Source: Trichococcus palustris
GTDB lineage: Bacteria; Bacillota; Bacilli; Lactobacillales; Aerococcaceae
NCBI RefSeq assembly: GCF_900114465.1
Contig: NZ_FOTD01000003.1
Span: forward strand, 1 to 64,000
Length of the DNA: 64,000 bases
Direction: 5' to 3'
Shown in pieces: positions 1 through 64,000 of the stretch. The notes under the pieces were generated by a model that was not told the origin of the DNA, did not search any database, and saw only the letters and a list, made by a program, of their open reading frames with translations. The translations under genes were made by a program, and so were the position numbers. Numbering within the stretch: the first letter of the stretch is position 1; each line of letters begins with the position of its first letter.

Positions 1-30
1 AAAAACAATGAGGCAGGGACTGCCTTTTGA
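1..30 (+). CDS. C-terminal tail of a gene cut by the window edge, possibly tnpB
   Basis: The first nine codons of frame 1 read KNNEAGTAF and then stop with TGA. Only the last residues of the gene lie inside the window. The short NEAGTAF-type ending, followed about 90 bp later by an IS200/IS605-like right end, fits the tail of an RNA-guided nuclease TnpB. The peptide is far too short to prove this; the assignment rests on context. Confidence 0.35.
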   Translation, partial: KNNEAGTAF

Positions 31-124
31 GCCTACCCATATCCATTCCCTCTGTCTGTAAAGACATACGCAGGCAAGGAAGGAGTTCGTAGGAAGCTCG
101 CGACTTGAGTCGTGAGTAGTTCAC
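1..124 (+). mobile_element. Right end of an IS200/IS605-type insertion sequence (partial)
   Basis: An imperfect hairpin at 97-116 (arms CTCGCGACT and AGTCGTGAG, two-base loop) is followed immediately by TAGTTCAC ending at 124. A subterminal hairpin just before a TTCAC-type end is how many IS200/IS605 and IS1341-type elements finish on the tnpB side. The stretch between the presumed tnpB stop (30) and the hairpin would correspond to the guide (omega) RNA scaffold region. The rest of the element lies upstream of the window. This is pattern recognition without a database match. Confidence 0.5.
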
Positions 125-196
125 AGGGTAAATTGCTTCATCCACATGGATCATATTCGCTTCCACCTTTCTGCTTCCATTCATACGAACTTGCGC

Positions 197-245
197 TCAC
201 ACAAACAGATGAAGTGGCTAAAATCCATTTCATCTATTTGTGTGA
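197..245. repeat. 21-bp imperfect inverted repeat
   Basis: The arms at 197-217 and 225-245 match in 19 of 21 positions, and the two mismatches are G-T pairs. The loop is CTAAAAT. No T-run follows on either strand, so it is not an obvious intrinsic terminator. It lies between the IS end and the lysine transporter promoter. I see no gene in 125-308. Confidence 0.5.
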
Positions 246-308
246 ATTAGATGGTATAAGAGTGCACTATCCGGGCGTTTTCTTGGACAAAGCAGGTGCG
301 CCTTTGGG

Positions 309-337
309 TTGCAAATTGAATTTTGGTACAGTATAAT
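309..337 (+). promoter_or_regulatory. Sigma-A promoter of the lysine-riboswitch transporter operon
   Basis: TTGCAA (309-314), a 17-bp spacer and a perfect TATAAT (332-337) place the transcription start near 344, just upstream of the lysine riboswitch. Confidence 0.75.
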
Positions 338-365
338 AGCAGACAATGGAATCATGCAATAATAA

Positions 366-520
366 CAATGTTAAAAGAGGCCGCGTGCATTAAGAGTAAA
401 ACAATTTGTTTGAAAGGGATGTTCGCCGAAATACAGAGAAAATCTGCATTGGGACTAGGTTAAATAAGCCTAGCACTGTCTGTTCGATTTGCCCAAAATC
501 GTCCGTGAAGTACTTTTAAT
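366..520 (+). promoter_or_regulatory. Lysine riboswitch (L box) with a short P2 arm
   Basis: The conserved L-box blocks appear in order: AGAGGCCGCG (376-385), AAGAGTA (391-397), TGAAAGGGATGTTCGCCGAA (411-430), TTGGGACT followed by CCTAGCACTGTC, and GAAGTACTTTT near 508-517. P1 can form between 371-377 (TTAAAAG) and 513-519 (CTTTTAA). P2 looks reduced to a small hairpin near 399-411, unlike the long kink-turn P2 of the Bacillus lysC element. A terminator follows at 540-576, so control is probably by transcription termination when lysine is bound. Confidence 0.82.
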
Positions 521-539
521 GTTGTGGGCAGAAGGAAGC

Positions 540-576
540 TAGATTATAGAGCCTTTTGCTTTATAGTCTATTTTTT
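540..576 (+). terminator. Riboswitch expression-platform terminator
   Basis: A 12-bp stem (540-551 with 559-570, including G-U pairs) with loop CCTTTTG is followed by six T residues. Its position directly after the lysine aptamer makes it the likely regulated terminator. Confidence 0.8.
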
Positions 577-708
577 GCGTTTCGGGAGAAATTAGGCTGT
601 TATTGGTTCGGTGATCACTATGCTTGGAGGGATGGGGAACGATATAATACGCTGGTTATTTTTTTGATGACATAAAGAAAAATGCATATACTATTAGGAG
701 GAAAAAAG

Positions 709-1569
709 ATGACAGGAAAAACATTCAAAAAAACGTTCGCAGTATTGTTTGGCTTATTTGTATTGGCGGGATGCGGAAATGGAGCGACTAAAGACTCATC
801 AGCCACAGCCGGTACAAGCTCCGCTGGTTCGGAAAAGTTTGTCGTAGGTATGGAAGCTGGGTATCCGCCTTTCAACTGGACCCAAAACGATGACAGCAAC
901 GGTGCAGTGAAAATCGATGGCGCGGATGGCTATGCCGGTGGTTATGACGTCCAAATGGCTAAAAAAGTTGCTGAAGGACTGGGCAAAAAATTGGTCATCG
1001 TCAAGACGGAATGGGACGGATTGGTTCCGGCCTTGGTTTCATCGAAAATCGATGCCATCGTAGCAGGGATGTCTCCGACTGACGCGCGTAAGGAAGCCAT
1101 TGACTTTACGGATTCTTATTACACGACTGAATTGGTTATGGTTGTGAAATCAGATGGCGCTTATGCCAATGCGACAAAATTATCCGACTTCTCGGGAGCA
1201 AAAGTGACTGCCCAATTGAATACATTGCACTACGATGTGATCGATCAGATCAAGGATGTTAAAAAACAACCGGCAATGGATAGCTTCACATCCATGCGTG
1301 TAGCCTTGGAATCAGGCACCATCGATGCGTATGTATCAGAACGTCCGGAAGCCTTAAGTGCTTCGGCTGCCAACCCTGCATTTAAAATGATTGAATTGGA
1401 CAAGGCTGATACTTTTGAATTGGCACCGGCAGATTCGGAAATCGCCATCGGATTGATCAAAGGCAGTGAATTGAAAGACAAAATCAATGCAATCTTGAGC
1501 GGCATCACAGCAGAAGAACGCGTTCAAATGATGAAAGATGCTGTTTTGAATCAGCCGTCAGCTAAGTAA
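709..1569 (+). CDS. Amino acid (probably lysine) ABC transporter substrate-binding lipoprotein
   Basis: Family 3 extracellular solute-binding protein, 286 aa. The start at 709 was chosen over the in-frame ATG at 682 because AGGAGG lies 7 bp upstream. The N-terminus is a lipoprotein signal with lipobox LAGC (Cys22), so the mature protein should be lipid-anchored outside the membrane. The mature part begins with the typical VVGMEAGYPPFNW ligand-binding strand and has SKIDAIVAGMSPT and the DFTDSYY segment seen in polar amino acid binders. It is the first gene of a three-gene uptake operon behind a lysine riboswitch, so lysine is the inferred substrate; sequence alone does not settle specificity. 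Confidence 0.9.
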   Translation: MTGKTFKKTFAVLFGLFVLAGCGNGATKDSSATAGTSSAGSEKFVVGMEAGYPPFNWTQNDDSNGAVKIDGADGYAGGYDVQMAKKVAEGLGKKLVIVKTEWDGLVPALVSSKIDAIVAGMSPTDARKEAIDFTDSYYTTELVMVVKSDGAYANATKLSDFSGAKVTAQLNTLHYDVIDQIKDVKKQPAMDSFTSMRVALESGTIDAYVSERPEALSASAANPAFKMIELDKADTFELAPADSEIAIGLIKGSELKDKINAILSGITAEERVQMMKDAVLNQPSAK

Positions 1570-1606
1570 GGCAAGCAAAATAGGTCGTTAAGAGGGAGTT
1601 TAAGAA

Positions 1607-2392
1607 ATGGATTTTAGTTGGGTTATCCGGATCGTCGAAGAAAACTGGAGACAGTTTTTATCCGGTTCGTGGACAACGTTATATATTGCTTTAACAGGGA
1701 CAATCATCGGATTGGGTATCGGATTGTTGATTGGTGTCATCCGGACGATTCCGGTTGCGGAATCCGGATGGAAAAAACCTGGATATAAAATCGTTAATTT
1801 CCTGTTGTCTTGTTACATCGAGATTTTCCGTGGGACTCCGATGATTGTGCAATCCATGGTCATCTATTACGGAGCCGCATTGGCATTCAATATCGACATG
1901 AACCGTATTGTTGCCGCACTTCTGATCGTGTCCATCAATACGGGTGCCTATATGTCTGAAATTGTGCGCGGGGGAATCATTTCGATCGATAAGGGACAAT
2001 TTGAAGCGGCGCAGGCAATTGGTATGAACCATTTGCAAACTATGAGGAATGTCGTCATGCCCCAAGTGATCCGCAATATTTTACCGGCAACCGGTAATGA
2101 ATTTGTCATCAACATCAAAGATACATCGGTGCTGAATGTTATTTCCGTTTCGGAATTGTTCTTCACGACTAAATCCATCGCAGGGAATAATTTCCGCTAC
2201 TTTGAATCATTCTTCGTAGCCTCCCTGATTTATTTCGTCATGACTTTTACGATAACACGCATCTTGCGTGCGCTTGAAAGGAAAATGCAAGGGCCGGACA
2301 ACTATCTTATGATGGGTGCTGGGCAAGATCAATTGACGACACCGGAATCGTTGGCCGTCAAAAAGCAAGCTGGAAGAGACAGAGCAAATTAA
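1607..2392 (+). CDS. Amino acid ABC transporter permease
   Basis: HisM/GlnP-type inner-membrane permease, 261 aa, with an early membrane segment ([20 protein letters not shown]), several further membrane spans and the cytoplasmic coupling loop around [23 protein letters not shown], which contains the EAA-type motif that docks the ATPase. AGAGGGAG precedes the ATG. It lies 37 bp after the binding-protein gene and 22 bp before the ATPase gene, so the three are cotranscribed. Probably forms a homodimeric channel for lysine or a related cationic amino acid. Confidence 0.92.
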
Positions 2393-2414
2393 TTGGGATA
2401 GGAGGGGTAACGCG

Positions 2415-3152
2415 ATGGGAAAAGTAATTGATATACAGCATTTAAAGAAAAACTTCGGTCAGCATGAAGTATTGAAAGATATTGATTTCAGCGTCAATAA
2501 AGGGGAAGTCGTGTGTATCATCGGCTCATCCGGTTCCGGGAAATCGACCTTATTGCGGTGCATTAACCTCTTGGAAAAACCGACAGCTGGCGAAATCATC
2601 TACAATGGCGAGAATATTTTGGACTCCAAACATGACATTTTTGCGTACCGCAGCAAATTAGGCATGGTTTTCCAACAATTCAACCTATTCAACAACATGG
2701 ATGTTTTGCATAATTGCACGGTAGGACCTGCCAAAATATTGAAGCAACCTGAGGAGGCAGCGAAGAAAATCGCGATGGGTTATCTCGAACAGGTCGGGAT
2801 GGAGAATTTCATCAATGCCAAACCAGAACAGTTATCGGGTGGGCAAAAACAACGTGTCGCAATCGCGCGAGCATTGTCAATGAAGCCGGATGCGCTGCTG
2901 TTTGATGAGCCGACGTCCGCGTTGGACCCCGAGATGGTGGGGGAAGTATTGAAAGTCATGAAAGATTTGGCGAACAGCGGTTTGACCATGATTGTGGTTA
3001 CCCATGAAATGGAATTTGCGAAAGAAGTTTCTGACCGCGTGATTTTCATGGACCAAGGAGTCATTCTGGAACAAGGTTCTCCGGATGACATCTTCAATCA
3101 TCCAAAAGAAGTCCGCACCAAGCAATTCTTGGAAAGATATTTGTCGAAATAG
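2415..3152 (+). CDS. Amino acid ABC transporter ATP-binding protein
   Basis: GlnQ/HisP-type ATPase, 245 aa. Walker [10 protein letters not shown] is at residues 37-45, the Q-loop falls in VFQQFNLF, the signature is LSGGQKQR, Walker B is [12 protein letters not shown], and the switch histidine is in [16 protein letters not shown] precedes the ATG. It energises the uptake system with the two preceding genes, and a strong terminator follows directly. Amino acid class is well supported; lysine is inferred from the riboswitch. Confidence 0.93.
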
Positions 3153-3155
3153 AAA

Positions 3156-3202
3156 AAAGAAGAACGGATAGGTATTGAAACCCTATCCGTTCTTCTTTTT
3201 TT
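3156..3202. terminator. Bidirectional terminator between the ABC transporter and def
   Basis: A long stem, AAGAAGAACGGATAGG with its complement across an approximately 9-base loop, is flanked by A-runs on the left and T-runs on the right. It can end both the plus-strand transporter operon and the minus-strand def transcript. Confidence 0.88.
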
Positions 3203-3212
3203 GCATCACTGC

Positions 3213-3773
3213 TCATTCGATGATGATGACGTCGTCATCGACCGAGAATGGCGATTCTGCGTTGATGTGGTCATAAAACATGATGCCGTTCAAATGATCG
3301 ATTTCATGCTGGACTACAATCGCATGGTAACCCTTGTAGCGGGCTTTACAGCTATTGCCTTTTTCGTCCTGGAAAGTTACGGTGATCCGGCTATGCCTTA
3401 CGACAAAACCAGGAACTTCGCGGTCTACAGATAGACAGCCTTCACCGCCTTTTAGACAGGCGCTTTCGATGGCGTGGCTGATGATTTTGGGGTTGAACAT
3501 CACTTTTTCCAATTCCGGCGGATCGTCTTCGTATTCACCGGGTATCAATAAGGCGATTATGCGTTTTGAAACGTCGATCTGCGGCGCTGCCAATCCAACA
3601 CCAGCGCGTAAGTCCAGCTCTTCAGCAATTTTTTCATCTTGGCTGTTCCTCAGGAATTGCATCATTTCTTCTGCAACCTTTTTATCAGCATCAGACAACG
3701 GGAAAGAAACTTCATCAGCGACTCTTCTTAAAGTCGGATGCCCTTCACGGATAATATCGTCCATGGTAATCAT
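3213..3773 (-). CDS. def: Peptide deformylase
   Basis: Removes the formyl group from the initiator methionine of nascent proteins. 186 aa, type 2 Gram-positive form. All three metal-site motifs are present: GVGLAAPQ (residues 58-65), EGCLS (Cys ligand) and QHEIDH (two His ligands plus catalytic Glu). The start at 3773 ([11 protein letters not shown]) was preferred over an upstream in-frame ATG at 3842 because AAAGGAG lies 10 bp before it and family members begin there. It stands alone here, convergent to the ABC operon and divergent from gdhA, rather than next to fmt, which lies at 59.6 kb. Confidence 0.95.
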
Positions 3774-3888
3774 GCGTGCATTACTCCTTTGTATCTTTAT
3801 AGTAGCGAAATGATTAAACGGACAAACCTTAAAACACTTCATATGTAATAGTACACGTTACGAAAAAAAAAAGCCAGTGACTTATTTC

Positions 3889-3917
3889 TTGTCAATCCTC
3901 ACATTAGTGTGTAAAAT
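3889..3917 (+). promoter_or_regulatory. Promoter of gdhA
   Basis: TTGTCA (3889-3894), a 17-bp spacer and TAAAAT (3912-3917) lie about 80 bp upstream of the gdhA start. Confidence 0.65.
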
Positions 3918-3970
3918 GAGAAAATGAAAAGAATGGTTATACCGCTATTGGTATTACAGTGCTTTTCTGA

Positions 3971-5347
<1,377 letters not shown>

Positions 5348-5360
5348 AAAAATGATGAGA

Positions 5361-5396
5361 AAAAGCTATTTCAGTTCTGAAATAGCTTTTTTTTTT
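5361..5396 (+). terminator. Terminator of gdhA
   Basis: A near-perfect stem (AAAAGCTATTTCAG with its complement) is followed by a run of T residues, 14 bp after the gdhA stop. Confidence 0.92.
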
Positions 5397-5586
5397 CGCC
5401 TTTTTTGGGCTTATTTCAATGTTTCATTTTTTTGTAACAATTAATAAGATTGTGATTTCATGAATGAATTAAATTTTTAGGGGGGGGCGGAAAAAAGATG
5501 ATTGTCTTTATTTTGAAAGTGCGAAAACAGCATGCGTGAATGGGAATGAAATTCAGAAAAAACTGTTATAGCTTTGAAAGCCTATT

Positions 5587-5615
5587 CTGTCAATCGTTTT
5601 AGTTTAAGGTATAAT
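5587..5615 (+). promoter_or_regulatory. Candidate promoter of the pdh operon
   Basis: CTGTCA, 17 bp, TATAAT (5610-5615). A second TATAAT lies at 5632-5637 with a poor -35. Either choice leaves a leader of about 300 nt before pdhA. The rest of 5397-5586 is AT-rich with no gene that I can support. Confidence 0.5.
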
Positions 5616-5749
5616 ACAGAATATTTCCGTATATAATACAGTTTTATTGGAGTTGATAGATGGATGATAATTGGAAATATAATAGAAACGGATAAATAAG
5701 CAGATGATATTGCTGTTCCGGGTTCGTTAAACAATGAGCATTTAAATTA

Positions 5750-5765
5750 ATTGGAGCGCTTACAA
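5750..5765 (+). promoter_or_regulatory. Possible catabolite-response element in the pdh leader
   Basis: ATTGGAGCGCTTACAA fits the CcpA cre consensus perfectly in the right arm and with two mismatches in the left arm. The core also forms part of a small hairpin CGCTTA-caaa-TAAGCG, so it may be an RNA structure instead. Confidence 0.3.
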
Positions 5766-5850
5766 ATAAGCGGTAATCGATTTTCTGGATGTGGGATGTG
5801 AAGCGGAGCTTTTGTCCTTGCATAAATTTCTTTGGCATGGTAAATTGTTC

Positions 5851-7055
<1,205 letters not shown>

Positions 7056-7057
7056 TC

Positions 7058-8035
7058 ATGGCACAACTTACAATGATTCAAGCCATCACTGATGCACTTG
7101 CAATTGAACTTGAAAACGATCCTAACGTCCTGATATTTGGGGAAGACGTAGGTAAAAACGGCGGCGTATTCCGCGCCACGCAAGGACTTCAAGAAAAATT
7201 CGGTGAGGACCGTGTATTTGATACTCCTTTAGCTGAATCTGGTATCGGCGGATTGGCATTTGGTTTAGCTTTGGAAGGGTTCCGTCCTGTTCCGGAAATC
7301 CAATTCTTCGGTTTTGTCTTTGAAGTAATGGATTCAATCGTGGCACAAGCTGCACGTACGCGTTACCGTATGGCTGGAACACGCAATATTCCGATCGTAA
7401 TCCGTTCACCATTTGGCGGAGGCGTTCATACTCCTGAATTGCACTCGGATAATTTGGAAGGCTTAATGGCTCAATCACCAGGTATCAAAGTTGTTATCCC
7501 TTCAAATCCATACGATGCAAAAGGACTATTGATTTCAGCTATCCGTGATAACGATCCGGTTATTTTCTTGGAACATATGAAATTGTACCGTTCATTCCGC
7601 GAAGAAGTTCCTGCTGAAGCATACACTGTCCCTCTAGGAAAAGCAGCTATCACAAAAGAAGGTACTGACGTATCTGTCATTACCTATGGCGCTATGGTCC
7701 GCGAAGCGATCAAAGCAGCAGAAACGCTTGAAAAAGAAGGTATCTCGGTAGAGGTTGTCGATTTGCGTACAGTATCTCCATTGGATATCGAAACGATCAT
7801 TGCTTCTGTAGAAAAAACTGGCCGTGTTGTTGTTGTCCAAGAGGCACAACGTCAAGCTGGCGTAGGCGCTATGGTGATGTCTGAAATCGCTGAAAGAGCA
7901 GTTCTTTCATTAGAAGCTCCTATCGGTCGTGTGGCTGCTCCAGACACTATCTTCCCGTTTGGCCAAGCAGAAACGCTTTGGTTGCCGAATGCATCAGATA
8001 TCGAAGCCAAAGTTAGAGAAACTTATAATTTCTAA
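7058..8035 (+). CDS. pdhB: Pyruvate dehydrogenase E1 component, beta subunit
   Basis: 325 aa, the standard length for the beta chain of heterotetrameric E1. It carries the transketolase pyrimidine-binding fold with [15 protein letters not shown] near the N-terminus (the glutamate that activates the thiamine ring), [12 protein letters not shown] and the C-terminal transketolase domain ([14 protein letters not shown]). It partners PdhA and is separated from it by 2 bp. A stable hairpin and about 100 bp separate it from pdhC. Confidence 0.95.
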
Positions 8036-8040
8036 TCATT

Positions 8041-8094
8041 GAAAGTTCGGACAAATACAATTCCGTGCAATCAGAATTGTATTTGTTCGCTTTC
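8041..8094 (+). other. Long intercistronic hairpin between pdhB and pdhC
   Basis: A 15-bp stem (8049-8063 with 8074-8088, one G-U pair) is extended by GAAAG/CTTTC outside. No T-run follows, so it is more likely an mRNA-stabilising or processing hairpin than a terminator. Confidence 0.65.
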
Positions 8095-8141
8095 GTATGG
8101 GAGAAACCAAAAATAGATATTAATGAAGGGAAGTTAACAAA

Positions 8142-9752
8142 ATGTCTTTTAAATTCAAATTGCCTGCATTGGGCGAAGGTATCATGGAAGGTGAAATCGT
8201 TTCTTGGTCAATCAAAGAAGGCGACACAATCAACGAAGATGACACTTTATTAGAAGTACAAAACGACAAATCAGTAGAAGAGATTCCCTCGCCAGTGACT
8301 GGCAAAGTCTTGAAAATCGTTGCACCAGTCGGGACGGTAGCCGTTATCGGCGATGTATTGGTGGAAATCGATGCGCCTGGTTATGAATCTGATGCAACTC
8401 CAGCGGCAACGCCTGCAGTAGCAACACCTGCAACACCGGCAGCAACACCAGCAGCTACCGGCGGTTACTTCCAATTCAAATTGCCTGCATTGGGCGAAGG
8501 CATCATGGAAGGTGAAATCGTTTCTTGGTCTATCAAAGAAGGCGATACAATCAACGAAGATGACACTTTGGTCGAAGTGCAAAACGACAAATCAGTGGAG
8601 GAGATCCCATCTCCCGTAACTGGTAAAGTTGTTCGCATCGTTGCACCAGTAGGTACAGTAGCCGTCATCGGTGATGTATTAGTGGAAATCGACGCACCTG
8701 GTCATAACGGTCCTGCAGCAGCGGCACCAGCAGCTCAAACAGCCGCAGCGGTTTCAGCAGCACCAATGGTAAGCGGCGTGGTTGCGGCTTCAAACCCTAA
8801 CAAACAAGTATTGGCTATGCCTTCCGTTCGTCAATATGCGCGTGAAAAAGGCGTTGACATCAGCTTAGTTGTTGCTACCGGCAAAGGTGGGCGTGTCGTT
8901 AAAGAAGACATCGATAACTTCGGTTCAGCAGCGCCAGCACAAACACAAGCAGCTGTATCTGCTTCAGCAACAACAGTTGCAGCGGCAACGACTTCGGCTT
9001 CAGCAGCACCTGCAGCGCCAGCGCAACCATTCACTTCAACAATGGGCGAAATGGAAACACGTGAAAAAATGTCTCCAACAAGAAAAGCAATTGCAAAAGC
9101 AATGGTAAACAGCAAGCATACGGCACCGCATGTAACTTTATTCGATGAAGTTGAAGTTTCTAAACTTTGGGATCACCGTAAGAAATTCAAAGACGTTGCT
9201 GCAGCGCAAGGAACAAAACTTACTTTCTTGCCGTACGTCGTTAAAGCGTTGGCGGCTACAGTCCGTGAATTCCCTATCTTGAATGCTTCTATCGATGATG
9301 CTGCACAAGAAATCGTCCTTAAAAACTACATCAATATCGGTATCGCAACAGATACGGATAATGGTTTGTATGTCCCTAACGTGAAGAACGCTAATACGAA
9401 AGGCATGTTCAAAATCGCTGATGAAATCAACGCAATGGCAGCCCAAGCACATGAAGGCAAATTAGCTGCAGCTGATATGAGAAACGGTTCTGTAACAATC
9501 AGTAACATCGGTTCTGTCGGCGGCGGATTCTTTACGCCAGTCATCAATTACCCTGAAGTAGCTATCTTGGGTGTAGGTACCATTGCACAACAAGCTATCG
9601 TTAACGCTGAAGGCGAATTAGCAGTTGGTCGCGTAATGAAATTATCATTGAGCTTCGACCACCGTATCGTTGATGGCGCTACAGCCCAGAAGGCAATGAA
9701 CAACATCAAGAGATTATTGGCTGATCCAGAATTATTATTAATGGAAGGGTGA
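8142..9752 (+). CDS. pdhC: Dihydrolipoamide acetyltransferase (E2 of pyruvate dehydrogenase)
   Basis: Core of the complex; transfers acetyl from lipoamide to CoA. 536 aa. Two lipoyl domains (about residues 1-80 and 107-188) each carry the lipoylation motif [13 protein letters not shown]. Ala/Pro/Thr-rich linkers separate them from an E1/E3-binding domain (about 223-260, with [17 protein letters not shown]) and the catalytic domain (about 305-536), which ends in the active-site [10 protein letters not shown] segment. The lipoyl domains are almost identical in protein and DNA, which suggests recent duplication or gene conversion. GAAGGG precedes the ATG. Confidence 0.96.
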
Positions 9753-9761
9753 GGATAAACA

Positions 9762-11168
9762 ATGGTAGTAGGAGATTTCCCGATTGATTTAGATACAGTT
9801 GTTGTAGGAGCAGGACCTGGCGGCTATGTGGCTGCCATCCGCGCTGCGCAATTAGGACAAAAAGTAGCGATCATCGAAAGAGAATGGATCGGAGGCGTTT
9901 GTTTAAACGTCGGCTGCATCCCTTCTAAAGCCTTGATTTCTGCAGGCCATCATTACCAAGAAGCTTTGGATTCATCTGTTTTCGGTGTGACAACCGAAAA
10001 TGTGAAACTGGACTTCACAAAAACACAAGAATGGAAAGACAACAAGGTCGTTAAAACATTGACGAACGGCGTTGAATACTTGTTGAAGAAAAACAAAGTT
10101 GAAATCATCCGTGGAAATGCTTTCTTCAATGACGGCGAAACATTGCGTGTTTTCACTGCTGATGCAGCACAAACGTATACTTTCAAAAATGCGATCATCG
10201 CTACGGGAAGCCGCCCGATCGAAATCAAAGGCTTCAAATTCGGCGGACGCGTCATCGATTCGACTGGCGGGTTGAACTTGACGGAAGTTCCTAAAAAATT
10301 GGTCATCGTCGGTGGCGGTGTCATCGGAACTGAACTAGGCGGAGCATACGCTAACCTAGGCGCAGAAGTTACCATTCTGGAAGGCTCTCCACAAATTCTG
10401 CCTACATTCGAAAAAGATATGGTTAAATTCGTTGAGAAATCATTCCAAGAAAAAGGCGTTACGGTTGTTACCAAAGCAATGGCTAAAGAAGCCGTTGATA
10501 ACGGAGACAGCGTAACCGTTAAATATGAAGCAAACGGTAAGGAAGAATCTATCGAAGCTGATTACGTTATGGTTACTGTAGGCCGTCGCCCGAATACGGA
10601 TGATTTAGGTCTTGAAGTGGTCGGCGTTGAAATGACCGATCGCGGATTGGTCAAAGTCGACAACCAAGGCCGCACAAACGTGAAACATATCTTCGCAATC
10701 GGAGACATCGTTCCGGGTGCGGCATTGGCTCATAAAGCCAGCTACGAAGCTAAAATTGCTGCTGAAGCGATTTCTGGACATCCTTCTGCCGTTGATTACC
10801 GCGCGATGCCTGGTGTGGCATTCACGGATCCTGAATTAGCTACCATCGGCCTTACTGCAGCTGAAGCGAAAGACAAAGGGCTTGATGTCAAAGCATCTAA
10901 ATTCCCATTATCCGGAAATGGACGTGCTTTATCATTGAATCAAACGGAAGGCTTCGTCCGTCTTGTTACAACCAAAGAAGGCAACGTTCTGGTTGGTGCA
11001 CAAGTTGCCGGCGTCAACGCAAGCGAAGTGATCGCTGAACTCGGTTTGGCAATCGAAGCGGGAATGAACGCGGAAGATATCGCATTGACAATCCACGGTC
11101 ATCCATCATTATCAGAAACGATTATGGATGCTGCTGAATTGGCATTGGGTATGCCTATTCACATCTAA
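9762..11168 (+). CDS. pdhD: Dihydrolipoamide dehydrogenase (E3)
   Basis: Flavoprotein that reoxidises dihydrolipoamide with NAD. 468 aa. The FAD site is [20 protein letters not shown], the redox-active disulfide is in [15 protein letters not shown], the NAD-binding glycines are in [14 protein letters not shown], and the C-terminal catalytic dyad is in [10 protein letters not shown]. It is the last gene of the operon and is followed by a terminator. Confidence 0.96.
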
Positions 11169-11188
11169 TCTCACATTTGAAATATTTA

Positions 11189-11226
11189 GGAGGGCCCGAA
11201 GCTTGTATTCGGGTCTTCTTTTTTTT
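11189..11226 (+). terminator. Terminator of the pdh operon
   Basis: A GC-rich stem around GGGCCCGAA and TTCGGGTCT, loop GCTTGTA, is followed by a long T-run. Confidence 0.9.
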
Positions 11227-11267
11227 ATACTTAGGATTAATGAGGGAATACAATTGGAGGAAAGAAA

Positions 11268-11552
11268 ATGCAAAACTATGATTATCCATTTGAAGTGGAA
11301 TGGTCTCAAGAAGAAATAGTCAAAGTCATCAAATTATGGAATGCGGTCGAAGCCGCCTATGAGAAAGGCATCAAAAAAGCTGAGTTCATGCGGGCGTACC
11401 GCGAATTCAAAACAGTCCTCCCATCCACCGGCGAAGAGAAGAAATACGGCAATATGTTCGAAAAAGAATCCAGCTATTCGCTTTACAGAGTGCTGCAGGC
11501 AGTGAAGAACAGCGGCAAGGATACTATTTTTCTGGGTGAAGACAAAAAATAA
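11268..11552 (+). CDS. UPF0223 family protein (YktA-like)
   Basis: 94 aa, matching the usual size of this small Firmicutes family of unknown function. It has the characteristic N-terminal YPFEVEWSQEEIVKVIKLWNAV-type region (positions 5-26) and the KTVLPSTGEEK segment. TTGGAGGAAAG lies directly upstream of the ATG. It sits upstream of the inositol-monophosphatase-like gene, a pairing also seen in Bacillus (yktA-yktC region). Function not known. Confidence 0.85.
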   Translation: MQNYDYPFEVEWSQEEIVKVIKLWNAVEAAYEKGIKKAEFMRAYREFKTVLPSTGEEKKYGNMFEKESSYSLYRVLQAVKNSGKDTIFLGEDKK

Positions 11553-11598
11553 CGGGAAGGCCCGTTGATAGCCGACTATAGCGAAGGGAGCGGTTTCG

Positions 11599-12384
11599 TT
11601 GGATCGAATCGAAAAAAGAGATGGTCTCATTAAAATGTGGATGAGAGAAGCTGCAGGTTTGCTGAAGGCATCTTTTCATGAAAAATTGGAGATTCAAGAA
11701 AAAACTTCCCGCACAGATTTGGTCACGAACATGGATAAGACGATTGAACTGTTTTTATATGAAAAAATCAGTGCCGCTTTTCCTGATGAACGGATTATGG
11801 GCGAAGAGACCATAGGGCATGATATAACGGATTTAAAAGGGATTGTCTGGATTGTCGATCCGATCGACGGAACCTTGAATTTTATTAAACAACAATCGAA
11901 TTTTGCCATCATGATTGGCGTCTATGAGAATGGGGAGGGTCGCCTAGGCTACATCTACGATGTCATGCATGATGAAATGTTTTGGGCAATCAAAGGTAAG
12001 GGCGCCTTTTGCAATGGCAAGCGCCTGAAAAAGATAGAAGATATTCCTTTGGCGGAAGGATTAGTGGCGATCAGCCATCGTTTGATCGCCGCTGATGAAG
12101 ATGAGGCCCGTAAAATCGGGAAAGCGAGCAGCGGTCTGCGCATGGTCGGGTCAGCTGGCTTGGAGACGGCGTTGGTCGCTTCTGGGAAATTGGTGGCCTA
12201 CATCGCACCTTCGCTGGCTCCGTGGGATATTGCTGCAGGCAAGATCATCGCGGAAGAGGTAGGCCTCGTATACAGACAGTTGAACGGGCAGTCAATCAAT
12301 CTTTTAAAGAATAATGCGGTGATTGTAGCTACTCCCTTCACTTATCAAGAGATAATGGCCAACTTTTCTGTCGGGCAGTTATGA
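11599..12384 (+). CDS. Inositol monophosphatase family protein
   Basis: SuhB/YktC-type magnesium-dependent sugar-phosphate phosphatase, 261 aa. The metal-binding motifs are EET (in IMGEET), WIVDPIDGTLNF and, near the C-terminus, APWDIAAGKIIAEEVG. The start is TTG at 11599 with AAGGGAG about 9 bp upstream; the next in-frame ATG (11635) has no ribosome site and would remove conserved residues. The true substrate (inositol phosphate, or another phosphate such as PAP or fructose bisphosphate) cannot be told from sequence. Terminator follows. Confidence 0.88.
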   Translation: MDRIEKRDGLIKMWMREAAGLLKASFHEKLEIQEKTSRTDLVTNMDKTIELFLYEKISAAFPDERIMGEETIGHDITDLKGIVWIVDPIDGTLNFIKQQSNFAIMIGVYENGEGRLGYIYDVMHDEMFWAIKGKGAFCNGKRLKKIEDIPLAEGLVAISHRLIAADEDEARKIGKASSGLRMVGSAGLETALVASGKLVAYIAPSLAPWDIAAGKIIAEEVGLVYRQLNGQSINLLKNNAVIVATPFTYQEIMANFSVGQL

Positions 12385-12408
12385 AATGTATTTTTTGGTT
12401 CCGGACAA

Positions 12409-12447
12409 GAAGAGCGTAATGTTAAATATTGCATTACGTTCTTTTTT
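12409..12447 (+). terminator. Terminator after the inositol-monophosphatase-like gene
   Basis: The stem AAGAGCGTAATG / CATTACGTTCTT with a 10-base loop is followed by a T-run. Confidence 0.9.
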
Positions 12448-12537
12448 GTTATCGCTAGCAATGTTATAAAATCTCGCATTGCATCTTGGATTGATGTTAA
12501 CAATGCATCCCCCGTTTTTGCGAGCACAAAAAATAAT

Positions 12538-12573
12538 TCACATGAAAATAATGTGAATAATCACAAAATGTGA
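12538..12573. promoter_or_regulatory. Cluster of TGTGA/TCACA half-sites upstream of citB
   Basis: Four half-sites alternate in 36 bp: TCACA (12538), TGTGA (12552), TCACA (12561) and TGTGA (12569), with spacings of 9, 4 and 3 bp. They lie about 180 bp upstream of the citB promoter. The spacing does not match the canonical Rex or CRP/FNR site (6 bp between half-sites), so the regulator is unknown. The rest of 12448-12753 is AT-rich with no gene. Confidence 0.35.
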
Positions 12574-12753
12574 ACAAAATGAATAATTAATGAGAAAAAT
12601 GAGTAAAAAAATGTGGAGTTAAACGGTTCAAAAAAAGAGGATGATATACGCGGGGAAATTATACAAGAGATGTATTTTTCGCAAATATGACATTAGGATG
12701 TGAGGATTTAACTAAAAATTTTTAGATGGATATTGGTAATATTAGCTGAAATG

Positions 12754-12782
12754 TTTACAATTAAAGGAAATATGAGTATAAT
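12754..12782 (+). promoter_or_regulatory. Promoter of citB-citZ-icd
   Basis: TTTACA, a 17-bp spacer and a perfect TATAAT (12777-12782). The implied transcription start (about 12789) supports the GTG start at 12830 rather than the ATG at 12794. Confidence 0.75.
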
Positions 12783-12829
12783 TTCCGTATTCAATGAATT
12801 TGAAAGATGATAAAACGGGAGGTTATTTT

Positions 12830-15541
12830 GTGGAAAAGCATAATCAAAATGTATTGGCTTCTTTTAGTTTGGATAATCATCAGTATGATTACTATAAATT
12901 AAAAAAATTAGAAATAAATGAGAATATCGAAATCGGGAAATTACCTTTTTCCATACGTGTGTTGCTGGAATCTTTGCTGCGACAAGTTGGAGAAAGTGGC
13001 ATCAAGCCAGAACATATCGTCAGCCTAGCTAACTGGTCAGCAACTGGGAAAAATGAAGGTGAAATACCTTTTAAACCGGCGCGTGTCATTTTGCAGGATT
13101 TCACTGGGGTTCCGGCCGTGGTTGATTTAGCCTCCTTAAGAAAGACGGTTTACGACTTGGGTGGGGATCCTGACTTGATCAACCCTGAAGTTCCGGTTGA
13201 TTTGGTCATCGACCATTCGGTGCAGGTCGATTCTTACGGATCACCACAAGCCTTATTGGCAAATATGCGTATGGAATTTTTGCGCAATCAAGAACGGTAT
13301 CAATTCCTGAGCTGGGCTCAAAAAGCATTCGATAACTATCGGGTTGTCCCTCCGGCAACGGGGATTGTCCACCAAGTGAACGTCGAATATTTGGCGTCCG
13401 TAGTTACAGAAAAAGAAATCAATGAAAATCAGTCTGTCCTTTATCCGGATACTTTAGTCGGTACAGACTCTCACACAACCATGGTGAATGCTTTAGGTGT
13501 CCTTGGTTGGGGTGTGGGTGGTATTGAAGCGGAAGCCAGCATGTTGGGGGAACCTTCTTATTTCCCGATTCCCGAAGTGGTGGGCGTCCGTTTTGTGAAT
13601 GAGCTTAAAGAAGCGGCGACAGCTACCGACTTGGCTTTGAAAGTAACGCAGACATTGCGTGAATTAAAAGTGGTCGGAAAGTTTGTCGAATTCTTCGGTC
13701 CGGGATTGTCTTCCTTGACCTTGGCCGATCGCGCGACCATTGCCAATATGGCGCCTGAATATGGAGCTACTTGCGGTTTCTTCCCGGTCGATGACGAAGT
13801 GATCAATTACTTGAGATTGACGGGTAGAGATGAAAAACACATCCATGTTGTGGACGCATATGTTAAAGCAAACGATCTCTATTACAGTGCGGCGGATCCG
13901 GAACCGACTTATACGGTCGTGGTTGAGATCGACTTGAGTACAATTGAAGCGAACGTTGCGGGTCCAAAACGTCCGCAGGATCTAGTGCCGGTTTCAAAAT
14001 TGAAAAAAGATTTCCAAACCGTTTTGCGGGCTCCAAAAGGAAATGCGGGATTCGGTTTGAATCAAGAAGAAATCGATAAGGTCGTTTCATTTGCCATCAA
14101 TGATGAAACGGTCCAAATGAAGACTGGTGATATAGCCATAGCGGCCATCACCAGCTGTACAAACACCTCGAACCCTTATGTCATGTTAAGCGCCGGACTT
14201 TTGGCCAAACGTGCTGTTGAATTGGGCTTGACTGTCCCTAAATTTGTGAAGACGTCATTAGCGCCAGGGTCAAAAGTTGTGACGGCCTATTTGGATAATG
14301 CTGGGTTGTTGCCTTATTTGGAAAAACTTGGATTTGATATCGTAGGTTATGGCTGCACGACCTGCATCGGGAATTCCGGACCGTTATTGCCGGAAATAGA
14401 AGAGGCCATCAAAGCAAATGATCTGTTGGTTTCATCAGTCTTAAGCGGGAACCGGAATTTTGAAGGGCGCATTCACGCAGCAGTAAAAGCGAATTATTTG
14501 GCTTCGCCGCCATTGGTCGTAGCCTATGCTTTGGCCGGCACGATGGACATCGATTTGAAGACGGAACCGTTGGGACACAATCAGGATGGGCAACCCGTCT
14601 ATCTTTCGGACCTATGGCCGGAAAGAAAAGCGGTTGAAGAGATGATTCAAGAATTTGTAACACCTGCATTGTTTAAAGAAGAATATTTGCATGTGTTTGA
14701 TGATAACGCGGAATGGAATGCCATCGAAACGAATGACGATGCCTTGTACCAATGGGATGAGGAATCAACCTATATTGCCAATCCGCCATTCTTTGAAAAT
14801 CTGTCACCCACTCCTGAACCAATAGAGGGATTAAAAGAACTGGCTATCTTAGCTAAATTTGGTGATTCGGTAACGACTGACCATATTTCGCCAGCCGGGT
14901 ATATCGATGGCAGCACGCCAGCCGGTAAATATTTGTCTTCTAAAGGGTTGGGCGTTCGTGACTTCAACTCATATGGATCCAGAAGAGGAAACCATGAAGT
15001 GATGATGCGCGGTACGTTAGCGAATATCCGCATCCGCAACCAACTGGTTCCATCAAAAGAAGGCGGATTTACCGTCTACTGGCCGACGATGGAAGAGACG
15101 AGCATCTATGATGCATCAGAAAAATATCGTAATGACGGCACTGGTTTGGTCATTTTGGCTGGGGACGATTACGGGATGGGTTCTTCCCGCGACTGGGCAG
15201 CTAAAGGCGTAAAACTGTTGGGCGTTCAAGCTGTAATCGCGAAAAGCTATGAACGGATCCACCGCTCCAACTTGGTCATGATGGGAGTCTTGCCTTTGCA
15301 ATTCAAAGAAGGCGAAGATGCGGATAGTTTAGGTCTGACAGGTTCAGAGAAAATTAATATTGCGTTACATGATGCTATCGGGATTCATGAGGAAGTTACC
15401 GTAGTAGCCGTGAAAGACAACGGGGAAGAGATTCGCTTCCAGACCGTTGCGCGTTTTGATTCTGAAGTGGATATGACGTATTATCGCCACGGCGGCATTT
15501 TGCCGATGGTTATTCGTAAAAAATTGGGTCATACAGTCTAA
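12830..15541 (+). CDS. citB: Aconitate hydratase (aconitase A)
   Basis: Isomerises citrate to isocitrate with a [4Fe-4S] cluster. 903 aa from GTG 12830, which has GGGAGG 8 bp upstream; the ATG at 12794 would start almost at the transcription start. Cluster cysteines are visible in [11 protein letters not shown] and [13 protein letters not shown]. Substrate-binding landmarks include [19 protein letters not shown] and the C-terminal swivel-domain motif [12 protein letters not shown]. First gene of a three-gene operon making 2-oxoglutarate. Members of this family can also bind mRNA when cluster-free; that is family knowledge, not shown here. Confidence 0.96.
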
Positions 15542-15593
15542 AGTGTATCCCTGAGCAGACGCTTATATTTTTTTTTGGAAGGGGAGTCAGACT

Positions 15594-16742
15594 ATGGAAG
15601 TACATAAAGGGTTAGCGGACGTTGTTGTATCGGAAACGTCTCTGAGTGCCATTGTTGAGGGTAACTTATCTTATGTAGGATATAATATTGATGAATTAGT
15701 AGAAAAGAATGTTACTTTTGAAGAAATCGTGTTTTTATTATGGAACTTGCGGATGCCGACGCGTAAAGAATATGACCAGTTGTGTGAAGATTTACATGAA
15801 CATATGGCCCTTTCGGAAAGCGTCGTTGCCTGTTTGAAAATTCAATGCCGCCAAAATCTTCATCCGATGAGTGTGCTGAGAACGACAGTTTCTCTGCTGG
15901 GAGTTTTTGATCCCTATGCAGAAGATACCGATAAACGATCGGTCTATATTCAAGCCGTATCGATTCAGGCGAAAATTCCGACAATCATCGCTGCGTTTGC
16001 ACGTTTGCGCAGAGGGTTAGATCCGATAGCCCCACGCAAAGATTTATCCTTTGTCGCTAATTTTCTATACATGATGACGGGCGAAGAGGCGAATCCAGAA
16101 CTTATCGAAGCTTTTAACCATGTCATGGTTCTGCATGCTGACCATGATTTGAATGCATCGACCTTTACTGCACGAGTTGCGGCATCCACGCTTACGGATG
16201 TGTATTCATGCATCACAGGCGCTATCGGCGCCTTAAAAGGCCCTTTGCACGGTGGAGCCAACGAACGCGTTTTTGATATGCTTTCGGAAATTTCCGAGTC
16301 GGATCCAATCGATGTTCCAGGCTATTTAAAGAAAAAACTGGACAACAAAGAAAAAATCATGGGCTTCGGGCACCGTGTCTACAAAACGGAAGATCCGCGC
16401 AAGAAACATTTGAAGCGCATGGCGGAACAATTATCAAAAGATTTCGGCAAAGAAGCATTGTATAGCTTATCGTGTGAAGTGGAAGAATATTTATTGAAAG
16501 AAAAAGGCTTGATCCCGAATGTCGATTTCTATTCCGCCACCGTGTACCATTGCTTTGGTATTGAACATGATTTATTTACTTTGCTATTCGCCATGAGCCG
16601 GGTATCGGGTTGGTTAGGACACGTTTTTGAACAACAACGCGAAGACACGCTGATTCGCCCGCGTTCAAAATATGTGGGACCGACCAATCTCTCATATACC
16701 CCGATGGATGAAGAAGAACATATTGGAGGAGATAGAAAATGA
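15594..16742 (+). CDS. citZ: Citrate synthase
   Basis: Condenses acetyl-CoA and oxaloacetate. 382 aa, short Gram-positive type. Active-site segments are [24 protein letters not shown] and [14 protein letters not shown] (the catalytic His lies in GFGHRVY), with a C-terminal [23 protein letters not shown] precedes the ATG. It overlaps icd by 4 bp, so the two are translationally coupled. It draws on acetyl-CoA from the PDH complex encoded nearby. Confidence 0.95.
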
Positions 16743-18013
16743 CCGTTGGTGAAAAAATTATTCAGAGTGAGACGGGACTGCAAGTACCTGCTTTCCCGGT
16801 CATTCCATTCATAGAAGGGGACGGCATCGGCCCTGAAATTTGGCAAGCATCCAAGAAAGTATTTGAAGCGGCTGTCGAAAAGGCTTACGGAGACAAACGG
16901 AAAGTGGTTTGGACAGAAGTATTGGCCGGAGGGAAAGCTTTCGATACGACCGGTTCATGGTTGCCGGATGAAACGATGGATACCATCAGAGAATATTTAG
17001 TGGCCATTAAGGGGCCTTTGACGACACCAATCGGCGGGGGGATCCGTTCGTTGAATGTTGCATTGAGACAAACCTTGGATCTGTATGTATGCCAACGTCC
17101 GGTCCGTTATTTCAACGGCGTTCCTTCACCTTTGAAGCACCCGGAAAAAACAGATATGGTCATCTTTAGAGAAAACACGGAAGATTGCTATGCCGGAATT
17201 GAATTCGAAGCGCAAAGCGAAGAAGCGAACCGCTTGATCGAAATTCTGCAGACACAATTCGGGGTGAACAAGATTCGTTTCCCTGAAACATCGGCAATCG
17301 GCGTCAAACCGGTATCCATTGAGGGATCCCAACGTTTGATCCGCAGCGCAATCGAGTATGCGTTAGAAAACAACCGTACTTCGGTGACGTTGGTCCATAA
17401 AGGCAATATCATGAAGTTTACCGAAGGCGGATTTAAAAAATGGGGCTACGCTTTGGCGGAAGAAGAGTTTGGCGACAAGGTCTTCACCTGGAACCAATAC
17501 GATGCCGAGAAGGCAACCAACGGGCGAGCAGCAGCCGATGCGTTGTACCAAAAAGCGGTTGACGAAGGCAAGTTGATCATCAAAGACCGTATCGCAGACA
17601 TCTTCCTTCAGGAAATTTTGATGAATCCGGAAAATTATGATGTCATTGCCACCTTGAATTTGAATGGCGACTATATTTCGGATGCTTTGGCAGCTCAAGT
17701 CGGTGGTATTGGAATCGCACCGGGAGCCAACATCAATCCGGATACCGGGCATGCCATTTTTGAGGCGACACATGGAACTGCACCGGAATTTGCCGGGCTG
17801 GATGAATTGAATCCCTCTTCCTTATTGCTCTCTGGAGCGATGATGTTCGATTATCTCGGCTGGAATGAAGTCAGCGCTTCCATTGTAGCCGGCATTGAGA
17901 AAACGATCGCGAACAAGACAGTCACCCGTGATTTTTATTATTTGATGGATGATGAAAAAGCGCAAAAAGTCAGCTGTTCGAAATTCGCTGATTTAGTCGT
18001 TGAGAATATGTAA
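16739..18013 (+). CDS. icd: Isocitrate dehydrogenase with non-canonical cofactor residues
   Basis: Oxidatively decarboxylates isocitrate to 2-oxoglutarate. 424 aa, homologous along its length to Escherichia coli Icd. The substrate motif [13 protein letters not shown] and the metal-site region are intact. The four residues that bind the NADP 2'-phosphate in E. coli (Lys344, Tyr345, Tyr391, Arg395) correspond here to Glu350, Phe351, Arg397 and Tyr401 (segments HGTAPEFAG and VTRDFYYLM). An acidic residue at the first site is typical of NAD-using enzymes. NAD dependence is therefore inferred but not certain. It ends the citB-citZ-icd operon. Confidence 0.94.
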
Positions 18014-18035
18014 GGTAAATTGGATAGAACAAGGT

Positions 18036-18152
18036 AGAGAGTGAGATAAAAAGCGTTTAGATCCGCATCACTGGAGCGCATAAGCGGAGGTTGGTCACGG
18101 ACCACCTGAGCATTATGCGTGAAGTGACGTCGGGTCTGCTTCTTGGAACACG
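18036..18152 (-). repeat. Dispersed palindromic repeat, copy 1
   Basis: In reverse orientation this matches 40504-40627 and the core of 44987-45242. Shared blocks are CGTGTTCCAA, AGACCCGACGTCAC, GCTCCAGTGAT, TCTAAACGCTTTTT and CACTCTCT. Internal stem CGCATA/TATGCG replaces CGAATA/TATTCG of the other copies, a compensatory change. Confidence 0.85.
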
Positions 18153-18181
18153 TTTTTGATTAATTGCCAGGAAATAAGAAC

Positions 18182-18218
18182 GAGTCTGGGACAAAAGCGT
18201 CCTGGACTCTATTTTTTT
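18182..18218 (+). terminator. Terminator of citB-citZ-icd
   Basis: A stem of GAGTC/GACTC and GGGAC/GTCC around AAAAGC is followed by a seven-T run. The TGGGACAAAAG core recurs in the terminator at 44938. Confidence 0.85.
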
Positions 18219-18558
18219 GGGGAATAGCATGAATTTGAATTTTTTCGCGGGATGATAGGGAAAATAAGGGTTTTACTTGATTTCGGAAAGAACGAGTATC
18301 CCGCCGCTTAGAACAGACATAAAAAACTTTTGAAAGAAAGCCGTTTCATAAAACATTTTTCTTTTCAAACTGTCGGATAGGTGATAGACTGGACAAGTTG
18401 ATAGTTGTCTTCATGAGTTTTCAATGTATTTTCATTATGAATGCTGCGAAACTTATGAGAAGTCCAAGTACAGTATCGGGATTTAATATGTAGTAATATA
18501 TGATGGCGTATCAAAGTAGCCCTGAAATAACAAGAAGAATTTTGGAGGAAAACAACAA
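18219..18558. other. Intergenic region upstream of typA, no gene seen
   Basis: About 340 bp, AT-rich. It must hold the typA promoter but I see no convincing -35/-10 pair. No open frame with a ribosome site and no strong hairpin was recognised. Confidence 0.5.
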
Positions 18559-20397
18559 ATGAAATTTAGAAAAGATATTCGCAATGTTGCAATCATCGCC
18601 CACGTCGACCATGGTAAAACAACATTAGTGGATGAGTTATTGAAACAATCAGACACACTGAATGCTAGAACTGAGCTTATGGAACGTGCAATGGACTCCA
18701 ATGATATCGAAAAAGAACGCGGCATCACTATTTTAGCGAAGAATACAGCTGTGCAATACAAAGGTACACGCGTAAACATCATGGACACACCAGGCCATGC
18801 TGACTTCGGTGGAGAAGTAGAACGTATCATGCGTATGGTTGATGGCGTAGTTCTTGTAGTCGATGCTTACGAAGGCACAATGCCACAAACGCGTTTTGTA
18901 TTGAAAAAAGCGTTAGAACAAAAACTAATCCCAATCGTTGTCGTTAATAAAATCGATAAAGATACTGCAAGACCTCAAGAAGTAGTCGATGAAGTTCTTG
19001 AATTATTTATCGAACTTGGTGCCGATGATGAACAGTTGGAATTCCCAGTAGTTTATGCTTCCGCTATGAACGGAACATCTAGCTTATCAGATGATCCAAG
19101 CAAGCAAGAAGCAACGATGGATTACGTCTTTGATACAATCATTGAACATATCCCAGCTCCAATCGATAACTCAGATGAACCATTACAATTCCAAGTAGCT
19201 TTACTTGATTACAACGACTTCGTTGGACGTATCGGTATCGGCCGTGTGTTCCGCGGAACAATCAAAGTCGGCGACAATGTATCTCTACTTAAATTAGATG
19301 GATCAGTTAAAAACTTCCGCGTAACAAAATTATTTGGTTTCTTCGGCTTAGACCGTGTGGAAATCGATGAAGCTAAAGCAGGGGATTTGATCGCCTTGTC
19401 AGGTATGGAAGATATCTTCGTTGGGGAAACTGTTACACCAGTTGACCATCAAGAAGCATTGCCGATCCTACATATCGACGAACCTACTTTACAAATGACA
19501 TTCTTGACAAATAACTCACCGTTCGCAGGACGCGAAGGTAAATGGGTTACTTCTCGTAAAATCGAAGAACGTTTGATGAAACAATTGCACACAGACGTAT
19601 CTTTGCTTGTTGATCCTACCGACTCTCCTGATGCTTGGATCGTTTCCGGCCGTGGGGAATTGCATTTGGCGATCTTGATCGAAAACATGCGTCGTGAAGG
19701 CTATGAATTGCAAGTATCTCGTCCAGAAGTTATCATCAAAGTTATTGATGGCGTAAGATGCGAACCGTTTGAACGCGTTCAAATCGATACCCCTGAAGAA
19801 TACATGGGTTCTGTAATCGAATCGATCAGCCAAAGAAAAGCTGAAATGCAAGATATGCAGAACAATGGAAATGGCCAAGTTCGTTTGATCTTCCTAGTAC
19901 CTTCTCGTGGATTGATCGGCTATTCAACAGAATTCCTTTCTCAAACACGTGGTTATGGTATCATGTCTCATACTTTCGAATCTTACTTGCCTGAATTGAC
20001 TGGTAAAATCGGTGGCCGTAGTAAAGGTGCGCTTGTTTCTACTGAAACGGGCAAAACAACAACTTACGGTATCATGGGTGTTGAAGACCGCGGAACAATC
20101 TTTATTGAACCAGGTGTGGAAATCTACGAAGGTATGGTTGTCGGTGAAAATGCTCGCGACAGCGACATCGCAGTTAATATTACAAGAGCTAAACAAATGA
20201 CCAACATCCGTTCAGCCAACAAAGATTCAACCAACGTAATCAAACGTCCGCGCACGTTGACCCTAGAAGAATCAATCGAATTCATGGGTGAGGATGAGTA
20301 TTGCGAAATCACGCCGAAAAGCATCCGTTTGCGTAAACAAATTTTGGATAAAAATGAACGTGAAAAATTTGCAAAACGCAAGAAAAAAGCAGAATAA
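18559..20397 (+). CDS. typA: Translational GTPase TypA (BipA)
   Basis: Ribosome-associated GTPase of the EF-G family, involved in ribosome assembly and stress adaptation. 612 aa, full length. The P-loop is AHVDHGKTTL at about residues 15-24, the switch I region is in KERGITILAKNTAV, G3 is DTPGHADFGGEVER and G4 is NKID. The C-terminal half carries the EF-G domain V-like and BipA-specific regions (SRGLIGYSTEFL, GVEDRGTIFIEPG). TTGGAGG precedes the ATG. Monocistronic, with its own terminator. Confidence 0.96.
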   Translation: MKFRKDIRNVAIIAHVDHGKTTLVDELLKQSDTLNARTELMERAMDSNDIEKERGITILAKNTAVQYKGTRVNIMDTPGHADFGGEVERIMRMVDGVVLVVDAYEGTMPQTRFVLKKALEQKLIPIVVVNKIDKDTARPQEVVDEVLELFIELGADDEQLEFPVVYASAMNGTSSLSDDPSKQEATMDYVFDTIIEHIPAPIDNSDEPLQFQVALLDYNDFVGRIGIGRVFRGTIKVGDNVSLLKLDGSVKNFRVTKLFGFFGLDRVEIDEAKAGDLIALSGMEDIFVGETVTPVDHQEALPILHIDEPTLQMTFLTNNSPFAGREGKWVTSRKIEERLMKQLHTDVSLLVDPTDSPDAWIVSGRGELHLAILIENMRREGYELQVSRPEVIIKVIDGVRCEPFERVQIDTPEEYMGSVIESISQRKAEMQDMQNNGNGQVRLIFLVPSRGLIGYSTEFLSQTRGYGIMSHTFESYLPELTGKIGGRSKGALVSTETGKTTTYGIMGVEDRGTIFIEPGVEIYEGMVVGENARDSDIAVNITRAKQMTNIRSANKDSTNVIKRPRTLTLEESIEFMGEDEYCEITPKSIRLRKQILDKNEREKFAKRKKKAE

Positions 20398-20427
20398 TTA
20401 ACAGGATAGGTTCCATTGCTTAACAGG

Positions 20428-20459
20428 GGTCCGGGGGTAAACATCCCCGGGCCTTTTTT
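20428..20459 (+). terminator. Terminator of typA
   Basis: The stem GGTCCGGGG/CCCCGGGCC is followed by six T residues. Confidence 0.92.
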
Positions 20460-20492
20460 GGTTAAGCGGGCAGACCAATACTTTCGGCGGCT

Positions 20493-20521
20493 TTTAAAAC
20501 CGGTTTGTTTTGTGTTATAAT
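20493..20521 (+). promoter_or_regulatory. Candidate promoter of ylaN-ftsW
   Basis: TTTAAA, 17 bp, TATAAT (20516-20521). The -35 is weak; the -10 is perfect and lies 28 bp upstream of ylaN. Confidence 0.5.
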
Positions 20522-20549
20522 GAAATAACTTTTTAGGGGAGGAATAACA

Positions 20550-20849
20550 ATGGAAAGCATTAATAAAACGGCTGCCTTAGAAATCCTGATGAAGGATGCT
20601 GAGAAAATTTATACATTGATCAACAGTCAAAAAAAACATCTATGCTTTGCAAGCTGTCCCGCATTTGAAGACGTTGTGGATACGCAGATGTATGGTTTTT
20701 CACGTGAAGTCGCCTTTGCAGTCAAATTGGATATCATTTCCGAAGAAGCGGGTCAGAAGATTCTGAGCGACCTGGAGTCTTCTTTGAATGTCATGTACAA
20801 TGATTTCTTTGATCAGACAAAGAATGATTCCTCTAATAAAGGGGTTTAA
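20550..20849 (+). CDS. ylaN: YlaN family protein (DUF1507)
   Basis: 99 aa, close to the usual family size. The N-terminal ALEILMKDAEKIYTLI and central CPAFEDVVDTQMYGFSREV segments match this small Firmicutes family. In Bacillus and staphylococci YlaN is linked to iron homeostasis through Fur; that is family knowledge. GGGGAGGAA precedes the ATG. It overlaps the start of ftsW, and the ylaN-ftsW order is conserved in Firmicutes. Confidence 0.88.
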   Translation: MESINKTAALEILMKDAEKIYTLINSQKKHLCFASCPAFEDVVDTQMYGFSREVAFAVKLDIISEEAGQKILSDLESSLNVMYNDFFDQTKNDSSNKGV

Positions 20850-22021
20850 TGGTTCATATGATTAAGAAAAAACTGGCTCATATGGATTGGAAACTGCTTA
20901 TCCCCTATTTCATCCTTTCGGGAATCGGGATATTGATGGTCTACAGTTCAAGCAGCTATCGCGCTATGACGGAGTATAACAATTCGGAGCACTTCTTCTA
21001 TAGGCAAATCGTTTTTGCCGTCTTAGGAATGTTCAGCATGTTTTTTATATCTCTGCTATCGAATCGTTTTTTTAAACGGAAAAATATAATACATGCAGCC
21101 CTAGTGCTTTTGTTTTTGGTCATGTTTTATCTGATTGTGGCGGGCACTTCGACGAAAGGTGCGCGAGGGTGGATATACATATCATCCTTTGGCTTTCAGC
21201 CTGCAGAATTCATTAAAGTTGTGTTGATTATGTACTTAGCACTCTTTATTTCGGGTAATCAAGCCAAAATAAAGGATGATTTTTGGCAGACGATAAAGAA
21301 ACCCGGCATCGTATCGCTTTTGGCCATTGCTCTTATTTTTATCCAACCGGATCTTGGCGGAGCCGCCATCATCTCATTCATCTGTTTGGTTTTGTTTTTG
21401 CATAGCGGTATCCCGTTGAAGTATGGGGTAGGGGTTCTCGGCTTCATTATGGCAAGCTATTTTTCGCTCATCGCACTTGTGAAGGCTTTCGGGGACAGCA
21501 TTCCGCTTTTCCAGTCATACCAGATGGCACGGATTACTTCCTTCATCAATCCCTTTGCCGATAGCCAGAACTCGGGCTATCAAGTGGTCAACTCTTATTA
21601 TGCATTGAGCAGGGGTGGACTTTTTGGCGTCGGAATCGGTGAGAGCATCCAGAAATCAGGCTATTTGCCCGAAGCCCATACAGACTTTATCTTATCCATT
21701 ATTGGCGAAGAACTGGGGTTGCTCGCCATCATCGTCGTTTTGTCGATCTTTTTCTACATGGTCTACAGAATGTTCAGGAATGGTCTGAAAATGAAAGATC
21801 CGTTTGCGCAACTTGTCTGCATCGGGACAGGGACGATGTTTTTGATCCAAGGAGTCATCAACATCGGCGGGGCAACTGGAGTGATGCCCTTAACCGGGGT
21901 GACCTTCCCTTTTGTCAGTTATGGCGGTTCAAGTATGCTGGTATCAGCCGTATCGATCGGTATCGTCAACAACATGTACATCAATGATCAGGTAGCGAAA
22001 GAAGAAAGATTAAAAAAATGA
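20849..22021 (+). CDS. ftsW: Cell division SEDS glycosyltransferase FtsW
   Basis: Polytopic membrane protein that polymerises lipid II at the division septum. 390 aa, with about ten membrane spans. SEDS landmarks are GARGWIYISSFGFQPAEF, LPEAHTDFILSIIGEELG and TGVTFPFVSYGGSSML. It could be confused with RodA; adjacency to ylaN favours FtsW. The ATG at 20849 overlaps the ylaN stop; an ATG at 20858 is an alternative start with no better ribosome site. A terminator follows. Confidence 0.9.
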   Translation: MVHMIKKKLAHMDWKLLIPYFILSGIGILMVYSSSSYRAMTEYNNSEHFFYRQIVFAVLGMFSMFFISLLSNRFFKRKNIIHAALVLLFLVMFYLIVAGTSTKGARGWIYISSFGFQPAEFIKVVLIMYLALFISGNQAKIKDDFWQTIKKPGIVSLLAIALIFIQPDLGGAAIISFICLVLFLHSGIPLKYGVGVLGFIMASYFSLIALVKAFGDSIPLFQSYQMARITSFINPFADSQNSGYQVVNSYYALSRGGLFGVGIGESIQKSGYLPEAHTDFILSIIGEELGLLAIIVVLSIFFYMVYRMFRNGLKMKDPFAQLVCIGTGTMFLIQGVINIGGATGVMPLTGVTFPFVSYGGSSMLVSAVSIGIVNNMYINDQVAKEERLKK

Positions 22022-22032
22022 TTAATGAGAGG

Positions 22033-22065
22033 GGAGAGGCAATATTTTTGTTTCTCCTTTTTTTT
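22033..22065 (+). terminator. Terminator of ylaN-ftsW
   Basis: GGAGAGGCAA pairs with TTGTTTCTCC (two G-U pairs) and a T-run follows. Confidence 0.8.
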
Positions 22066-22140
22066 AAATATTAAAATATGACAGTATAATGGAATCGTCA
22101 CGCTAGGGGATCAGTCAGGTGGCGGGAAGGGGAACGGTTG

Positions 22141-23187
22141 ATGAAATTTTTTTGGAAGATAGCCTTATCATTTTGCATCCTTATTGTTGTTGCCTATTCT
22201 TTGCCGGTTGTATTAAACCCTGCGGAAAAGATTCATCAGCAGCCGGGATTCCCGAATCCCGAAGCTAGCTCCACTGATGCCGAAAAAGGGTATCCGTTGC
22301 CTGTAACGGGCTATGAATTTTATATAGGGCAACCGATCGAAGCCTATACAGCAAAACATGGAGAACCCTTGAGGAAAGGGACTGCCTATGGCGGCAGTGA
22401 GTGGTGGACGTTTGGGGACACTGCCCAAGACTTCATTCAAGTAGGTGTAAAGGATGGCGTCATCCGGTCGCTGTTCATTTTAGGCGATAGAATCGATACG
22501 GGAATGTTTACGATCGGAATGAATCGGGACAACATATTGGATGAAGGCTATTTGGCTAAAGATTTCCATCTATCCGTCGGGAAGCAAGAGTATGCGTTGG
22601 AGGTAACGGACCAGCAGCAAATGTTGACGCCGTTGCTCCAATTTGAAAATGATAGTTTTTTGATGCTCCTGTTTGATGTCCAGACGCAGACGGTATACGG
22701 CATGTATTTCCTCTCGAATGAGGCTTTGATGGATATGGAATATTACCCTGTCAGTTCAGACAAGAAATACGAAGTGAAGAAACAGGAGTGGTTAAGGGAC
22801 GCCGCCAGCGATGCCGAAAACGCACTTCAAATAAAGGCTGCTTTAGCGGTGATGCGCACGCACCACGGGGTGGAACCGTTGCAAGCCAATGAAGAACTGC
22901 AGGCTGTCGCGGATCAGATTATCCCGCGCAATGAGGAAATCAATGATTTTACGGCCAAATTCGCCCTTTCAGAACAGCGTATTTCCAATAAAATAAGCGA
23001 ACTGCTTCCGGATAAAACCGTCTATTTCCTGTTCAATGAACCGTTCTATGATGTGCCGCAATTATTCATTGCAATGATGCAGGATGAAAAAATTTATCCG
23101 TTCCTGCAGGACGAGCGGATAAAAAACAGCGCTGTTGCCTGCAACCGGCAGTATCACCTCATTGTTTTCGGTGGACAACCGGAATGA
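22141..23187 (+). CDS. YlbC-like CAP-associated secreted or anchored protein
   Basis: 348 aa from ATG 22141, which has GAAGGGG about 8 bp upstream. Residues 4-23 form a signal peptide or membrane anchor (FWKIALSFCILIVVAYSLPV). Then comes a CAP-associated N-terminal-type domain (about 60-200; GYEFYIGQPIEAYTAKHGEP, with EWWTFG) and a C-terminal region resembling a divergent CAP/SCP domain (about 225-348). The CAP part lacks an obvious set of conserved His/Glu residues, so it may be degenerate. Bacillus ylbC occupies the same place upstream of ylbF-ylbG. Molecular role unknown. Confidence 0.75.
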   Translation: MKFFWKIALSFCILIVVAYSLPVVLNPAEKIHQQPGFPNPEASSTDAEKGYPLPVTGYEFYIGQPIEAYTAKHGEPLRKGTAYGGSEWWTFGDTAQDFIQVGVKDGVIRSLFILGDRIDTGMFTIGMNRDNILDEGYLAKDFHLSVGKQEYALEVTDQQQMLTPLLQFENDSFLMLLFDVQTQTVYGMYFLSNEALMDMEYYPVSSDKKYEVKKQEWLRDAASDAENALQIKAALAVMRTHHGVEPLQANEELQAVADQIIPRNEEINDFTAKFALSEQRISNKISELLPDKTVYFLFNEPFYDVPQLFIAMMQDEKIYPFLQDERIKNSAVACNRQYHLIVFGGQPE

Positions 23188-23194
23188 AAAAGTA

Positions 23195-23223
23195 TTGAGT
23201 CCGTAACAAATTAAAGCTATACT
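23195..23223 (+). promoter_or_regulatory. Promoter of ylbF-ylbG-rsmD-coaD
   Basis: TTGAGT, 17 bp, TATACT (23218-23223), 41 bp upstream of ylbF. Confidence 0.65.
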
Positions 23224-23263
23224 GAATGGTAGGCAACGCCAAAAAGATAAAGCAGGGGATCGT

Positions 23264-23716
23264 ATGATTATCAATGAAGAGTATTTTGCGTTAGAAAATC
23301 AAGCTTATCGGTTGGCAAATGCAATTTGCGCCAGTAAGGTCATGCAGACGTATTTGGATGCAAAAAAAAATCTGAATGAGAATGCAACTGCTCAAGATAA
23401 AATCAGGAAATTCAAAGAAGCAAAAGCCGGATACGCGGGAGTCGAGGCTTATGAAGCGTATGCTCCGGACTTCCAGGAACTAAAGCAAGCCGCTTACCGA
23501 GCGAAGCGAGCAATGGATCTGGATGAAACGGTCTATCGATTCCGAAAGGCTGAGCGGGATCTGCAATTGCTTCTGGATAGTGTTTCAGACAAAATCGCGC
23601 ATGCCATTTCTCCGAATATTTTAGTGTCTGCCGGGGATCCGTTCTTTCAAACGGGGGAGGCCGCTTTGCCGGCAGCCTGCCAGACGCACATTTTAAGTAG
23701 GGAGGTCATCAAATGA
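23264..23716 (+). CDS. ylbF: YlbF/YmcA family regulator
   Basis: 150 aa, helical, with the family pattern YRLANAICASKVMQTYLDAK near the N-terminus and RFRKAERDLQ-type helices centrally. In Bacillus YlbF (RicF) works with RicA and RicT to promote RNA processing by RNase Y and aids competence and biofilm formation; that role is known for the family, not shown here. It overlaps ylbG by 4 bp and heads an operon with ylbG, rsmD and coaD. Confidence 0.88.
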   Translation: MIINEEYFALENQAYRLANAICASKVMQTYLDAKKNLNENATAQDKIRKFKEAKAGYAGVEAYEAYAPDFQELKQAAYRAKRAMDLDETVYRFRKAERDLQLLLDSVSDKIAHAISPNILVSAGDPFFQTGEAALPAACQTHILSREVIK

Positions 23717-24033
23717 GTCTAGAACTGACAAAAAGACAGGGAATCATCGTCTGGGTCTACACGTTAAGACAGATAAAAAACTTGAAGCGATTTGGCTATA
23801 TCCATTATGTTTCCAACAGGTTAAAATATGTCGTTCTGTACGTTGATCAAGAGGATGCACAAGAAACAGTCGATAAATTAAACGGACTTCATTTTGTCCG
23901 TAAAGTTGAATTGTCCTACCGTCCGGATATTGACATGACTTTCGCACATGCCTTGCCGGATAAAAAAGGGGACTCCTTTGATCCAAATGAATTTGGAGTA
24001 CATTCTTTCGAAGAAAAAACATATACTTTTTAA
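23713..24033 (+). CDS. ylbG: YlbG family protein (DUF2129)
   Basis: 106 aa cytosolic protein of unknown function. Family hallmarks are GIIVWVYTLRQIKNLKRFG and the central VSNRLKYVVLYVDQ strand pair. GGGAGG precedes the ATG, inside the ylbF end. The ylbF-ylbG-rsmD-coaD order is the same as in Bacillus. Confidence 0.88.
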   Translation: MSLELTKRQGIIVWVYTLRQIKNLKRFGYIHYVSNRLKYVVLYVDQEDAQETVDKLNGLHFVRKVELSYRPDIDMTFAHALPDKKGDSFDPNEFGVHSFEEKTYTF

Positions 24034-24087
24034 GAAGCGCTGAGGGTAGCTGTAAAAATATACTATAGGATATATGGGTGATGTCAG

Positions 24088-24654
24088 ATGCGGGTTATCG
24101 CAGGAGAATACAAAGGCCGCAGGTTAAAAAGCGTCCCAGGAAGCAATACACGTCCGACAACGGATAAAGTGAAAGAATCATTATTTAATATCATAGGACC
24201 ATTTTTTGATGGTGGCGTCAGTTTGGACATGTTTGCCGGCAGCGGCGGCTTATCGATTGAAGCCGTCTCGAGAGGGATAGGCAGAGCAGTCTTGTTTGAA
24301 AAAAATCGCAAGGCGATCGACACCATCAAAGAGAACATCGCCATCACAAAAGAGGGTGGTAAATTCACAATCTATCCCGGGGATGCGCGCAGAAATCTGC
24401 AGGTATTCGCCGCGGAAAACCCCGGCGTCCAATTTGCTTTGGTTTTCTTGGATCCTCCTTATGCGGAAGCAAAATATGTAGCCGATATTGAAGCGATGAT
24501 CGGCCTAAAACTAGCCAATGAAGATACAGTCTTTGTCTGTGAAATGGCGAAGGAAAATGAGCTGCCTGAAACCATACAGCATTACGGAAAAATAAGACGG
24601 GCGACATATGGAACCATTGCAATAGAAATATTTGAGTTCCAAACTGAGGAGTGA
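24088..24654 (+). CDS. rsmD: 16S rRNA (guanine966-N2)-methyltransferase RsmD
   Basis: Class I SAM-dependent methyltransferase, 188 aa. The N-terminal MRVIAGEYKGRRLK is diagnostic. The SAM-binding motif is LDMFAGSGGLSIEAVSRG and the catalytic motif is FLDPPY. It is cotranscribed with coaD, which starts 4 bp after its stop, as in most bacteria. Confidence 0.94.
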   Translation: MRVIAGEYKGRRLKSVPGSNTRPTTDKVKESLFNIIGPFFDGGVSLDMFAGSGGLSIEAVSRGIGRAVLFEKNRKAIDTIKENIAITKEGGKFTIYPGDARRNLQVFAAENPGVQFALVFLDPPYAEAKYVADIEAMIGLKLANEDTVFVCEMAKENELPETIQHYGKIRRATYGTIAIEIFEFQTEE

Positions 24655-24658
24655 TTGG

Positions 24659-25165
24659 ATGAAGAGAGTGGCCCTGTTCGCCGGTAGCTTCGACCCATTG
24701 ACGAATGGACATGTAGATACAATCAAACGTGCCCTGATCGTCTTTGATGAAGTTATTTTGGCGGTATCGACGAATACGACAAAACAGTCCTTGTTCGATG
24801 GGGATGAACGCATTTCTTTAACGGAAGAGGCTCTGAAGGATATCCCGTCTGTCCGGGTGGTCAAACATACCGGCGGCCTGACGATTGATATGGCGAGAGA
24901 ACTGGGAGCTTGTGCTTTGCTGCGTGGCGTCCGCAATGTAAAGGACTTTGAATATGAGCACAACATCGCCTCCATGAACAAACTGCAGGCGCCTGATTTA
25001 GAAACGGTCATCCTTTTGTCCTCCGAAAACTATCGGTATCTCAGCTCCAGCCTGATAAAGGAAGTGGCGATGTTTGGGGGCAATGTTTCCACGCTGGTTC
25101 CGACAGTCGTAAATGAGGCTATCGTAAAAAAATATCAGGACAGCGCCTATCTGAAGAAAAAATGA
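24659..25165 (+). CDS. coaD: Phosphopantetheine adenylyltransferase
   Basis: Transfers AMP to 4'-phosphopantetheine in the penultimate step of CoA synthesis. 168 aa. The nucleotidyltransferase motif GSFDPLTNGHVDTIKRA (with TNGH) is at residues 9-25, and RGVRNVKDFEYEH and the C-terminal YLSSSLIKEVA complete the active site. The ATG at 24659 has GAGGAG 7 bp upstream; an in-frame TTG at 24632 is rejected. A terminator follows, and the next 0.65 kb holds no protein gene. Confidence 0.95.
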   Translation: MKRVALFAGSFDPLTNGHVDTIKRALIVFDEVILAVSTNTTKQSLFDGDERISLTEEALKDIPSVRVVKHTGGLTIDMARELGACALLRGVRNVKDFEYEHNIASMNKLQAPDLETVILLSSENYRYLSSSLIKEVAMFGGNVSTLVPTVVNEAIVKKYQDSAYLKKK

Positions 25166-25182
25166 ATAGTTGAATTCTGAGA

Positions 25183-25219
25183 AGTTTCCTTGAGATGAAA
25201 ATCCTAGGAGGCTTTTTTT
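25183..25219 (+). terminator. Terminator of coaD operon
   Basis: AGTTTCCT pairs with AGGAGGCT (two G-U pairs) over a 15-base loop and runs into seven T residues. Confidence 0.6.
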
Positions 25220-25245
25220 GCTTATAGGAATTTATAAAATATTTT
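25218..25245 (+). promoter_or_regulatory. Weak candidate promoter for the structured segment
   Basis: TTGCTT, 16 bp, TATTTT. It is the best -35/-10 pair between the coaD terminator and the structured segment, but both boxes are imperfect. Confidence 0.3.
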
Positions 25246-25442
25246 AATCTCAGTAGTGCATCACCGGAGGTGTTTCACACATTTGTAAAATGTTCCACGT
25301 ATCAAAAGGGTTGGCTAGCTTCACGGGTTAGCCCTTCGGAAAAGGGATTAAGGGTCCTCTTGGCTCTACGAGCCAAGACATACTGTTCGACTTGTCATGG
25401 TTCTTGTCATCTTTGCTATCTAAAGAAGATTCCAAGAAGCAC

Positions 25443-25500
25443 CTCAAACGTCGCACTGTGACGTTTGAGTAACTGACCGGTACGGTCACGTTGATTCCTT
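25443..25500 (+). repeat. Two-hairpin module, copy 1
   Basis: Stem 1 is CTCAAACGTC/GACGTTTGAG with loop GCACTGT. One T separates it from stem 2, AAC-TGACC-ggtac-GGTCA-C-GTT, which has a bulged C. GATTCCTT follows. Compare copy 2 at 25700. Confidence 0.8.
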
Positions 25501-25699
25501 TATTTTTGGAAGTCTCTCAGCAATTGCGCTCTACGATGCTCATTTGCATGGGACTCTTAGGGATTCATCCCTTAGAGCCCCAGTATAAGGTGAACGTAGG
25601 GGAAGTTGCAGGGCACGATTTCCTAAATTGTCATGATTCTTGCGATTTCAATCGCTTAGTCCTGTCAACTGGATATCCAAAATATATAGCAGTAAGGCC

Positions 25700-25756
25700 C
25701 TCTGATGTCGCACTGTGACATCAGAGTACTTGACCGACTAGGTCACAGTGTTTCCT
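25700..25756 (+). repeat. Two-hairpin module, copy 2
   Basis: Stem 1 is CTCTGATGTC/GACATCAGAG with the identical loop GCACTGT. One T, then ACT-TGACC-gacta-GGTCA-C-AGT with the same bulged C, then GTTTCCTT. The stems differ from copy 1 by paired substitutions. Confidence 0.8.
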
Positions 25757-25762
25757 TAATCA

Positions 25763-25790
25763 GGGCTGAACGAACCCGTTCAGCTTTTCT
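25763..25790 (+). terminator. Terminator at the end of the structured segment
   Basis: GCTGAACG-aacc-CGTTCAGC followed by TTTTCTT. It lies about 70 bp upstream of the comEA start and could end an independent RNA or act as an attenuator. Confidence 0.75.
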
Positions 25791-25857
25791 TGCTTCCGTA
25801 AATGAAATCATCCGATTATGGCGTATTTTAGAGATAGGTGCAGAAAGGGGTGATGGT

Positions 25858-26556
25858 TTGCTTTTTTTCAAGGATTGGATAAGGATTCACCAAAAACTAG
25901 CGTTGCTTTTGGTCACGGGCGTTCTTCTGCTGTTCGGCATCCTTGGCTTCGCCCTGCTTGCGATGGGAAGCGAGGGGGAGGATGACGCTGAAGAATTATT
26001 GTTGGACCAGACTTATTTAGCGGAAAGCGGGAAGAAGGCTGTTGCTGATACAACAGCCTCCCTTCCAGGTGAAGGGATTGATTCTGGTACAGACGTAATC
26101 GTGGTGGTGGACATCAAGGGGGCCGTACAAAACCCTGGCGTTTATCAGGGAGATGAAAATATGCGTGTCGTGGACATGATTGCTTTGGCAGGTGGGCTGC
26201 TCGAAACAGCTGATGACAGGGCGGTCAACTTGGCGCAAAGGATTACTGATCAGATGGTCATTTACATCCCGACAATCGGGGAAGATCCGGGTACGGTTGC
26301 CGACGGAAATGAAGTTTCCCAACAATATACGGGAACGGAAGGCGAAACCGGGTCGGAAAAAGTGAACATAAATACTGCCGACGCTGCCCAACTGCAGACA
26401 CTGACAGGCATCGGCGAGAAAAAAGCGGAATTGATCATTGCCTATCGCAAGGAGAATGGCTCTTTTCAGACGATTGAGGATATCATGGAAGTTTCAGGAA
26501 TTGGAGAAAAAACGTTCGAGGGTTTCAAAGAGGCGATAACGGTCGGTTCAAAATAA
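25858..26556 (+). CDS. comEA: Competence DNA receptor ComEA
   Basis: Membrane-anchored DNA-binding protein for DNA uptake. 232 aa from a TTG start at 25858 with AAAGGGG 7 bp upstream; in-frame codons further upstream lie inside the structured RNA segment and are rejected. A single membrane anchor is at residues 14-40 (LALLLVTGVLLLFGILGFAL), an SLBB domain at about 80-140 (VDIKGAVQNPGVYQ), and a helix-hairpin-helix DNA-binding domain at about 170-232 (VNINTADAAQLQTLTGIGEKKAELI). It starts the comE locus followed by comEB and comEC. Confidence 0.92.
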   Translation: MLFFKDWIRIHQKLALLLVTGVLLLFGILGFALLAMGSEGEDDAEELLLDQTYLAESGKKAVADTTASLPGEGIDSGTDVIVVVDIKGAVQNPGVYQGDENMRVVDMIALAGGLLETADDRAVNLAQRITDQMVIYIPTIGEDPGTVADGNEVSQQYTGTEGETGSEKVNINTADAAQLQTLTGIGEKKAELIIAYRKENGSFQTIEDIMEVSGIGEKTFEGFKEAITVGSK

Positions 26557-26558
26557 AA

Positions 26559-26587
26559 TTGAAACAGCGGGGAGGCTCTTGTATACT
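26559..26587 (+). promoter_or_regulatory. Promoter of comEB
   Basis: TTGAAA, 17 bp, TATACT (26582-26587), immediately after comEA. It would allow comEB and comEC to be expressed without comEA. Confidence 0.65.
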
Positions 26588-26615
26588 TATTTTATAAATA
26601 GGTGGAGGTTAGCGC

Positions 26616-27137
26616 ATGGAAAGAATTCCTTGGAATCAATATTTTATGGCACAAAGCGTACTATTGTCATTAAGAAGTACCTGTAAACGGCTGGAAGTCG
26701 GTGCCACAATAGTCAGAGATAAGCGCATCATAGCGGGGGGGTACAACGGCAGTGTTTCCGGAGATGTCCATTGCATCGACGACGGCTGCTATATGGTGGA
26801 CGGCCATTGTGTCCGGACGATACATGCAGAAATGAACGCCATCCTGCAGTGTGCGAAATTCGGTGTCCAAACACAGGATTCTGAAATATACGTTACCCAT
26901 TTTCCTTGTTTGCAGTGCACAAAAATGATTCTGCAGGCCGGCGTCAAGAAAATCTATTATCTGGAAGATTACCACAATGACCCGTATGCCCTACACTTAT
27001 TAGAGACAATGAATATACCCTACGAACAGGTACCGTTAGATCCGGATTATTTTTTCCAATTGTTGAAACATAAAAAACGAAATGATGATGGTGAGCATAA
27101 ACATACCGACCAGTGTGAACATCATCATGATGGCTAA
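26616..27137 (+). CDS. comEB: dCMP deaminase (ComEB) with a His-rich tail
   Basis: Zinc-dependent deoxycytidylate deaminase that supplies dUMP for dTTP synthesis. 173 aa. Zinc ligands and the catalytic glutamate are in TIHAEMNAIL and HFPCLQC; a further CIDDGC region fits the family. The last 16 or so residues (after KKRNDDG) are rich in His, Asp and Cys: EHKHTDQCEHHHDG. That tail is not part of the catalytic fold and may bind metal. GGTGGAGG precedes the ATG. Confidence 0.93.
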   Translation: MERIPWNQYFMAQSVLLSLRSTCKRLEVGATIVRDKRIIAGGYNGSVSGDVHCIDDGCYMVDGHCVRTIHAEMNAILQCAKFGVQTQDSEIYVTHFPCLQCTKMILQAGVKKIYYLEDYHNDPYALHLLETMNIPYEQVPLDPDYFFQLLKHKKRNDDGEHKHTDQCEHHHDG

Positions 27138-27166
27138 CCATTAAGGGGTATTTACTTTTACCCGCC

Positions 27167-29476
27167 TTGATCGTCTTTCCGATCACCACGCTCAGCGACA
27201 GTCCCGGAGATGGAATGGCCTGGCTGATGTTGGGGTTATTGGTGTTGCGGCTAGTGATGTTCCGCTCCAAACAAGGACTGGCCATCGCCTGCGGCATCGT
27301 CTTGATCAGTTTAGGCAGCCTGCGATTCCATCATCTGACAACTGTATCTGAATTTGATGCGGCAAGCGCCGCTGAACCGAAAACCGTCCTGTTGGAGATT
27401 GATCCCAATCGGATGCGGATCAACGGCGATCTGCTTTCGGGTGATGCGATGCTGCGGTGGCATGATGCCGAAGAAAAAGTCGTCTATTATTATAAATTGA
27501 AGACCGAAGAAGAAAAAATACAGTGGGAGCAGTCGGCGGTTCCGCAAAAACTTGTCGCAAAAGTGGCATTTGAGAAACCGGAAGGAGAAAGCAATCTTTT
27601 TCAGTTCGACTATGCGGACTATCTTGAACAAAAAAAGGTCCATTGGATCGTAAACATCCAAACCATCGAGCATAGGGCAGAGGACCGTTCAGTCTGGAAG
27701 GCTGTTTCCATTCTGCGCAGGAAGATCATTCTCCTGTTGGAAAAATTGCCGTCGCCAAAAGCGGCCGATTATATCCAGACTATGCTGTTTAATCAACAAC
27801 ATACGATTGCCGCAGAGGCCTTGGACAATTATAGGGAAATCGGATTATTGCACTTGTTTTCCATTTCGGGGATGCATATCCAATTGTTGCTGGTTCAGAT
27901 CGGCTATATCCTTTTAAGACTTCAGGTGACGCATGAAACGACAAATAAATTATTGGTGGTCTTTTTGATCGGTTATGGGCTTCTGACCGGTTGGGGAGTC
28001 GGGATTTTCAGGGCCATCTGCACGCACTTTATTTTATTGTTCGGCAGGATCTTTCATCAACAGCTAGAAGCCAAGGATGCTTTTGCGATAACGATCTTAT
28101 TGGCGGTCTGGATGAATCCTGCAACGATTTACACAGCCAGTTTCCAATTAAGCTATCTGTTATCCGGTGTGCTGTATTTCATTGCGCCGGCCTGCAGCAA
28201 TTGGAAAATGCAACCTGTCCTAAAAGATATTTTGCTCACGCTCATCATGACGGTTGTATCCTTTCCGATTTTGAGTTACCATTTCTTTGAAGTATCCTGG
28301 ATGGGTGTTTTTGTGAACGTGGTTTTCTCCTTCTGTTTCTCGTGGGTGCTTTTCCCTTTGTTTTGGGTGCTTTTCAGCGCACTTCTGTTCTTCCCTGGGA
28401 CGGAGCTTCTGAGGTTCTTCGCAGGGGTAACAGACGCTGTTTTGACTGTTCTGGAGGACTTTTCCGGTTGGTGCGGCGATTTCCGGGTGTCTCAAACGAT
28501 AACAGGCCGACCGGCCATGCTGTATTTTGTCATGGTCGGATTATTCATCCTTATTTTATTGGTTCAGATTGAACAGAATCGAAGAGGGTATAAGGCGGTT
28601 GCTGGAACAGCTTTGGCGATTCTCATCTTTTCATCATCCGTGCATCTGAATCCGTTTGGGAAAGTCGTCATGTTGGATGTGGCCCAGGGGGATTCCTTCC
28701 TGTTCATAACCCCTTACCAAAGGAAGACGGTTTTGATCGACACGGGCGGAACCGTCGCGTTTAAAAAGGAAGAGTGGCAAATCAGGGATGAGACCGCCAC
28801 TGCCGGAAAAAAACTTCTTTCCGCCATAAAAGCCGAGGGGGTAAAGAAATTGGACAGGGTCTTTTTGACGCATGCGGATAGCGACCATGTCGGTTCTTTG
28901 CTGGAATTGTCCCAAGGGATAAAGGTTGATGAACTTTATTTTCCAAAAGGGACGGAGCAAAGTGCGGAGCTCAACAAGGTATTGCTGAAACTTCAAAAAG
29001 CTGACGTACGGCTGTATCCGATCATAGGGAAAAAAGATATAATCATAGAGGCAGATATGACCCTTCAGGTTTTGGCGCCCCTCGAAAAGGGGGAAGGCGG
29101 TAATGAGGACTCAATGGTCATCTTCACCGAAATCGCTGGCTTCAGGTGGCTGTTTACCGGTGATCTGGGCGAAGCGGGGGAGAAGAAGTTGCTTGCGGCC
29201 TACCCCTTGCTGGAAGCGGACGTTTTAAAAATCGGCCATCACGGCAGTTCCTCTTCCAGTTCGGAAATGTTTCTTAACCGCCTAAAACCTAGGATTGCGC
29301 TTATTTCAGTGGGGGACAACAACGCTTATGGTCACCCCGATGCTACCGTGTTGGGCAGGCTTGATGGGCGTAATATACGCATATTCAGAACGGATCAGCA
29401 AGGTGCAATCCATTTTACGTATGGGCCAGGGAAGTCCGAATGGCAGACGATAATGACGAATCAAAAATTTGAGTAA
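27167..29476 (+). CDS. comEC: DNA internalisation channel ComEC/Rec2
   Basis: Membrane channel that carries single-stranded DNA into the cell. At least 769 aa: N-terminal OB-like domain, central competence domain with many membrane spans (SISGMHIQLLLVQIGY) and a C-terminal metallo-beta-lactamase domain (LDVAQGDSFLF, LTHADSDHVGS, KIGHHGSSSSSS). TTG 27167 is the first usable start in frame, but the frame stays open back to 27131 and upstream codons read IKGYLLLPAL, a plausible continuation of the first membrane segment. No ATG, GTG or TTG lies there, so the real start may be an ATT at 27140. Confidence 0.9.
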   Translation: MIVFPITTLSDSPGDGMAWLMLGLLVLRLVMFRSKQGLAIACGIVLISLGSLRFHHLTTVSEFDAASAAEPKTVLLEIDPNRMRINGDLLSGDAMLRWHDAEEKVVYYYKLKTEEEKIQWEQSAVPQKLVAKVAFEKPEGESNLFQFDYADYLEQKKVHWIVNIQTIEHRAEDRSVWKAVSILRRKIILLLEKLPSPKAADYIQTMLFNQQHTIAAEALDNYREIGLLHLFSISGMHIQLLLVQIGYILLRLQVTHETTNKLLVVFLIGYGLLTGWGVGIFRAICTHFILLFGRIFHQQLEAKDAFAITILLAVWMNPATIYTASFQLSYLLSGVLYFIAPACSNWKMQPVLKDILLTLIMTVVSFPILSYHFFEVSWMGVFVNVVFSFCFSWVLFPLFWVLFSALLFFPGTELLRFFAGVTDAVLTVLEDFSGWCGDFRVSQTITGRPAMLYFVMVGLFILILLVQIEQNRRGYKAVAGTALAILIFSSSVHLNPFGKVVMLDVAQGDSFLFITPYQRKTVLIDTGGTVAFKKEEWQIRDETATAGKKLLSAIKAEGVKKLDRVFLTHADSDHVGSLLELSQGIKVDELYFPKGTEQSAELNKVLLKLQKADVRLYPIIGKKDIIIEADMTLQVLAPLEKGEGGNEDSMVIFTEIAGFRWLFTGDLGEAGEKKLLAAYPLLEADVLKIGHHGSSSSSSEMFLNRLKPRIALISVGDNNAYGHPDATVLGRLDGRNIRIFRTDQQGAIHFTYGPGKSEWQTIMTNQKFE

Positions 29477-29487
29477 CGGATTGTGGT

Positions 29488-30528
29488 GTGAATTTGAATT
29501 ATACAGTTGAAATGACAAAAATAAAAAAAGGCGAATTTCAGCAAGTTTATTTGTTTTTGGGAAAAGAAGATTATTTTATAGAGGAAGCAAAGCAGACATT
29601 GCTGAAGTCGGTTGTGGATGAAGCGGACCAAGAATTGAATACCGGCATTTTCAACATGGAGGAAGTTCCGTTGGACCGAGCCTTGGAGGATGCGGAATCG
29701 CTGCCTTTTTTTGGGGACCGGAGGCTGGTGATCATCGAGAACCCCTATTTTTTAACGGCGGAAAAGTCAAAAAATACGCTTGAACATGACGTGGCATGGT
29801 TGGAAAACTATTTGGATCATCCTTCAGAATTCACCGTTTTGGCCATCTTCGCGCCGTACGAAAAATTGGACAGCCGGAAAAAAATATCCAAATTGCTGAA
29901 AAAAGCGGCTGTGACGGTCGATGTTTCTCCCTTGGAAGAAAAGGACGCCCGTAAATTTTTAGCGGAAATGATCAAGAACGAAGGGTACCAAATCAATCGG
30001 GAAACCCAGGAACTGTTCTTTGGACGCGTGGATAATCAATTATCACGCGGGATAAGGGAGCTGCCGAAACTATTCCTGGCAGGGGCGGAGGAGAAGAAAA
30101 TCACCAAACAGATGGTGGTCGATCTGGTGTCCCGGAATCTGGAACAAAACATTTTTGAATTGGTGACGCAAGTGCTGCAACGCGATACGTATCAGGCTAT
30201 TCAAATCTATCGTGATCTGTTGCTTCAAAAAGAGGAACCCATCAAAATTAACGCCATATTATTGGGACAGTTCCGTCTGTTGCTGCAGGCCAAATTGCTG
30301 TTGAAAAAAGGGTACCAGCAGACCGATATCTCAAAGGTGCTGAAGGTGCATCCTTACCGGGTGAAATTGGCCGTACAACAAGTCCGGAATCTCTCGGAAA
30401 GCGTTTTGGCGGATGCTTTCCAGGGGTTGGTGGAGACGGAATATAAAATGAAAACGGGACAGGGTCTGAAGGAAATCCAATTTGAATTGTTTTTGATCCA
30501 ATTCGCGAATGCGGCCCAAAGAAAATAG
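29488..30528 (+). CDS. holA: DNA polymerase III subunit delta
   Basis: Clamp-loader subunit that opens the beta sliding clamp. 346 aa. The N-terminal VYLFLGKEDYFIEEAKQ and FFGDRRLVIIENP are typical, as is the middle NLEQNIFELVTQVLQRD. The start is uncertain: GTG 29488 or TTG 29494, neither with a strong ribosome site. It follows comEC by 11 bp, a common Firmicutes arrangement, and is convergent with rpsT. Confidence 0.92.
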   Translation: MNLNYTVEMTKIKKGEFQQVYLFLGKEDYFIEEAKQTLLKSVVDEADQELNTGIFNMEEVPLDRALEDAESLPFFGDRRLVIIENPYFLTAEKSKNTLEHDVAWLENYLDHPSEFTVLAIFAPYEKLDSRKKISKLLKKAAVTVDVSPLEEKDARKFLAEMIKNEGYQINRETQELFFGRVDNQLSRGIRELPKLFLAGAEEKKITKQMVVDLVSRNLEQNIFELVTQVLQRDTYQAIQIYRDLLLQKEEPIKINAILLGQFRLLLQAKLLLKKGYQQTDISKVLKVHPYRVKLAVQQVRNLSESVLADAFQGLVETEYKMKTGQGLKEIQFELFLIQFANAAQRK

Positions 30529-30572
30529 CGCGGAAAGACCCGTTTCATCGGCGAATACGGAAACAACAAAAC

Positions 30573-30613
30573 AAAAAAGTGCAGTGCCTGATAAGTCAGG
30601 AACTGCACTTTTT
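30573..30613. terminator. Bidirectional terminator between holA and rpsT
   Basis: AAAAAGTGCAGT and ACTGCACTTTTT enclose an inner CCTGA/TCAGG stem. A- and T-runs flank both sides. Confidence 0.92.
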
Positions 30614-30643
30614 ATTCTTTTAAAATAGTTCATTTCAAAGGAA

Positions 30644-30898
30644 TTATTTAGCTAATTTTTTAACTAAACGTGATTTGTCGCGAGCTGCTTTGTTTTTGTG
30701 AATTAAACCTTTAGAAGCTGCTACATCGACAGCTTTAACTGCTGCTTTTAATAATTCTTCGCTGTTTTCAGCGCTTTCTGCTGCAGCTGCTTCAAATTTC
30801 TTGATAGCTGAACGCATAGCACTCTTTTGAGCGTTGTTTTGTAGGTTAGCTTTTTCGCTAGTACGAACACGTTTGACTGCTGAATCGATATTTGGCAT
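30644..30898 (-). CDS. rpsT: 30S ribosomal protein S20
   Basis: 84 aa, lysine/alanine-rich and helical, as usual for S20. It begins [16 protein letters not shown]; the start at 30898 has AGAGGGGTG upstream, while the upstream in-frame ATG at 30952 is not conserved in the family. The gene is monocistronic on the minus strand with its own promoter. S20 commonly lies next to holA in Firmicutes. Confidence 0.96.
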
Positions 30899-30957
30899 TG
30901 GGTTCACCCCTCTTTCCGTATTTCTGTGACTATCAGGCAGATTTGCCAACACGCCAT

Positions 30958-30986
30958 ATTATACATAACTTTGAAACATTATGCAA
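30958..30986 (-). promoter_or_regulatory. Promoter of rpsT
   Basis: On the minus strand: TTGCAT (30986-30981), 17 bp, TATAAT (30963-30958). Confidence 0.8.
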
Positions 30987-31057
30987 TAAAAATTCAAACA
31001 GTTTATTTTTAGCGACGGAAATGTTGTCACCATGAGAGCGGAAGTCTGCAAAGTGTA

Positions 31058-31071
31058 CGAAAGTATGTTTG
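31058..31071. promoter_or_regulatory. LexA (SOS) box of uvrB
   Basis: CGAAAGTATGTTTG differs from the Gram-positive CGAAC-N4-GTTYG consensus at one base of the left half. It overlaps the presumed uvrB promoter about 50 bp upstream of the gene, as expected for this damage-inducible locus. Confidence 0.65.
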
Positions 31072-31119
31072 GGTGATAGAATAGTGATATAAGTAAGCAA
31101 AGAGGAGCAGCAGAGACCT

Positions 31120-33114
31120 ATGATAAACGATCATTTTGAATTAGTTTCCCATTACCAGCCGAGCGGCGATCAACCGGAAGCCATCTTGCAGCTTGTCAAT
31201 CGCTTGAATCAAGGGGAACGCGCCCAAACGCTGTTGGGCGCCACCGGTACTGGAAAAACCTTTACGATTGCCAATGTCATCCAACAAGTCAATAAGCCCA
31301 CCTTGGTCATCGCCCACAACAAAACGTTGGCCGGCCAACTGTATGGTGAGCTGAAAGAATTTTTCCCCAACAACGCAGTCGAGTATTTCGTGAGCTACTA
31401 TGACTATTACCAACCGGAAGCCTATGTCCCATCCAGTGATACCTATATCGAAAAAGAATCCAGTGTGAATGATGAAATCGACAAATTGCGCCACTCAGCC
31501 ACCAGCTCCTTGCTGGAACGCAGGGACGTCATTGTGGTAGCCTCCGTTTCATGTATCTATGGGTTGGTCAACCCGCTGGATTATAAGGAACACGTGCTAT
31601 CGATCCGGCAAGGCATGGAGATGGACCGCAATGAATTGCTGCGCCGTCTGGTGGACATGCAATTCGAAAGGAATGACATCGACTTCCAGCGGGGAAGGTT
31701 CCGTGTGCGGGGGGATGTCGTCGAAATTTTCTTGGCTTCCCGGGATAGTGAAGCGATACGCGTCGAATTTTTTGGGGATGAAATCGACAGAATCCGTGAA
31801 GTGGATGTCCTGACCGGCGAAATCAAGAACGATGTGGAGCATTTCCCGATTTTTCCGGCGACCCACTTCGTTGCGAACGAAGAAAAAACCTTGCACGCCA
31901 TCGACACCATCCGCGCAGAACTAAAGGAGCGTCTGAAGGTGTTGCGCGAAGAGAATAAACTATTGGAGGCCCAAAGATTGGAGCAACGGACCAATTATGA
32001 TCTGGAGATGCTGATGGAGATGGGGTATTGCAATGGGATCGAAAACTATTCCAGGCATATGGATGGCCGCGAACCGGGTGAGCCGCCTTACACCTTGCTG
32101 GATTTCTTCCCGGATGATTATCTGACTGTGGTCGACGAATCCCATATCACCATGTCCCAAATACGCGGGATGTATAATGGTGACAGGGCTCGAAAAGAGC
32201 ATCTGGTCGCATATGGTTTCCGATTACCGAGTACATTGGATAACAGACCGCTGATGCTCTCGGAATTTGAAGAGAGGGTCAACCAGATCATCTATGTTTC
32301 AGCGACTCCGGGACCGTATGAATACGAACAGAGCCCTCTTATTGCGCAGCAAATTATCCGGCCGACCGGGTTACTGGACCCTATCATTGAGGTGCGTCCA
32401 ATCAAGGGGCAAATCGATGATTTGATCAGCGAAATAAATATCCGTTCCGAGCGCAATGAGCGGGTATTCATCACGACCCTTACGAAAAAGATGTCGGAGG
32501 ATTTGACCGATTATTTGAAGGAAGTCGGCATCAAAGTGAAATACCTGCACAGCGACATCAAAACGCTGGAAAGGAGCGAAATCCTTCGGCAACTTAGGTT
32601 AGGCGAATTCGATGTCCTGATCGGAATCAACCTGTTGCGGGAAGGCCTGGATGTGCCGGAAGTATCGTTGGTCGCCATTTTGGATGCGGATAAAGAAGGC
32701 TTCTTGCGCAGCGAGCGGTCACTGGTGCAGACAATCGGACGGGCAGCCCGAAACGAAAACGGGCGAGTGATCATGTATGCCGACAGGATAACCGATTCAA
32801 TGGCGCGGGCCATCGAGGAAACGAATCGGCGCCGCACCATCCAAGAGGCCTATAACAAAGAGCACGGCATCGTGCCGAAAACGATCATCAAGGAAATCCG
32901 TGACCGCATCAGCATCAGCCATGCCGCCGAAGGCATCGAAGCCGAAGCCAGTACCGTAGATGTATACAAAAAGATGACGATGGAACAACGCCGGGCTGTC
33001 GTCGAGGAGCTGGACAAAGAAATGCGTGTGGCGGCCAGGGACCTGAACTTCGAAAGAGCGGCTGAAATCCGTGATATCGTATTGGAATTGAAAGCAGAGT
33101 ACAAAGGTTTGTAA
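31120..33114 (+). CDS. uvrB: Excinuclease ABC subunit B
   Basis: Damage-verifying helicase of nucleotide excision repair. 664 aa. Walker A is [10 protein letters not shown], the beta-hairpin and damage-recognition region is in [20 protein letters not shown], helicase motif VI is near QTIGRAARN, and the C-terminal UVR motif ([20 protein letters not shown]) binds UvrA/UvrC. GAGGAG precedes the ATG. uvrA, its usual neighbour, is not adjacent; rpsO follows with its own promoter. Confidence 0.96.
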
Positions 33115-33141
33115 GCAGTCGGCAAAAACAAGAATTAAGCC

Positions 33142-33170
33142 TTGCAATCTTACAAAAAATACGTTACTAT
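33142..33170 (+). promoter_or_regulatory. Promoter of rpsO
   Basis: TTGCAA (33142-33147), 17 bp, TACTAT (33165-33170). Confidence 0.7.
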
Positions 33171-33191
33171 TTATTTTGTATTAGACATACG

Positions 33192-33240
33192 ACCTTCAAC
33201 TTGGTTAAACGATTCACCAACGTTTTACTCAGTACAAGGT
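33192..33240 (+). promoter_or_regulatory. Hairpin in the rpsO leader
   Basis: Nested pairings ACCTT/AAGGT and TTGGT/ACCAA occupy the leader just upstream of the ribosome site. S15 represses its own mRNA through leader structures in several bacteria, so this is a candidate S15-binding site. Confidence 0.4.
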
Positions 33241-33264
33241 AACTATAAGAAAGAGGTGAAGAAA

Positions 33265-33534
33265 ATGGCAATTTCAAAAGAACTTAAGAATGAAATCATC
33301 AAAGAATACGCTGTTCATGAAGGAGATACTGGATCCCCAGAAGTGCAAATCGCAGTTCTTACGCATGAAATCAATCACTTAAATGAACACGCACGCGTTC
33401 ACAAAAAAGACCACCATTCATACCGTGGTTTAATGAAAAAAGTTGGTCACCGTCGTAACTTGTTAGCTTACTTACGTAACAAAGATGTTGCACGTTACCG
33501 TGAATTAATCCAAAGATTAGGCTTACGCCGTTAA
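33265..33534 (+). CDS. rpsO: 30S ribosomal protein S15
   Basis: 89 aa, the exact family length. It begins [20 protein letters not shown] and carries the rRNA-binding [11 protein letters not shown] and [11 protein letters not shown] segments. The start at 33265 has AAGAGGTG upstream; the frame is open further upstream but runs through the promoter and leader. It precedes pnp, the conserved rpsO-pnp order, with an intervening terminator. Confidence 0.97.
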
Positions 33535-33553
33535 TTTCGTCGCTAAGACTGTT

Positions 33554-33590
33554 AAAGCGAGATTCCTAGGTGAATCTCGCTTTTTTTTTT
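33554..33590 (+). terminator. Terminator of rpsO
   Basis: AAAGCGAGATTC/GAATCTCGCTTT with a six-base loop is followed by a run of T residues. Confidence 0.92.
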
Positions 33591-33608
33591 AGAATTTTTT
33601 TGAATATA

Positions 33609-33637
33609 TGCAAAAAATGAGTGCAATCAGATATAAT
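33609..33637 (+). promoter_or_regulatory. Candidate promoter of pnp
   Basis: TGCAAA, 17 bp, TATAAT (33632-33637). The -10 is perfect, the -35 poor. Confidence 0.5.
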
Positions 33638-33660
33638 AGGTAGTGGCTCCCGCTCTACAA

Positions 33661-33722
33661 ACCACTACTATGCAAATGTGAGTTTATTAAACCGGTAAAT
33701 TGACATTTGTTTAGTAGTAGGT
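33661..33722 (+). promoter_or_regulatory. Long hairpin in the pnp leader
   Basis: ACTACTA (33664-33670) pairs with TAGTAGT (33712-33718), and CAAATGT (33673-33679) with ACATTTG (33703-33709), separated by a 2x2 internal loop. In E. coli the pnp leader forms an RNase III-cleaved stem used for autocontrol; an analogous role is an inference. Confidence 0.55.
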
Positions 33723-33755
33723 AGATGGGAAGCATTTTAAAAGGAGATTGATAAT

Positions 33756-35879
33756 ATGTCAGAAAAAAAAGTATTCCAAATGGACTGGGCAGGACGATTA
33801 CTGCAAGTTGAAATTGGACAAATGGCAAAACAAGCTAACGGTTCCGTTTTAGTAAGATACGGGGATACGGTCGTGTTGACAGCGGCGGTAGGATCAAAAG
33901 AACCGAAAGATACAGACTTCTTCCCATTGACAGTGAACTATGAAGAAAAAATGTACTCCGTCGGTAAGATTCCGGGAGGATTCATCAAGCGGGAAGGACG
34001 CCCGAGCGAAAATGCAACGTTGACAGCGCGTCTGATCGACCGTCCGATCCGTCCTATGTTCCAAGAAGGATTCCGCAATGAAGTACAGATCACAAACATC
34101 GTCATGTCCGTAGAACAAGACTGCTCACCAGAATTAGCCGCTATGTTCGGTTCATCCCTTTCATTGGCCATTTCCGATATTCCTTTCGCAGGACCAATCG
34201 CTGGTGTAAACGTAGGACGTGTAGACGGCGAATACGTGTTGAACCCAACGCCGGCGCAAAATGAAGTTTCGGATATCGAATTGACCGTTGCCGGTTCAAA
34301 TGATGCCATCAACATGGTCGAAAGCAGCGCGGCGATGGTCAATGAAGAAGATATGCTGGGAGCATTGATGTTTGGCCATAGAGCTATCCAAGAATTATGC
34401 GCATTCCAAAATAAAATCGTTGCTGAAGTCGGCAAAGAGAAAATGGAGATTAAGCTGCTAGCTTTAAATCCAGAATTAGTTGCAGAAATAAACGCTGCCT
34501 ATGCCGAAAAAATGAAGGCAGCCATCCTGACGGAAGAAAAATTAGCGCGCGAAGATGCTATCGAAGCCGTCAAACAGGAAGCAAATGAGTTCTTCACCGA
34601 AAAATATATGGATTCTGAAACAATCGTTCCAGTCGTGAAAGAAATCCGCCAAATCGTTGAAAACATGGAAAAAGATGAAGTCCGTAGTCTGATTACGGTG
34701 GATAAAATCCGCCCAGACGGACGTAAGGTCGACGAAATCCGCCCCTTGGCATCTGAAGTCGGATTATTGCCACGCGTTCACGGATCCGGTTTATTCACTC
34801 GTGGACAAACACAGGCCCTATCAGCATGTACTTTGGCACCGTTGGGAGAACATCAAATCATTGATGGCTTAGGCTTGGATGAAAGCAAACGGTTCATCCA
34901 TCACTATAACTTCCCGCAATTCTCCGTTGGGAGCACAGGTAGAGCAGGCAGCCCGGGACGTCGTGAAATTGGTCACGGTGCTTTAGGCGAGCGCGCATTG
35001 AAACAGGTCATTCCTACTGAAGCGGAATTCCCATATACAATCCGTTTGGTTGCGGAAGTGTTGGAATCAAATGGTTCTTCTTCGCAAGCCAGTATTTGTG
35101 CTGGCACCTTAGCCTTGATGGATGCTGGTGTTCCAATCAAAGCGCCAGTAGCCGGCATCGCAATGGGCTTGGTTATGGAAGGCGAAAACTATACGGTATT
35201 GACAGACATCCAAGGCCTTGAAGACCACCTGGGCGATATGGACTTTAAAGTTGCCGGTACAAGCGAAGGTATCACTGCGCTGCAAATGGACATCAAAATC
35301 CAAGGCATCACTGAGCAGATCCTGACAGAAGCATTGATGCAAGCGAAGAAAGCACGTATGGAAATCCTTGCGGAATTGACAAACACCATACCTGCTCCAC
35401 GCGAAGAGTTATCTCAATATGCACCTAAGATCGAAATGATGCAAATCAAACCAGAAAAAATCAAAGTCGTTATCGGTAAAGGCGGAGACACAATCAACAG
35501 TATCATCGACGAAACAGGCGTTAAGATCGATATCGATCAAGAAGGTAACGTCAGCATCGCCTCAGCTGACGCAGCGATGATTGCGCGCGCAAAACAAATC
35601 ATCGAGGAATTGACTCGTGAAATCAAAATCGGCGAAATTTATGAAGGCACTGTAAAACGCATCGAAAAATTCGGAGCTTTTGTTGAAATCGCCAAAGGTA
35701 AAGATGGGATGGTCCACATCTCTGAATTGGCGAATGAACGCGTCAAAGAAGTTGAAGATGTTTTGGCCATCGGAGATAAAGTCAAAGTCAAAGTCATTGA
35801 AATCGACAGACAGGGCAGAATTAATCTTTCCCGCAAAGCACTATTGAATGCGGACGAAAAAGGAAATGCTGTTCAATAA
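33756..35879 (+). CDS. pnp: Polyribonucleotide nucleotidyltransferase
   Basis: Phosphorolytic 3'-to-5' exoribonuclease, homotrimeric. 707 aa. Two RNase PH domains (about 1-140 and 310-540) flank a helical domain. The second contains the phosphate-site residues in [23 protein letters not shown] domain ([16 protein letters not shown]) and an S1 domain ([17 protein letters not shown]) end the protein. AAAAGGAG precedes the ATG. Its leader contains a long stem that may be used for autoregulation. Confidence 0.97.
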
Positions 35880-35892
35880 TAATGAAGTTAAG

Positions 35893-35943
35893 CGAGGATG
35901 GCGCATAATCATGCAAAATGATTATGCGCCATCCTTGTTTTTT
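35893..35943 (+). terminator. Terminator of pnp
   Basis: An 18-bp stem, AGGATGGCGCATAATCAT and its complement, with loop GCAAA, is followed by a G-interrupted T-run. Confidence 0.92.
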
Positions 35944-36003
35944 CTGCATCTGAAAACATAGCTGGTAAAATATTTTTGGTATGCTGACCTATTTGAAACT
36001 TTA

Positions 36004-36031
36004 TTGATTGAATTGCAGATTTTGATAGAAT
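36004..36031 (+). promoter_or_regulatory. Candidate promoter of the oad cluster
   Basis: TTGATT, 16 bp, TAGAAT (36026-36031). It gives a leader of about 215 nt that includes the cre site at 36149. The open frame at 36032-36292 in this leader is not supported as a gene. Confidence 0.45.
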
Positions 36032-36148
36032 ATGAATGAATTTTTTCGTAAAAAGGTTTATCATAAGGTAAGGGTTTACGCGCTTGGGGTCTCCTGGCTT
36101 TCTTTGACGGCAGGGCACGTTAATAAAAGACATTCCATACAGCAGGAA

Positions 36149-36164
36149 ATGCAAGCGCTTTCTT
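36149..36164 (+). promoter_or_regulatory. Catabolite-response element (CcpA site) of the oad cluster
   Basis: ATGCAAGCGCTTTCTT matches 15 of 16 positions of the cre consensus WTGNAARCGNWWWCAW. Its position downstream of the presumed promoter would allow CcpA to block elongation when glucose is present. Confidence 0.65.
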
Positions 36165-36254
36165 ATGTGGGGGAGCTTCGTTATTTTAAGCTGGATAAAG
36201 GAATAACGGTTTATTATTCCTACTGTAATCAGATTGGTGGAGGGGTGCAGGGAA

Positions 36255-36596
36255 ATGAGCTTATTTGGTTGGTTTCAAAAAAAAGAAAATAGACAGCAAA
36301 CGACAAATCCAGTCGAAGCGGCATATGAACAAAAAAATGATCCTGATCGTTCGGAAATCAGTGAAGCAAACAGACTCGTGTTTTTGGTCCCTGTCAGCGA
36401 AGAAGAAAAAGAACTTGTATCCGTTATAGCATCGGGCATAGCCGCCGGTGATCATCCAGATTCAAAAATCAGAGTGAAAAACGTAATGGCCGTCGATGCT
36501 GAAAAGGAAATCGTTGCTGTCATCGCAGCTGCGCTAGCGGCAGAAGACTATCCGAATTCACATTTTCACTTAAAGAGCATCAAACGAATAAATTAG
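36255..36596 (+). CDS. oadH: Oxaloacetate decarboxylase OadH-like subunit
   Basis: 113 aa soluble-looking protein. The start at 36255 has GGAGGGGTG upstream. Residues 51-77 and 83-109 are an internal repeat: EKELVSVIASGIAAGDHPDS resembles EKEIVAVIAAALAAEDYPNS, and each is followed by a basic strand (KIRVKNV, HFHLKSI). The (E)VAVI-type motif resembles the C-terminal part of gamma/delta subunits of sodium-pumping decarboxylases. Position directly upstream of oadD and oadB matches oadH of the Enterococcus faecalis citrate cluster. Exact role in the complex is unclear. Confidence 0.65.
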   Translation: MSLFGWFQKKENRQQTTNPVEAAYEQKNDPDRSEISEANRLVFLVPVSEEEKELVSVIASGIAAGDHPDSKIRVKNVMAVDAEKEIVAVIAAALAAEDYPNSHFHLKSIKRIN

Positions 36597-36618
36597 ACAG
36601 AGAAAAGGGGGACTACAT

Positions 36619-37005
36619 ATGTTAAGAAAATTCCGCATCAAAATCAATGAAAAAGAGTACATGGTGGAAATGGAGGAATTAGGGGTTGAGAGGGGAACGC
36701 CCGCTTCGGCTCCCTTAGCAGGGCCGGTTCAAGCTGCAGCATCCGTTCAGGCTCCGGTTCCGACAAGTGCACCTGTTCCGGTACGTGGTGAAGGGGATCC
36801 TGTGACAGCACCAATGCCGGGCACCATTCTGGACATCAAAGTCAGTGTGGGTGATGTGGTCAAGGAGAACCAAGTGTTGGCGGTTCTGGAAGCGATGAAG
36901 ATGGAAAATGAAATTGTGGCTCCTAGGGCAGGCACCATTACGGCAATCCCTGCGATGAAAGGTGCACCAATCGATGTCGGCAAAACGATCGTAGTAATCA
37001 AATAA
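36619..37005 (+). CDS. oadD: Biotin carboxyl carrier subunit of oxaloacetate decarboxylase
   Basis: 128 aa. Residues 1-20 form a basic/acidic strand region, about 28-58 is an Ala/Pro/Val-rich flexible linker, and about 60-128 is a biotinyl domain with the biotin lysine in LEAMKMENEIVAP. It carries CO2 from OadA to the membrane subunit OadB. It is a separate protein here because OadA (462 aa) has no biotin domain. 22 bp after oadH, 23 bp before oadB. Confidence 0.9.
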   Translation: MLRKFRIKINEKEYMVEMEELGVERGTPASAPLAGPVQAAASVQAPVPTSAPVPVRGEGDPVTAPMPGTILDIKVSVGDVVKENQVLAVLEAMKMENEIVAPRAGTITAIPAMKGAPIDVGKTIVVIK

Positions 37006-37028
37006 GGATTTTTGGGAGGCGTTGATAA

Positions 37029-38144
37029 TTGGAAACTATCGTTCAAGGGATAACATCAGTTACACCCGGACAACTGATTATGATGGCAATTGGCGGTTTA
37101 CTCATGTACTTAGGCATCAAAAAGGAGTACGAGCCGACGTTGCTGGTTCCGATGGGCCTTGGGGCAATCTTGGTCAATTTCCCCAATTCGGGATTGGTGA
37201 CGCAAGCCGGAAGCACGACAGAAGGCGTATTAAGCGTCCTCTTCAAAGCGGGGATTGAGACGGAATTATTTCCATTATTAATTTTCATCGGTATCGGCGC
37301 AATGATCGATTTTGGCCCGTTGTTGCAAAATCCGTTCATGTTCCTTTTTGGTGCTGCCGCCCAATTCGGTATATTCTTCACGATCATTTTGGCGGTATTA
37401 TTTGGATTTACCTTAGAGCAGGCCGCTTCCATCGGTATCATTGGTGCAGCAGATGGCCCGACCTCGATTTTCGTAGCAAACGCATTGGCTCCGGAACTGT
37501 TGGGGCCCATAACGGTTGCCGCTTATTCCTATATGGCCTTGGTGCCGATCATTCAGCCGTTCGCAATAAAATTGGTGACGACAGAAAAAGAGCGGAAAAT
37601 AAGGATGCCCTATAAAGCAGCGCAAGTATCGCATCTGACGCTTATCTTCTTCCCGATAATCGTAACCATCGTTTCCGGCTTTATTGCACCGGCATCTTTA
37701 CCTTTGGTAGGCTTTTTGATGTTCGGGAATCTGTTGAGGGAATGCGGCGTATTGAACCGCCTGAGTCAGACCGCCCAAAATGAATTAGTGAATCTGATTT
37801 CTATTCTTTTGGGATTGACGATTGCCGTAAAAATGACGGCCGATCAATTCTTGAATGTAAAGACTTTGATGATCATTGCATTCGGTTTAATCGCATTTAT
37901 CATGGATACGATCGGCGGAGTCTTATTCGCCAAATTACTGAACCTCTTCCGCAAGGAGAAAATCAATCCGATGATCGGGGCGGCCGGTATATCGGCATTT
38001 CCGATGTCAGCGCGGGTTGTTCAAAAATTGGCGGTTGAAGCTGATCCTCAGAATTTCGTCCTGCACTATTCCATCGGCGCGAATGTCGCCGGGCAAGTGG
38101 CGTCCGTTATCGCCGGAGGATTGATTTTATCATACTTCGTATAG
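37029..38144 (+). CDS. oadB: Oxaloacetate decarboxylase beta subunit (sodium pump)
   Basis: Membrane subunit that decarboxylates carboxybiotin and exports sodium. 371 aa from a TTG start at 37029 with GGAGG 9 bp upstream. Family motifs are GAMIDFGPLLQNP, GIIGAADGPTSIFVANALAP (with the key Asp) and GANVAGQVASVIAGG near the end. About nine to eleven membrane spans. A hairpin lies at its stop, then oadG follows. Confidence 0.92.
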   Translation: METIVQGITSVTPGQLIMMAIGGLLMYLGIKKEYEPTLLVPMGLGAILVNFPNSGLVTQAGSTTEGVLSVLFKAGIETELFPLLIFIGIGAMIDFGPLLQNPFMFLFGAAAQFGIFFTIILAVLFGFTLEQAASIGIIGAADGPTSIFVANALAPELLGPITVAAYSYMALVPIIQPFAIKLVTTEKERKIRMPYKAAQVSHLTLIFFPIIVTIVSGFIAPASLPLVGFLMFGNLLRECGVLNRLSQTAQNELVNLISILLGLTIAVKMTADQFLNVKTLMIIAFGLIAFIMDTIGGVLFAKLLNLFRKEKINPMIGAAGISAFPMSARVVQKLAVEADPQNFVLHYSIGANVAGQVASVIAGGLILSYFV

Positions 38145-38159
38145 CTATACGAAGGTATG
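38131..38159. other. Perfect-core palindrome at the oadB-oadG junction
   Basis: TTCGTATAG/CTATACGAA with flanking CATAC/GTATG and one bulged base. It overlaps the oadB stop and lacks a T-run, so it looks like an intercistronic hairpin. Confidence 0.6.
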
Positions 38160-38178
38160 CTTGGAGAGGAGAATCATA

Positions 38179-38319
38179 ATGACAGTTGACTTAGCAGCAT
38201 TGAAAGGAGCATTCGAAATATTGGCATTTGGATGGGCGGGGGTATTTTTAGTCTTATTTATCCTCTATTTAACCAGCATGGCACTGCTTAAGTTCTTGCC
38301 CGTCAAGAACGAGCAATGA
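38179..38319 (+). CDS. oadG: Small oxaloacetate decarboxylase gamma-type subunit
   Basis: 46 aa: MTVDLAALKGAFEILAFGW, then a single membrane span (AGVFLVLFILYLTSMALL) and a short charged end FLPVKNEQ. GGAGAGGAG lies upstream of the ATG. Gamma subunits of these pumps are small single-span proteins that hold OadA to OadB, and position between oadB and oadA fits. Shorter than most OadG because the Pro-rich cytoplasmic tail is missing; OadH may supply that part. Confidence 0.65.
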   Translation: MTVDLAALKGAFEILAFGWAGVFLVLFILYLTSMALLKFLPVKNEQ

Positions 38320-38467
38320 GAGCCAGAAGTTCGCAAAACAAACATTCCGGGATAGCGTCAACCACCTACCTCTGCATTCACGTGTATCCACACTTACCTC
38401 TGTTGAAATGAAAAAATCCATAAGAATAAAAGCAGTAAAAATGACATAGACAAAGGAATGAGTTTTT

Positions 38468-39034
38468 ATGGGAACAGAATCATTTTTTTTACAAGGTCAA
38501 ATGCCGACACTCAGGGAAGTGCTGGCATCCAGAGAGCAACGTGCTTTTTTTGAAGAGGAAATCAGCAAAGCGAATGTCAACCAAACTTTGGTATCTTTAA
38601 AATGCAATATTCCTGGTCCCGTCAAATACAATTCCATCGTGAAACAAATCGCTGATATCGGGGTACAGGAAGTCAAGAATGCGATTGCGCATAATGGGTG
38701 GCAAATCACCTATGAAAAATTAATGGATTTAGCAACGGGGCCTGAGTATTTTGTGGTGGTGGATACGTATCCGACCGCAGTGAAACAGGCCACTATCCTG
38801 ATCGAAGACAGCACACCCATGGGGCAGCTATTCATCATCGATGTATTCTATCTGGAGGAAGGGAAGATGATAGAAGTCCAACGCTCTGAACTAGGTTATG
38901 AACCTCGCAAATGCCTGGTCTGCGGAAAGGATGACGATGAAGAGTGTGAAAATGAAGAGACGCATAGCGTGCAGGAAAGGTTCAAAATGATCGAGAAAAT
39001 TTTACGGGAAGATGGGCGAGTGAAGCTAACATGA
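38468..39034 (+). CDS. citX: Citrate lyase holo-ACP synthase CitX
   Basis: Apo-citrate lyase phosphoribosyl-dephospho-CoA transferase, 188 aa. Family features are LREVLASREQRAFF near the N-terminus, SLKCNIPGPVKYNSIV, GQLFIIDVF and the C-terminal ELGYEPRKCLVCGK. It attaches the prosthetic group to the acyl carrier subunit CitD. No citC, citD, citE or citF is found anywhere in the window, so its substrate must be encoded elsewhere or lost. It overlaps oadA by 4 bp. The 148 bp between oadG and citX hold no recognisable cit remnant. Confidence 0.85.
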   Translation: MGTESFFLQGQMPTLREVLASREQRAFFEEEISKANVNQTLVSLKCNIPGPVKYNSIVKQIADIGVQEVKNAIAHNGWQITYEKLMDLATGPEYFVVVDTYPTAVKQATILIEDSTPMGQLFIIDVFYLEEGKMIEVQRSELGYEPRKCLVCGKDDDEECENEETHSVQERFKMIEKILREDGRVKLT

Positions 39035-40419
39035 CAAAAAAAGTCCAATTCATGGATACTGTCCTTCGGGATGCGCACCAAAGTTTGATTGCAACAAGAA
39101 TGTCCACAGAGCAAATGACACCCATTTTGGAGACCATGGATGGTGCCGGCTATTTTTCATTGGAGGTTTGGGGCGGAGCGACCTTCGATGCTTGTCTACG
39201 CTACCTGGATGAGGACCCATGGGAACGTCTGAGGACGATCCGAAGACATGTGAAGAAGACAAAACTGCAAATGCTGCTGCGCGGCCAAAACCTATTGGGA
39301 TATAAACACTATCCGGATGATGTAGTCGAAAGTTTCATTGAAAAATCAATCGAAAATGGCATTGACGTCATCCGTGTGTTTGATGCCTTGAACGATTTGC
39401 GCAACCTGATAACATCCGTCAAAGCGATCAAAAAATATGGCGGCCACTGCCAATGCTGCATTTGCTACACAATAAGCGACATCCATACAAATGAGTATTA
39501 TGTGGAACTCGTGAAAGGTATGGACAAGATGGGGGCCGATTCCATCGCGATCAAGGATATGGCCGGCATCTTGACTCCGGCCCATGCCTACTCCTTGATC
39601 AAAGCAATCAAGGAGGTGACGGATTTGCCGATTCAAGTACATACGCATACGACCAGTGGCATCGCCGAAATGACCTACTTGAAGGCCGTTGAGGCGGGGG
39701 CCGATATCATCGACTGTGCCATCTCCCCCTTCTCTGGAGGCACCAGCCAACCGGCTACGGAATCCGTGGCAATCGCCTTGGAAGAATTGGGTTATGATAC
39801 GGGTCTGGATTTGGAGAAGCTGAAAGAAATCGCGGACTATTTCCGTCCCATCAAGGAGGAATTCCGCGGCAACGGCCTTTTGAATCCAAAGGTGATGGAT
39901 GTTGAGCCGAACACATTGCTGTATCAAGTGCCGGGCGGCATGTTATCCAACCTGCTCGCGCAGTTGAAAGAAGCACACAAAGAAGATAGATACGAAGAGG
40001 TGCTGAAGGAAGTGCCGATTGTAAGGGCAGAGCTGGGGTATCCGCCTTTGGTGACGCCGCTATCACAGATGGTGGGGACACAGGCGTTGATGAACGTCAT
40101 CAGCGGTGAACGCTACAAGATGGTGCCCAAGGAAATAAAAGACTACGTCAAAGGTTTGTACGGCCAATCACCAGGCCCGATTTCTGAAGAAATAAAAGAA
40201 AAAATCATCGGTGATGAGGAAGTGTTGACGGTTCGTCCGGCTGATCTGCTGGAACCGAAAATGCAGGATTTTGCTGATGAATTGGGCGATCTGGCTGAAT
40301 CGACGGAGGATGTATTGATGTATGCCTTGTTCCCGCAACTGGCCGTGCCTTTCTTGAAGAAACGCAAAGACCCGTTCTATGATGTGCCGGTTCAAATGGT
40401 TACGGTAACCTATGCGTAG
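39031..40419 (+). CDS. oadA: Oxaloacetate decarboxylase alpha subunit (carboxyltransferase)
   Basis: Transfers the carboxyl of oxaloacetate to biotin on OadD, yielding pyruvate. 462 aa, the length of the form without a C-terminal biotin domain. The DRE-TIM-type barrel starts MDTVLRDAHQSLIATRM; metal and active-site segments include AIKDMAGILTP and VHTHTTSGIAEMTYLKA. The C-terminal conserved carboxylase region ends in the YALFPQLAVPFL segment. Pyruvate carboxylase subunit B is the alternative family name, but the OadB/OadG/CitX context favours decarboxylase. Confidence 0.92.
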   Translation: MTKKVQFMDTVLRDAHQSLIATRMSTEQMTPILETMDGAGYFSLEVWGGATFDACLRYLDEDPWERLRTIRRHVKKTKLQMLLRGQNLLGYKHYPDDVVESFIEKSIENGIDVIRVFDALNDLRNLITSVKAIKKYGGHCQCCICYTISDIHTNEYYVELVKGMDKMGADSIAIKDMAGILTPAHAYSLIKAIKEVTDLPIQVHTHTTSGIAEMTYLKAVEAGADIIDCAISPFSGGTSQPATESVAIALEELGYDTGLDLEKLKEIADYFRPIKEEFRGNGLLNPKVMDVEPNTLLYQVPGGMLSNLLAQLKEAHKEDRYEEVLKEVPIVRAELGYPPLVTPLSQMVGTQALMNVISGERYKMVPKEIKDYVKGLYGQSPGPISEEIKEKIIGDEEVLTVRPADLLEPKMQDFADELGDLAESTEDVLMYALFPQLAVPFLKKRKDPFYDVPVQMVTVTYA

Positions 40420-40503
40420 ACTATGGCGAAGAGGGAACCGTCTTTACGCTGGGGGAATGATTTCCCTTCGGAAAACCGATAATGAGAGCTGCCCTGAATC
40501 GAG

Positions 40504-40627
40504 CGTAAACGTGTTCCAAAAAGCAGACCCGACGTCACTTCACGAATAATGCTCAGATGGTCTGCGACCATCCTACGCGTATTCGCTCCAGTGATTCGGG
40601 TCTAAACGCTTTTTGTCACACTCTCTT
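40504..40627 (+). repeat. Dispersed palindromic repeat, copy 2
   Basis: The uninterrupted copy. AGACCCGA pairs with TCGGGTCT, TCACT with AGTGA, CGAATA with TATTCG and GATGGTC with GACCATC, giving one long imperfect stem. Flanks CGTAAACGTGTTCC and AAACGCTTTTT...CACTCTCT match the other copies. 40628-40951 holds no other supported feature except the asd upstream region. Confidence 0.87.
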
Positions 40628-40951
40628 TCTTTTTCCAGCCACGATATTTTCGGTAATCCGTTTCAATGGGATTTCCTTGCCGGAAAGTGCCGCGTTCCGT
40701 ATTGCAAAACAGGTGCTTATCGAGTATGATAGCTAAAATATAATAAATGTCTCGGTCAAGGGGATGAATCGGCTGCCAAGGCAATGACGGAAGCATTTTC
40801 TGAACGATTAGAGCATTTTTTTATTTTTAAAGGAAACAAATTGAAAAAAGATTAAAACTTTCTAATGAAATGTGGTAAAATGTTTTTGGAAAACATAGGA
40901 GCAATCCTATATAAAGATAAACTATATAAATAATTGAGCGAGGGATTATGG

Positions 40952-41989
40952 ATGAAAGAATATAATGTTGCGATTGTCGGAGCTACAGGTGCGGTTGGAG
41001 AAAAAATGTTAGGGCTATTGGAAAATGCTTCTTTTCCGATCAAAAGTTTGAAATTGTTGGCATCTAAACGATCTGTCGGAAAAACAAAAACATTCCGGGG
41101 GCAAGAATTGGTCGTTGAAGAAACGACCGATGCCTCATTTGAGGGTGTAGACATTGCTTTGTTCAGTGCCGGCGGCGGCATTACAAAACAATTCTCGCCT
41201 GCAGCCATCAAAGCTGGCGCCATCGTCATTGATAATACGAGCGCGTTCCGCATGGATCCTGAAACGCCTCTTGTCGTACCGGAAGTTAACCCGGAAGACT
41301 TGAGAAAAAATCACGGACTTATCGCAAATCCGAACTGTTCCACGATCCAGATGGTGGTCGCTTTACAGCCGATCCGTGAAAAATTCGGCTTGGATCGTAT
41401 CATTGTTTCGACTTATCAAGCAGTAAGCGGAGCTGGGTTGCACGCATTGGAAGAACTGAAAACGCAAGCACAAGCAATCTTGGACGGAGAAGAACCCGTT
41501 GCGAACATCCTGCCTTCTGGCGCGGATAAGAAACATTTCCCAATCGCATTCAATGCCTTGCCGCAAATCGATGTGTTCAGTGAAGGCGGCTATACCTACG
41601 AAGAATGGAAAATGATCAACGAAACGAAAAAAATCATGGGTGATCAAACCATCAAAGTGAGCGCAACATGTGTGCGTATCCCTGTAATGTCAGGCCATTC
41701 GGAATCGGTTTACTTTGAAGTGGACGATAAAGACGTGACAGTGGAAGATATCTGGGAAGTCTTGAAGGACGCGCCAGGCGTCATCCTTCAAGATGATACT
41801 GCAAACCAAGTCTATCCGACCGCTTTAACTTCCGTAGGTAAGAAGGAGACATTTGTCGGACGTATCCGCAAAGATGTGGATGTCGAAAACGGGTTCCATA
41901 TGTGGGTCGTATCGGACAATTTATTAAAAGGCGCAGCTTGGAACTCAATTCAGATTGCTGAAAAAATGATTGAAATGGGATTAATCTAA
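40952..41989 (+). CDS. asd: Aspartate-semialdehyde dehydrogenase
   Basis: Reduces aspartyl phosphate to the semialdehyde for lysine, threonine and methionine synthesis. 345 aa. The nucleotide motif is VAIVGATGAVGEKML, the catalytic cysteine is in NPNCSTIQM, and the active-site His region is in ATCVRIPVMSGHSESV. ATG 40952 has GCGAGGG upstream; TTG 40934 is rejected. asd upstream of rnjB recalls the Bacillus asd-dapG-dapA-rnjB order with the dap genes missing. Confidence 0.95.
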   Translation: MKEYNVAIVGATGAVGEKMLGLLENASFPIKSLKLLASKRSVGKTKTFRGQELVVEETTDASFEGVDIALFSAGGGITKQFSPAAIKAGAIVIDNTSAFRMDPETPLVVPEVNPEDLRKNHGLIANPNCSTIQMVVALQPIREKFGLDRIIVSTYQAVSGAGLHALEELKTQAQAILDGEEPVANILPSGADKKHFPIAFNALPQIDVFSEGGYTYEEWKMINETKKIMGDQTIKVSATCVRIPVMSGHSESVYFEVDDKDVTVEDIWEVLKDAPGVILQDDTANQVYPTALTSVGKKETFVGRIRKDVDVENGFHMWVVSDNLLKGAAWNSIQIAEKMIEMGLI

Positions 41990-42585
41990 AACTTGCTATC
42001 CTGTTGTCGGATAGTAACCGATAAAAGCAAATAGTGATTTTGTGAACAACGGATCTGTTCCTAAAAAATGGTATGATTAAGAAATAGAAATATATTCCTA
42101 AAAAGGGTATAATGAACTGTCTATTTCATTTCTCGTATTGTTATTTTGGGAAGGATCCGTTTTTTAATGGATGCGATTTAAATCTCTTGGGCAGTGGTTG
42201 TGTATAGGGAATGCGCTGCTGTTGCAACAGATTTGAACGCAGAAACGGCATAACGGCAGGATGTTTCAGTAAATAGTACAAATTTGGCAATAATCATGTA
42301 TAATGTATCTGATGGAACATCCGTAAAGCCTTCGTTTGGCGAAGCCATCGTATGTTGGCTGATTTCGGATATTGTTGCAACTTAGTCCTTGACGCGTTGC
42401 AAATAATCGATATAAAAAAAGAAGAATGTTTGACAGCAGGCAATGGCAGAAAACATACATATCCATAGGGGCCTTCTTCCAGATGCTGAAGAGGAGTTCG
42501 CCTGGATTCGTTGTGTCTACCATCAGCCTCCTGAAAAAATAAATGAATGACAGCAAGATAATGCTGAATAATAAGAGGTGGTACA
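41990..42585. other. Long intergenic region or leader upstream of rnjB
   Basis: About 600 bp with no supported gene. Two perfect TATAAT boxes (42109-42114 and 42299-42304) lack good -35 partners. Hairpins include TTGCAAC/GTTGCAA near 42374-42400, CTTCG-TTTGG-CGAAG near 42335, and the palindrome CTGTTGCAACAG near 42221. If the second -10 is used, rnjB has a leader of about 280 nt. No known riboswitch was recognised. Confidence 0.4.
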
Positions 42586-44265
42586 ATGAGTAAAGTTAAA
42601 ATTATTTCTCTTGGAGGTGTAAGGGAAAACGGGAAGAATATGTACTTAGTCGAAGTAGATGACATGATTTTTGTGTTGGACTGCGGACTTTTATACCCTG
42701 AAAATGAATTGTTGGGTATCGATGTAGTTATTCCTGATTTCACTTACCTTGAAGAGAATAAGAACAAAATTGCAGGTGTTTTCTTAACCCACGGGCATGC
42801 GGATGCAGTAGGGGCATTGCCTTACCTATTGCAAAACATCGATGTTCCTGTTTTTGGCACGGAATTGACGATTGCATTAGCAAAATTATCGGTAGAATCA
42901 GCAGGATTGGCTGTAGGCTTCAATGACTATCACGTCATTGATGAAAATACGGAAATCGAATTTGATAAGGTGGTGGTGCGTTTCTTCAGGACAACCCACA
43001 CGATACCTGATTCCGTAGGGATCTGTGTCGTGACCGAAGAAGGCAGTGTCGTTTACACCGGGGATTTCAAATTTGATCAAAGCGCTTCGCCGATGTACAG
43101 AACCGATTACGGTAAAATTACCGATATCGGCGAAAATAAAGTATTGGCGCTTTTAAGCGATTCCGGCGATGCCGAATCGACAGTCGAAAATGTAAGTGAC
43201 CGCAAAGTAGCGGAGGAAATGTTCGATACATTCAAAAATGCTGAAGGCCGCATTATTGTTTCCTGTGTTGCAAGTAATATTCTGCGTATTCAACAAGTTT
43301 TCGATGTGGCACAGCAGGCGGATCGGAAAATCTTTTTGACCGGTCCCACATTGGTGGAGACCGTTGATGTTGCGATGAAATTAGGCAAGCTTGTGTTGCC
43401 GGATCCGGATTTATTGGTCAGCATCAAAAATATCAATTCATACCGTGACGACCAAGTCATCATTCTGGAAACAGGGAACAGCGGGGAACCGTTGGAATCG
43501 CTGCAAAGAATGTCAAAAGGGAAACATAAGCAAGTCAACTTAAAAGAGGGTGACTTGGTTTACATCACAACAACCCCTTCGACGGCGATGGAAACAACCG
43601 TTGCAAAAACAAAGAACATGATTTACCGTGCCGGTGCTTCCGTAAAAGAAATTTCGGGCACATTTAAGGCCTCAGGGCATGCTTCGCCAAATGACTTGAA
43701 GTTGATGATCAATTTGTTGCGCCCAACTTACTTTATACCCGTTCAAGGGGAATATCGGATGCAGGCTGCTCATGCGAGATTGGCGAATGAAGTCGGCATT
43801 CCGTTCAAAAACATCTTCATCCCAGGTAAGGGTGATGTCATTGAATATGCAAAAGGACGTATGCATATGACCGGACAGGTGACTGCAGGGAATGTCTTGA
43901 TCGATGGCATTGGCGTCGGCGATATCGGCAATATTGTATTGCGCGACCGTAAGTTGTTATCAGAAGACGGCATTTTCGTGGTGGTCGTAACGATTTCAAG
44001 AAGATTGAACAAAATATTGTCCGGTCCAGAAATTGTTTCCCGCGGTTTTGTCTATATGAAAGCCAGCGAAGATCTAGTAAATGAGAGTTCCGCAATCGTC
44101 AAAGAAGTTGTGGAAGCAAATCTGAATACGAAAGATTTTGACTGGGCCAAATTAAAACAAGAGATTCGTGATTCTCTGAGCCGTTATCTCTTCGAACAGA
44201 CGAAACGTAAACCCGTAATCCTTCCGATCATAATGGAAGCATCAAACTATCAAAAGAAAAATTGA
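42586..44265 (+). CDS. rnjB: Ribonuclease J2-type protein
   Basis: Beta-CASP metallo-beta-lactamase of the RNase J family, 559 aa. The usual metal motif HGHEDHIG of RNase J1 reads HGHADAVG here, with the last His replaced by Ala, as in the weakly active J2 partner. Other landmarks are VYTGDFKFDQSA, the beta-CASP region, SGHASPNDLKLMINLLRP and IPVQGEYRM. Probably works in a complex with RNase J1 (encoded elsewhere) in mRNA turnover. Location after asd also matches rnjB. AAGAGGTGG precedes the ATG. Confidence 0.87.
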   Translation: MSKVKIISLGGVRENGKNMYLVEVDDMIFVLDCGLLYPENELLGIDVVIPDFTYLEENKNKIAGVFLTHGHADAVGALPYLLQNIDVPVFGTELTIALAKLSVESAGLAVGFNDYHVIDENTEIEFDKVVVRFFRTTHTIPDSVGICVVTEEGSVVYTGDFKFDQSASPMYRTDYGKITDIGENKVLALLSDSGDAESTVENVSDRKVAEEMFDTFKNAEGRIIVSCVASNILRIQQVFDVAQQADRKIFLTGPTLVETVDVAMKLGKLVLPDPDLLVSIKNINSYRDDQVIILETGNSGEPLESLQRMSKGKHKQVNLKEGDLVYITTTPSTAMETTVAKTKNMIYRAGASVKEISGTFKASGHASPNDLKLMINLLRPTYFIPVQGEYRMQAAHARLANEVGIPFKNIFIPGKGDVIEYAKGRMHMTGQVTAGNVLIDGIGVGDIGNIVLRDRKLLSEDGIFVVVVTISRRLNKILSGPEIVSRGFVYMKASEDLVNESSAIVKEVVEANLNTKDFDWAKLKQEIRDSLSRYLFEQTKRKPVILPIIMEASNYQKKN

Positions 44266-44323
44266 TGCTTGGATAGCGATGTTTAGCGTAACGTTTTAAA
44301 GCGTAAAGGGGAGATTTATTCAT

Positions 44324-44926
44324 ATGGGTTCAAATAATGTCAAAGCTTGGGGCGAGGCCGTACTGTTTTCAGTGCTTGCATTTGCATTAACGTATGTGAC
44401 CATCCCTGCAGGAGGCTACGCCATCGCATTAGCGATGCTTCCGCTTGTTTTCTTTTCTCTTCGCAGAGGGATACTGCTGGGGCTAGTGGCAGGGATCGTT
44501 GCAGGCGTTGTTCAGTTTTTTGTAGCTTCAGGCGGTTCGGATATCCTTGAAAATATCGTGACGAATATAGCGCCCTTTGCATTTGTCGGAATTTCAGGAT
44601 TTTTTGCAAAGTTTACGCAAAGAACATTGAACAATAAACGTTTTTCTAATGCTGCACTGAATATCGTAACGGCTTCCTTCTTCGGCACAATCGTTTATTT
44701 TGTATGGAAATTGGTCATCGATCTATTCTTTCAAGAAGCTGCGGCGACTGGACAAGGGTCGGCATTCGAGCATTACTTTAGGCAGGACGGCATTTCATTT
44801 TTGATGACATTCGCCGTTACTGCTGTGGTCCTATTGATTGTGGCTAAAGTTGCGCCTAAAGCGTTCATTCCAAGAGACAGCCGTTTCCTGAGCAGAAAAG
44901 AAAAATCAAAACTATTGAATGACTGA
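44324..44926 (+). CDS. ThiT-like ECF transporter S component (possible thiamine uptake)
   Basis: 200 aa integral membrane protein with five or six spans. The early region FALTYVTIPAGGYAIALAMLPLVFFSLRRG, followed by GLVAGIVAGVVQ, resembles ThiT-type S components, which capture a vitamin and use a shared EcfAAT module encoded elsewhere. No TPP riboswitch is seen in the 58 bp upstream, and the family motif is loose, so the substrate is uncertain. Followed by a terminator; probably downstream of rnjB. Confidence 0.6.
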   Translation: MGSNNVKAWGEAVLFSVLAFALTYVTIPAGGYAIALAMLPLVFFSLRRGILLGLVAGIVAGVVQFFVASGGSDILENIVTNIAPFAFVGISGFFAKFTQRTLNNKRFSNAALNIVTASFFGTIVYFVWKLVIDLFFQEAAATGQGSAFEHYFRQDGISFLMTFAVTAVVLLIVAKVAPKAFIPRDSRFLSRKEKSKLLND

Positions 44927-44937
44927 TGGTTTGCTGA

Positions 44938-44967
44938 AGAGGCTGGGACAAAAGTCCTAGCCTCTTT
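44938..44967 (+). terminator. Terminator after the ThiT-like gene
   Basis: AGAGGCT-g-GGAC-aaaa-GTCC-t-AGCCTCT, then TT. The GCTGGGACAAAAG core is shared with the terminator at 18182. Confidence 0.75.
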
Positions 44968-44986
44968 CCCATTTCCTAACAATTAA

Positions 44987-45242
44987 TCGTAAACGTGTTC
45001 CAAAAAGAAGACCCGACGTCACGTCACGAATAATACTCAGATGGTCCGTGACGTGACAATCCTCCGCTTATTCGCTCCAGTGATTCGGGTCTAAATGTGT
45101 TTTGAATCCCAGAAATCTCCGCCTAAGTTGACTATCACACGCGGACAGAAAGCGTCCGCTTTGTGTTAGTCCTCTTAGTGCTCGATTTCTAAACGGGATT
45201 CATCGCACTCTATTTAAACGCTTTTTGTTGCACTCTCTTTTT
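44987..45242 (+). repeat. Dispersed palindromic repeat, copy 3, with an inserted second palindrome
   Basis: 45000-45092 matches the core of copy 2, including AGACCCGACGTCAC and GCTCCAGTGATTCGGGTCT. The 3' flank AAACGCTTTTTG...CACTCTCT appears only at 45214-45238, after about 115 bp of extra sequence. The extra part (45102-45200) is itself a long imperfect palindrome bounded by AATCCC and GGGATT, with AGAAATC/GATTTCT, CTAAG/CTTAG and GCGGAC/GTCCGC inside. Confidence 0.8.
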
Positions 45243-45318
45243 TGTTATACTCGGGTGAGGTATGTTATGATTGCATTTAAAGGTTAAATGCCATTTTATT
45301 TTGAATTGAGGTGACAAG

Positions 45319-46767
45319 GTGAGTATTTGGGCCATGATTATTTTAGGCATCATCATTATGAATACAATCGGAGCAATCATTACGGTCTTCAAAGAAAAAC
45401 GCGACGTCGCGGCAACTTGGGCATGGCTATTGACGTTGATCCTTTTGCCGGTGGCAGGATTTATCATCTATCTGTTCGTCGGTAAAAAGATATCCAAGGA
45501 TAATATTTATGACTTGAAGACGCAGAAGAGTTTGGGGATGTCGCAATTGGCCGAAGCCCAGATAGAGATGCTGGAGGAAGAGGAACGGATACCGGGTATG
45601 GTTGAAACGGATTACGTCAAGAATACAGCCATCCTGTTTCTGGAGAGTGATGAGTCGATTTTGACGAAAGGCAACAAAATCGATATCATCAAAGATGGCG
45701 TGACGAAGTTCAACTCCTTCATCAACGATATCTACAAAGCGCAGAACCATATCCATCTGCTTTACTATACATTTCGTTCAGATGAGTTGGGCAAAAGAGT
45801 TCTCGAAGCCCTGGAAAATCGTGCGGCTGCAGGGGTGGAAGTTCTTATCATCTACGATGCTTTAGGATGCAGAGGGAATGACCCCAGATTCTTCCGCAAG
45901 CTCGAAAAGCTAGGCGGAAAGACGCAAGTGTTTTTTGGATCAAAACTGCCGTTCGTCAATTTGCGCACGAACAACCGCAATCACCGGAAAATTTTGGTCG
46001 TTGATGGAGAAATCGCCTATCTAGGTGGCTTCAACATCGGGAACGAATATCTCGGTCAAGGTAAATTGGGCTATTGGCGCGATACCCACATGCGGATTGA
46101 AGGGAATGCTGTGCTCACGCTGCAAAGTCGTTTCTTCATGGATTGGAATGCCGCAGCCAAAAAAGCGGACCGGAAAGATTATGCAGATCGCTATTTTCCC
46201 ATTTCGGATAAGAAGGGGAATACCTCCATGCAAATTGTCTCGAGCGGGCCGGATGATGAAAATCAGACAATCAAGATGGGTTTCATTAAAATGATCAGCC
46301 AGGCAAAAGAATCCATCTATATCCAAACACCCTATTTCATACCGGATGAAAGTTTGCACGAAATGATCAAAATTGCCGCTTTATCCGGTATTTCCGTGAA
46401 AATCATGATACCGTCGAAACCGGATCATCCGTTTGTCTATCGTGCTACCGAATATTTCGCAAAAGATATCATTGAATATGGGGTAGAAGTGTATATGTAT
46501 CAGAATGGTTTCCTGCATTCAAAAGTGGTGGTCATCGACAATGAAGTAGCTTCAGTGGGAACAGCCAATATGGATGTGCGCAGCTTCAAACTAAATTTTG
46601 AAATCAATGCCTTCATTTATGACCGTCAGGTTGCTCAGGAATTGATCGATAATTTTGAAGAAGATCAAAAAAAATGTATCCGTGCGACGCATGACTATTT
46701 TGCGAAACAGTCAAGAGGCCGCAAATTTAAGCAAACCGTATCAAGGTTGCTCTCTCCGATCCTTTGA
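45319..46767 (+). CDS. cls: Cardiolipin synthase
   Basis: Phospholipase D-family enzyme that makes cardiolipin from two phosphatidylglycerols. 482 aa from GTG 45319 with GAGGTG upstream. Two N-terminal membrane spans (about 4-25 and 35-54) precede the two HKD motifs, NRNHRKILVVDGEIAYLGG and FLHSKVVVIDNEVASVGTAN. Own terminator downstream. Confidence 0.94.
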   Translation: MSIWAMIILGIIIMNTIGAIITVFKEKRDVAATWAWLLTLILLPVAGFIIYLFVGKKISKDNIYDLKTQKSLGMSQLAEAQIEMLEEEERIPGMVETDYVKNTAILFLESDESILTKGNKIDIIKDGVTKFNSFINDIYKAQNHIHLLYYTFRSDELGKRVLEALENRAAAGVEVLIIYDALGCRGNDPRFFRKLEKLGGKTQVFFGSKLPFVNLRTNNRNHRKILVVDGEIAYLGGFNIGNEYLGQGKLGYWRDTHMRIEGNAVLTLQSRFFMDWNAAAKKADRKDYADRYFPISDKKGNTSMQIVSSGPDDENQTIKMGFIKMISQAKESIYIQTPYFIPDESLHEMIKIAALSGISVKIMIPSKPDHPFVYRATEYFAKDIIEYGVEVYMYQNGFLHSKVVVIDNEVASVGTANMDVRSFKLNFEINAFIYDRQVAQELIDNFEEDQKKCIRATHDYFAKQSRGRKFKQTVSRLLSPIL

Positions 46768-46783
46768 AGTGGAACGAACATCA

Positions 46784-46822
46784 GAAAAAGCCGATTTCCA
46801 ATGGTTTGGAAATCGGCTTTTT
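46784..46822 (+). terminator. Terminator of cls
   Basis: AAAAAGCCGATTTCCA and its complement with a six-base loop and T-run. It may also help to end the minus-strand gene at 46870. Confidence 0.92.
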
Positions 46823-46869
46823 AATTGGGTTGAAGAGTCTCTGTATGTGAGTTGCTAAGCTTCTGTTTA

Positions 46870-47199
46870 CTAAGCTAGTTGTATGGCTAAGATTTGGTCG
46901 ATAATCAACAAGTAAGTCATTTTTTTATCTGATGAAGTGAACATAATTTGCCTGTTGGTGTTGACTCCGGTTTTGAAGGCTCCGGTAACGGCAGACCTTG
47001 TATAGGCTTTTGGCCCCATTTTTTGTTCGATCACAATGCAAACGGTCTTGTTTTTTTCGAATGCTTGATTTGCGAAACGAATGACTTGATGCACCGGCAT
47101 CACTTTATCTAAAATTCTTTTATTGGCAGCAGGAACAGCTTTAACAGGATTCAAGAAAAATTTTTTCTTGTCAGAAGCGGGGGATTGATAGTTTTCCAT
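46870..47199 (-). CDS. Small SOS-regulated protein, possibly YolD-like
   Basis: 109 aa, no membrane span or signal peptide. The basic N-terminus (SDKKKFFLNPVK) is followed by a helix (VMPVHQVIRFANQAFEKNK) and a beta-rich C-terminal half (TVCIVIEQK ... TYLLIIDQILAIQL). I do not recognise it firmly; the strand pattern resembles YolD-like proteins that accompany SOS polymerases. A strong promoter carries one LexA-like box between -35 and -10 and another touching the GGAGG ribosome site. No polymerase gene is adjacent. It lies alone between cls and the V-ATPase operon. Confidence 0.75.
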   Translation of the reverse strand: MENYQSPASDKKKFFLNPVKAVPAANKRILDKVMPVHQVIRFANQAFEKNKTVCIVIEQKMGPKAYTRSAVTGAFKTGVNTNRQIMFTSSDKKMTYLLIIDQILAIQLA

Positions 47200-47211
47200 T
47201 TTCTTTACCTC

Positions 47212-47225
47212 CGAACGTTTGTTTG
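47212..47225. promoter_or_regulatory. LexA-like box 1 of the small minus-strand gene
   Basis: CGAACGTTTGTTTG fits CGAAC-N4-GTTYG. It abuts the ribosome-binding GGAGG of the gene at 46870-47199. Confidence 0.65.
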
Positions 47226-47235
47226 CTCACTACCC

Positions 47236-47264
47236 ATTATAAGAACGCACGTTCTTTTTTGCAA
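47236..47264 (-). promoter_or_regulatory. Promoter of the small SOS-type gene
   Basis: On the minus strand: TTGCAA (47264-47259), 17 bp, TATAAT (47241-47236). Near-consensus, so strong repression would be expected in the uninduced state. Confidence 0.8.
47242..47255. promoter_or_regulatory. LexA-like box 2 of the small minus-strand gene
   Basis: AGAACGCACGTTCT is a perfect palindrome apart from its centre and contains the GAAC-N4-GTTC core. It fills the spacer between -35 and -10. Confidence 0.65.
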
Positions 47265-47372
47265 GAGTTTTATCTTATTTATGTCCAGAATAAGAAAATT
47301 GTTTTTATTTTTCTTCCTATTAAGTATGATAACGTGATTGTATCAATATAGTGAAACCGATTGGGAATACAT

Positions 47373-47401
47373 TTGAATGGCGCTTCCAATAACGGTATAA
47401 T
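47373..47401 (+). promoter_or_regulatory. Promoter of the V-ATPase operon
   Basis: TTGAAT (47373-47378), 17 bp, TATAAT (47396-47401), 69 bp upstream of ntpF. Confidence 0.75.
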
Positions 47402-47470
47402 AATAACACTGATGCATGAAAAGCATTTCTGTGAATCAGAAATGACAAACGATCGGAGGTGTAATGGGGA

Positions 47471-47791
47471 ATGCATGTAATAGACGAAGTAAAGAAAATC
47501 GAGCGGGATGCAGTCAACTTGGAAGTGGACTACCAAAATAAGCTGCACAAGCTGGAACAAAATACGCAAGACAAGATTGCGGAAATGAAAAGAAACATAG
47601 AAAAGGAATTAGCAACCTTCCAATCAGATGAAATGGCAAAGAAAAAGGAACTGCTTGCTGTCCTGAAAAAAGAATCTTCTGAGAACGAAGCGCAAGAAAT
47701 CGCGAAATTGCAAGCCCGTTTTGCAGCACGAAAAGACGATCTTGTAAATGCAGTGATTCAGGAGGTGATGAGAAAATATGGCAATAGCTAA
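47471..47791 (+). CDS. ntpF: V-type ATPase peripheral stalk subunit (NtpF/subunit G)
   Basis: 106 aa, highly charged, almost wholly alpha-helical coiled coil (KIERDAVNLEVDYQNKLHKL and onward). First gene of the operon, where Enterococcus hirae has ntpF. It should pair with NtpE as the stator linking the V1 head to NtpI. CGGAGGTG lies upstream. Overlaps ntpI by 14 bp. Confidence 0.82.
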   Translation: MHVIDEVKKIERDAVNLEVDYQNKLHKLEQNTQDKIAEMKRNIEKELATFQSDEMAKKKELLAVLKKESSENEAQEIAKLQARFAARKDDLVNAVIQEVMRKYGNS

Positions 47792-49730
47792 AATGAAAAA
47801 AATTACACTCATTTCTTTTCACGAAAAAAGGGAACAGCTATTGATGGCTATTCAGACATTGCAAAGTTGGGAAGTCATTGATTTGCCATCAGCGACAGAT
47901 ACTCGCACAGCTTCATCGCCGAAAGAACGCGAATTAATCGAGCAAAGTATCAAAAAATTGGATGCTCAGCTTGAAAGCGCCGATGAAGCGTTGGCTTTCC
48001 TGCAACCGTATTTGGAGAAAGATTCGATGCGCAAAAAGCTTACGACCAAGAAACAAGAATTGTCACTTGATGAATTGGAAAAAGCTGCCCTTGCACTTTC
48101 ACCTGAAACGGTAATCGCGGAAGTTTCCGGATTGAAAGATGAATTGAAAAAATTGGAAGATTCAAAGAAACGGTTGTACGAAGAGGAATCCTTCCTTTCT
48201 CAATGGAGAAATCTTTCCTTCAACCCAAATGAAACAAGGAAATTCGAGCATATAGCCGTAAAAGTCGGCACAGTCCCCCAATCAGTCACGAACGAATATA
48301 GTGAGCTGTTGAAGGCAAGCCCATTTGCGTATGTCGAAGAAGTTTTTCAAAACAAAGAATCGGTTGGGGTCATGCTCATTTTTGAGCCGGCTGCAGAGGC
48401 CGATGTGAACCAACTGTTGGAAAAAACGCATTTCCAACCGCTGGCTTACAATTATGCAAAGGCACCGAAAGAAATGCTTGAGGATGTGCAGGCTGCCATT
48501 CAGCAAAATAATGAGCTGAATGTGCAGACCCGAAAAAATCTATCAACCATGAAGACAGAAGAGTGGCAACTTATGCTGCTTTCTGAATACTACTATGCTA
48601 AATTGCAACGCGTGAAGAGTCAGCTCATGTTTTTGAATGAAAAACATTTATTTGTTATGCAAGGCTGGCTCGAAGAGGATAGGGTTGAGGGAATCAAAGC
48701 CACTTTAGCGAAGGAATTCCCAATCGATACCTATGCCTTGCTGGTCGAGGATGTCCAAGAGGATGAAATCAAGGACGTTCCGACAGTATTGAAAAACAAT
48801 AAAATCGTTGCGCCTTTCGAGTCGGTTACCGCCATGTACAGTATGCCAAAATACGATGAAATCGACCCTACACCTCTGCTGACGCCATTCTATTTATTGT
48901 TTTTTGGAATGATGGTAGCGGATTTCGGGTATGGCCTGTTGCTTTTCATAGGGACATTCATTGCGTTAAAATTCTTGCAGGTCGGCAAAGGCATGCGCAA
49001 TAATCTTAAATTTTTCCATCTCTTGTCATATCCGTCGATGTTATGGGGATTGGTCTATGGTTCATTCTTCGGTATCGAGATGCCTGTTGTCCTGTTATCG
49101 ACAAGCAATGATGCCAACACTATCTTACTGATTTCTGTCATCTTTGGAATCATCCAAATCATGTTCGGTTTGGGCATCAAGGCTTATCTGCTTTTGCGGG
49201 ACAAAAACGCTTTGGGCGCCATTTCCGACAGCATCGGTTGGTTGGGTATCCTGCTAGGGATCATCCTGCTTTTAATCGGCAAGATGATCTTGCCGAGCCA
49301 GATCCTGTCCACCGTCGGAGCAGCATTGGCGATCACAAGTGCTGTCGGCATTGTCCTGGCTACGGCGATGGCTTCGGACAATAAGGCGTTAGGATTTGGT
49401 GCTGGCCTGTACAATTTGTACGGCATCACCAGTTACATCGGCGATATCGTCAGCTACACAAGGCTGATGGCATTGGGTGTTTCAGGCGGCAGTATCGCAG
49501 TCGCCTTTAACCTGATCATCGATTTTATGCCGGCATGGGCAAAATTCACAATCGGTGCCGTTTTATTCGTCGTTCTGCATTCGATCAATTTCGGTCTATC
49601 GATGTTGAGCGGCTACGTTCACGGAGCCCGTCTGACATTCGTCGAATTCTTCGGGAAGTTTTATGAGGGCGGCGGAAGAGCCTTGAATCCGCTCAAAGCT
49701 ACTGAAAAATATATTGATATTAAGAAATAA
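47778..49730 (+). CDS. ntpI: V-type ATPase subunit I (a subunit)
   Basis: 650 aa. The N-terminal half (about 1-350) is the cytoplasmic arm that binds the stalks. The C-terminal half has about seven to eight membrane spans, starting at TPLLTPFYLLFFGMMVADFG. The segment IGDIVSYTRLMALGVSGGSIA contains the essential Arg that faces the ion-binding ring. It forms the ion half-channels of the membrane sector. Confidence 0.94.
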   Translation: MAIAKMKKITLISFHEKREQLLMAIQTLQSWEVIDLPSATDTRTASSPKERELIEQSIKKLDAQLESADEALAFLQPYLEKDSMRKKLTTKKQELSLDELEKAALALSPETVIAEVSGLKDELKKLEDSKKRLYEEESFLSQWRNLSFNPNETRKFEHIAVKVGTVPQSVTNEYSELLKASPFAYVEEVFQNKESVGVMLIFEPAAEADVNQLLEKTHFQPLAYNYAKAPKEMLEDVQAAIQQNNELNVQTRKNLSTMKTEEWQLMLLSEYYYAKLQRVKSQLMFLNEKHLFVMQGWLEEDRVEGIKATLAKEFPIDTYALLVEDVQEDEIKDVPTVLKNNKIVAPFESVTAMYSMPKYDEIDPTPLLTPFYLLFFGMMVADFGYGLLLFIGTFIALKFLQVGKGMRNNLKFFHLLSYPSMLWGLVYGSFFGIEMPVVLLSTSNDANTILLISVIFGIIQIMFGLGIKAYLLLRDKNALGAISDSIGWLGILLGIILLLIGKMILPSQILSTVGAALAITSAVGIVLATAMASDNKALGFGAGLYNLYGITSYIGDIVSYTRLMALGVSGGSIAVAFNLIIDFMPAWAKFTIGAVLFVVLHSINFGLSMLSGYVHGARLTFVEFFGKFYEGGGRALNPLKATEKYIDIKK

Positions 49731-49762
49731 AAAAGAAACGCAGACATAGGAGGAATTATTAA

Positions 49763-50248
<486 letters not shown>

Positions 50249-50294
50249 TTATCTTGCGTTTAAAATAAGCGATTAGGTGAGGAGATGAGAGAAC

Positions 50295-50885
50295 GTGGAA
50301 GATTTACAAAATTTGTCTGAAAAAATATTGACGCAGACAAAGGAAAAAGGGCAGATCAAACTGGAAGAAGCTGAAAAAAATTCGGTCGCAAAAATCGAAG
50401 AAAGCAGATTGAAATTGGTTGAGCAACAAAAGAACCGCAAGCAAACCATTTTGAAAAAAAGCGCAGATGACTTTGACCGTGAACGCCAAACTTTGAAGAA
50501 TAAGGAACGCAATGCGGTATTGAGCGAAAAACAAGTGATTTTGAACGCCATTTTTTCAGAGGCAGCAGAAAAAATGAAGCAATGGGATATGGATCAATTC
50601 AATAAGTTTTTGGATGACGTCCTATCTCAGCTGGATGCTTCCAAAGAGCATTCGGTGGTGCCAGGAGACAAATCCCTCAGCCATTTCCAAGGTGAACAAC
50701 TGAAAAGGCTAAACAAAAAATTCCCGGATATCCAGATATCAAAAGAAACAATCCCGAATCAATCAGGCTTCATCATTGAAGAGGGCGGCGTTGATTACAA
50801 TTACTGCTTTGATGCGTTAATCGCAGAAGTGAAAATGGAGTATGCTGCAAAATTGGCATCTTTAGCATTCCGTGAGGCAGAGTAA
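50295..50885 (+). CDS. ntpE: V-type ATPase subunit E (peripheral stalk)
   Basis: 196 aa from GTG 50295 with GAGGAG upstream. Residues 1-90 form a long charged coiled coil that should twist with NtpF. The C-terminal half is the globular head that binds NtpA/NtpB, ending in DALIAEVKMEYAAKLASLAF. Gene order K-E-C matches E. hirae. Confidence 0.88.
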   Translation: MEDLQNLSEKILTQTKEKGQIKLEEAEKNSVAKIEESRLKLVEQQKNRKQTILKKSADDFDRERQTLKNKERNAVLSEKQVILNAIFSEAAEKMKQWDMDQFNKFLDDVLSQLDASKEHSVVPGDKSLSHFQGEQLKRLNKKFPDIQISKETIPNQSGFIIEEGGVDYNYCFDALIAEVKMEYAAKLASLAFREAE

Positions 50886-50900
50886 GAGGAGGGGGAGAAT

Positions 50901-51908
50901 ATGCAAGATATTGATTATAAAGGCGTCAATACCCTTCTAAGGACTTATGAACTTCAGTTGCTGACGGAAGCGGATTACGAGCGTATGTTAAAGGCTCCTT
51001 CTTTGAAAGAGGCCTTGGATGTCCTGAAAGGCACGGGTTATCAATTTGATGCCAAGGAAGTATTGGTAGACAAAGCATTCGAAAAGTTTTTAATGCGCAA
51101 TTTGGCGGAAATGTACGAGGAGCTGTTCATGGCTACCCCTGAGGTGGAGGTCGTTGAGATATTCTCGCTCCGCTACACGTACCACAATTTGAAGGTCTTG
51201 TTGAAGCAACGTTTTTCTGGTGAAAATCTGGAGCACCTCCTGATTCCGATCGGAAAGTATTCACTTGAAAGCTTGAAGAAATTGGTTGATACGGGCGAAG
51301 GCGACGACGAGGACCCGATATTGATTGAAGGCGTCCAGGAATCCATTCGTGATTTCGAGGAAGCACACAGGCTGGAAGCTGCGACTGTCTTTATGGATAC
51401 GTACTATTTCAAACACCTGCGAGCCATCAGCACCAGAGTCAATAATCCTACCATAACAACAATTACGGATGAAATGGTTGATCTGTATAACCTTTCGACG
51501 ATCGTCAGAAGTCTGAAACAAAAGAAACCGAGGGGCTTCCTTTATACAGTCTTATCCAGTTCCGGAACCATTCCGAAACAGGATTTGATCGAAGAGGCAA
51601 AAAATGGTTCGGCAGCTGTGATCCGCAAGTATTTCATGGGTAAGACATACAGTTCCCGTCTGGCCGATTTGATATCGGATTCCAGCAATGAAATCGATGC
51701 GCTTCAATTGGATAAATTGATGGATGCCTTGACCTATGAGCAGGTTGCGGCAGGATTGTACCAACCGTTCGGCCCGCTCCCGCTATTGGGGTATTTATTT
51801 GCAAAAGAAAAAGAAGTAACGAATATCCGATTGATCTTGGTCGGCAAAGACAATCAGATTTCAGAAGAAATCTTAAGAGAGAGGATGCGTCCCGTATATG
51901 GCTCATAA
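50901..51908 (+). CDS. ntpC: V-type ATPase subunit C (d subunit)
   Basis: 335 aa, soluble, all-helical. It couples the central shaft to the c-ring. The N-terminal YKGVNTLLRTYELQLLTEADYERML pattern (positions 6-30) is typical, as are NLKVLLKQRF and the C-terminal GYLFAKEKEVTNIRLILVGK. GAGGAGGGGG precedes the ATG. ntpG starts within its end (11-bp overlap). Confidence 0.92.
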   Translation: MQDIDYKGVNTLLRTYELQLLTEADYERMLKAPSLKEALDVLKGTGYQFDAKEVLVDKAFEKFLMRNLAEMYEELFMATPEVEVVEIFSLRYTYHNLKVLLKQRFSGENLEHLLIPIGKYSLESLKKLVDTGEGDDEDPILIEGVQESIRDFEEAHRLEAATVFMDTYYFKHLRAISTRVNNPTITTITDEMVDLYNLSTIVRSLKQKKPRGFLYTVLSSSGTIPKQDLIEEAKNGSAAVIRKYFMGKTYSSRLADLISDSSNEIDALQLDKLMDALTYEQVAAGLYQPFGPLPLLGYLFAKEKEVTNIRLILVGKDNQISEEILRERMRPVYGS

Positions 51909-52209
51909 TATAGCAGTAGTAGGAGACAAAGATTCCATCCTTCCTTTCAAAATTTTGGGATTTGAAGTCTTTGCCTGTCACAATGCAGCGGCTGCCCGCG
52001 AGACGGTCGATCGCTTAGCCGCCCAGAACTATGGCATCATTTATTTGACCGAAGCGATGGCGAAAGAAATTCCGGATACAGTGAAAAGATATGATTCAAG
52101 AGTTCAACCGGCTATTATTCTCATTCCGAATCACAAAGGTTCGTTGAATATAGGCAAAAATCGTATCCAACAAAATGTAGAAAAAGCGGTTGGACAGAAT
52201 ATTTTATAA
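51898..52209 (+). CDS. ntpG: V-type ATPase subunit G (F subunit, central shaft)
   Basis: 103 aa. It begins AHNIAVVGDKDSILPFKILG, the conserved opening of the archaeal/bacterial F subunit, which sits on the rotating shaft with NtpD. It overlaps the ntpC end and precedes ntpA by 15 bp. Confidence 0.9.
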   Translation: MAHNIAVVGDKDSILPFKILGFEVFACHNAAAARETVDRLAAQNYGIIYLTEAMAKEIPDTVKRYDSRVQPAIILIPNHKGSLNIGKNRIQQNVEKAVGQNIL

Positions 52210-52224
52210 GAGGAGGGGACTTGT

Positions 52225-54009
52225 TTGAAAAATGGAAAGATAATAAAAGTTTCCGGTCCTTTAGTTATGGCGGAAGGTATGGAGGAAGCCAATATCCAGG
52301 ATATTTGCCGTGTCGGGGAATTGGGATTGATTGGTGAAATCATTGAGATGCGCAGAGACGTCGCATCCATTCAAGTATACGAAGAAACTTCCGGCATTGG
52401 ACCGGGTGAACCGGTCGTTACAACCGGTGAAGCTTTATCGGTTGAATTAGGACCTGGCATCATCTCGCAAATGTTCGATGGCATTCAACGTCCATTGGAT
52501 ACATTCCGTGAAGTAACACAAAGTAATTACTTAGTAAGGGGAACAAATATCCCCGCTCTTAACAGAACGAACAAATGGGATTTCAAAGCAACCAAAAACG
52601 TTGGCGATTACGTCCAAGCCGGTGATATTGTAGGGACGGTCAAAGAAACAAAGGTAATCGAACACCGCATCATGGTTCCTTTTGGCGTATCAGGCAAACT
52701 TACGTCCATTCAAGACGGTAGCTTTACTTTAGACGAAACGGTTTACGTCATTGAAACGGAGAACGGCTCAAAAGAATTGACGCTGCTGCAAAAATGGCCG
52801 GTCCGCCAAGGCCGTCCCTTCAAGAAGAAAATGAATCCACATACTCCGATGGCGACCGGTCAACGCGTCATCGATACCTTCTTCCCGATCACAAAAGGCG
52901 GAGCCGCTGCGGTTCCGGGTCCTTTCGGCGCAGGGAAAACCGTTGTGCAACACCAAATCGCGAAATATAGCGATGTGGATATCGTCGTCTATGTTGGCTG
53001 CGGTGAACGCGGAAACGAAATGACGGATGTTCTGAACGAGTTTCCGGAACTTGTTGACCCAAGCACCGGCGAATCAATCATGGAACGGACTATCCTGATC
53101 GCCAACACCTCAAACATGCCCGTAGCGGCACGTGAAGCATCCATCTATACAGGAATCACCATTGCGGAATATTTCCGTGATATGGGCTACAGCGTTGCAA
53201 TCATGGCCGACTCGACTTCCCGTTGGGCTGAGGCATTGCGTGAAATGTCCGGTCGTCTGGAAGAAATGCCCGGCGATGAAGGGTATCCTGCGTACTTAGG
53301 AAGCCGCGTAGCGGAATATTACGAACGTGCAGGCCGTGTCTTGGCTTTGGGTTCGGAAGACCGCGAAGGCAGCATCACCGCAATTGGAGCGGTATCCCCA
53401 CCAGGCGGAGACACCTCGGAGCCGGTTACCCAAAATACGTTGCGCGTCGTTAAGGTATTCTGGGCGTTGGATGCCACTTTAGCGCAAAAAAGACATTTTC
53501 CTTCCATGAACTGGCTATCTTCTTATTCGCTTTACAGCACAGAAGTCGGCGAATACATGAATGATTTTCTGCAAACGAATTGGTCAGAAATGGTGCAACA
53601 TGCGATGAATCTCCTGCAGGAAGAATCGGAATTGGAAGAAATCGTCCGTCTGGTCGGTGTCGAATCATTATCCGAAAAAGACCGCATGACGATGTCCATT
53701 GCAGAGTCCATCCGTGAAGATTATCTGCAGCAAAATGCCTTTGACGATGTGGATACATACACTTCCCGCAACAAACAACTGGCTATGTTGGACTTGATCC
53801 TGAGTCTGGAGACGGAAGCCCGCGAAGCGATGCGTTTGGGTGCCTATTACCAAGAAATCATCGATGGCACGGTTGAACTAAGAGACCGCATCGCGAGAAG
53901 CAAATACATTCCGGAAAGCAACCTTGCCGAAATAGAAAACATCAAAAATGACATGAAGAAAAGAATGCACGAAATCGTTGCTGAAGGAGGTATGACGAAA
54001 AATGCTTAA
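52225..54009 (+). CDS. ntpA: V-type ATPase catalytic subunit A
   Basis: 594 aa from TTG 52225 with AGGAGGGG upstream. The catalytic P-loop [13 protein letters not shown] is at about residues 231-243, the long non-homologous insertion before it is present, and [13 protein letters not shown] contains the catalytic Glu. [19 protein letters not shown] (here with TSRW) is also conserved. Three copies alternate with NtpB in the V1 head. Overlaps ntpB by 8 bp. Confidence 0.96.
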
Positions 54010-55378
54010 GGAATATAAAACAGTAAGTGAAGTCGTTGGACCTCTTATGGCAGTGGAGGGCATCGAAGGCGTCAAATTCGATGAACTCGTGGAAATCCAG
54101 ATGCAGAATGGCGAAATCCGTCACGGACAAGTCCTGGAAATCAGCAAAGACAAAGCCTTGGTCCAAATCTTTGAAGGCCCGAGCGGCATCAACATCAAAG
54201 ATACGAAAGTGCGTTTCAGAGGAAAACCTCTTTCCATCGCTGTATCGGAAGATATGGTCGGCCGTGTATTTGACGGAATGGGCAACCCGATCGATGATGG
54301 TCCGGCAATCATTCCTGAAATGGATCTGGATGTCAACGGACAAGCAATCAATCCTGTTTCCCGTGATTATCCGGATGAATTCATCCAAACCGGCATTTCA
54401 GCGATCGACCATTTGAACACCTTGGTAAGGGGACAAAAACTGCCGGTGTTCTCCGGCTCCGGATTGCCGCATAAAGAATTGGCAGCGCAAATTGCCCGCC
54501 AAGCGACAGTTTTGAACAGCGATGAAAAATTCGCGGTCGTTTTCGCGGCCATGGGCATCACTTTCGAAGAAAAAGAATACTTCATGGAAGATTTCCGTAA
54601 AACGGGCGCCATCGATCGTTCCGTCATGTTCATCAACTTGGCGAACGACCCTGCCATCGAACGTATCGCAACACCGAAGATGGCGTTGACGGTTGCGGAA
54701 TATCTTGCTTATGAAAAAGACATGCACGTATTGGTCATCATGACGGATATGACAAACTATTGTGAAGCGTTACGTGAAATTTCCGCTGCCCGCCGGGAAG
54801 TGCCTGGCCGTCGCGGCTATCCCGGGTACTTGTATACAAACTTGTCTACCCTGTACGAACGTGCGGGACGTCTGAAAGGTAAAAAAGGATCGGTAACTCA
54901 GATTCCGATCCTTTCGATGCCTGAAGATGATATTACCCACCCGATTCCCGATTTAACAGGTTACATCACCGAAGGGCAAATCATTTTATCGCGTGAACTG
55001 AATAATTCGGGCATCAAACCGCCGATCAATGTGTTGCCGTCCTTGTCCCGTCTGAAAGACAAAGGGACAGGCGAAGGCAAAACAAGAAAAGACCATGCGC
55101 CGACGATGAACCAACTCTTTGCAGCCTATGCAAAAGGGAAACAGGCAAAAGAACTGGCGGTCATCTTAGGGGAATCGGCTCTTTCGCCAACCGACAAATT
55201 GTACGTGAAATTTACGAAGCGTTTCGAAGAAGAATACATCAATCAAGGCTTCTATACGAACCGCAGCATTGAGGAGACTTTGACCTTAGGTTGGGAATTG
55301 CTTTCCATCCTGCCTAGAACCGAACTTAAGCGAATCAAGAACGACATGATCGACGAGTTTATGCCGAAGGGAGAGTGA
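54002..55378 (+). CDS. ntpB: V-type ATPase subunit B
   Basis: 458 aa, non-catalytic nucleotide-site subunit. It has the P-loop region reduced to [18 protein letters not shown], as usual for subunit B, and the conserved [20 protein letters not shown] and [20 protein letters not shown] segments. ATG at 54002 overlaps the end of ntpA; AGGAGG lies about 12 bp upstream. Confidence 0.96.
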
Positions 55379-55384
55379 TCGTCC

Positions 55385-56023
55385 ATGGCTAGATTAAATG
55401 TTAAGCCGACACGGATGGAACTATCCAATTTAAAGTCACGTTTAGTCCTATCGACGCGTGGCCATAAACTATTGAAAGATAAGCAAGATGAGTTGATGCG
55501 TCAGTTCATCAGTTTAATTCGTGAGAACAACGTGCTGAGAGATGAAGTAGAAAAAGAACTGACACAAGCTATGCAATCTTTCGTAGTGGCAAAATCACTT
55601 TTAAATGAAGCCTTCATCGAAGAACTGTTTGCGGTGCCGAGTACTGCAGTTGCATTGGATATTCAGGAAAAGAATATCATGAGCGTAGTCGTGCCCCAAA
55701 TGAACTTCTCGATCGTGGCTGAAGGTGAAAAATCATCAGATTTGCAATACGGTTATCTTAACTCAAATAGTGAATTGGATGATTCTATTAGCAGCATTGA
55801 AGAGATTTTACCGAAACTTTTGAAGCTTACTGAAATCGAAAAAACATGCCAACTACTTGCCGACGAAATCGAAAAGACAAGAAGACGTGTAAACGCATTG
55901 GAATACAACATGATTCCTCAGTTGGAAGAGACGATTCGTTATATCCAAATGAAGTTGGAAGAAAATGAACGTTCCGGCATCGTTCGGATGATGAAAGTGA
56001 AAGATATGGGTGGATCCAAATAA
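55385..56023 (+). CDS. ntpD: V-type ATPase subunit D (central rotor shaft)
   Basis: 212 aa. Two long helices form the axle inside the A3B3 ring: [17 protein letters not shown] with [18 protein letters not shown] at the start, and the C-terminal [27 protein letters not shown] precedes the ATG. Last gene of the operon; E. hirae ntpH and ntpJ equivalents are absent. Confidence 0.94.
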
Positions 56024-56027
56024 AGTG

Positions 56028-56068
56028 CCAAAGGAAAGGCGGGGACAACAATCCCTGCCTTTCTTTGG
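56028..56068 (+). terminator. Probable terminator of the V-ATPase operon
   Basis: CCAAAGGAAAGGCGGGGA pairs with TCCCTGCCTTTCTTTGG (small mismatches) but is followed by a weak T-run. Confidence 0.55.
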
Positions 56069-56232
56069 TTCTCTAAGGATTTTGGCGGATTATCCCCCAT
56101 TGAAAACATATTGCGTAAAAAGCCTGAAGGGTTTTATCCTTGAGGAAATTGTGTTAAACTATGGAATAATAAACAGAACGGCGCATGTGGATGTACTTTA
56201 CTGTAAAAATATAAATGGATGGTGGGCATTAA

Positions 56233-56844
56233 ATGACTGAAAAAGGATTGTTGATTGTCTTATCTGGACCTTCGGGAGTTGGAAAAGGCACAGTCAGACA
56301 AGCAATTTTTTCCCGTGGTGAACGAGAGTTCACGTATTCAATTTCAGCGACTACCCGCAATCCCCGCGAGGGCGAAGTGGATGGAGTAGATTATTTTTTC
56401 AAAGGAAGAGAAGAATTTGAAGAAATGATTGCTGAAGACGGACTGTTGGAATATACCGAGTATGTTGGCAACTACTATGGCACTCCAATCGATTATGTCA
56501 GAAAGACATTGGATTCCGGAAAAGACATTTTCTTGGAGATAGAAGTCCAAGGTGCGATGCAAGTGAAGGAACGGATGCCGGAAGGAATATTTATTTTCTT
56601 GACACCTCCTGATATGACGGAATTGGAATCACGTATCGTGAACCGCGGCACAGATGAGTCCCCCATTATTAAGCAAAGAATGGAAAAGGCTATTGAAGAG
56701 CTCAGTTTAATGCGGTATTATGATTATGCGGTTGAAAACGACACAGTGGAGAATGCAGTTCAAAAGGTGCTTGGCATCATTCAAAGTGAACATTTGAAGG
56801 TTTCGCGTATTCTGGATACCATTTGTGTAGACGAAAGGGAGTAA
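56233..56844 (+). CDS. gmk: Guanylate kinase
   Basis: Phosphorylates GMP to GDP with ATP. 203 aa. P-loop [10 protein letters not shown] at about residues 11-20, GMP-binding segments in [20 protein letters not shown] and [11 protein letters not shown], and the lid around RGTDE. It is 6 bp upstream of rpoZ, the conserved gmk-rpoZ pair. Confidence 0.96.
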
Positions 56845-56850
56845 AATATT

Positions 56851-57066
56851 ATGATGTTATATCCTTCGATTGATAAACTATTAGAACAAATAGATTCAAA
56901 ATATTCAATGGTCATTCTTTCCAGCAAAAGAGCACATGAATTGCATGAGCATTCCCAACCCTTATTGGATGAATACCAATCATTCAAAAATGTAGGACGT
57001 GCCTTGGAAGAAGTCGTTGCCGGAGAATTGGAAATCGATCCGGATTCAATCATTCCAGAAAGATAA
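56851..57066 (+). CDS. rpoZ: RNA polymerase omega subunit
   Basis: 71 aa, the short Firmicutes form. Family features are LYPSIDKLLEQIDSKYSMVI, SSKRAHEL and the KNVGRALEEVVAGE helix. Helps to fold and hold the beta-prime subunit. AAGGGAG precedes the start; ATG 56854 is an alternative. A terminator follows; coaBC, often next, is absent. Confidence 0.93.
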   Translation: MMLYPSIDKLLEQIDSKYSMVILSSKRAHELHEHSQPLLDEYQSFKNVGRALEEVVAGELEIDPDSIIPER

Positions 57067-57087
57067 TAAAATAGCCAGCACAGATAG

Positions 57088-57131
57088 ACTACTGTTTTTG
57101 AATTTCAAAATCAGTAGTTTTATTTTTTTTT
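57088..57131 (+). terminator. Terminator of gmk-rpoZ
   Basis: ACTACTG/CAGTAGT with an inner TTTTGA/TCAAAA stem, followed by a T-rich run. Confidence 0.85.
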
Positions 57132-57221
57132 GAGTCTTCCGTAAATGGAAAGTACTGCAAGACTTTCCCCATTTAATTTAGTAAAATATAGCGTAGAACC
57201 AGAAAGGGAGGGCTGTTGTTG

Positions 57222-59627
57222 ATGCAAGTAGCAAAAGTGATTGTTGATATACCTGCCATGCAGACAAATCGTCCCTTTGATTATGCGATACCTCCCGAGA
57301 TGAATGAAAAATTAGGGAAAGGGATGCGTGTGGAGGTTCCTTTTAACACTCGGGTCATACAAGGCTTCATAACCGATATACAAGATCATTCAGATTTCGA
57401 GGGCGAATTGAAAGAAATCATCCAGCCGCTGGACATCGAACCGGCGCTGACCGAAGAATTGATAGCGCTCGGCGAAGATATGGCCGAAAAAATATTCTCC
57501 TACCGCATCCATTGCTATCAGACCATGCTTCCGACCATGTTGAAAGCCAAGTATGATAAGGAAATAAAGATTGTGGATGAAGTGAGCGAGGACATTTTTT
57601 TCGACCTTTTTCATGGGAAAGATACGCTGAGCTGGGATGAAGCTGTTTCGAGAGGGATCCTTCCGAAGTTGATCGAATTAAAAAAGAATGGCCAAATTGA
57701 AGTGAATTTCATCTTGAAAAACCAAGCAAAATCCAAGACAGTGTCGGTCTATCATTCTGAACTGGCAATGGATCGTTTGGAAGATGAATACCACGGGTTG
57801 AAAAAATCAGCCAAACAACAAAAGGTCTTATTGGAGGCCATCCTTTCTTTGAACGGTACCGCCTTAACGCAAAAAGAGTACAAGGAAATGTTCGACATCA
57901 GTCCGCAAACCATCCGTACCGGCGTGGAAAAGGGATGGCTGAAGCTTTCTGAACGGGAAATCTTCAGGGATCCCTATAAAGATAAAGATTTCAAACGCAC
58001 GGAAGCCTTGCCGTTGTCGGCAGAACAGGATGAGGCCTTCAAAAAGATGAATCAAAGCCTCTCAGAAGAAAAACACGAGGTTTTCTTGCTGAAAGGGGTG
58101 ACAGGGAGCGGCAAAACGGAAGTGTATCTGCAACTCATCGCTGAAGTTTTGCAGAAGGGGAAGACGGCTTTGATGCTTGTCCCGGAGATTGCCCTGACGC
58201 CTCAAATGGTCCATCATTTCAAGGGCCGGTTTGGTGATCGCGTCGCCGTTATGCACAGTGCACTTTCGGCAGGTGAAAAATACGACGAATGGCGTAAAAT
58301 ATATAATGGAGAAGCGGACGTTGTCGTCGGCGCAAGGTCTTCCATTTTTTCGCCGGTAAAAAATCTGGGCATCATCATCATGGACGAAGAACATGAATCG
58401 ACGTACAAACAGGATGAGAACCCGAAATATCATGCGCGCAATGTAGCGATCTGGCGCGGGGAATATCACCATTGCCCGGTCGTATTGGGGAGCGCCACTC
58501 CCTCCCTGGAATCGCGGGCCAGGGCACAAAAAAAAGTATATACCCTGGTGGAACTGAAAGGGCGTTTCAACCAGCGGGCATTGCCGGAAGTGGAAGTTGT
58601 CGATATGCGTGAGGAATTCAAGGCCAACAACCGCAGCAGCTTCTCGATGGTCTTGCAGGAAAAAATCGCCGATCGGCTGACGAAACGGCAACAAATTGTC
58701 CTGATGCTGAACCGGCGAGGGTATTCCTCTTTCATCATGTGCAGAGACTGTGGTTTTGTGCTGGAATGCCCGAACTGTGACATCAGTCTGACGCTGCATA
58801 TGGACAGCAAGACGATGAAATGCCATTACTGCGGGCATGAAGAAGCGATTCCGCATACTTGCCCCAAGTGCCAGGGGCATAATTTCCGCTATTATGGGAC
58901 GGGTACGCAGAAGATCGAGGAAGAGCTGCAAGGGCTGTTCCCGGATGCGCGCATCTTGCGGATGGATGTCGATACGACCCGCAAAAAAGGCGGACACGAG
59001 GCGATCCTCTCCGCTTTTGGCAGAGGGGAGGCGGACATCCTGCTGGGGACGCAAATGATCGCGAAAGGGCTCGACTTCCCTAATATTACCCTTGTGGGCG
59101 TCATCAACGCGGATACATCCTTGGGGTTGCCGGATTTCCGGGCCTCCGAAAGGACCTTCCAGCTCTTGACGCAGGTCAGCGGCAGGGCGGGACGTGCGGA
59201 TTTGCCGGGGGAAGTCATTGTGCAATCCTACAATCCGGAGCATTATGCCATTCTTTTTGCGCAGCAACACAACTATGACGGCTTTTACCGGACTGAGATG
59301 TCTTTGCGGCATAAAGCGGGTTATCCGCCTTATTACTTTGCTGCGCTTATATCCGTCAATAATCCGGATGAGCAGAAAGCGCAAAGGAAAATACATGAAA
59401 TCCATGCGATCCTCAAGAAACAGTTATCGTCCGGAACAATCATTTTGGGGCCGTCAAAAGGCTCCATCGCCAAGATGAATAACCGCTATTATTTCCAAAT
59501 TTTAGTGAAATATAAACACGAACCGAACTTGCATCCGACATTAAAGAAAATATTGGATGATTCACAAAAAGAAAATGCACGGGGGCTCTACATCTCCATC
59601 GATTCCGAGCCGGTGAATTTTTTCTAG
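57222..59627 (+). CDS. priA: Primosomal replication restart helicase PriA
   Basis: 801 aa from ATG 57222, which has AAAGGGAGGG 9 bp upstream; two in-frame TTG codons just before are rejected. The N-terminal 3'-end binding domain (NRPFDYAIPPEM) is followed by the helicase core with Walker A GVTGSGKTEVY and the DEEH box. Paired zinc-binding CxxC motifs lie at CRDCGF, CPNC, CHYC and CPKC. Restarts collapsed replication forks. Followed closely by fmt. Confidence 0.96.
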   Translation: MQVAKVIVDIPAMQTNRPFDYAIPPEMNEKLGKGMRVEVPFNTRVIQGFITDIQDHSDFEGELKEIIQPLDIEPALTEELIALGEDMAEKIFSYRIHCYQTMLPTMLKAKYDKEIKIVDEVSEDIFFDLFHGKDTLSWDEAVSRGILPKLIELKKNGQIEVNFILKNQAKSKTVSVYHSELAMDRLEDEYHGLKKSAKQQKVLLEAILSLNGTALTQKEYKEMFDISPQTIRTGVEKGWLKLSEREIFRDPYKDKDFKRTEALPLSAEQDEAFKKMNQSLSEEKHEVFLLKGVTGSGKTEVYLQLIAEVLQKGKTALMLVPEIALTPQMVHHFKGRFGDRVAVMHSALSAGEKYDEWRKIYNGEADVVVGARSSIFSPVKNLGIIIMDEEHESTYKQDENPKYHARNVAIWRGEYHHCPVVLGSATPSLESRARAQKKVYTLVELKGRFNQRALPEVEVVDMREEFKANNRSSFSMVLQEKIADRLTKRQQIVLMLNRRGYSSFIMCRDCGFVLECPNCDISLTLHMDSKTMKCHYCGHEEAIPHTCPKCQGHNFRYYGTGTQKIEEELQGLFPDARILRMDVDTTRKKGGHEAILSAFGRGEADILLGTQMIAKGLDFPNITLVGVINADTSLGLPDFRASERTFQLLTQVSGRAGRADLPGEVIVQSYNPEHYAILFAQQHNYDGFYRTEMSLRHKAGYPPYYFAALISVNNPDEQKAQRKIHEIHAILKKQLSSGTIILGPSKGSIAKMNNRYYFQILVKYKHEPNLHPTLKKILDDSQKENARGLYISIDSEPVNFF

Positions 59628-59638
59628 GAGGAAACAAA

Positions 59639-60589
59639 ATGAAAAAAATAATCTTTATGGGGACACCCGCATTTTCAGTGCCTATATTGGAGGCTCTGAT
59701 CGCCAATCACTACGATGTGATGGCAGTGGTCACGCAACCGGACAGACCGGTCGGCAGAAAAAAGGTATTGACGCCGTCACCGGTAAAAGAGGCTGCATTG
59801 AAGCACGGCTTGCCGGTCTACCAACCGGAAAAAATTGCAGGTTCCGAAGAAATGGCGCAATTGATTGCGATGGAACCGGATTTGATCGTAACGGCCGCTT
59901 ACGGGCAATTTTTGCCGGTCAAGCTATTGAACGCCCCCCGTTACCGTTCCATCAATGTCCATGCTTCGCTATTGCCGAAATACCGCGGAGGCGCTCCTGT
60001 CCATTATGCGATCATCAACGGCGAAGCCAAGACAGGCGTCTCGATCATGTATATGGAAAGAAAAATGGATGCCGGGGCAGTTTTGGCGCAGCGTGCCATC
60101 CCGATCACCGAGCAGGATGACGTCGGCACGATGTTCGATAAGTTGAGCGCGCTCGGACGGGATCTATTGATCGACATCTTGCCGGATTTCTTTGCGGGCA
60201 AATGTACAGCTGTCGAACAGGATGAAGAACGCGCCACCTTTTCGCCGAACATCACACGGGAAGAGGAGCGGATCGACTGGAACAAGACGGCTCGCCAAAT
60301 CGCGGATCAAGTGAGGGGCATGCGCCCTTGGCCGGTCGCACACACGCTTTTGGACGGCCAACGGATAAAGATATGGGATGGCGAAGGAACTGCGGACAAG
60401 ACGTCAGCAGCAGCCGGAACGGTGGTCGCAAAGGACAAGGATGCCCTGTATATATCCTGTGGGGAAGGAACCGTCTTCAAATTAAAGGAATTACAGCCTG
60501 CTGGCAAGAAAAGGATGCTTGCGAGCGATTATTTGCGCGGGAGCGCGACGGAAATAGCGGAAGGAACAAGGTTTGATGCCAATGAATAA
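59639..60589 (+). CDS. fmt: Methionyl-tRNA formyltransferase
   Basis: Formylates initiator Met-tRNA using 10-formyl-THF. 316 aa. Catalytic-domain signatures are GTPAFSVPILEALI, AAYGQFLP and NVHASLLPKYRGGAPVHYAI; the C-terminal OB-like tRNA-binding domain starts at about 205. TAGGAGG precedes the ATG. The partner enzyme def lies far away at 3.2 kb. rsmB starts inside its end. Confidence 0.96.
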   Translation: MKKIIFMGTPAFSVPILEALIANHYDVMAVVTQPDRPVGRKKVLTPSPVKEAALKHGLPVYQPEKIAGSEEMAQLIAMEPDLIVTAAYGQFLPVKLLNAPRYRSINVHASLLPKYRGGAPVHYAIINGEAKTGVSIMYMERKMDAGAVLAQRAIPITEQDDVGTMFDKLSALGRDLLIDILPDFFAGKCTAVEQDEERATFSPNITREEERIDWNKTARQIADQVRGMRPWPVAHTLLDGQRIKIWDGEGTADKTSAAAGTVVAKDKDALYISCGEGTVFKLKELQPAGKKRMLASDYLRGSATEIAEGTRFDANE

Positions 60590-61949
60590 CAAAAAGAATA
60601 AAGCGATCCGGCACTCGGTCCGATATCTGGCAGTCACTATTTTGGAGAGCGTCGAAAAGGAAGGTGCTTATTCGAACATCCTGTTGAATAAGGTCATCCA
60701 ATCCGAGCAGCTTTCGCCTAAAGATGCCGGTCTTTTGACCGAAATCGTGTATGGCGTCATCCAAAGGAAGATGACACTGGATTATGGCCTGTCTACTTTC
60801 GTCAAGGATCCCAAAAAAATAGATTCTTGGGTGAATAATCTTTTGCGCGTATCGGCCTATCAGATGGCCTACTTGTCCAAAATCCCTGACCATGCGATTC
60901 TGTTCGATGCCGTGGAAATAGCGAAATCAAAAGGACATGTGGGCATTTCGCAATATGTCAACGGTGTCCTCCGCAATGTGCAAAGAAGCGGGTTGCGGGA
61001 TTGGAAGGAAATCGCGAACGCCAAAAAACGCATCAGTGTCGGTGCCAGCATGCCGAAATGGATGGTCACTTATTTCATCGAAAAGATCGGGTTCGAAGAA
61101 ACGGAAAAACTCGCATTCTCGCTATTGGAAGACCCCTTTGTCTCCATCCGGGTGCAGTCGCCGGATATGACGAGGGAGGAAGTGCTGGCGACCTTAAAGG
61201 CGGAAGGCTATGATGTGGAACCAAGCCCGCTCTCGCCGGTAGGCATCAGGATCCACGGGGGGAAAATCGCAGACTCCGATTTATTCAAAAACGGAGACAT
61301 TACGATCCAAGATGAATCCAGCCAATTGGTTGCGCCCGTTGGAGCATTGTCGAAGGACAGCGTTGTTCTGGACAGCTGCGCCGCTCCGGGAGGGAAAACG
61401 ACCCATATGGCAGCGTATCTATCAGCTGAAGCGCATGGGAAAGTCATCGCATTGGATGTTTATGAACACAAAATCGCTTTGATCGAGCAAAATGCGAACC
61501 GGCTGCATGTCGCCGACCGCATCGAAACGAAGGTGCTGGATGCGAAAGAAGCCGGAAAAGCATTCGCGCCGGAGTCCTTTGATGTGATCTATGTCGATGC
61601 TCCTTGTTCCGGCTTGGGTTTGATGCGCAGGAAACCGGAAATCAAATATGTAAAATGCGCCCAGGATTTCCTGGATTTGCATAAGGAACAAACTGAAATT
61701 TTAAATTCCGTCGCTCCGTTATTAAAAAAAGGTGGACGACTTGTATATAGTACCTGTACACTTACAACTGAAGAGAATCAAATGACGGTTCATACATTTA
61801 TTGAAAATCATGATGATTTTACAATCCTTCCGATTGACTCTGCTATCTTGGATAAAAAGTCGCTCACTCCCGAAGGATTTGTACAAATTTTCCCTCATGA
61901 TTATGGTACCGATGGGTTCTTCATCGGCTGTATGAAAAAAGAGAAATGA
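60576..61949 (+). CDS. rsmB: 16S rRNA (cytosine967-C5)-methyltransferase RsmB
   Basis: About 457 aa. The N-terminal NusB-like RNA-binding domain (about 1-140) is followed by an RsmB/NOP-type SAM-dependent domain: CAAPGGKTTHMAAYL for SAM, VDAPCSGLGLMRRKPE (one catalytic Cys) and YSTCTLTTEEN (the other). The start is ambiguous between ATG 60576 and ATG 60582; both overlap the end of fmt. Conserved fmt-rsmB-prpC-prkC order. Confidence 0.94.
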   Translation: MPMNNKKNKAIRHSVRYLAVTILESVEKEGAYSNILLNKVIQSEQLSPKDAGLLTEIVYGVIQRKMTLDYGLSTFVKDPKKIDSWVNNLLRVSAYQMAYLSKIPDHAILFDAVEIAKSKGHVGISQYVNGVLRNVQRSGLRDWKEIANAKKRISVGASMPKWMVTYFIEKIGFEETEKLAFSLLEDPFVSIRVQSPDMTREEVLATLKAEGYDVEPSPLSPVGIRIHGGKIADSDLFKNGDITIQDESSQLVAPVGALSKDSVVLDSCAAPGGKTTHMAAYLSAEAHGKVIALDVYEHKIALIEQNANRLHVADRIETKVLDAKEAGKAFAPESFDVIYVDAPCSGLGLMRRKPEIKYVKCAQDFLDLHKEQTEILNSVAPLLKKGGRLVYSTCTLTTEENQMTVHTFIENHDDFTILPIDSAILDKKSLTPEGFVQIFPHDYGTDGFFIGCMKKEK

Positions 61950-61972
61950 AAAAAGAGAATTGAGGGGAAAGA

Positions 61973-62728
61973 ATGCAGATAGCCTTCAAAAGTGATATTG
62001 GCAAAAATAGATCGATCAATCAAGACTATGTGAATTGCTTTATGAATGATGCGAAACAGACTCTCATGATTGTCTGTGACGGCATGGGGGGGCACAAAGC
62101 TGGGGATGTCGCAAGTGAAATGGGGGTTTCCCATTTAGGGGCTTCCTGGAAAAATACGTCTTTCCGGAACAGCGAGGAACTCTCGCGATGGTTCATTTCA
62201 AGCATTCAACGGGTCAATGATTTGATTTTTCAAAAATCATTGGATTTCAGTGATCTTGATGGCATGGGCACCACTCTAGTGGCAGCGGCAGTTGTCGGAA
62301 AAGAACTGGTGATTGCGAATATCGGGGACAGCCGTGCGTATGTATACAGGAATTATAGGCTCCGCCAAATAACAGAAGACCATTCCTTGGTGAATGAATT
62401 CATCAAATCAGGTGAAATCACGGTTGAGGAAGCACAACATCATCCCAGAAAAAACATTCTGACCCGATCTGTCGGGGTTACCAAAAAAGTGGATATCGAT
62501 ATTATGGCTATGCCCATTTTAAAAGGGGATGTCCTTTTGATGTGTTCGGATGGGTTGACCAACATGCTGACCGACGATGAAATTTCCCAATTATTGAAAG
62601 AATGGATGCCGTTGGAAGAAAAAGCCGCTTCACTGGTGGATAAAGCCAATGAGGCTGGCGGATCCGATAACATTACTGTGCTCCTGGCCGATTTGACACT
62701 TAGAGAGGAAGATAAGCTGTGGAAATAG
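61973..62728 (+). CDS. prpC: PP2C-type Ser/Thr protein phosphatase
   Basis: Reverses phosphorylation by PrkC. 251 aa. PP2C metal motifs are KNRSINQDYVN, CDGMGGHKAGDVAS, NIGDSRAYVYRN, CSDGLTNML and GGSDNITVLL. GAGGGGAAAG precedes the ATG. prkC starts 10 bp before its end, so the kinase-phosphatase pair is coupled. Confidence 0.95.
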   Translation: MQIAFKSDIGKNRSINQDYVNCFMNDAKQTLMIVCDGMGGHKAGDVASEMGVSHLGASWKNTSFRNSEELSRWFISSIQRVNDLIFQKSLDFSDLDGMGTTLVAAAVVGKELVIANIGDSRAYVYRNYRLRQITEDHSLVNEFIKSGEITVEEAQHHPRKNILTRSVGVTKKVDIDIMAMPILKGDVLLMCSDGLTNMLTDDEISQLLKEWMPLEEKAASLVDKANEAGGSDNITVLLADLTLREEDKLWK

Positions 62729-64000
62729 GAAAGAAATTAGGCGGACGTTATAAAATTATTCGGCACATCGGCAGCGGTGGGATGGCGAATGTTTATCTTG
62801 GCCAGGACTTGATATTGGATCGTCCGGTTGCCATTAAAGTTCTGCGTTTTGATTTCCGGGAGAACAAAGATGCACTCCGCCGCTTTCAAAGAGAAGCCCT
62901 TTCCGCCACTCAGCTGATCCATCCGAACATCGTCGGCGTCTATGATGTGGATGAAGAGGATGGACTCCAATACATCGTCATGGAGTTCATCGATGGGACG
63001 GACCTGAAAAAGTATATTGAACGGCAAGGCCAAGTCGCACCCGACAAGGCTATTCACATCATGCATCAAGTATTGTCTGCTGTAGCGTTAGCCCACAAGA
63101 ATCGGATCATCCATCGGGACATCAAGCCGCAAAATATCCTGATCGATAATCAGGATAGGATTAAGATAACCGACTTCGGGATAGCAGTAGCCTTATCAGA
63201 AACATCCATCACGCAAACCAATACGTTGCTTGGATCGGTCCATTATTTATCACCGGAACAGGCGAGAGGCAGCATGGCTACTTCAAAATCAGATATCTAT
63301 GCACTGGGTGTTGTGTTGTATGAATTGTTGAGCGGCTCCGTTCCCTTTGATGGGGAATCGGCAGTCAGCATCGCGTTGAAACACTTCCAAGAACCGATGC
63401 CATCCATCCGAGCCTTGCATCCGGAATTCCCGCAAAGCTTGGAAAACGTCATTTTGAAAGCAACGACAAAAGAACCTGCTGATCGTTATCAGACCTGCGA
63501 AGAAATGATGGCGGATCTTGACTCGTGTTTGGATCCGGCAAGGGCGGCGGAGGACATTTTCACTCCGGTCTCCATGCTATCAGCGACCAAAGTGCTTACG
63601 CCTATTTCAACTGGAAACAGGGATAAGGAAGACAGCGGGAAAACAATCATTTCCAAGGATCCTTTGGTGACGGAAAAAGCAAATCCCGCATCCGAACAGG
63701 CCGTTGAAATGGACACCGGTAAAAAGAAAAAGGAAAAGAAATGGAAAAAATGGTTACCGTTCCTGACTGTTTTCCTTTTGCTGGCAGGTGCTGGAATCGT
63801 TTATTCGTTTTTCTATAGCGCTGAACCTGATACAATCAGCGTTCCGGATGTTTCGAACATGGATCAGGCGACAGCGTTGAAAGCATTGACCGACGCAGGC
63901 TTGGCGCTTGGTGACATCTCAGAAGAATACAGCAAAGATGTTGCTGAAAATTTGGTCATTGAAACGCATCCCAAAAAAGGTTCCTCCGTTGTGAAAGATG
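62719..64000 (+). CDS. prkC: PASTA-domain Ser/Thr kinase PrkC/Stk (cut by window end)
   Basis: At least 427 aa, open at the window edge. GTG 62719 with GAGGAA 9 bp upstream, overlapping prpC. The kinase domain holds IGSGGMANVYLG, the catalytic-site Lys in VAIKVL, HRDIKPQN and TDFG. A Lys-rich juxtamembrane stretch precedes a single membrane span at about residues 345-365. The extracellular part begins a PASTA repeat at about 373 (TISVPDVSNMDQATALKAL), which senses peptidoglycan fragments in this family. Controls cell wall and growth functions. Confidence 0.95.
   Translation, partial: MEIGKKLGGRYKIIRHIGSGGMANVYLGQDLILDRPVAIKVLRFDFRENKDALRRFQREALSATQLIHPNIVGVYDVDEEDGLQYIVMEFIDGTDLKKYIERQGQVAPDKAIHIMHQVLSAVALAHKNRIIHRDIKPQNILIDNQDRIKITDFGIAVALSETSITQTNTLLGSVHYLSPEQARGSMATSKSDIYALGVVLYELLSGSVPFDGESAVSIALKHFQEPMPSIRALHPEFPQSLENVILKATTKEPADRYQTCEEMMADLDSCLDPARAAEDIFTPVSMLSATKVLTPISTGNRDKEDSGKTIISKDPLVTEKANPASEQAVEMDTGKKKKEKKWKKWLPFLTVFLLLAGAGIVYSFFYSAEPDTISVPDVSNMDQATALKALTDAGLALGDISEEYSKDVAENLVIETHPKKGSSVVKD

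Follow-up and report, generated by a model that had tools for sequence, protein, structure and literature searches.

Two hairpin copies between coaD and comEA lie within one larger element

The DNA between coaD and comEA in Trichococcus palustris contains two hairpin structures whose stems differ by paired substitutions, and this raises the question of whether the locus carries a structured RNA tied to its neighbouring genes or a structure of another kind. We analysed it within a stretch of 64,000 nt (contig NZ_FOTD01000003.1, positions 1 to 64,000), hereafter called the window. The first-pass annotation had described the two copies and their compensated stem changes, and both were borne out by direct reading and by a mechanical repeat search. 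The latter returned a single family of direct repeats (25417-25503 and 25674-25760, 70% identity) and inverted repeats beginning at 25443 and 25700. As annotated, stem 1 differs between the first copy (CTCAAACGTC/GACGTTTGAG, 25443-25469) and the second (CTCTGATGTC/GACATCAGAG, 25700-25726), with the loop GCACTGT in both, while stem 2 changes in a compensated manner from AAC-TGACC/GGTCA-c-GTT (25471-25492) to ACT-TGACC/GGTCA-c-AGT (25728-25749), with conservation of the bulged C. The recurrence of TTGTCATG-R-TTCTTG upstream of each copy was also confirmed (at 25392 and 25628); the second of these TTGTCATG motifs is the start of a hairpin that is present complete in other copies of the element, and both are altered in the window copy. 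Among the loci that we collected, the loop motif GTCGCACTGTGAC had 13 distinct contexts; the stems around it were of two main types, besides some rarer forms (the stem was unformed in 1 of the 13), indicating that the hairpin types are not unique to the window locus.

A 576-nt region folded better than shuffled sequence (z -7.5; 0/100 shuffles). The annotation could not match the structure to a known class, and a scan of the region with cmscan against Rfam 15, at gathering thresholds and up to E 10, likewise gave nothing relevant. Elsewhere in the window, a lysine riboswitch (RF00168, E 4e-17) is present at 367-523.

The annotated region is real, but its limits (25250-25790) were too narrow. 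Alignment of copies placed the whole element at 25220-25791, the ends being approximate to the base, and the arms of this larger element carry the two hairpin copies as optional modules. Its parts are as follows, all on the + strand.

25181..25219, +: weak stem-loop and T-run following coaD; this is the upstream terminator preceding the element start (sequence; cross-copy terminator counts; sister coaD terminators)
25220..25791, +: complete element of 572 nt; the genome has about 40 such places (own-genome alignments; ends from copy alignment)
25220..25312, +: 5' domain (TATAGGAATTTATAAA ... CATCACC-GGTG ...), common to many Trichococcus copies (62 copies lined up, a few of them mis-anchored)
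25317..25335, +: 5' arm of the long closing stem P1, type A, AGCTTCACGGGTT-AGCCCT (three covarying types across copies)
25357..25377, +: hairpin of the inner 5' module, CTCTTGGCTC/GAGCCAAG (fold and alignment)
25392..25498, +: module with the first hairpin copy, comprising the TTGTCATG start, hairpin 25443-25469 and stem 2 25471-25492 (sequence, repeat search)
25508..25659, +: common core block, with hairpin 25550-25581 and stem GGAAGTCT/AGATTTCC (own-genome recurrence)
25628..25749, +: 3' module with the second hairpin copy, comprising the TTGTCATG start, hairpin 25700-25726 and stem 2 25728-25749 (sequence, repeat search)
25762..25785, +: 3' arm of P1, AGGGCT-gaacg-AACCCGT-TC-AGCT (sequence, cross-copy arm patterns)
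25765..25791, +: predicted local terminator-like hairpin GCTGAACG/CGTTCAGC with TTTTCTT (sequence and fold)

The 3' arm of P1 and the local terminator-like hairpin overlap at 25765-25784. At the place of the module at 25392..25498, many other copies have only a short stretch. The 152 nt of the core block recur at 95-96% identity in five copies of the same genome and at lower identity elsewhere; the core hairpin was found in 35 distinct forms, with both compensated and uncompensated variation. The module at 25628..25749 also has a two-hairpin relative in Pisciglobus halotolerans. The window copy has no long reading frame (the longest listed inside it has 75 aa), and its 5' end shows a conserved TATAAA-like stretch but, by eye, no convincing promoter hexamer pair.

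The element is dispersed and is missing from the same site in sister species

A search of the T. palustris genome with 551 bases of the element gave 80 aligned pieces, which manual grouping reduced to about 40 places, including several fragments (loci L009-L047, of which L016 contains two). Copies of the element are cut by the ends of contigs C5 and C14 of this assembly, so that the copy number is probably undercounted. At the DNA level, the element was present in 13/13 genomes of the genus, in none of 12 from the other genera of the family and in a single genome (G025) among 16 sampled elsewhere in the order; the covariance model described below later found it in two more genera of the family (g9, g12). 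Searching with a 21-nt pattern taken from one hairpin retrieved 48 stretches, mostly from Trichococcus species, with 9 from Pisciglobus halotolerans; the remaining matches were two labelled Sedimentibacter, one Rhizobium and one Bradyrhizobium. The last two stand without the surrounding module and look like chance matches. The record MUZD01000003.1 (L176), labelled Sedimentibacter sp. SX930, is probably mislabelled and a genome of the window's genus. P. halotolerans has mosaic repeats of its own (L134, L143, L149, L154, L163, L181), in which the two-hairpin TTGTCATG module is embedded in other blocks; L149 additionally carries a ACTGTTCGACTAA...GCAGGAAGTCTC core. No match was found in plasmid and phage collections with either the window element or the enterococcus-like unit (see below), nor in viral contigs with two exact patterns.

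The gap between coaD and comEA measures 704 nt in the window versus 168-180 nt in the sister species. The element is missing there in 12/12 of them, and the empty gap contains the coaD terminator. Filled and empty sites were also compared among three sister genomes, G006, G012 and G002, seven of the sites in detail: G012 alone is empty at sites 13, 16 and 21, G006 alone is filled at site 24, and G002 is empty at sites 12, 22 and 23. Other sites vary in length, and some lack a matching flank. The junctions showed T-rich microhomology and small replaced stretches, and no constant target duplication was seen at the seven filled/empty sites read.

Copies are assembled stepwise around a closing stem of exchangeable sequence

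Three parts make up the minimal unit of about 126 nt: the two arms of P1; the inner stem (P1c/P2), whose apical loop is strongly conserved; and, on the 3' side, a hairpin with TTTTC. In Trichococcus, many copies also carry the 5' domain (about 90 nt), whose start follows the T-run of a terminator belonging to another gene; no such domain was found ahead of the enterococcus-like units examined. Optional hairpin modules lengthen the element stepwise: P1-to-P1 spans range from 113 to 522 nt, with clusters near 122-124, 188, 250, 320, 385 and 442 nt, and of the two annotated hairpin modules many copies carry just one or none at all.

Leaving out the Pisciglobus loci and 5' arms of no type, 117 P1 5' arms fitted a type, and in 4 of these the 3' arm was not found by pattern. 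The types of the two arms agreed in all 113 copies in which both were found (87 A, 24 B, 2 C); since this count includes orthologous copies, the underlying events are fewer than the copies. Site 21 has P1 of type B in G006 and of type A in G002. Arm pairs are thus swapped together, even at one site between two species, implying that the palindrome is kept and not its sequence.

Copies frequently lie behind transcription terminators

A same-strand terminator-like hairpin followed by a T-run preceded 56 of the 92 copies with enough flank, and was not found upstream of the other 36. Such signals were less frequent upstream on the other strand (33/92, terminator hairpins being palindromic), downstream on the same strand (11/92) and downstream on the opposite strand (6/92). 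Among the 56 upstream signals, 35 lay 91-110 nt before P1. By eye, the terminator hairpin was plain at five of the seven detailed sites (13, 16, 22, 23 and 24), where it was whole in the filled genome, and no clear one was seen at sites 12 and 21. Trichococcus copies themselves end in a terminator-like hairpin of their own.

In G006, where gene context was taken from simple ORF calls with approximate ends, 17/39 copies had the upstream gene directed toward the element and the downstream gene pointing back. The downstream gene was on the opposite strand in 28/39; for 17 of these, that gene ended at most about 13 nt from the matched end. The window copy sits between two co-directional genes. Across Trichococcus we saw no common downstream gene, and copies were found behind unrelated genes.

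A related family extends across the order

A covariance model (R1), built from 34 minimal units, matched 95/395 genomes and 19 of the 80 sampled genera of the order at E 1e-4, under strict filters and with 8 candidates scored per genome. It gave 15 matches in the window genome and 7 to 37 in each of the twelve others of the genus. A model is thereby available for a structured repeat family that had no Rfam 15 match in the loci scanned.

In an enterococcus-like genus (genomes of 3.1-4.6 Mb), 22/22 genomes matched R1, with 1 to 122 matches each, and the units are often arranged head-to-tail with a period of 121-122 nt. Among 36 arrays fetched, 31 had a ribosome-binding motif at most 32 nt from their end; some of these arrays are orthologous. 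A stretch like GTACAAGGTGAAGCGAAGCGGAACGTTGTTACC, which resembles the Trichococcus core CAGTACAAGGTGACCGTAGGGAACGTTGC, recurs before several of the arrays (L303, L308, L312, L315).

In a streptococcus-like genus, 26/39 genomes matched at E 1e-3. The 36 loci examined in this genus included 6 behind what is presumably carA (with carB beyond 4 of these), 5 in what we take to be the PDH operon and 12 directly before a gene that we take to be dnaJ, the gene names being assigned from recall; the latter was translated in one locus and its start was seen in all 12. The element ended close before this start codon in L333, L344, L345 and nine more loci, and two compensated P1/P2 types alternated at this site, in 5 and 7 loci. 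Copies occupied the same operon sites in several species. The Rfam SpF14 sRNA (RF02429) was found at L344 547-665, about 840 nt upstream of the dnaJ-side element. The accessible portion of the literature, in which few subscription papers were covered, contained no description of the element in Trichococcus or across the order (including the parts seen of PMC2229807, PMC3733652 and PMC2267715).

Stems covary but lack a preference for G.U pairs

Homologues with compensatory changes are present in relatives. In alignment A2 (89 distinct rows, of which 70 enterococcus-like, 12 from Trichococcus and 7 others), 91.3% of cells pair and 25/32 pairs change on both sides; the covariation score was 0.442, versus 0.172 (sd 0.006) after shuffling and at most 0.129 after sliding. 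Alignment A3 (34 distinct rows, streptococcus-like) scored 0.318 versus 0.104 for shuffled rows. One of five measures, further pair types, was not above shuffles in A3 (32 versus 30.4, 155/500). Both alignments, having been fitted to the model, are biased in its favour.

The deviations from Watson-Crick pairing were then counted as G.U and A.C. In A2 these were 27 and 41, respectively; after removal of three weak P1 pairs the enterococcus-like rows kept 24 and 27, Trichococcus 0 and 1 and the others 1 and 1. The Trichococcus copies had 7 G.U and 8 A.C in P1, and 6 and 7 in the core hairpin. P2 of 36 minimal units had 2 G.U and 22 A.C (2 and 6 over 18 distinct arm pairs). As a control, the acceptor and T stems of 31 out of 37 tRNAs from the same loci had 38 G.U and 0 A.C, a comparison in which six tRNAs failed the pairing filter and the register was picked for best pairing, which lowers A.C and favours paired stems. 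In the streptococcus-like genus, 645/646 inner-stem cells were Watson-Crick, with one G.U, too few deviations to decide.

As A.C is as common as G.U, versus 0 to 38 in tRNAs, the stems do not show the wobble tolerance of working RNAs. This favours DNA-level palindromes, or master copies followed by neutral decay, which fit better than individually selected RNA, though the G.U/A.C result can also reflect neutral decay of single copies. The paired substitutions had been read as evidence of selection on an RNA or a DNA cruciform structure; pairing is indeed real and covarying, but preference for RNA over a DNA palindrome is not upheld by stems that lack a tRNA-like excess of G.U. Covarying structure within one genome can stem from a spreading DNA element, not a riboswitch.

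A mobile origin and its alternatives

Taken together, these data make it likely that the element is a miniature, non-autonomous, modular mobile element, working like EFAR of Enterococcus faecalis. The enzyme that moves it would belong to the host or to an IS, act in trans and recognise the hairpins of the element in the form of folded DNA. Terminator hairpins may be favoured targets, where insertion would do little harm, and the new terminator-like hairpin brought by each copy would re-create its own target; a target of this kind would explain the head-to-tail arrays in enterococcus-like genomes. Several observations argue against a mobile element: the copies at the same streptococcus-like operon sites in several species look like retention for function, 36/92 copies have no upstream terminator signal, 2/7 detailed sites have no clear hairpin, and there is no constant target duplication.

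Two candidate mobilisers were considered. Reverse transcriptase was found in 6/13 genomes of the genus and none in the window's own, and is not supported in this role. A Y1 transposase is present in 12/13, but the ends of four Y1-transposase loci were unlike those of the element, with only 13-23 nt matches among the matches listed, and this candidate is not supported either. The terminator preference and the stepwise assembly nevertheless make the element a clear system in which to seek the mobilising enzyme.

BIMEs are enterobacterial elements that act in mRNA stability and processing. Copies of mobile origin might similarly have been retained at mRNA 3' ends or between cistrons, an explanation that overlaps with the mobile element and does not exclude it. 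It agrees with the position of copies at 3' ends and between co-directional genes, and with the orthologous operon sites of the streptococcus-like genomes; against this, presence varies between close relatives at several sites, and we consider such retention possible but doubtful. More tentatively still, and as a rather unlikely proposal, the order Lactobacillales may hold a modular folding family that Rfam 15 lacks. Its members would move, re-creating their own terminator target, and would also have been adopted repeatedly as a structured mRNA element with a terminator-versus-P1 switch, e.g., before dnaJ and inside streptococcal car/pdh operons.

A cis-regulatory RNA (an attenuator or leader) would exploit the bases shared by the 3' hairpin and P1 (25765-25784), whose folding could turn termination on or off or uncover the ribosome site of the gene that follows. 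The ribosome-binding motifs behind the enterococcus-like arrays, the car, PDH and dnaJ sites and the nearly perfect inner stems of the streptococcus-like copies are in line with this. Yet Trichococcus copies share no downstream gene, the next gene is on the other strand in most G006 copies, sister species lack the element at the window site and the stems show no G.U preference, which makes this explanation improbable. Much less probable again is the tandem aptamer tied to coaD or comEA that the first-pass annotation had brought up: two similar hairpin modules in one strongly folding element do recall it, but these modules are optional and many copies have neither or one, the element is dispersed behind unrelated genes and unfixed at the window site, Rfam gave no match, and Trichococcus shows no stable link to a gene function of the kind expected for a riboswitch, the streptococcus-like operon sites being the exception. 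A group IIC intron remnant is just as hard to credit: such introns also insert behind terminators, but no Rfam intron matched the region up to E 10 and reverse transcriptase is limited to 6/13 genomes.

Comparison with known elements

Coming back to the mobile element, its closest parallels are with hairpin-bearing repeats of other bacteria. In miniature elements derived from IS200/IS605 and in REPs, hairpins serve as signals and no target duplication is expected. The present element would share both properties, but differs in that the ends of the four resident Y1-transposase loci do not match its own. BOX elements of Streptococcus pneumoniae are dispersed, hairpin-forming and modular. So is the present element, but its long closing stem and its modules are not known to be part of BOX.

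BOX elements are also listed in PMC2267715, which describes Efa-1 as an intergenic element of 163 bp, in 65 copies (18), formed by a pair of adjacent stem-loops. Efa-1 has an L shape; the present element has a P1-closed unit, a 5' domain and modules. It was compared with the descriptions of Efa-1 and of EFAR. The present element differs from both by its occurrence in Trichococcus and across the order, with documented P1 types and stepwise lengths.

EFAR, which Venditti et al. are said to have described in 2007, are reportedly miniature insertion sequences of E. faecalis of 42-650 bp, assembled from 16 sequence types. They are also said to be small, intergenic, foldable mosaics that integrated at stem-loops, the target stem-loop being then largely deleted. 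A similar variable assembly and size range were found here (spans of 113-522 nt plus the 5' domain; 572 nt for the window copy), as was integration at stem-loop sites (an upstream hairpin in 56/92 copies and at 5/7 detailed sites). EFAR, however, reportedly remove the greater part of the target stem-loop on insertion; the hairpins upstream of the present element are, by eye, whole at sites 13, 16, 22, 23 and 24. Because the target hairpin is kept whole at these sites, we do not file the element as an EFAR, but only as one that works like EFAR.
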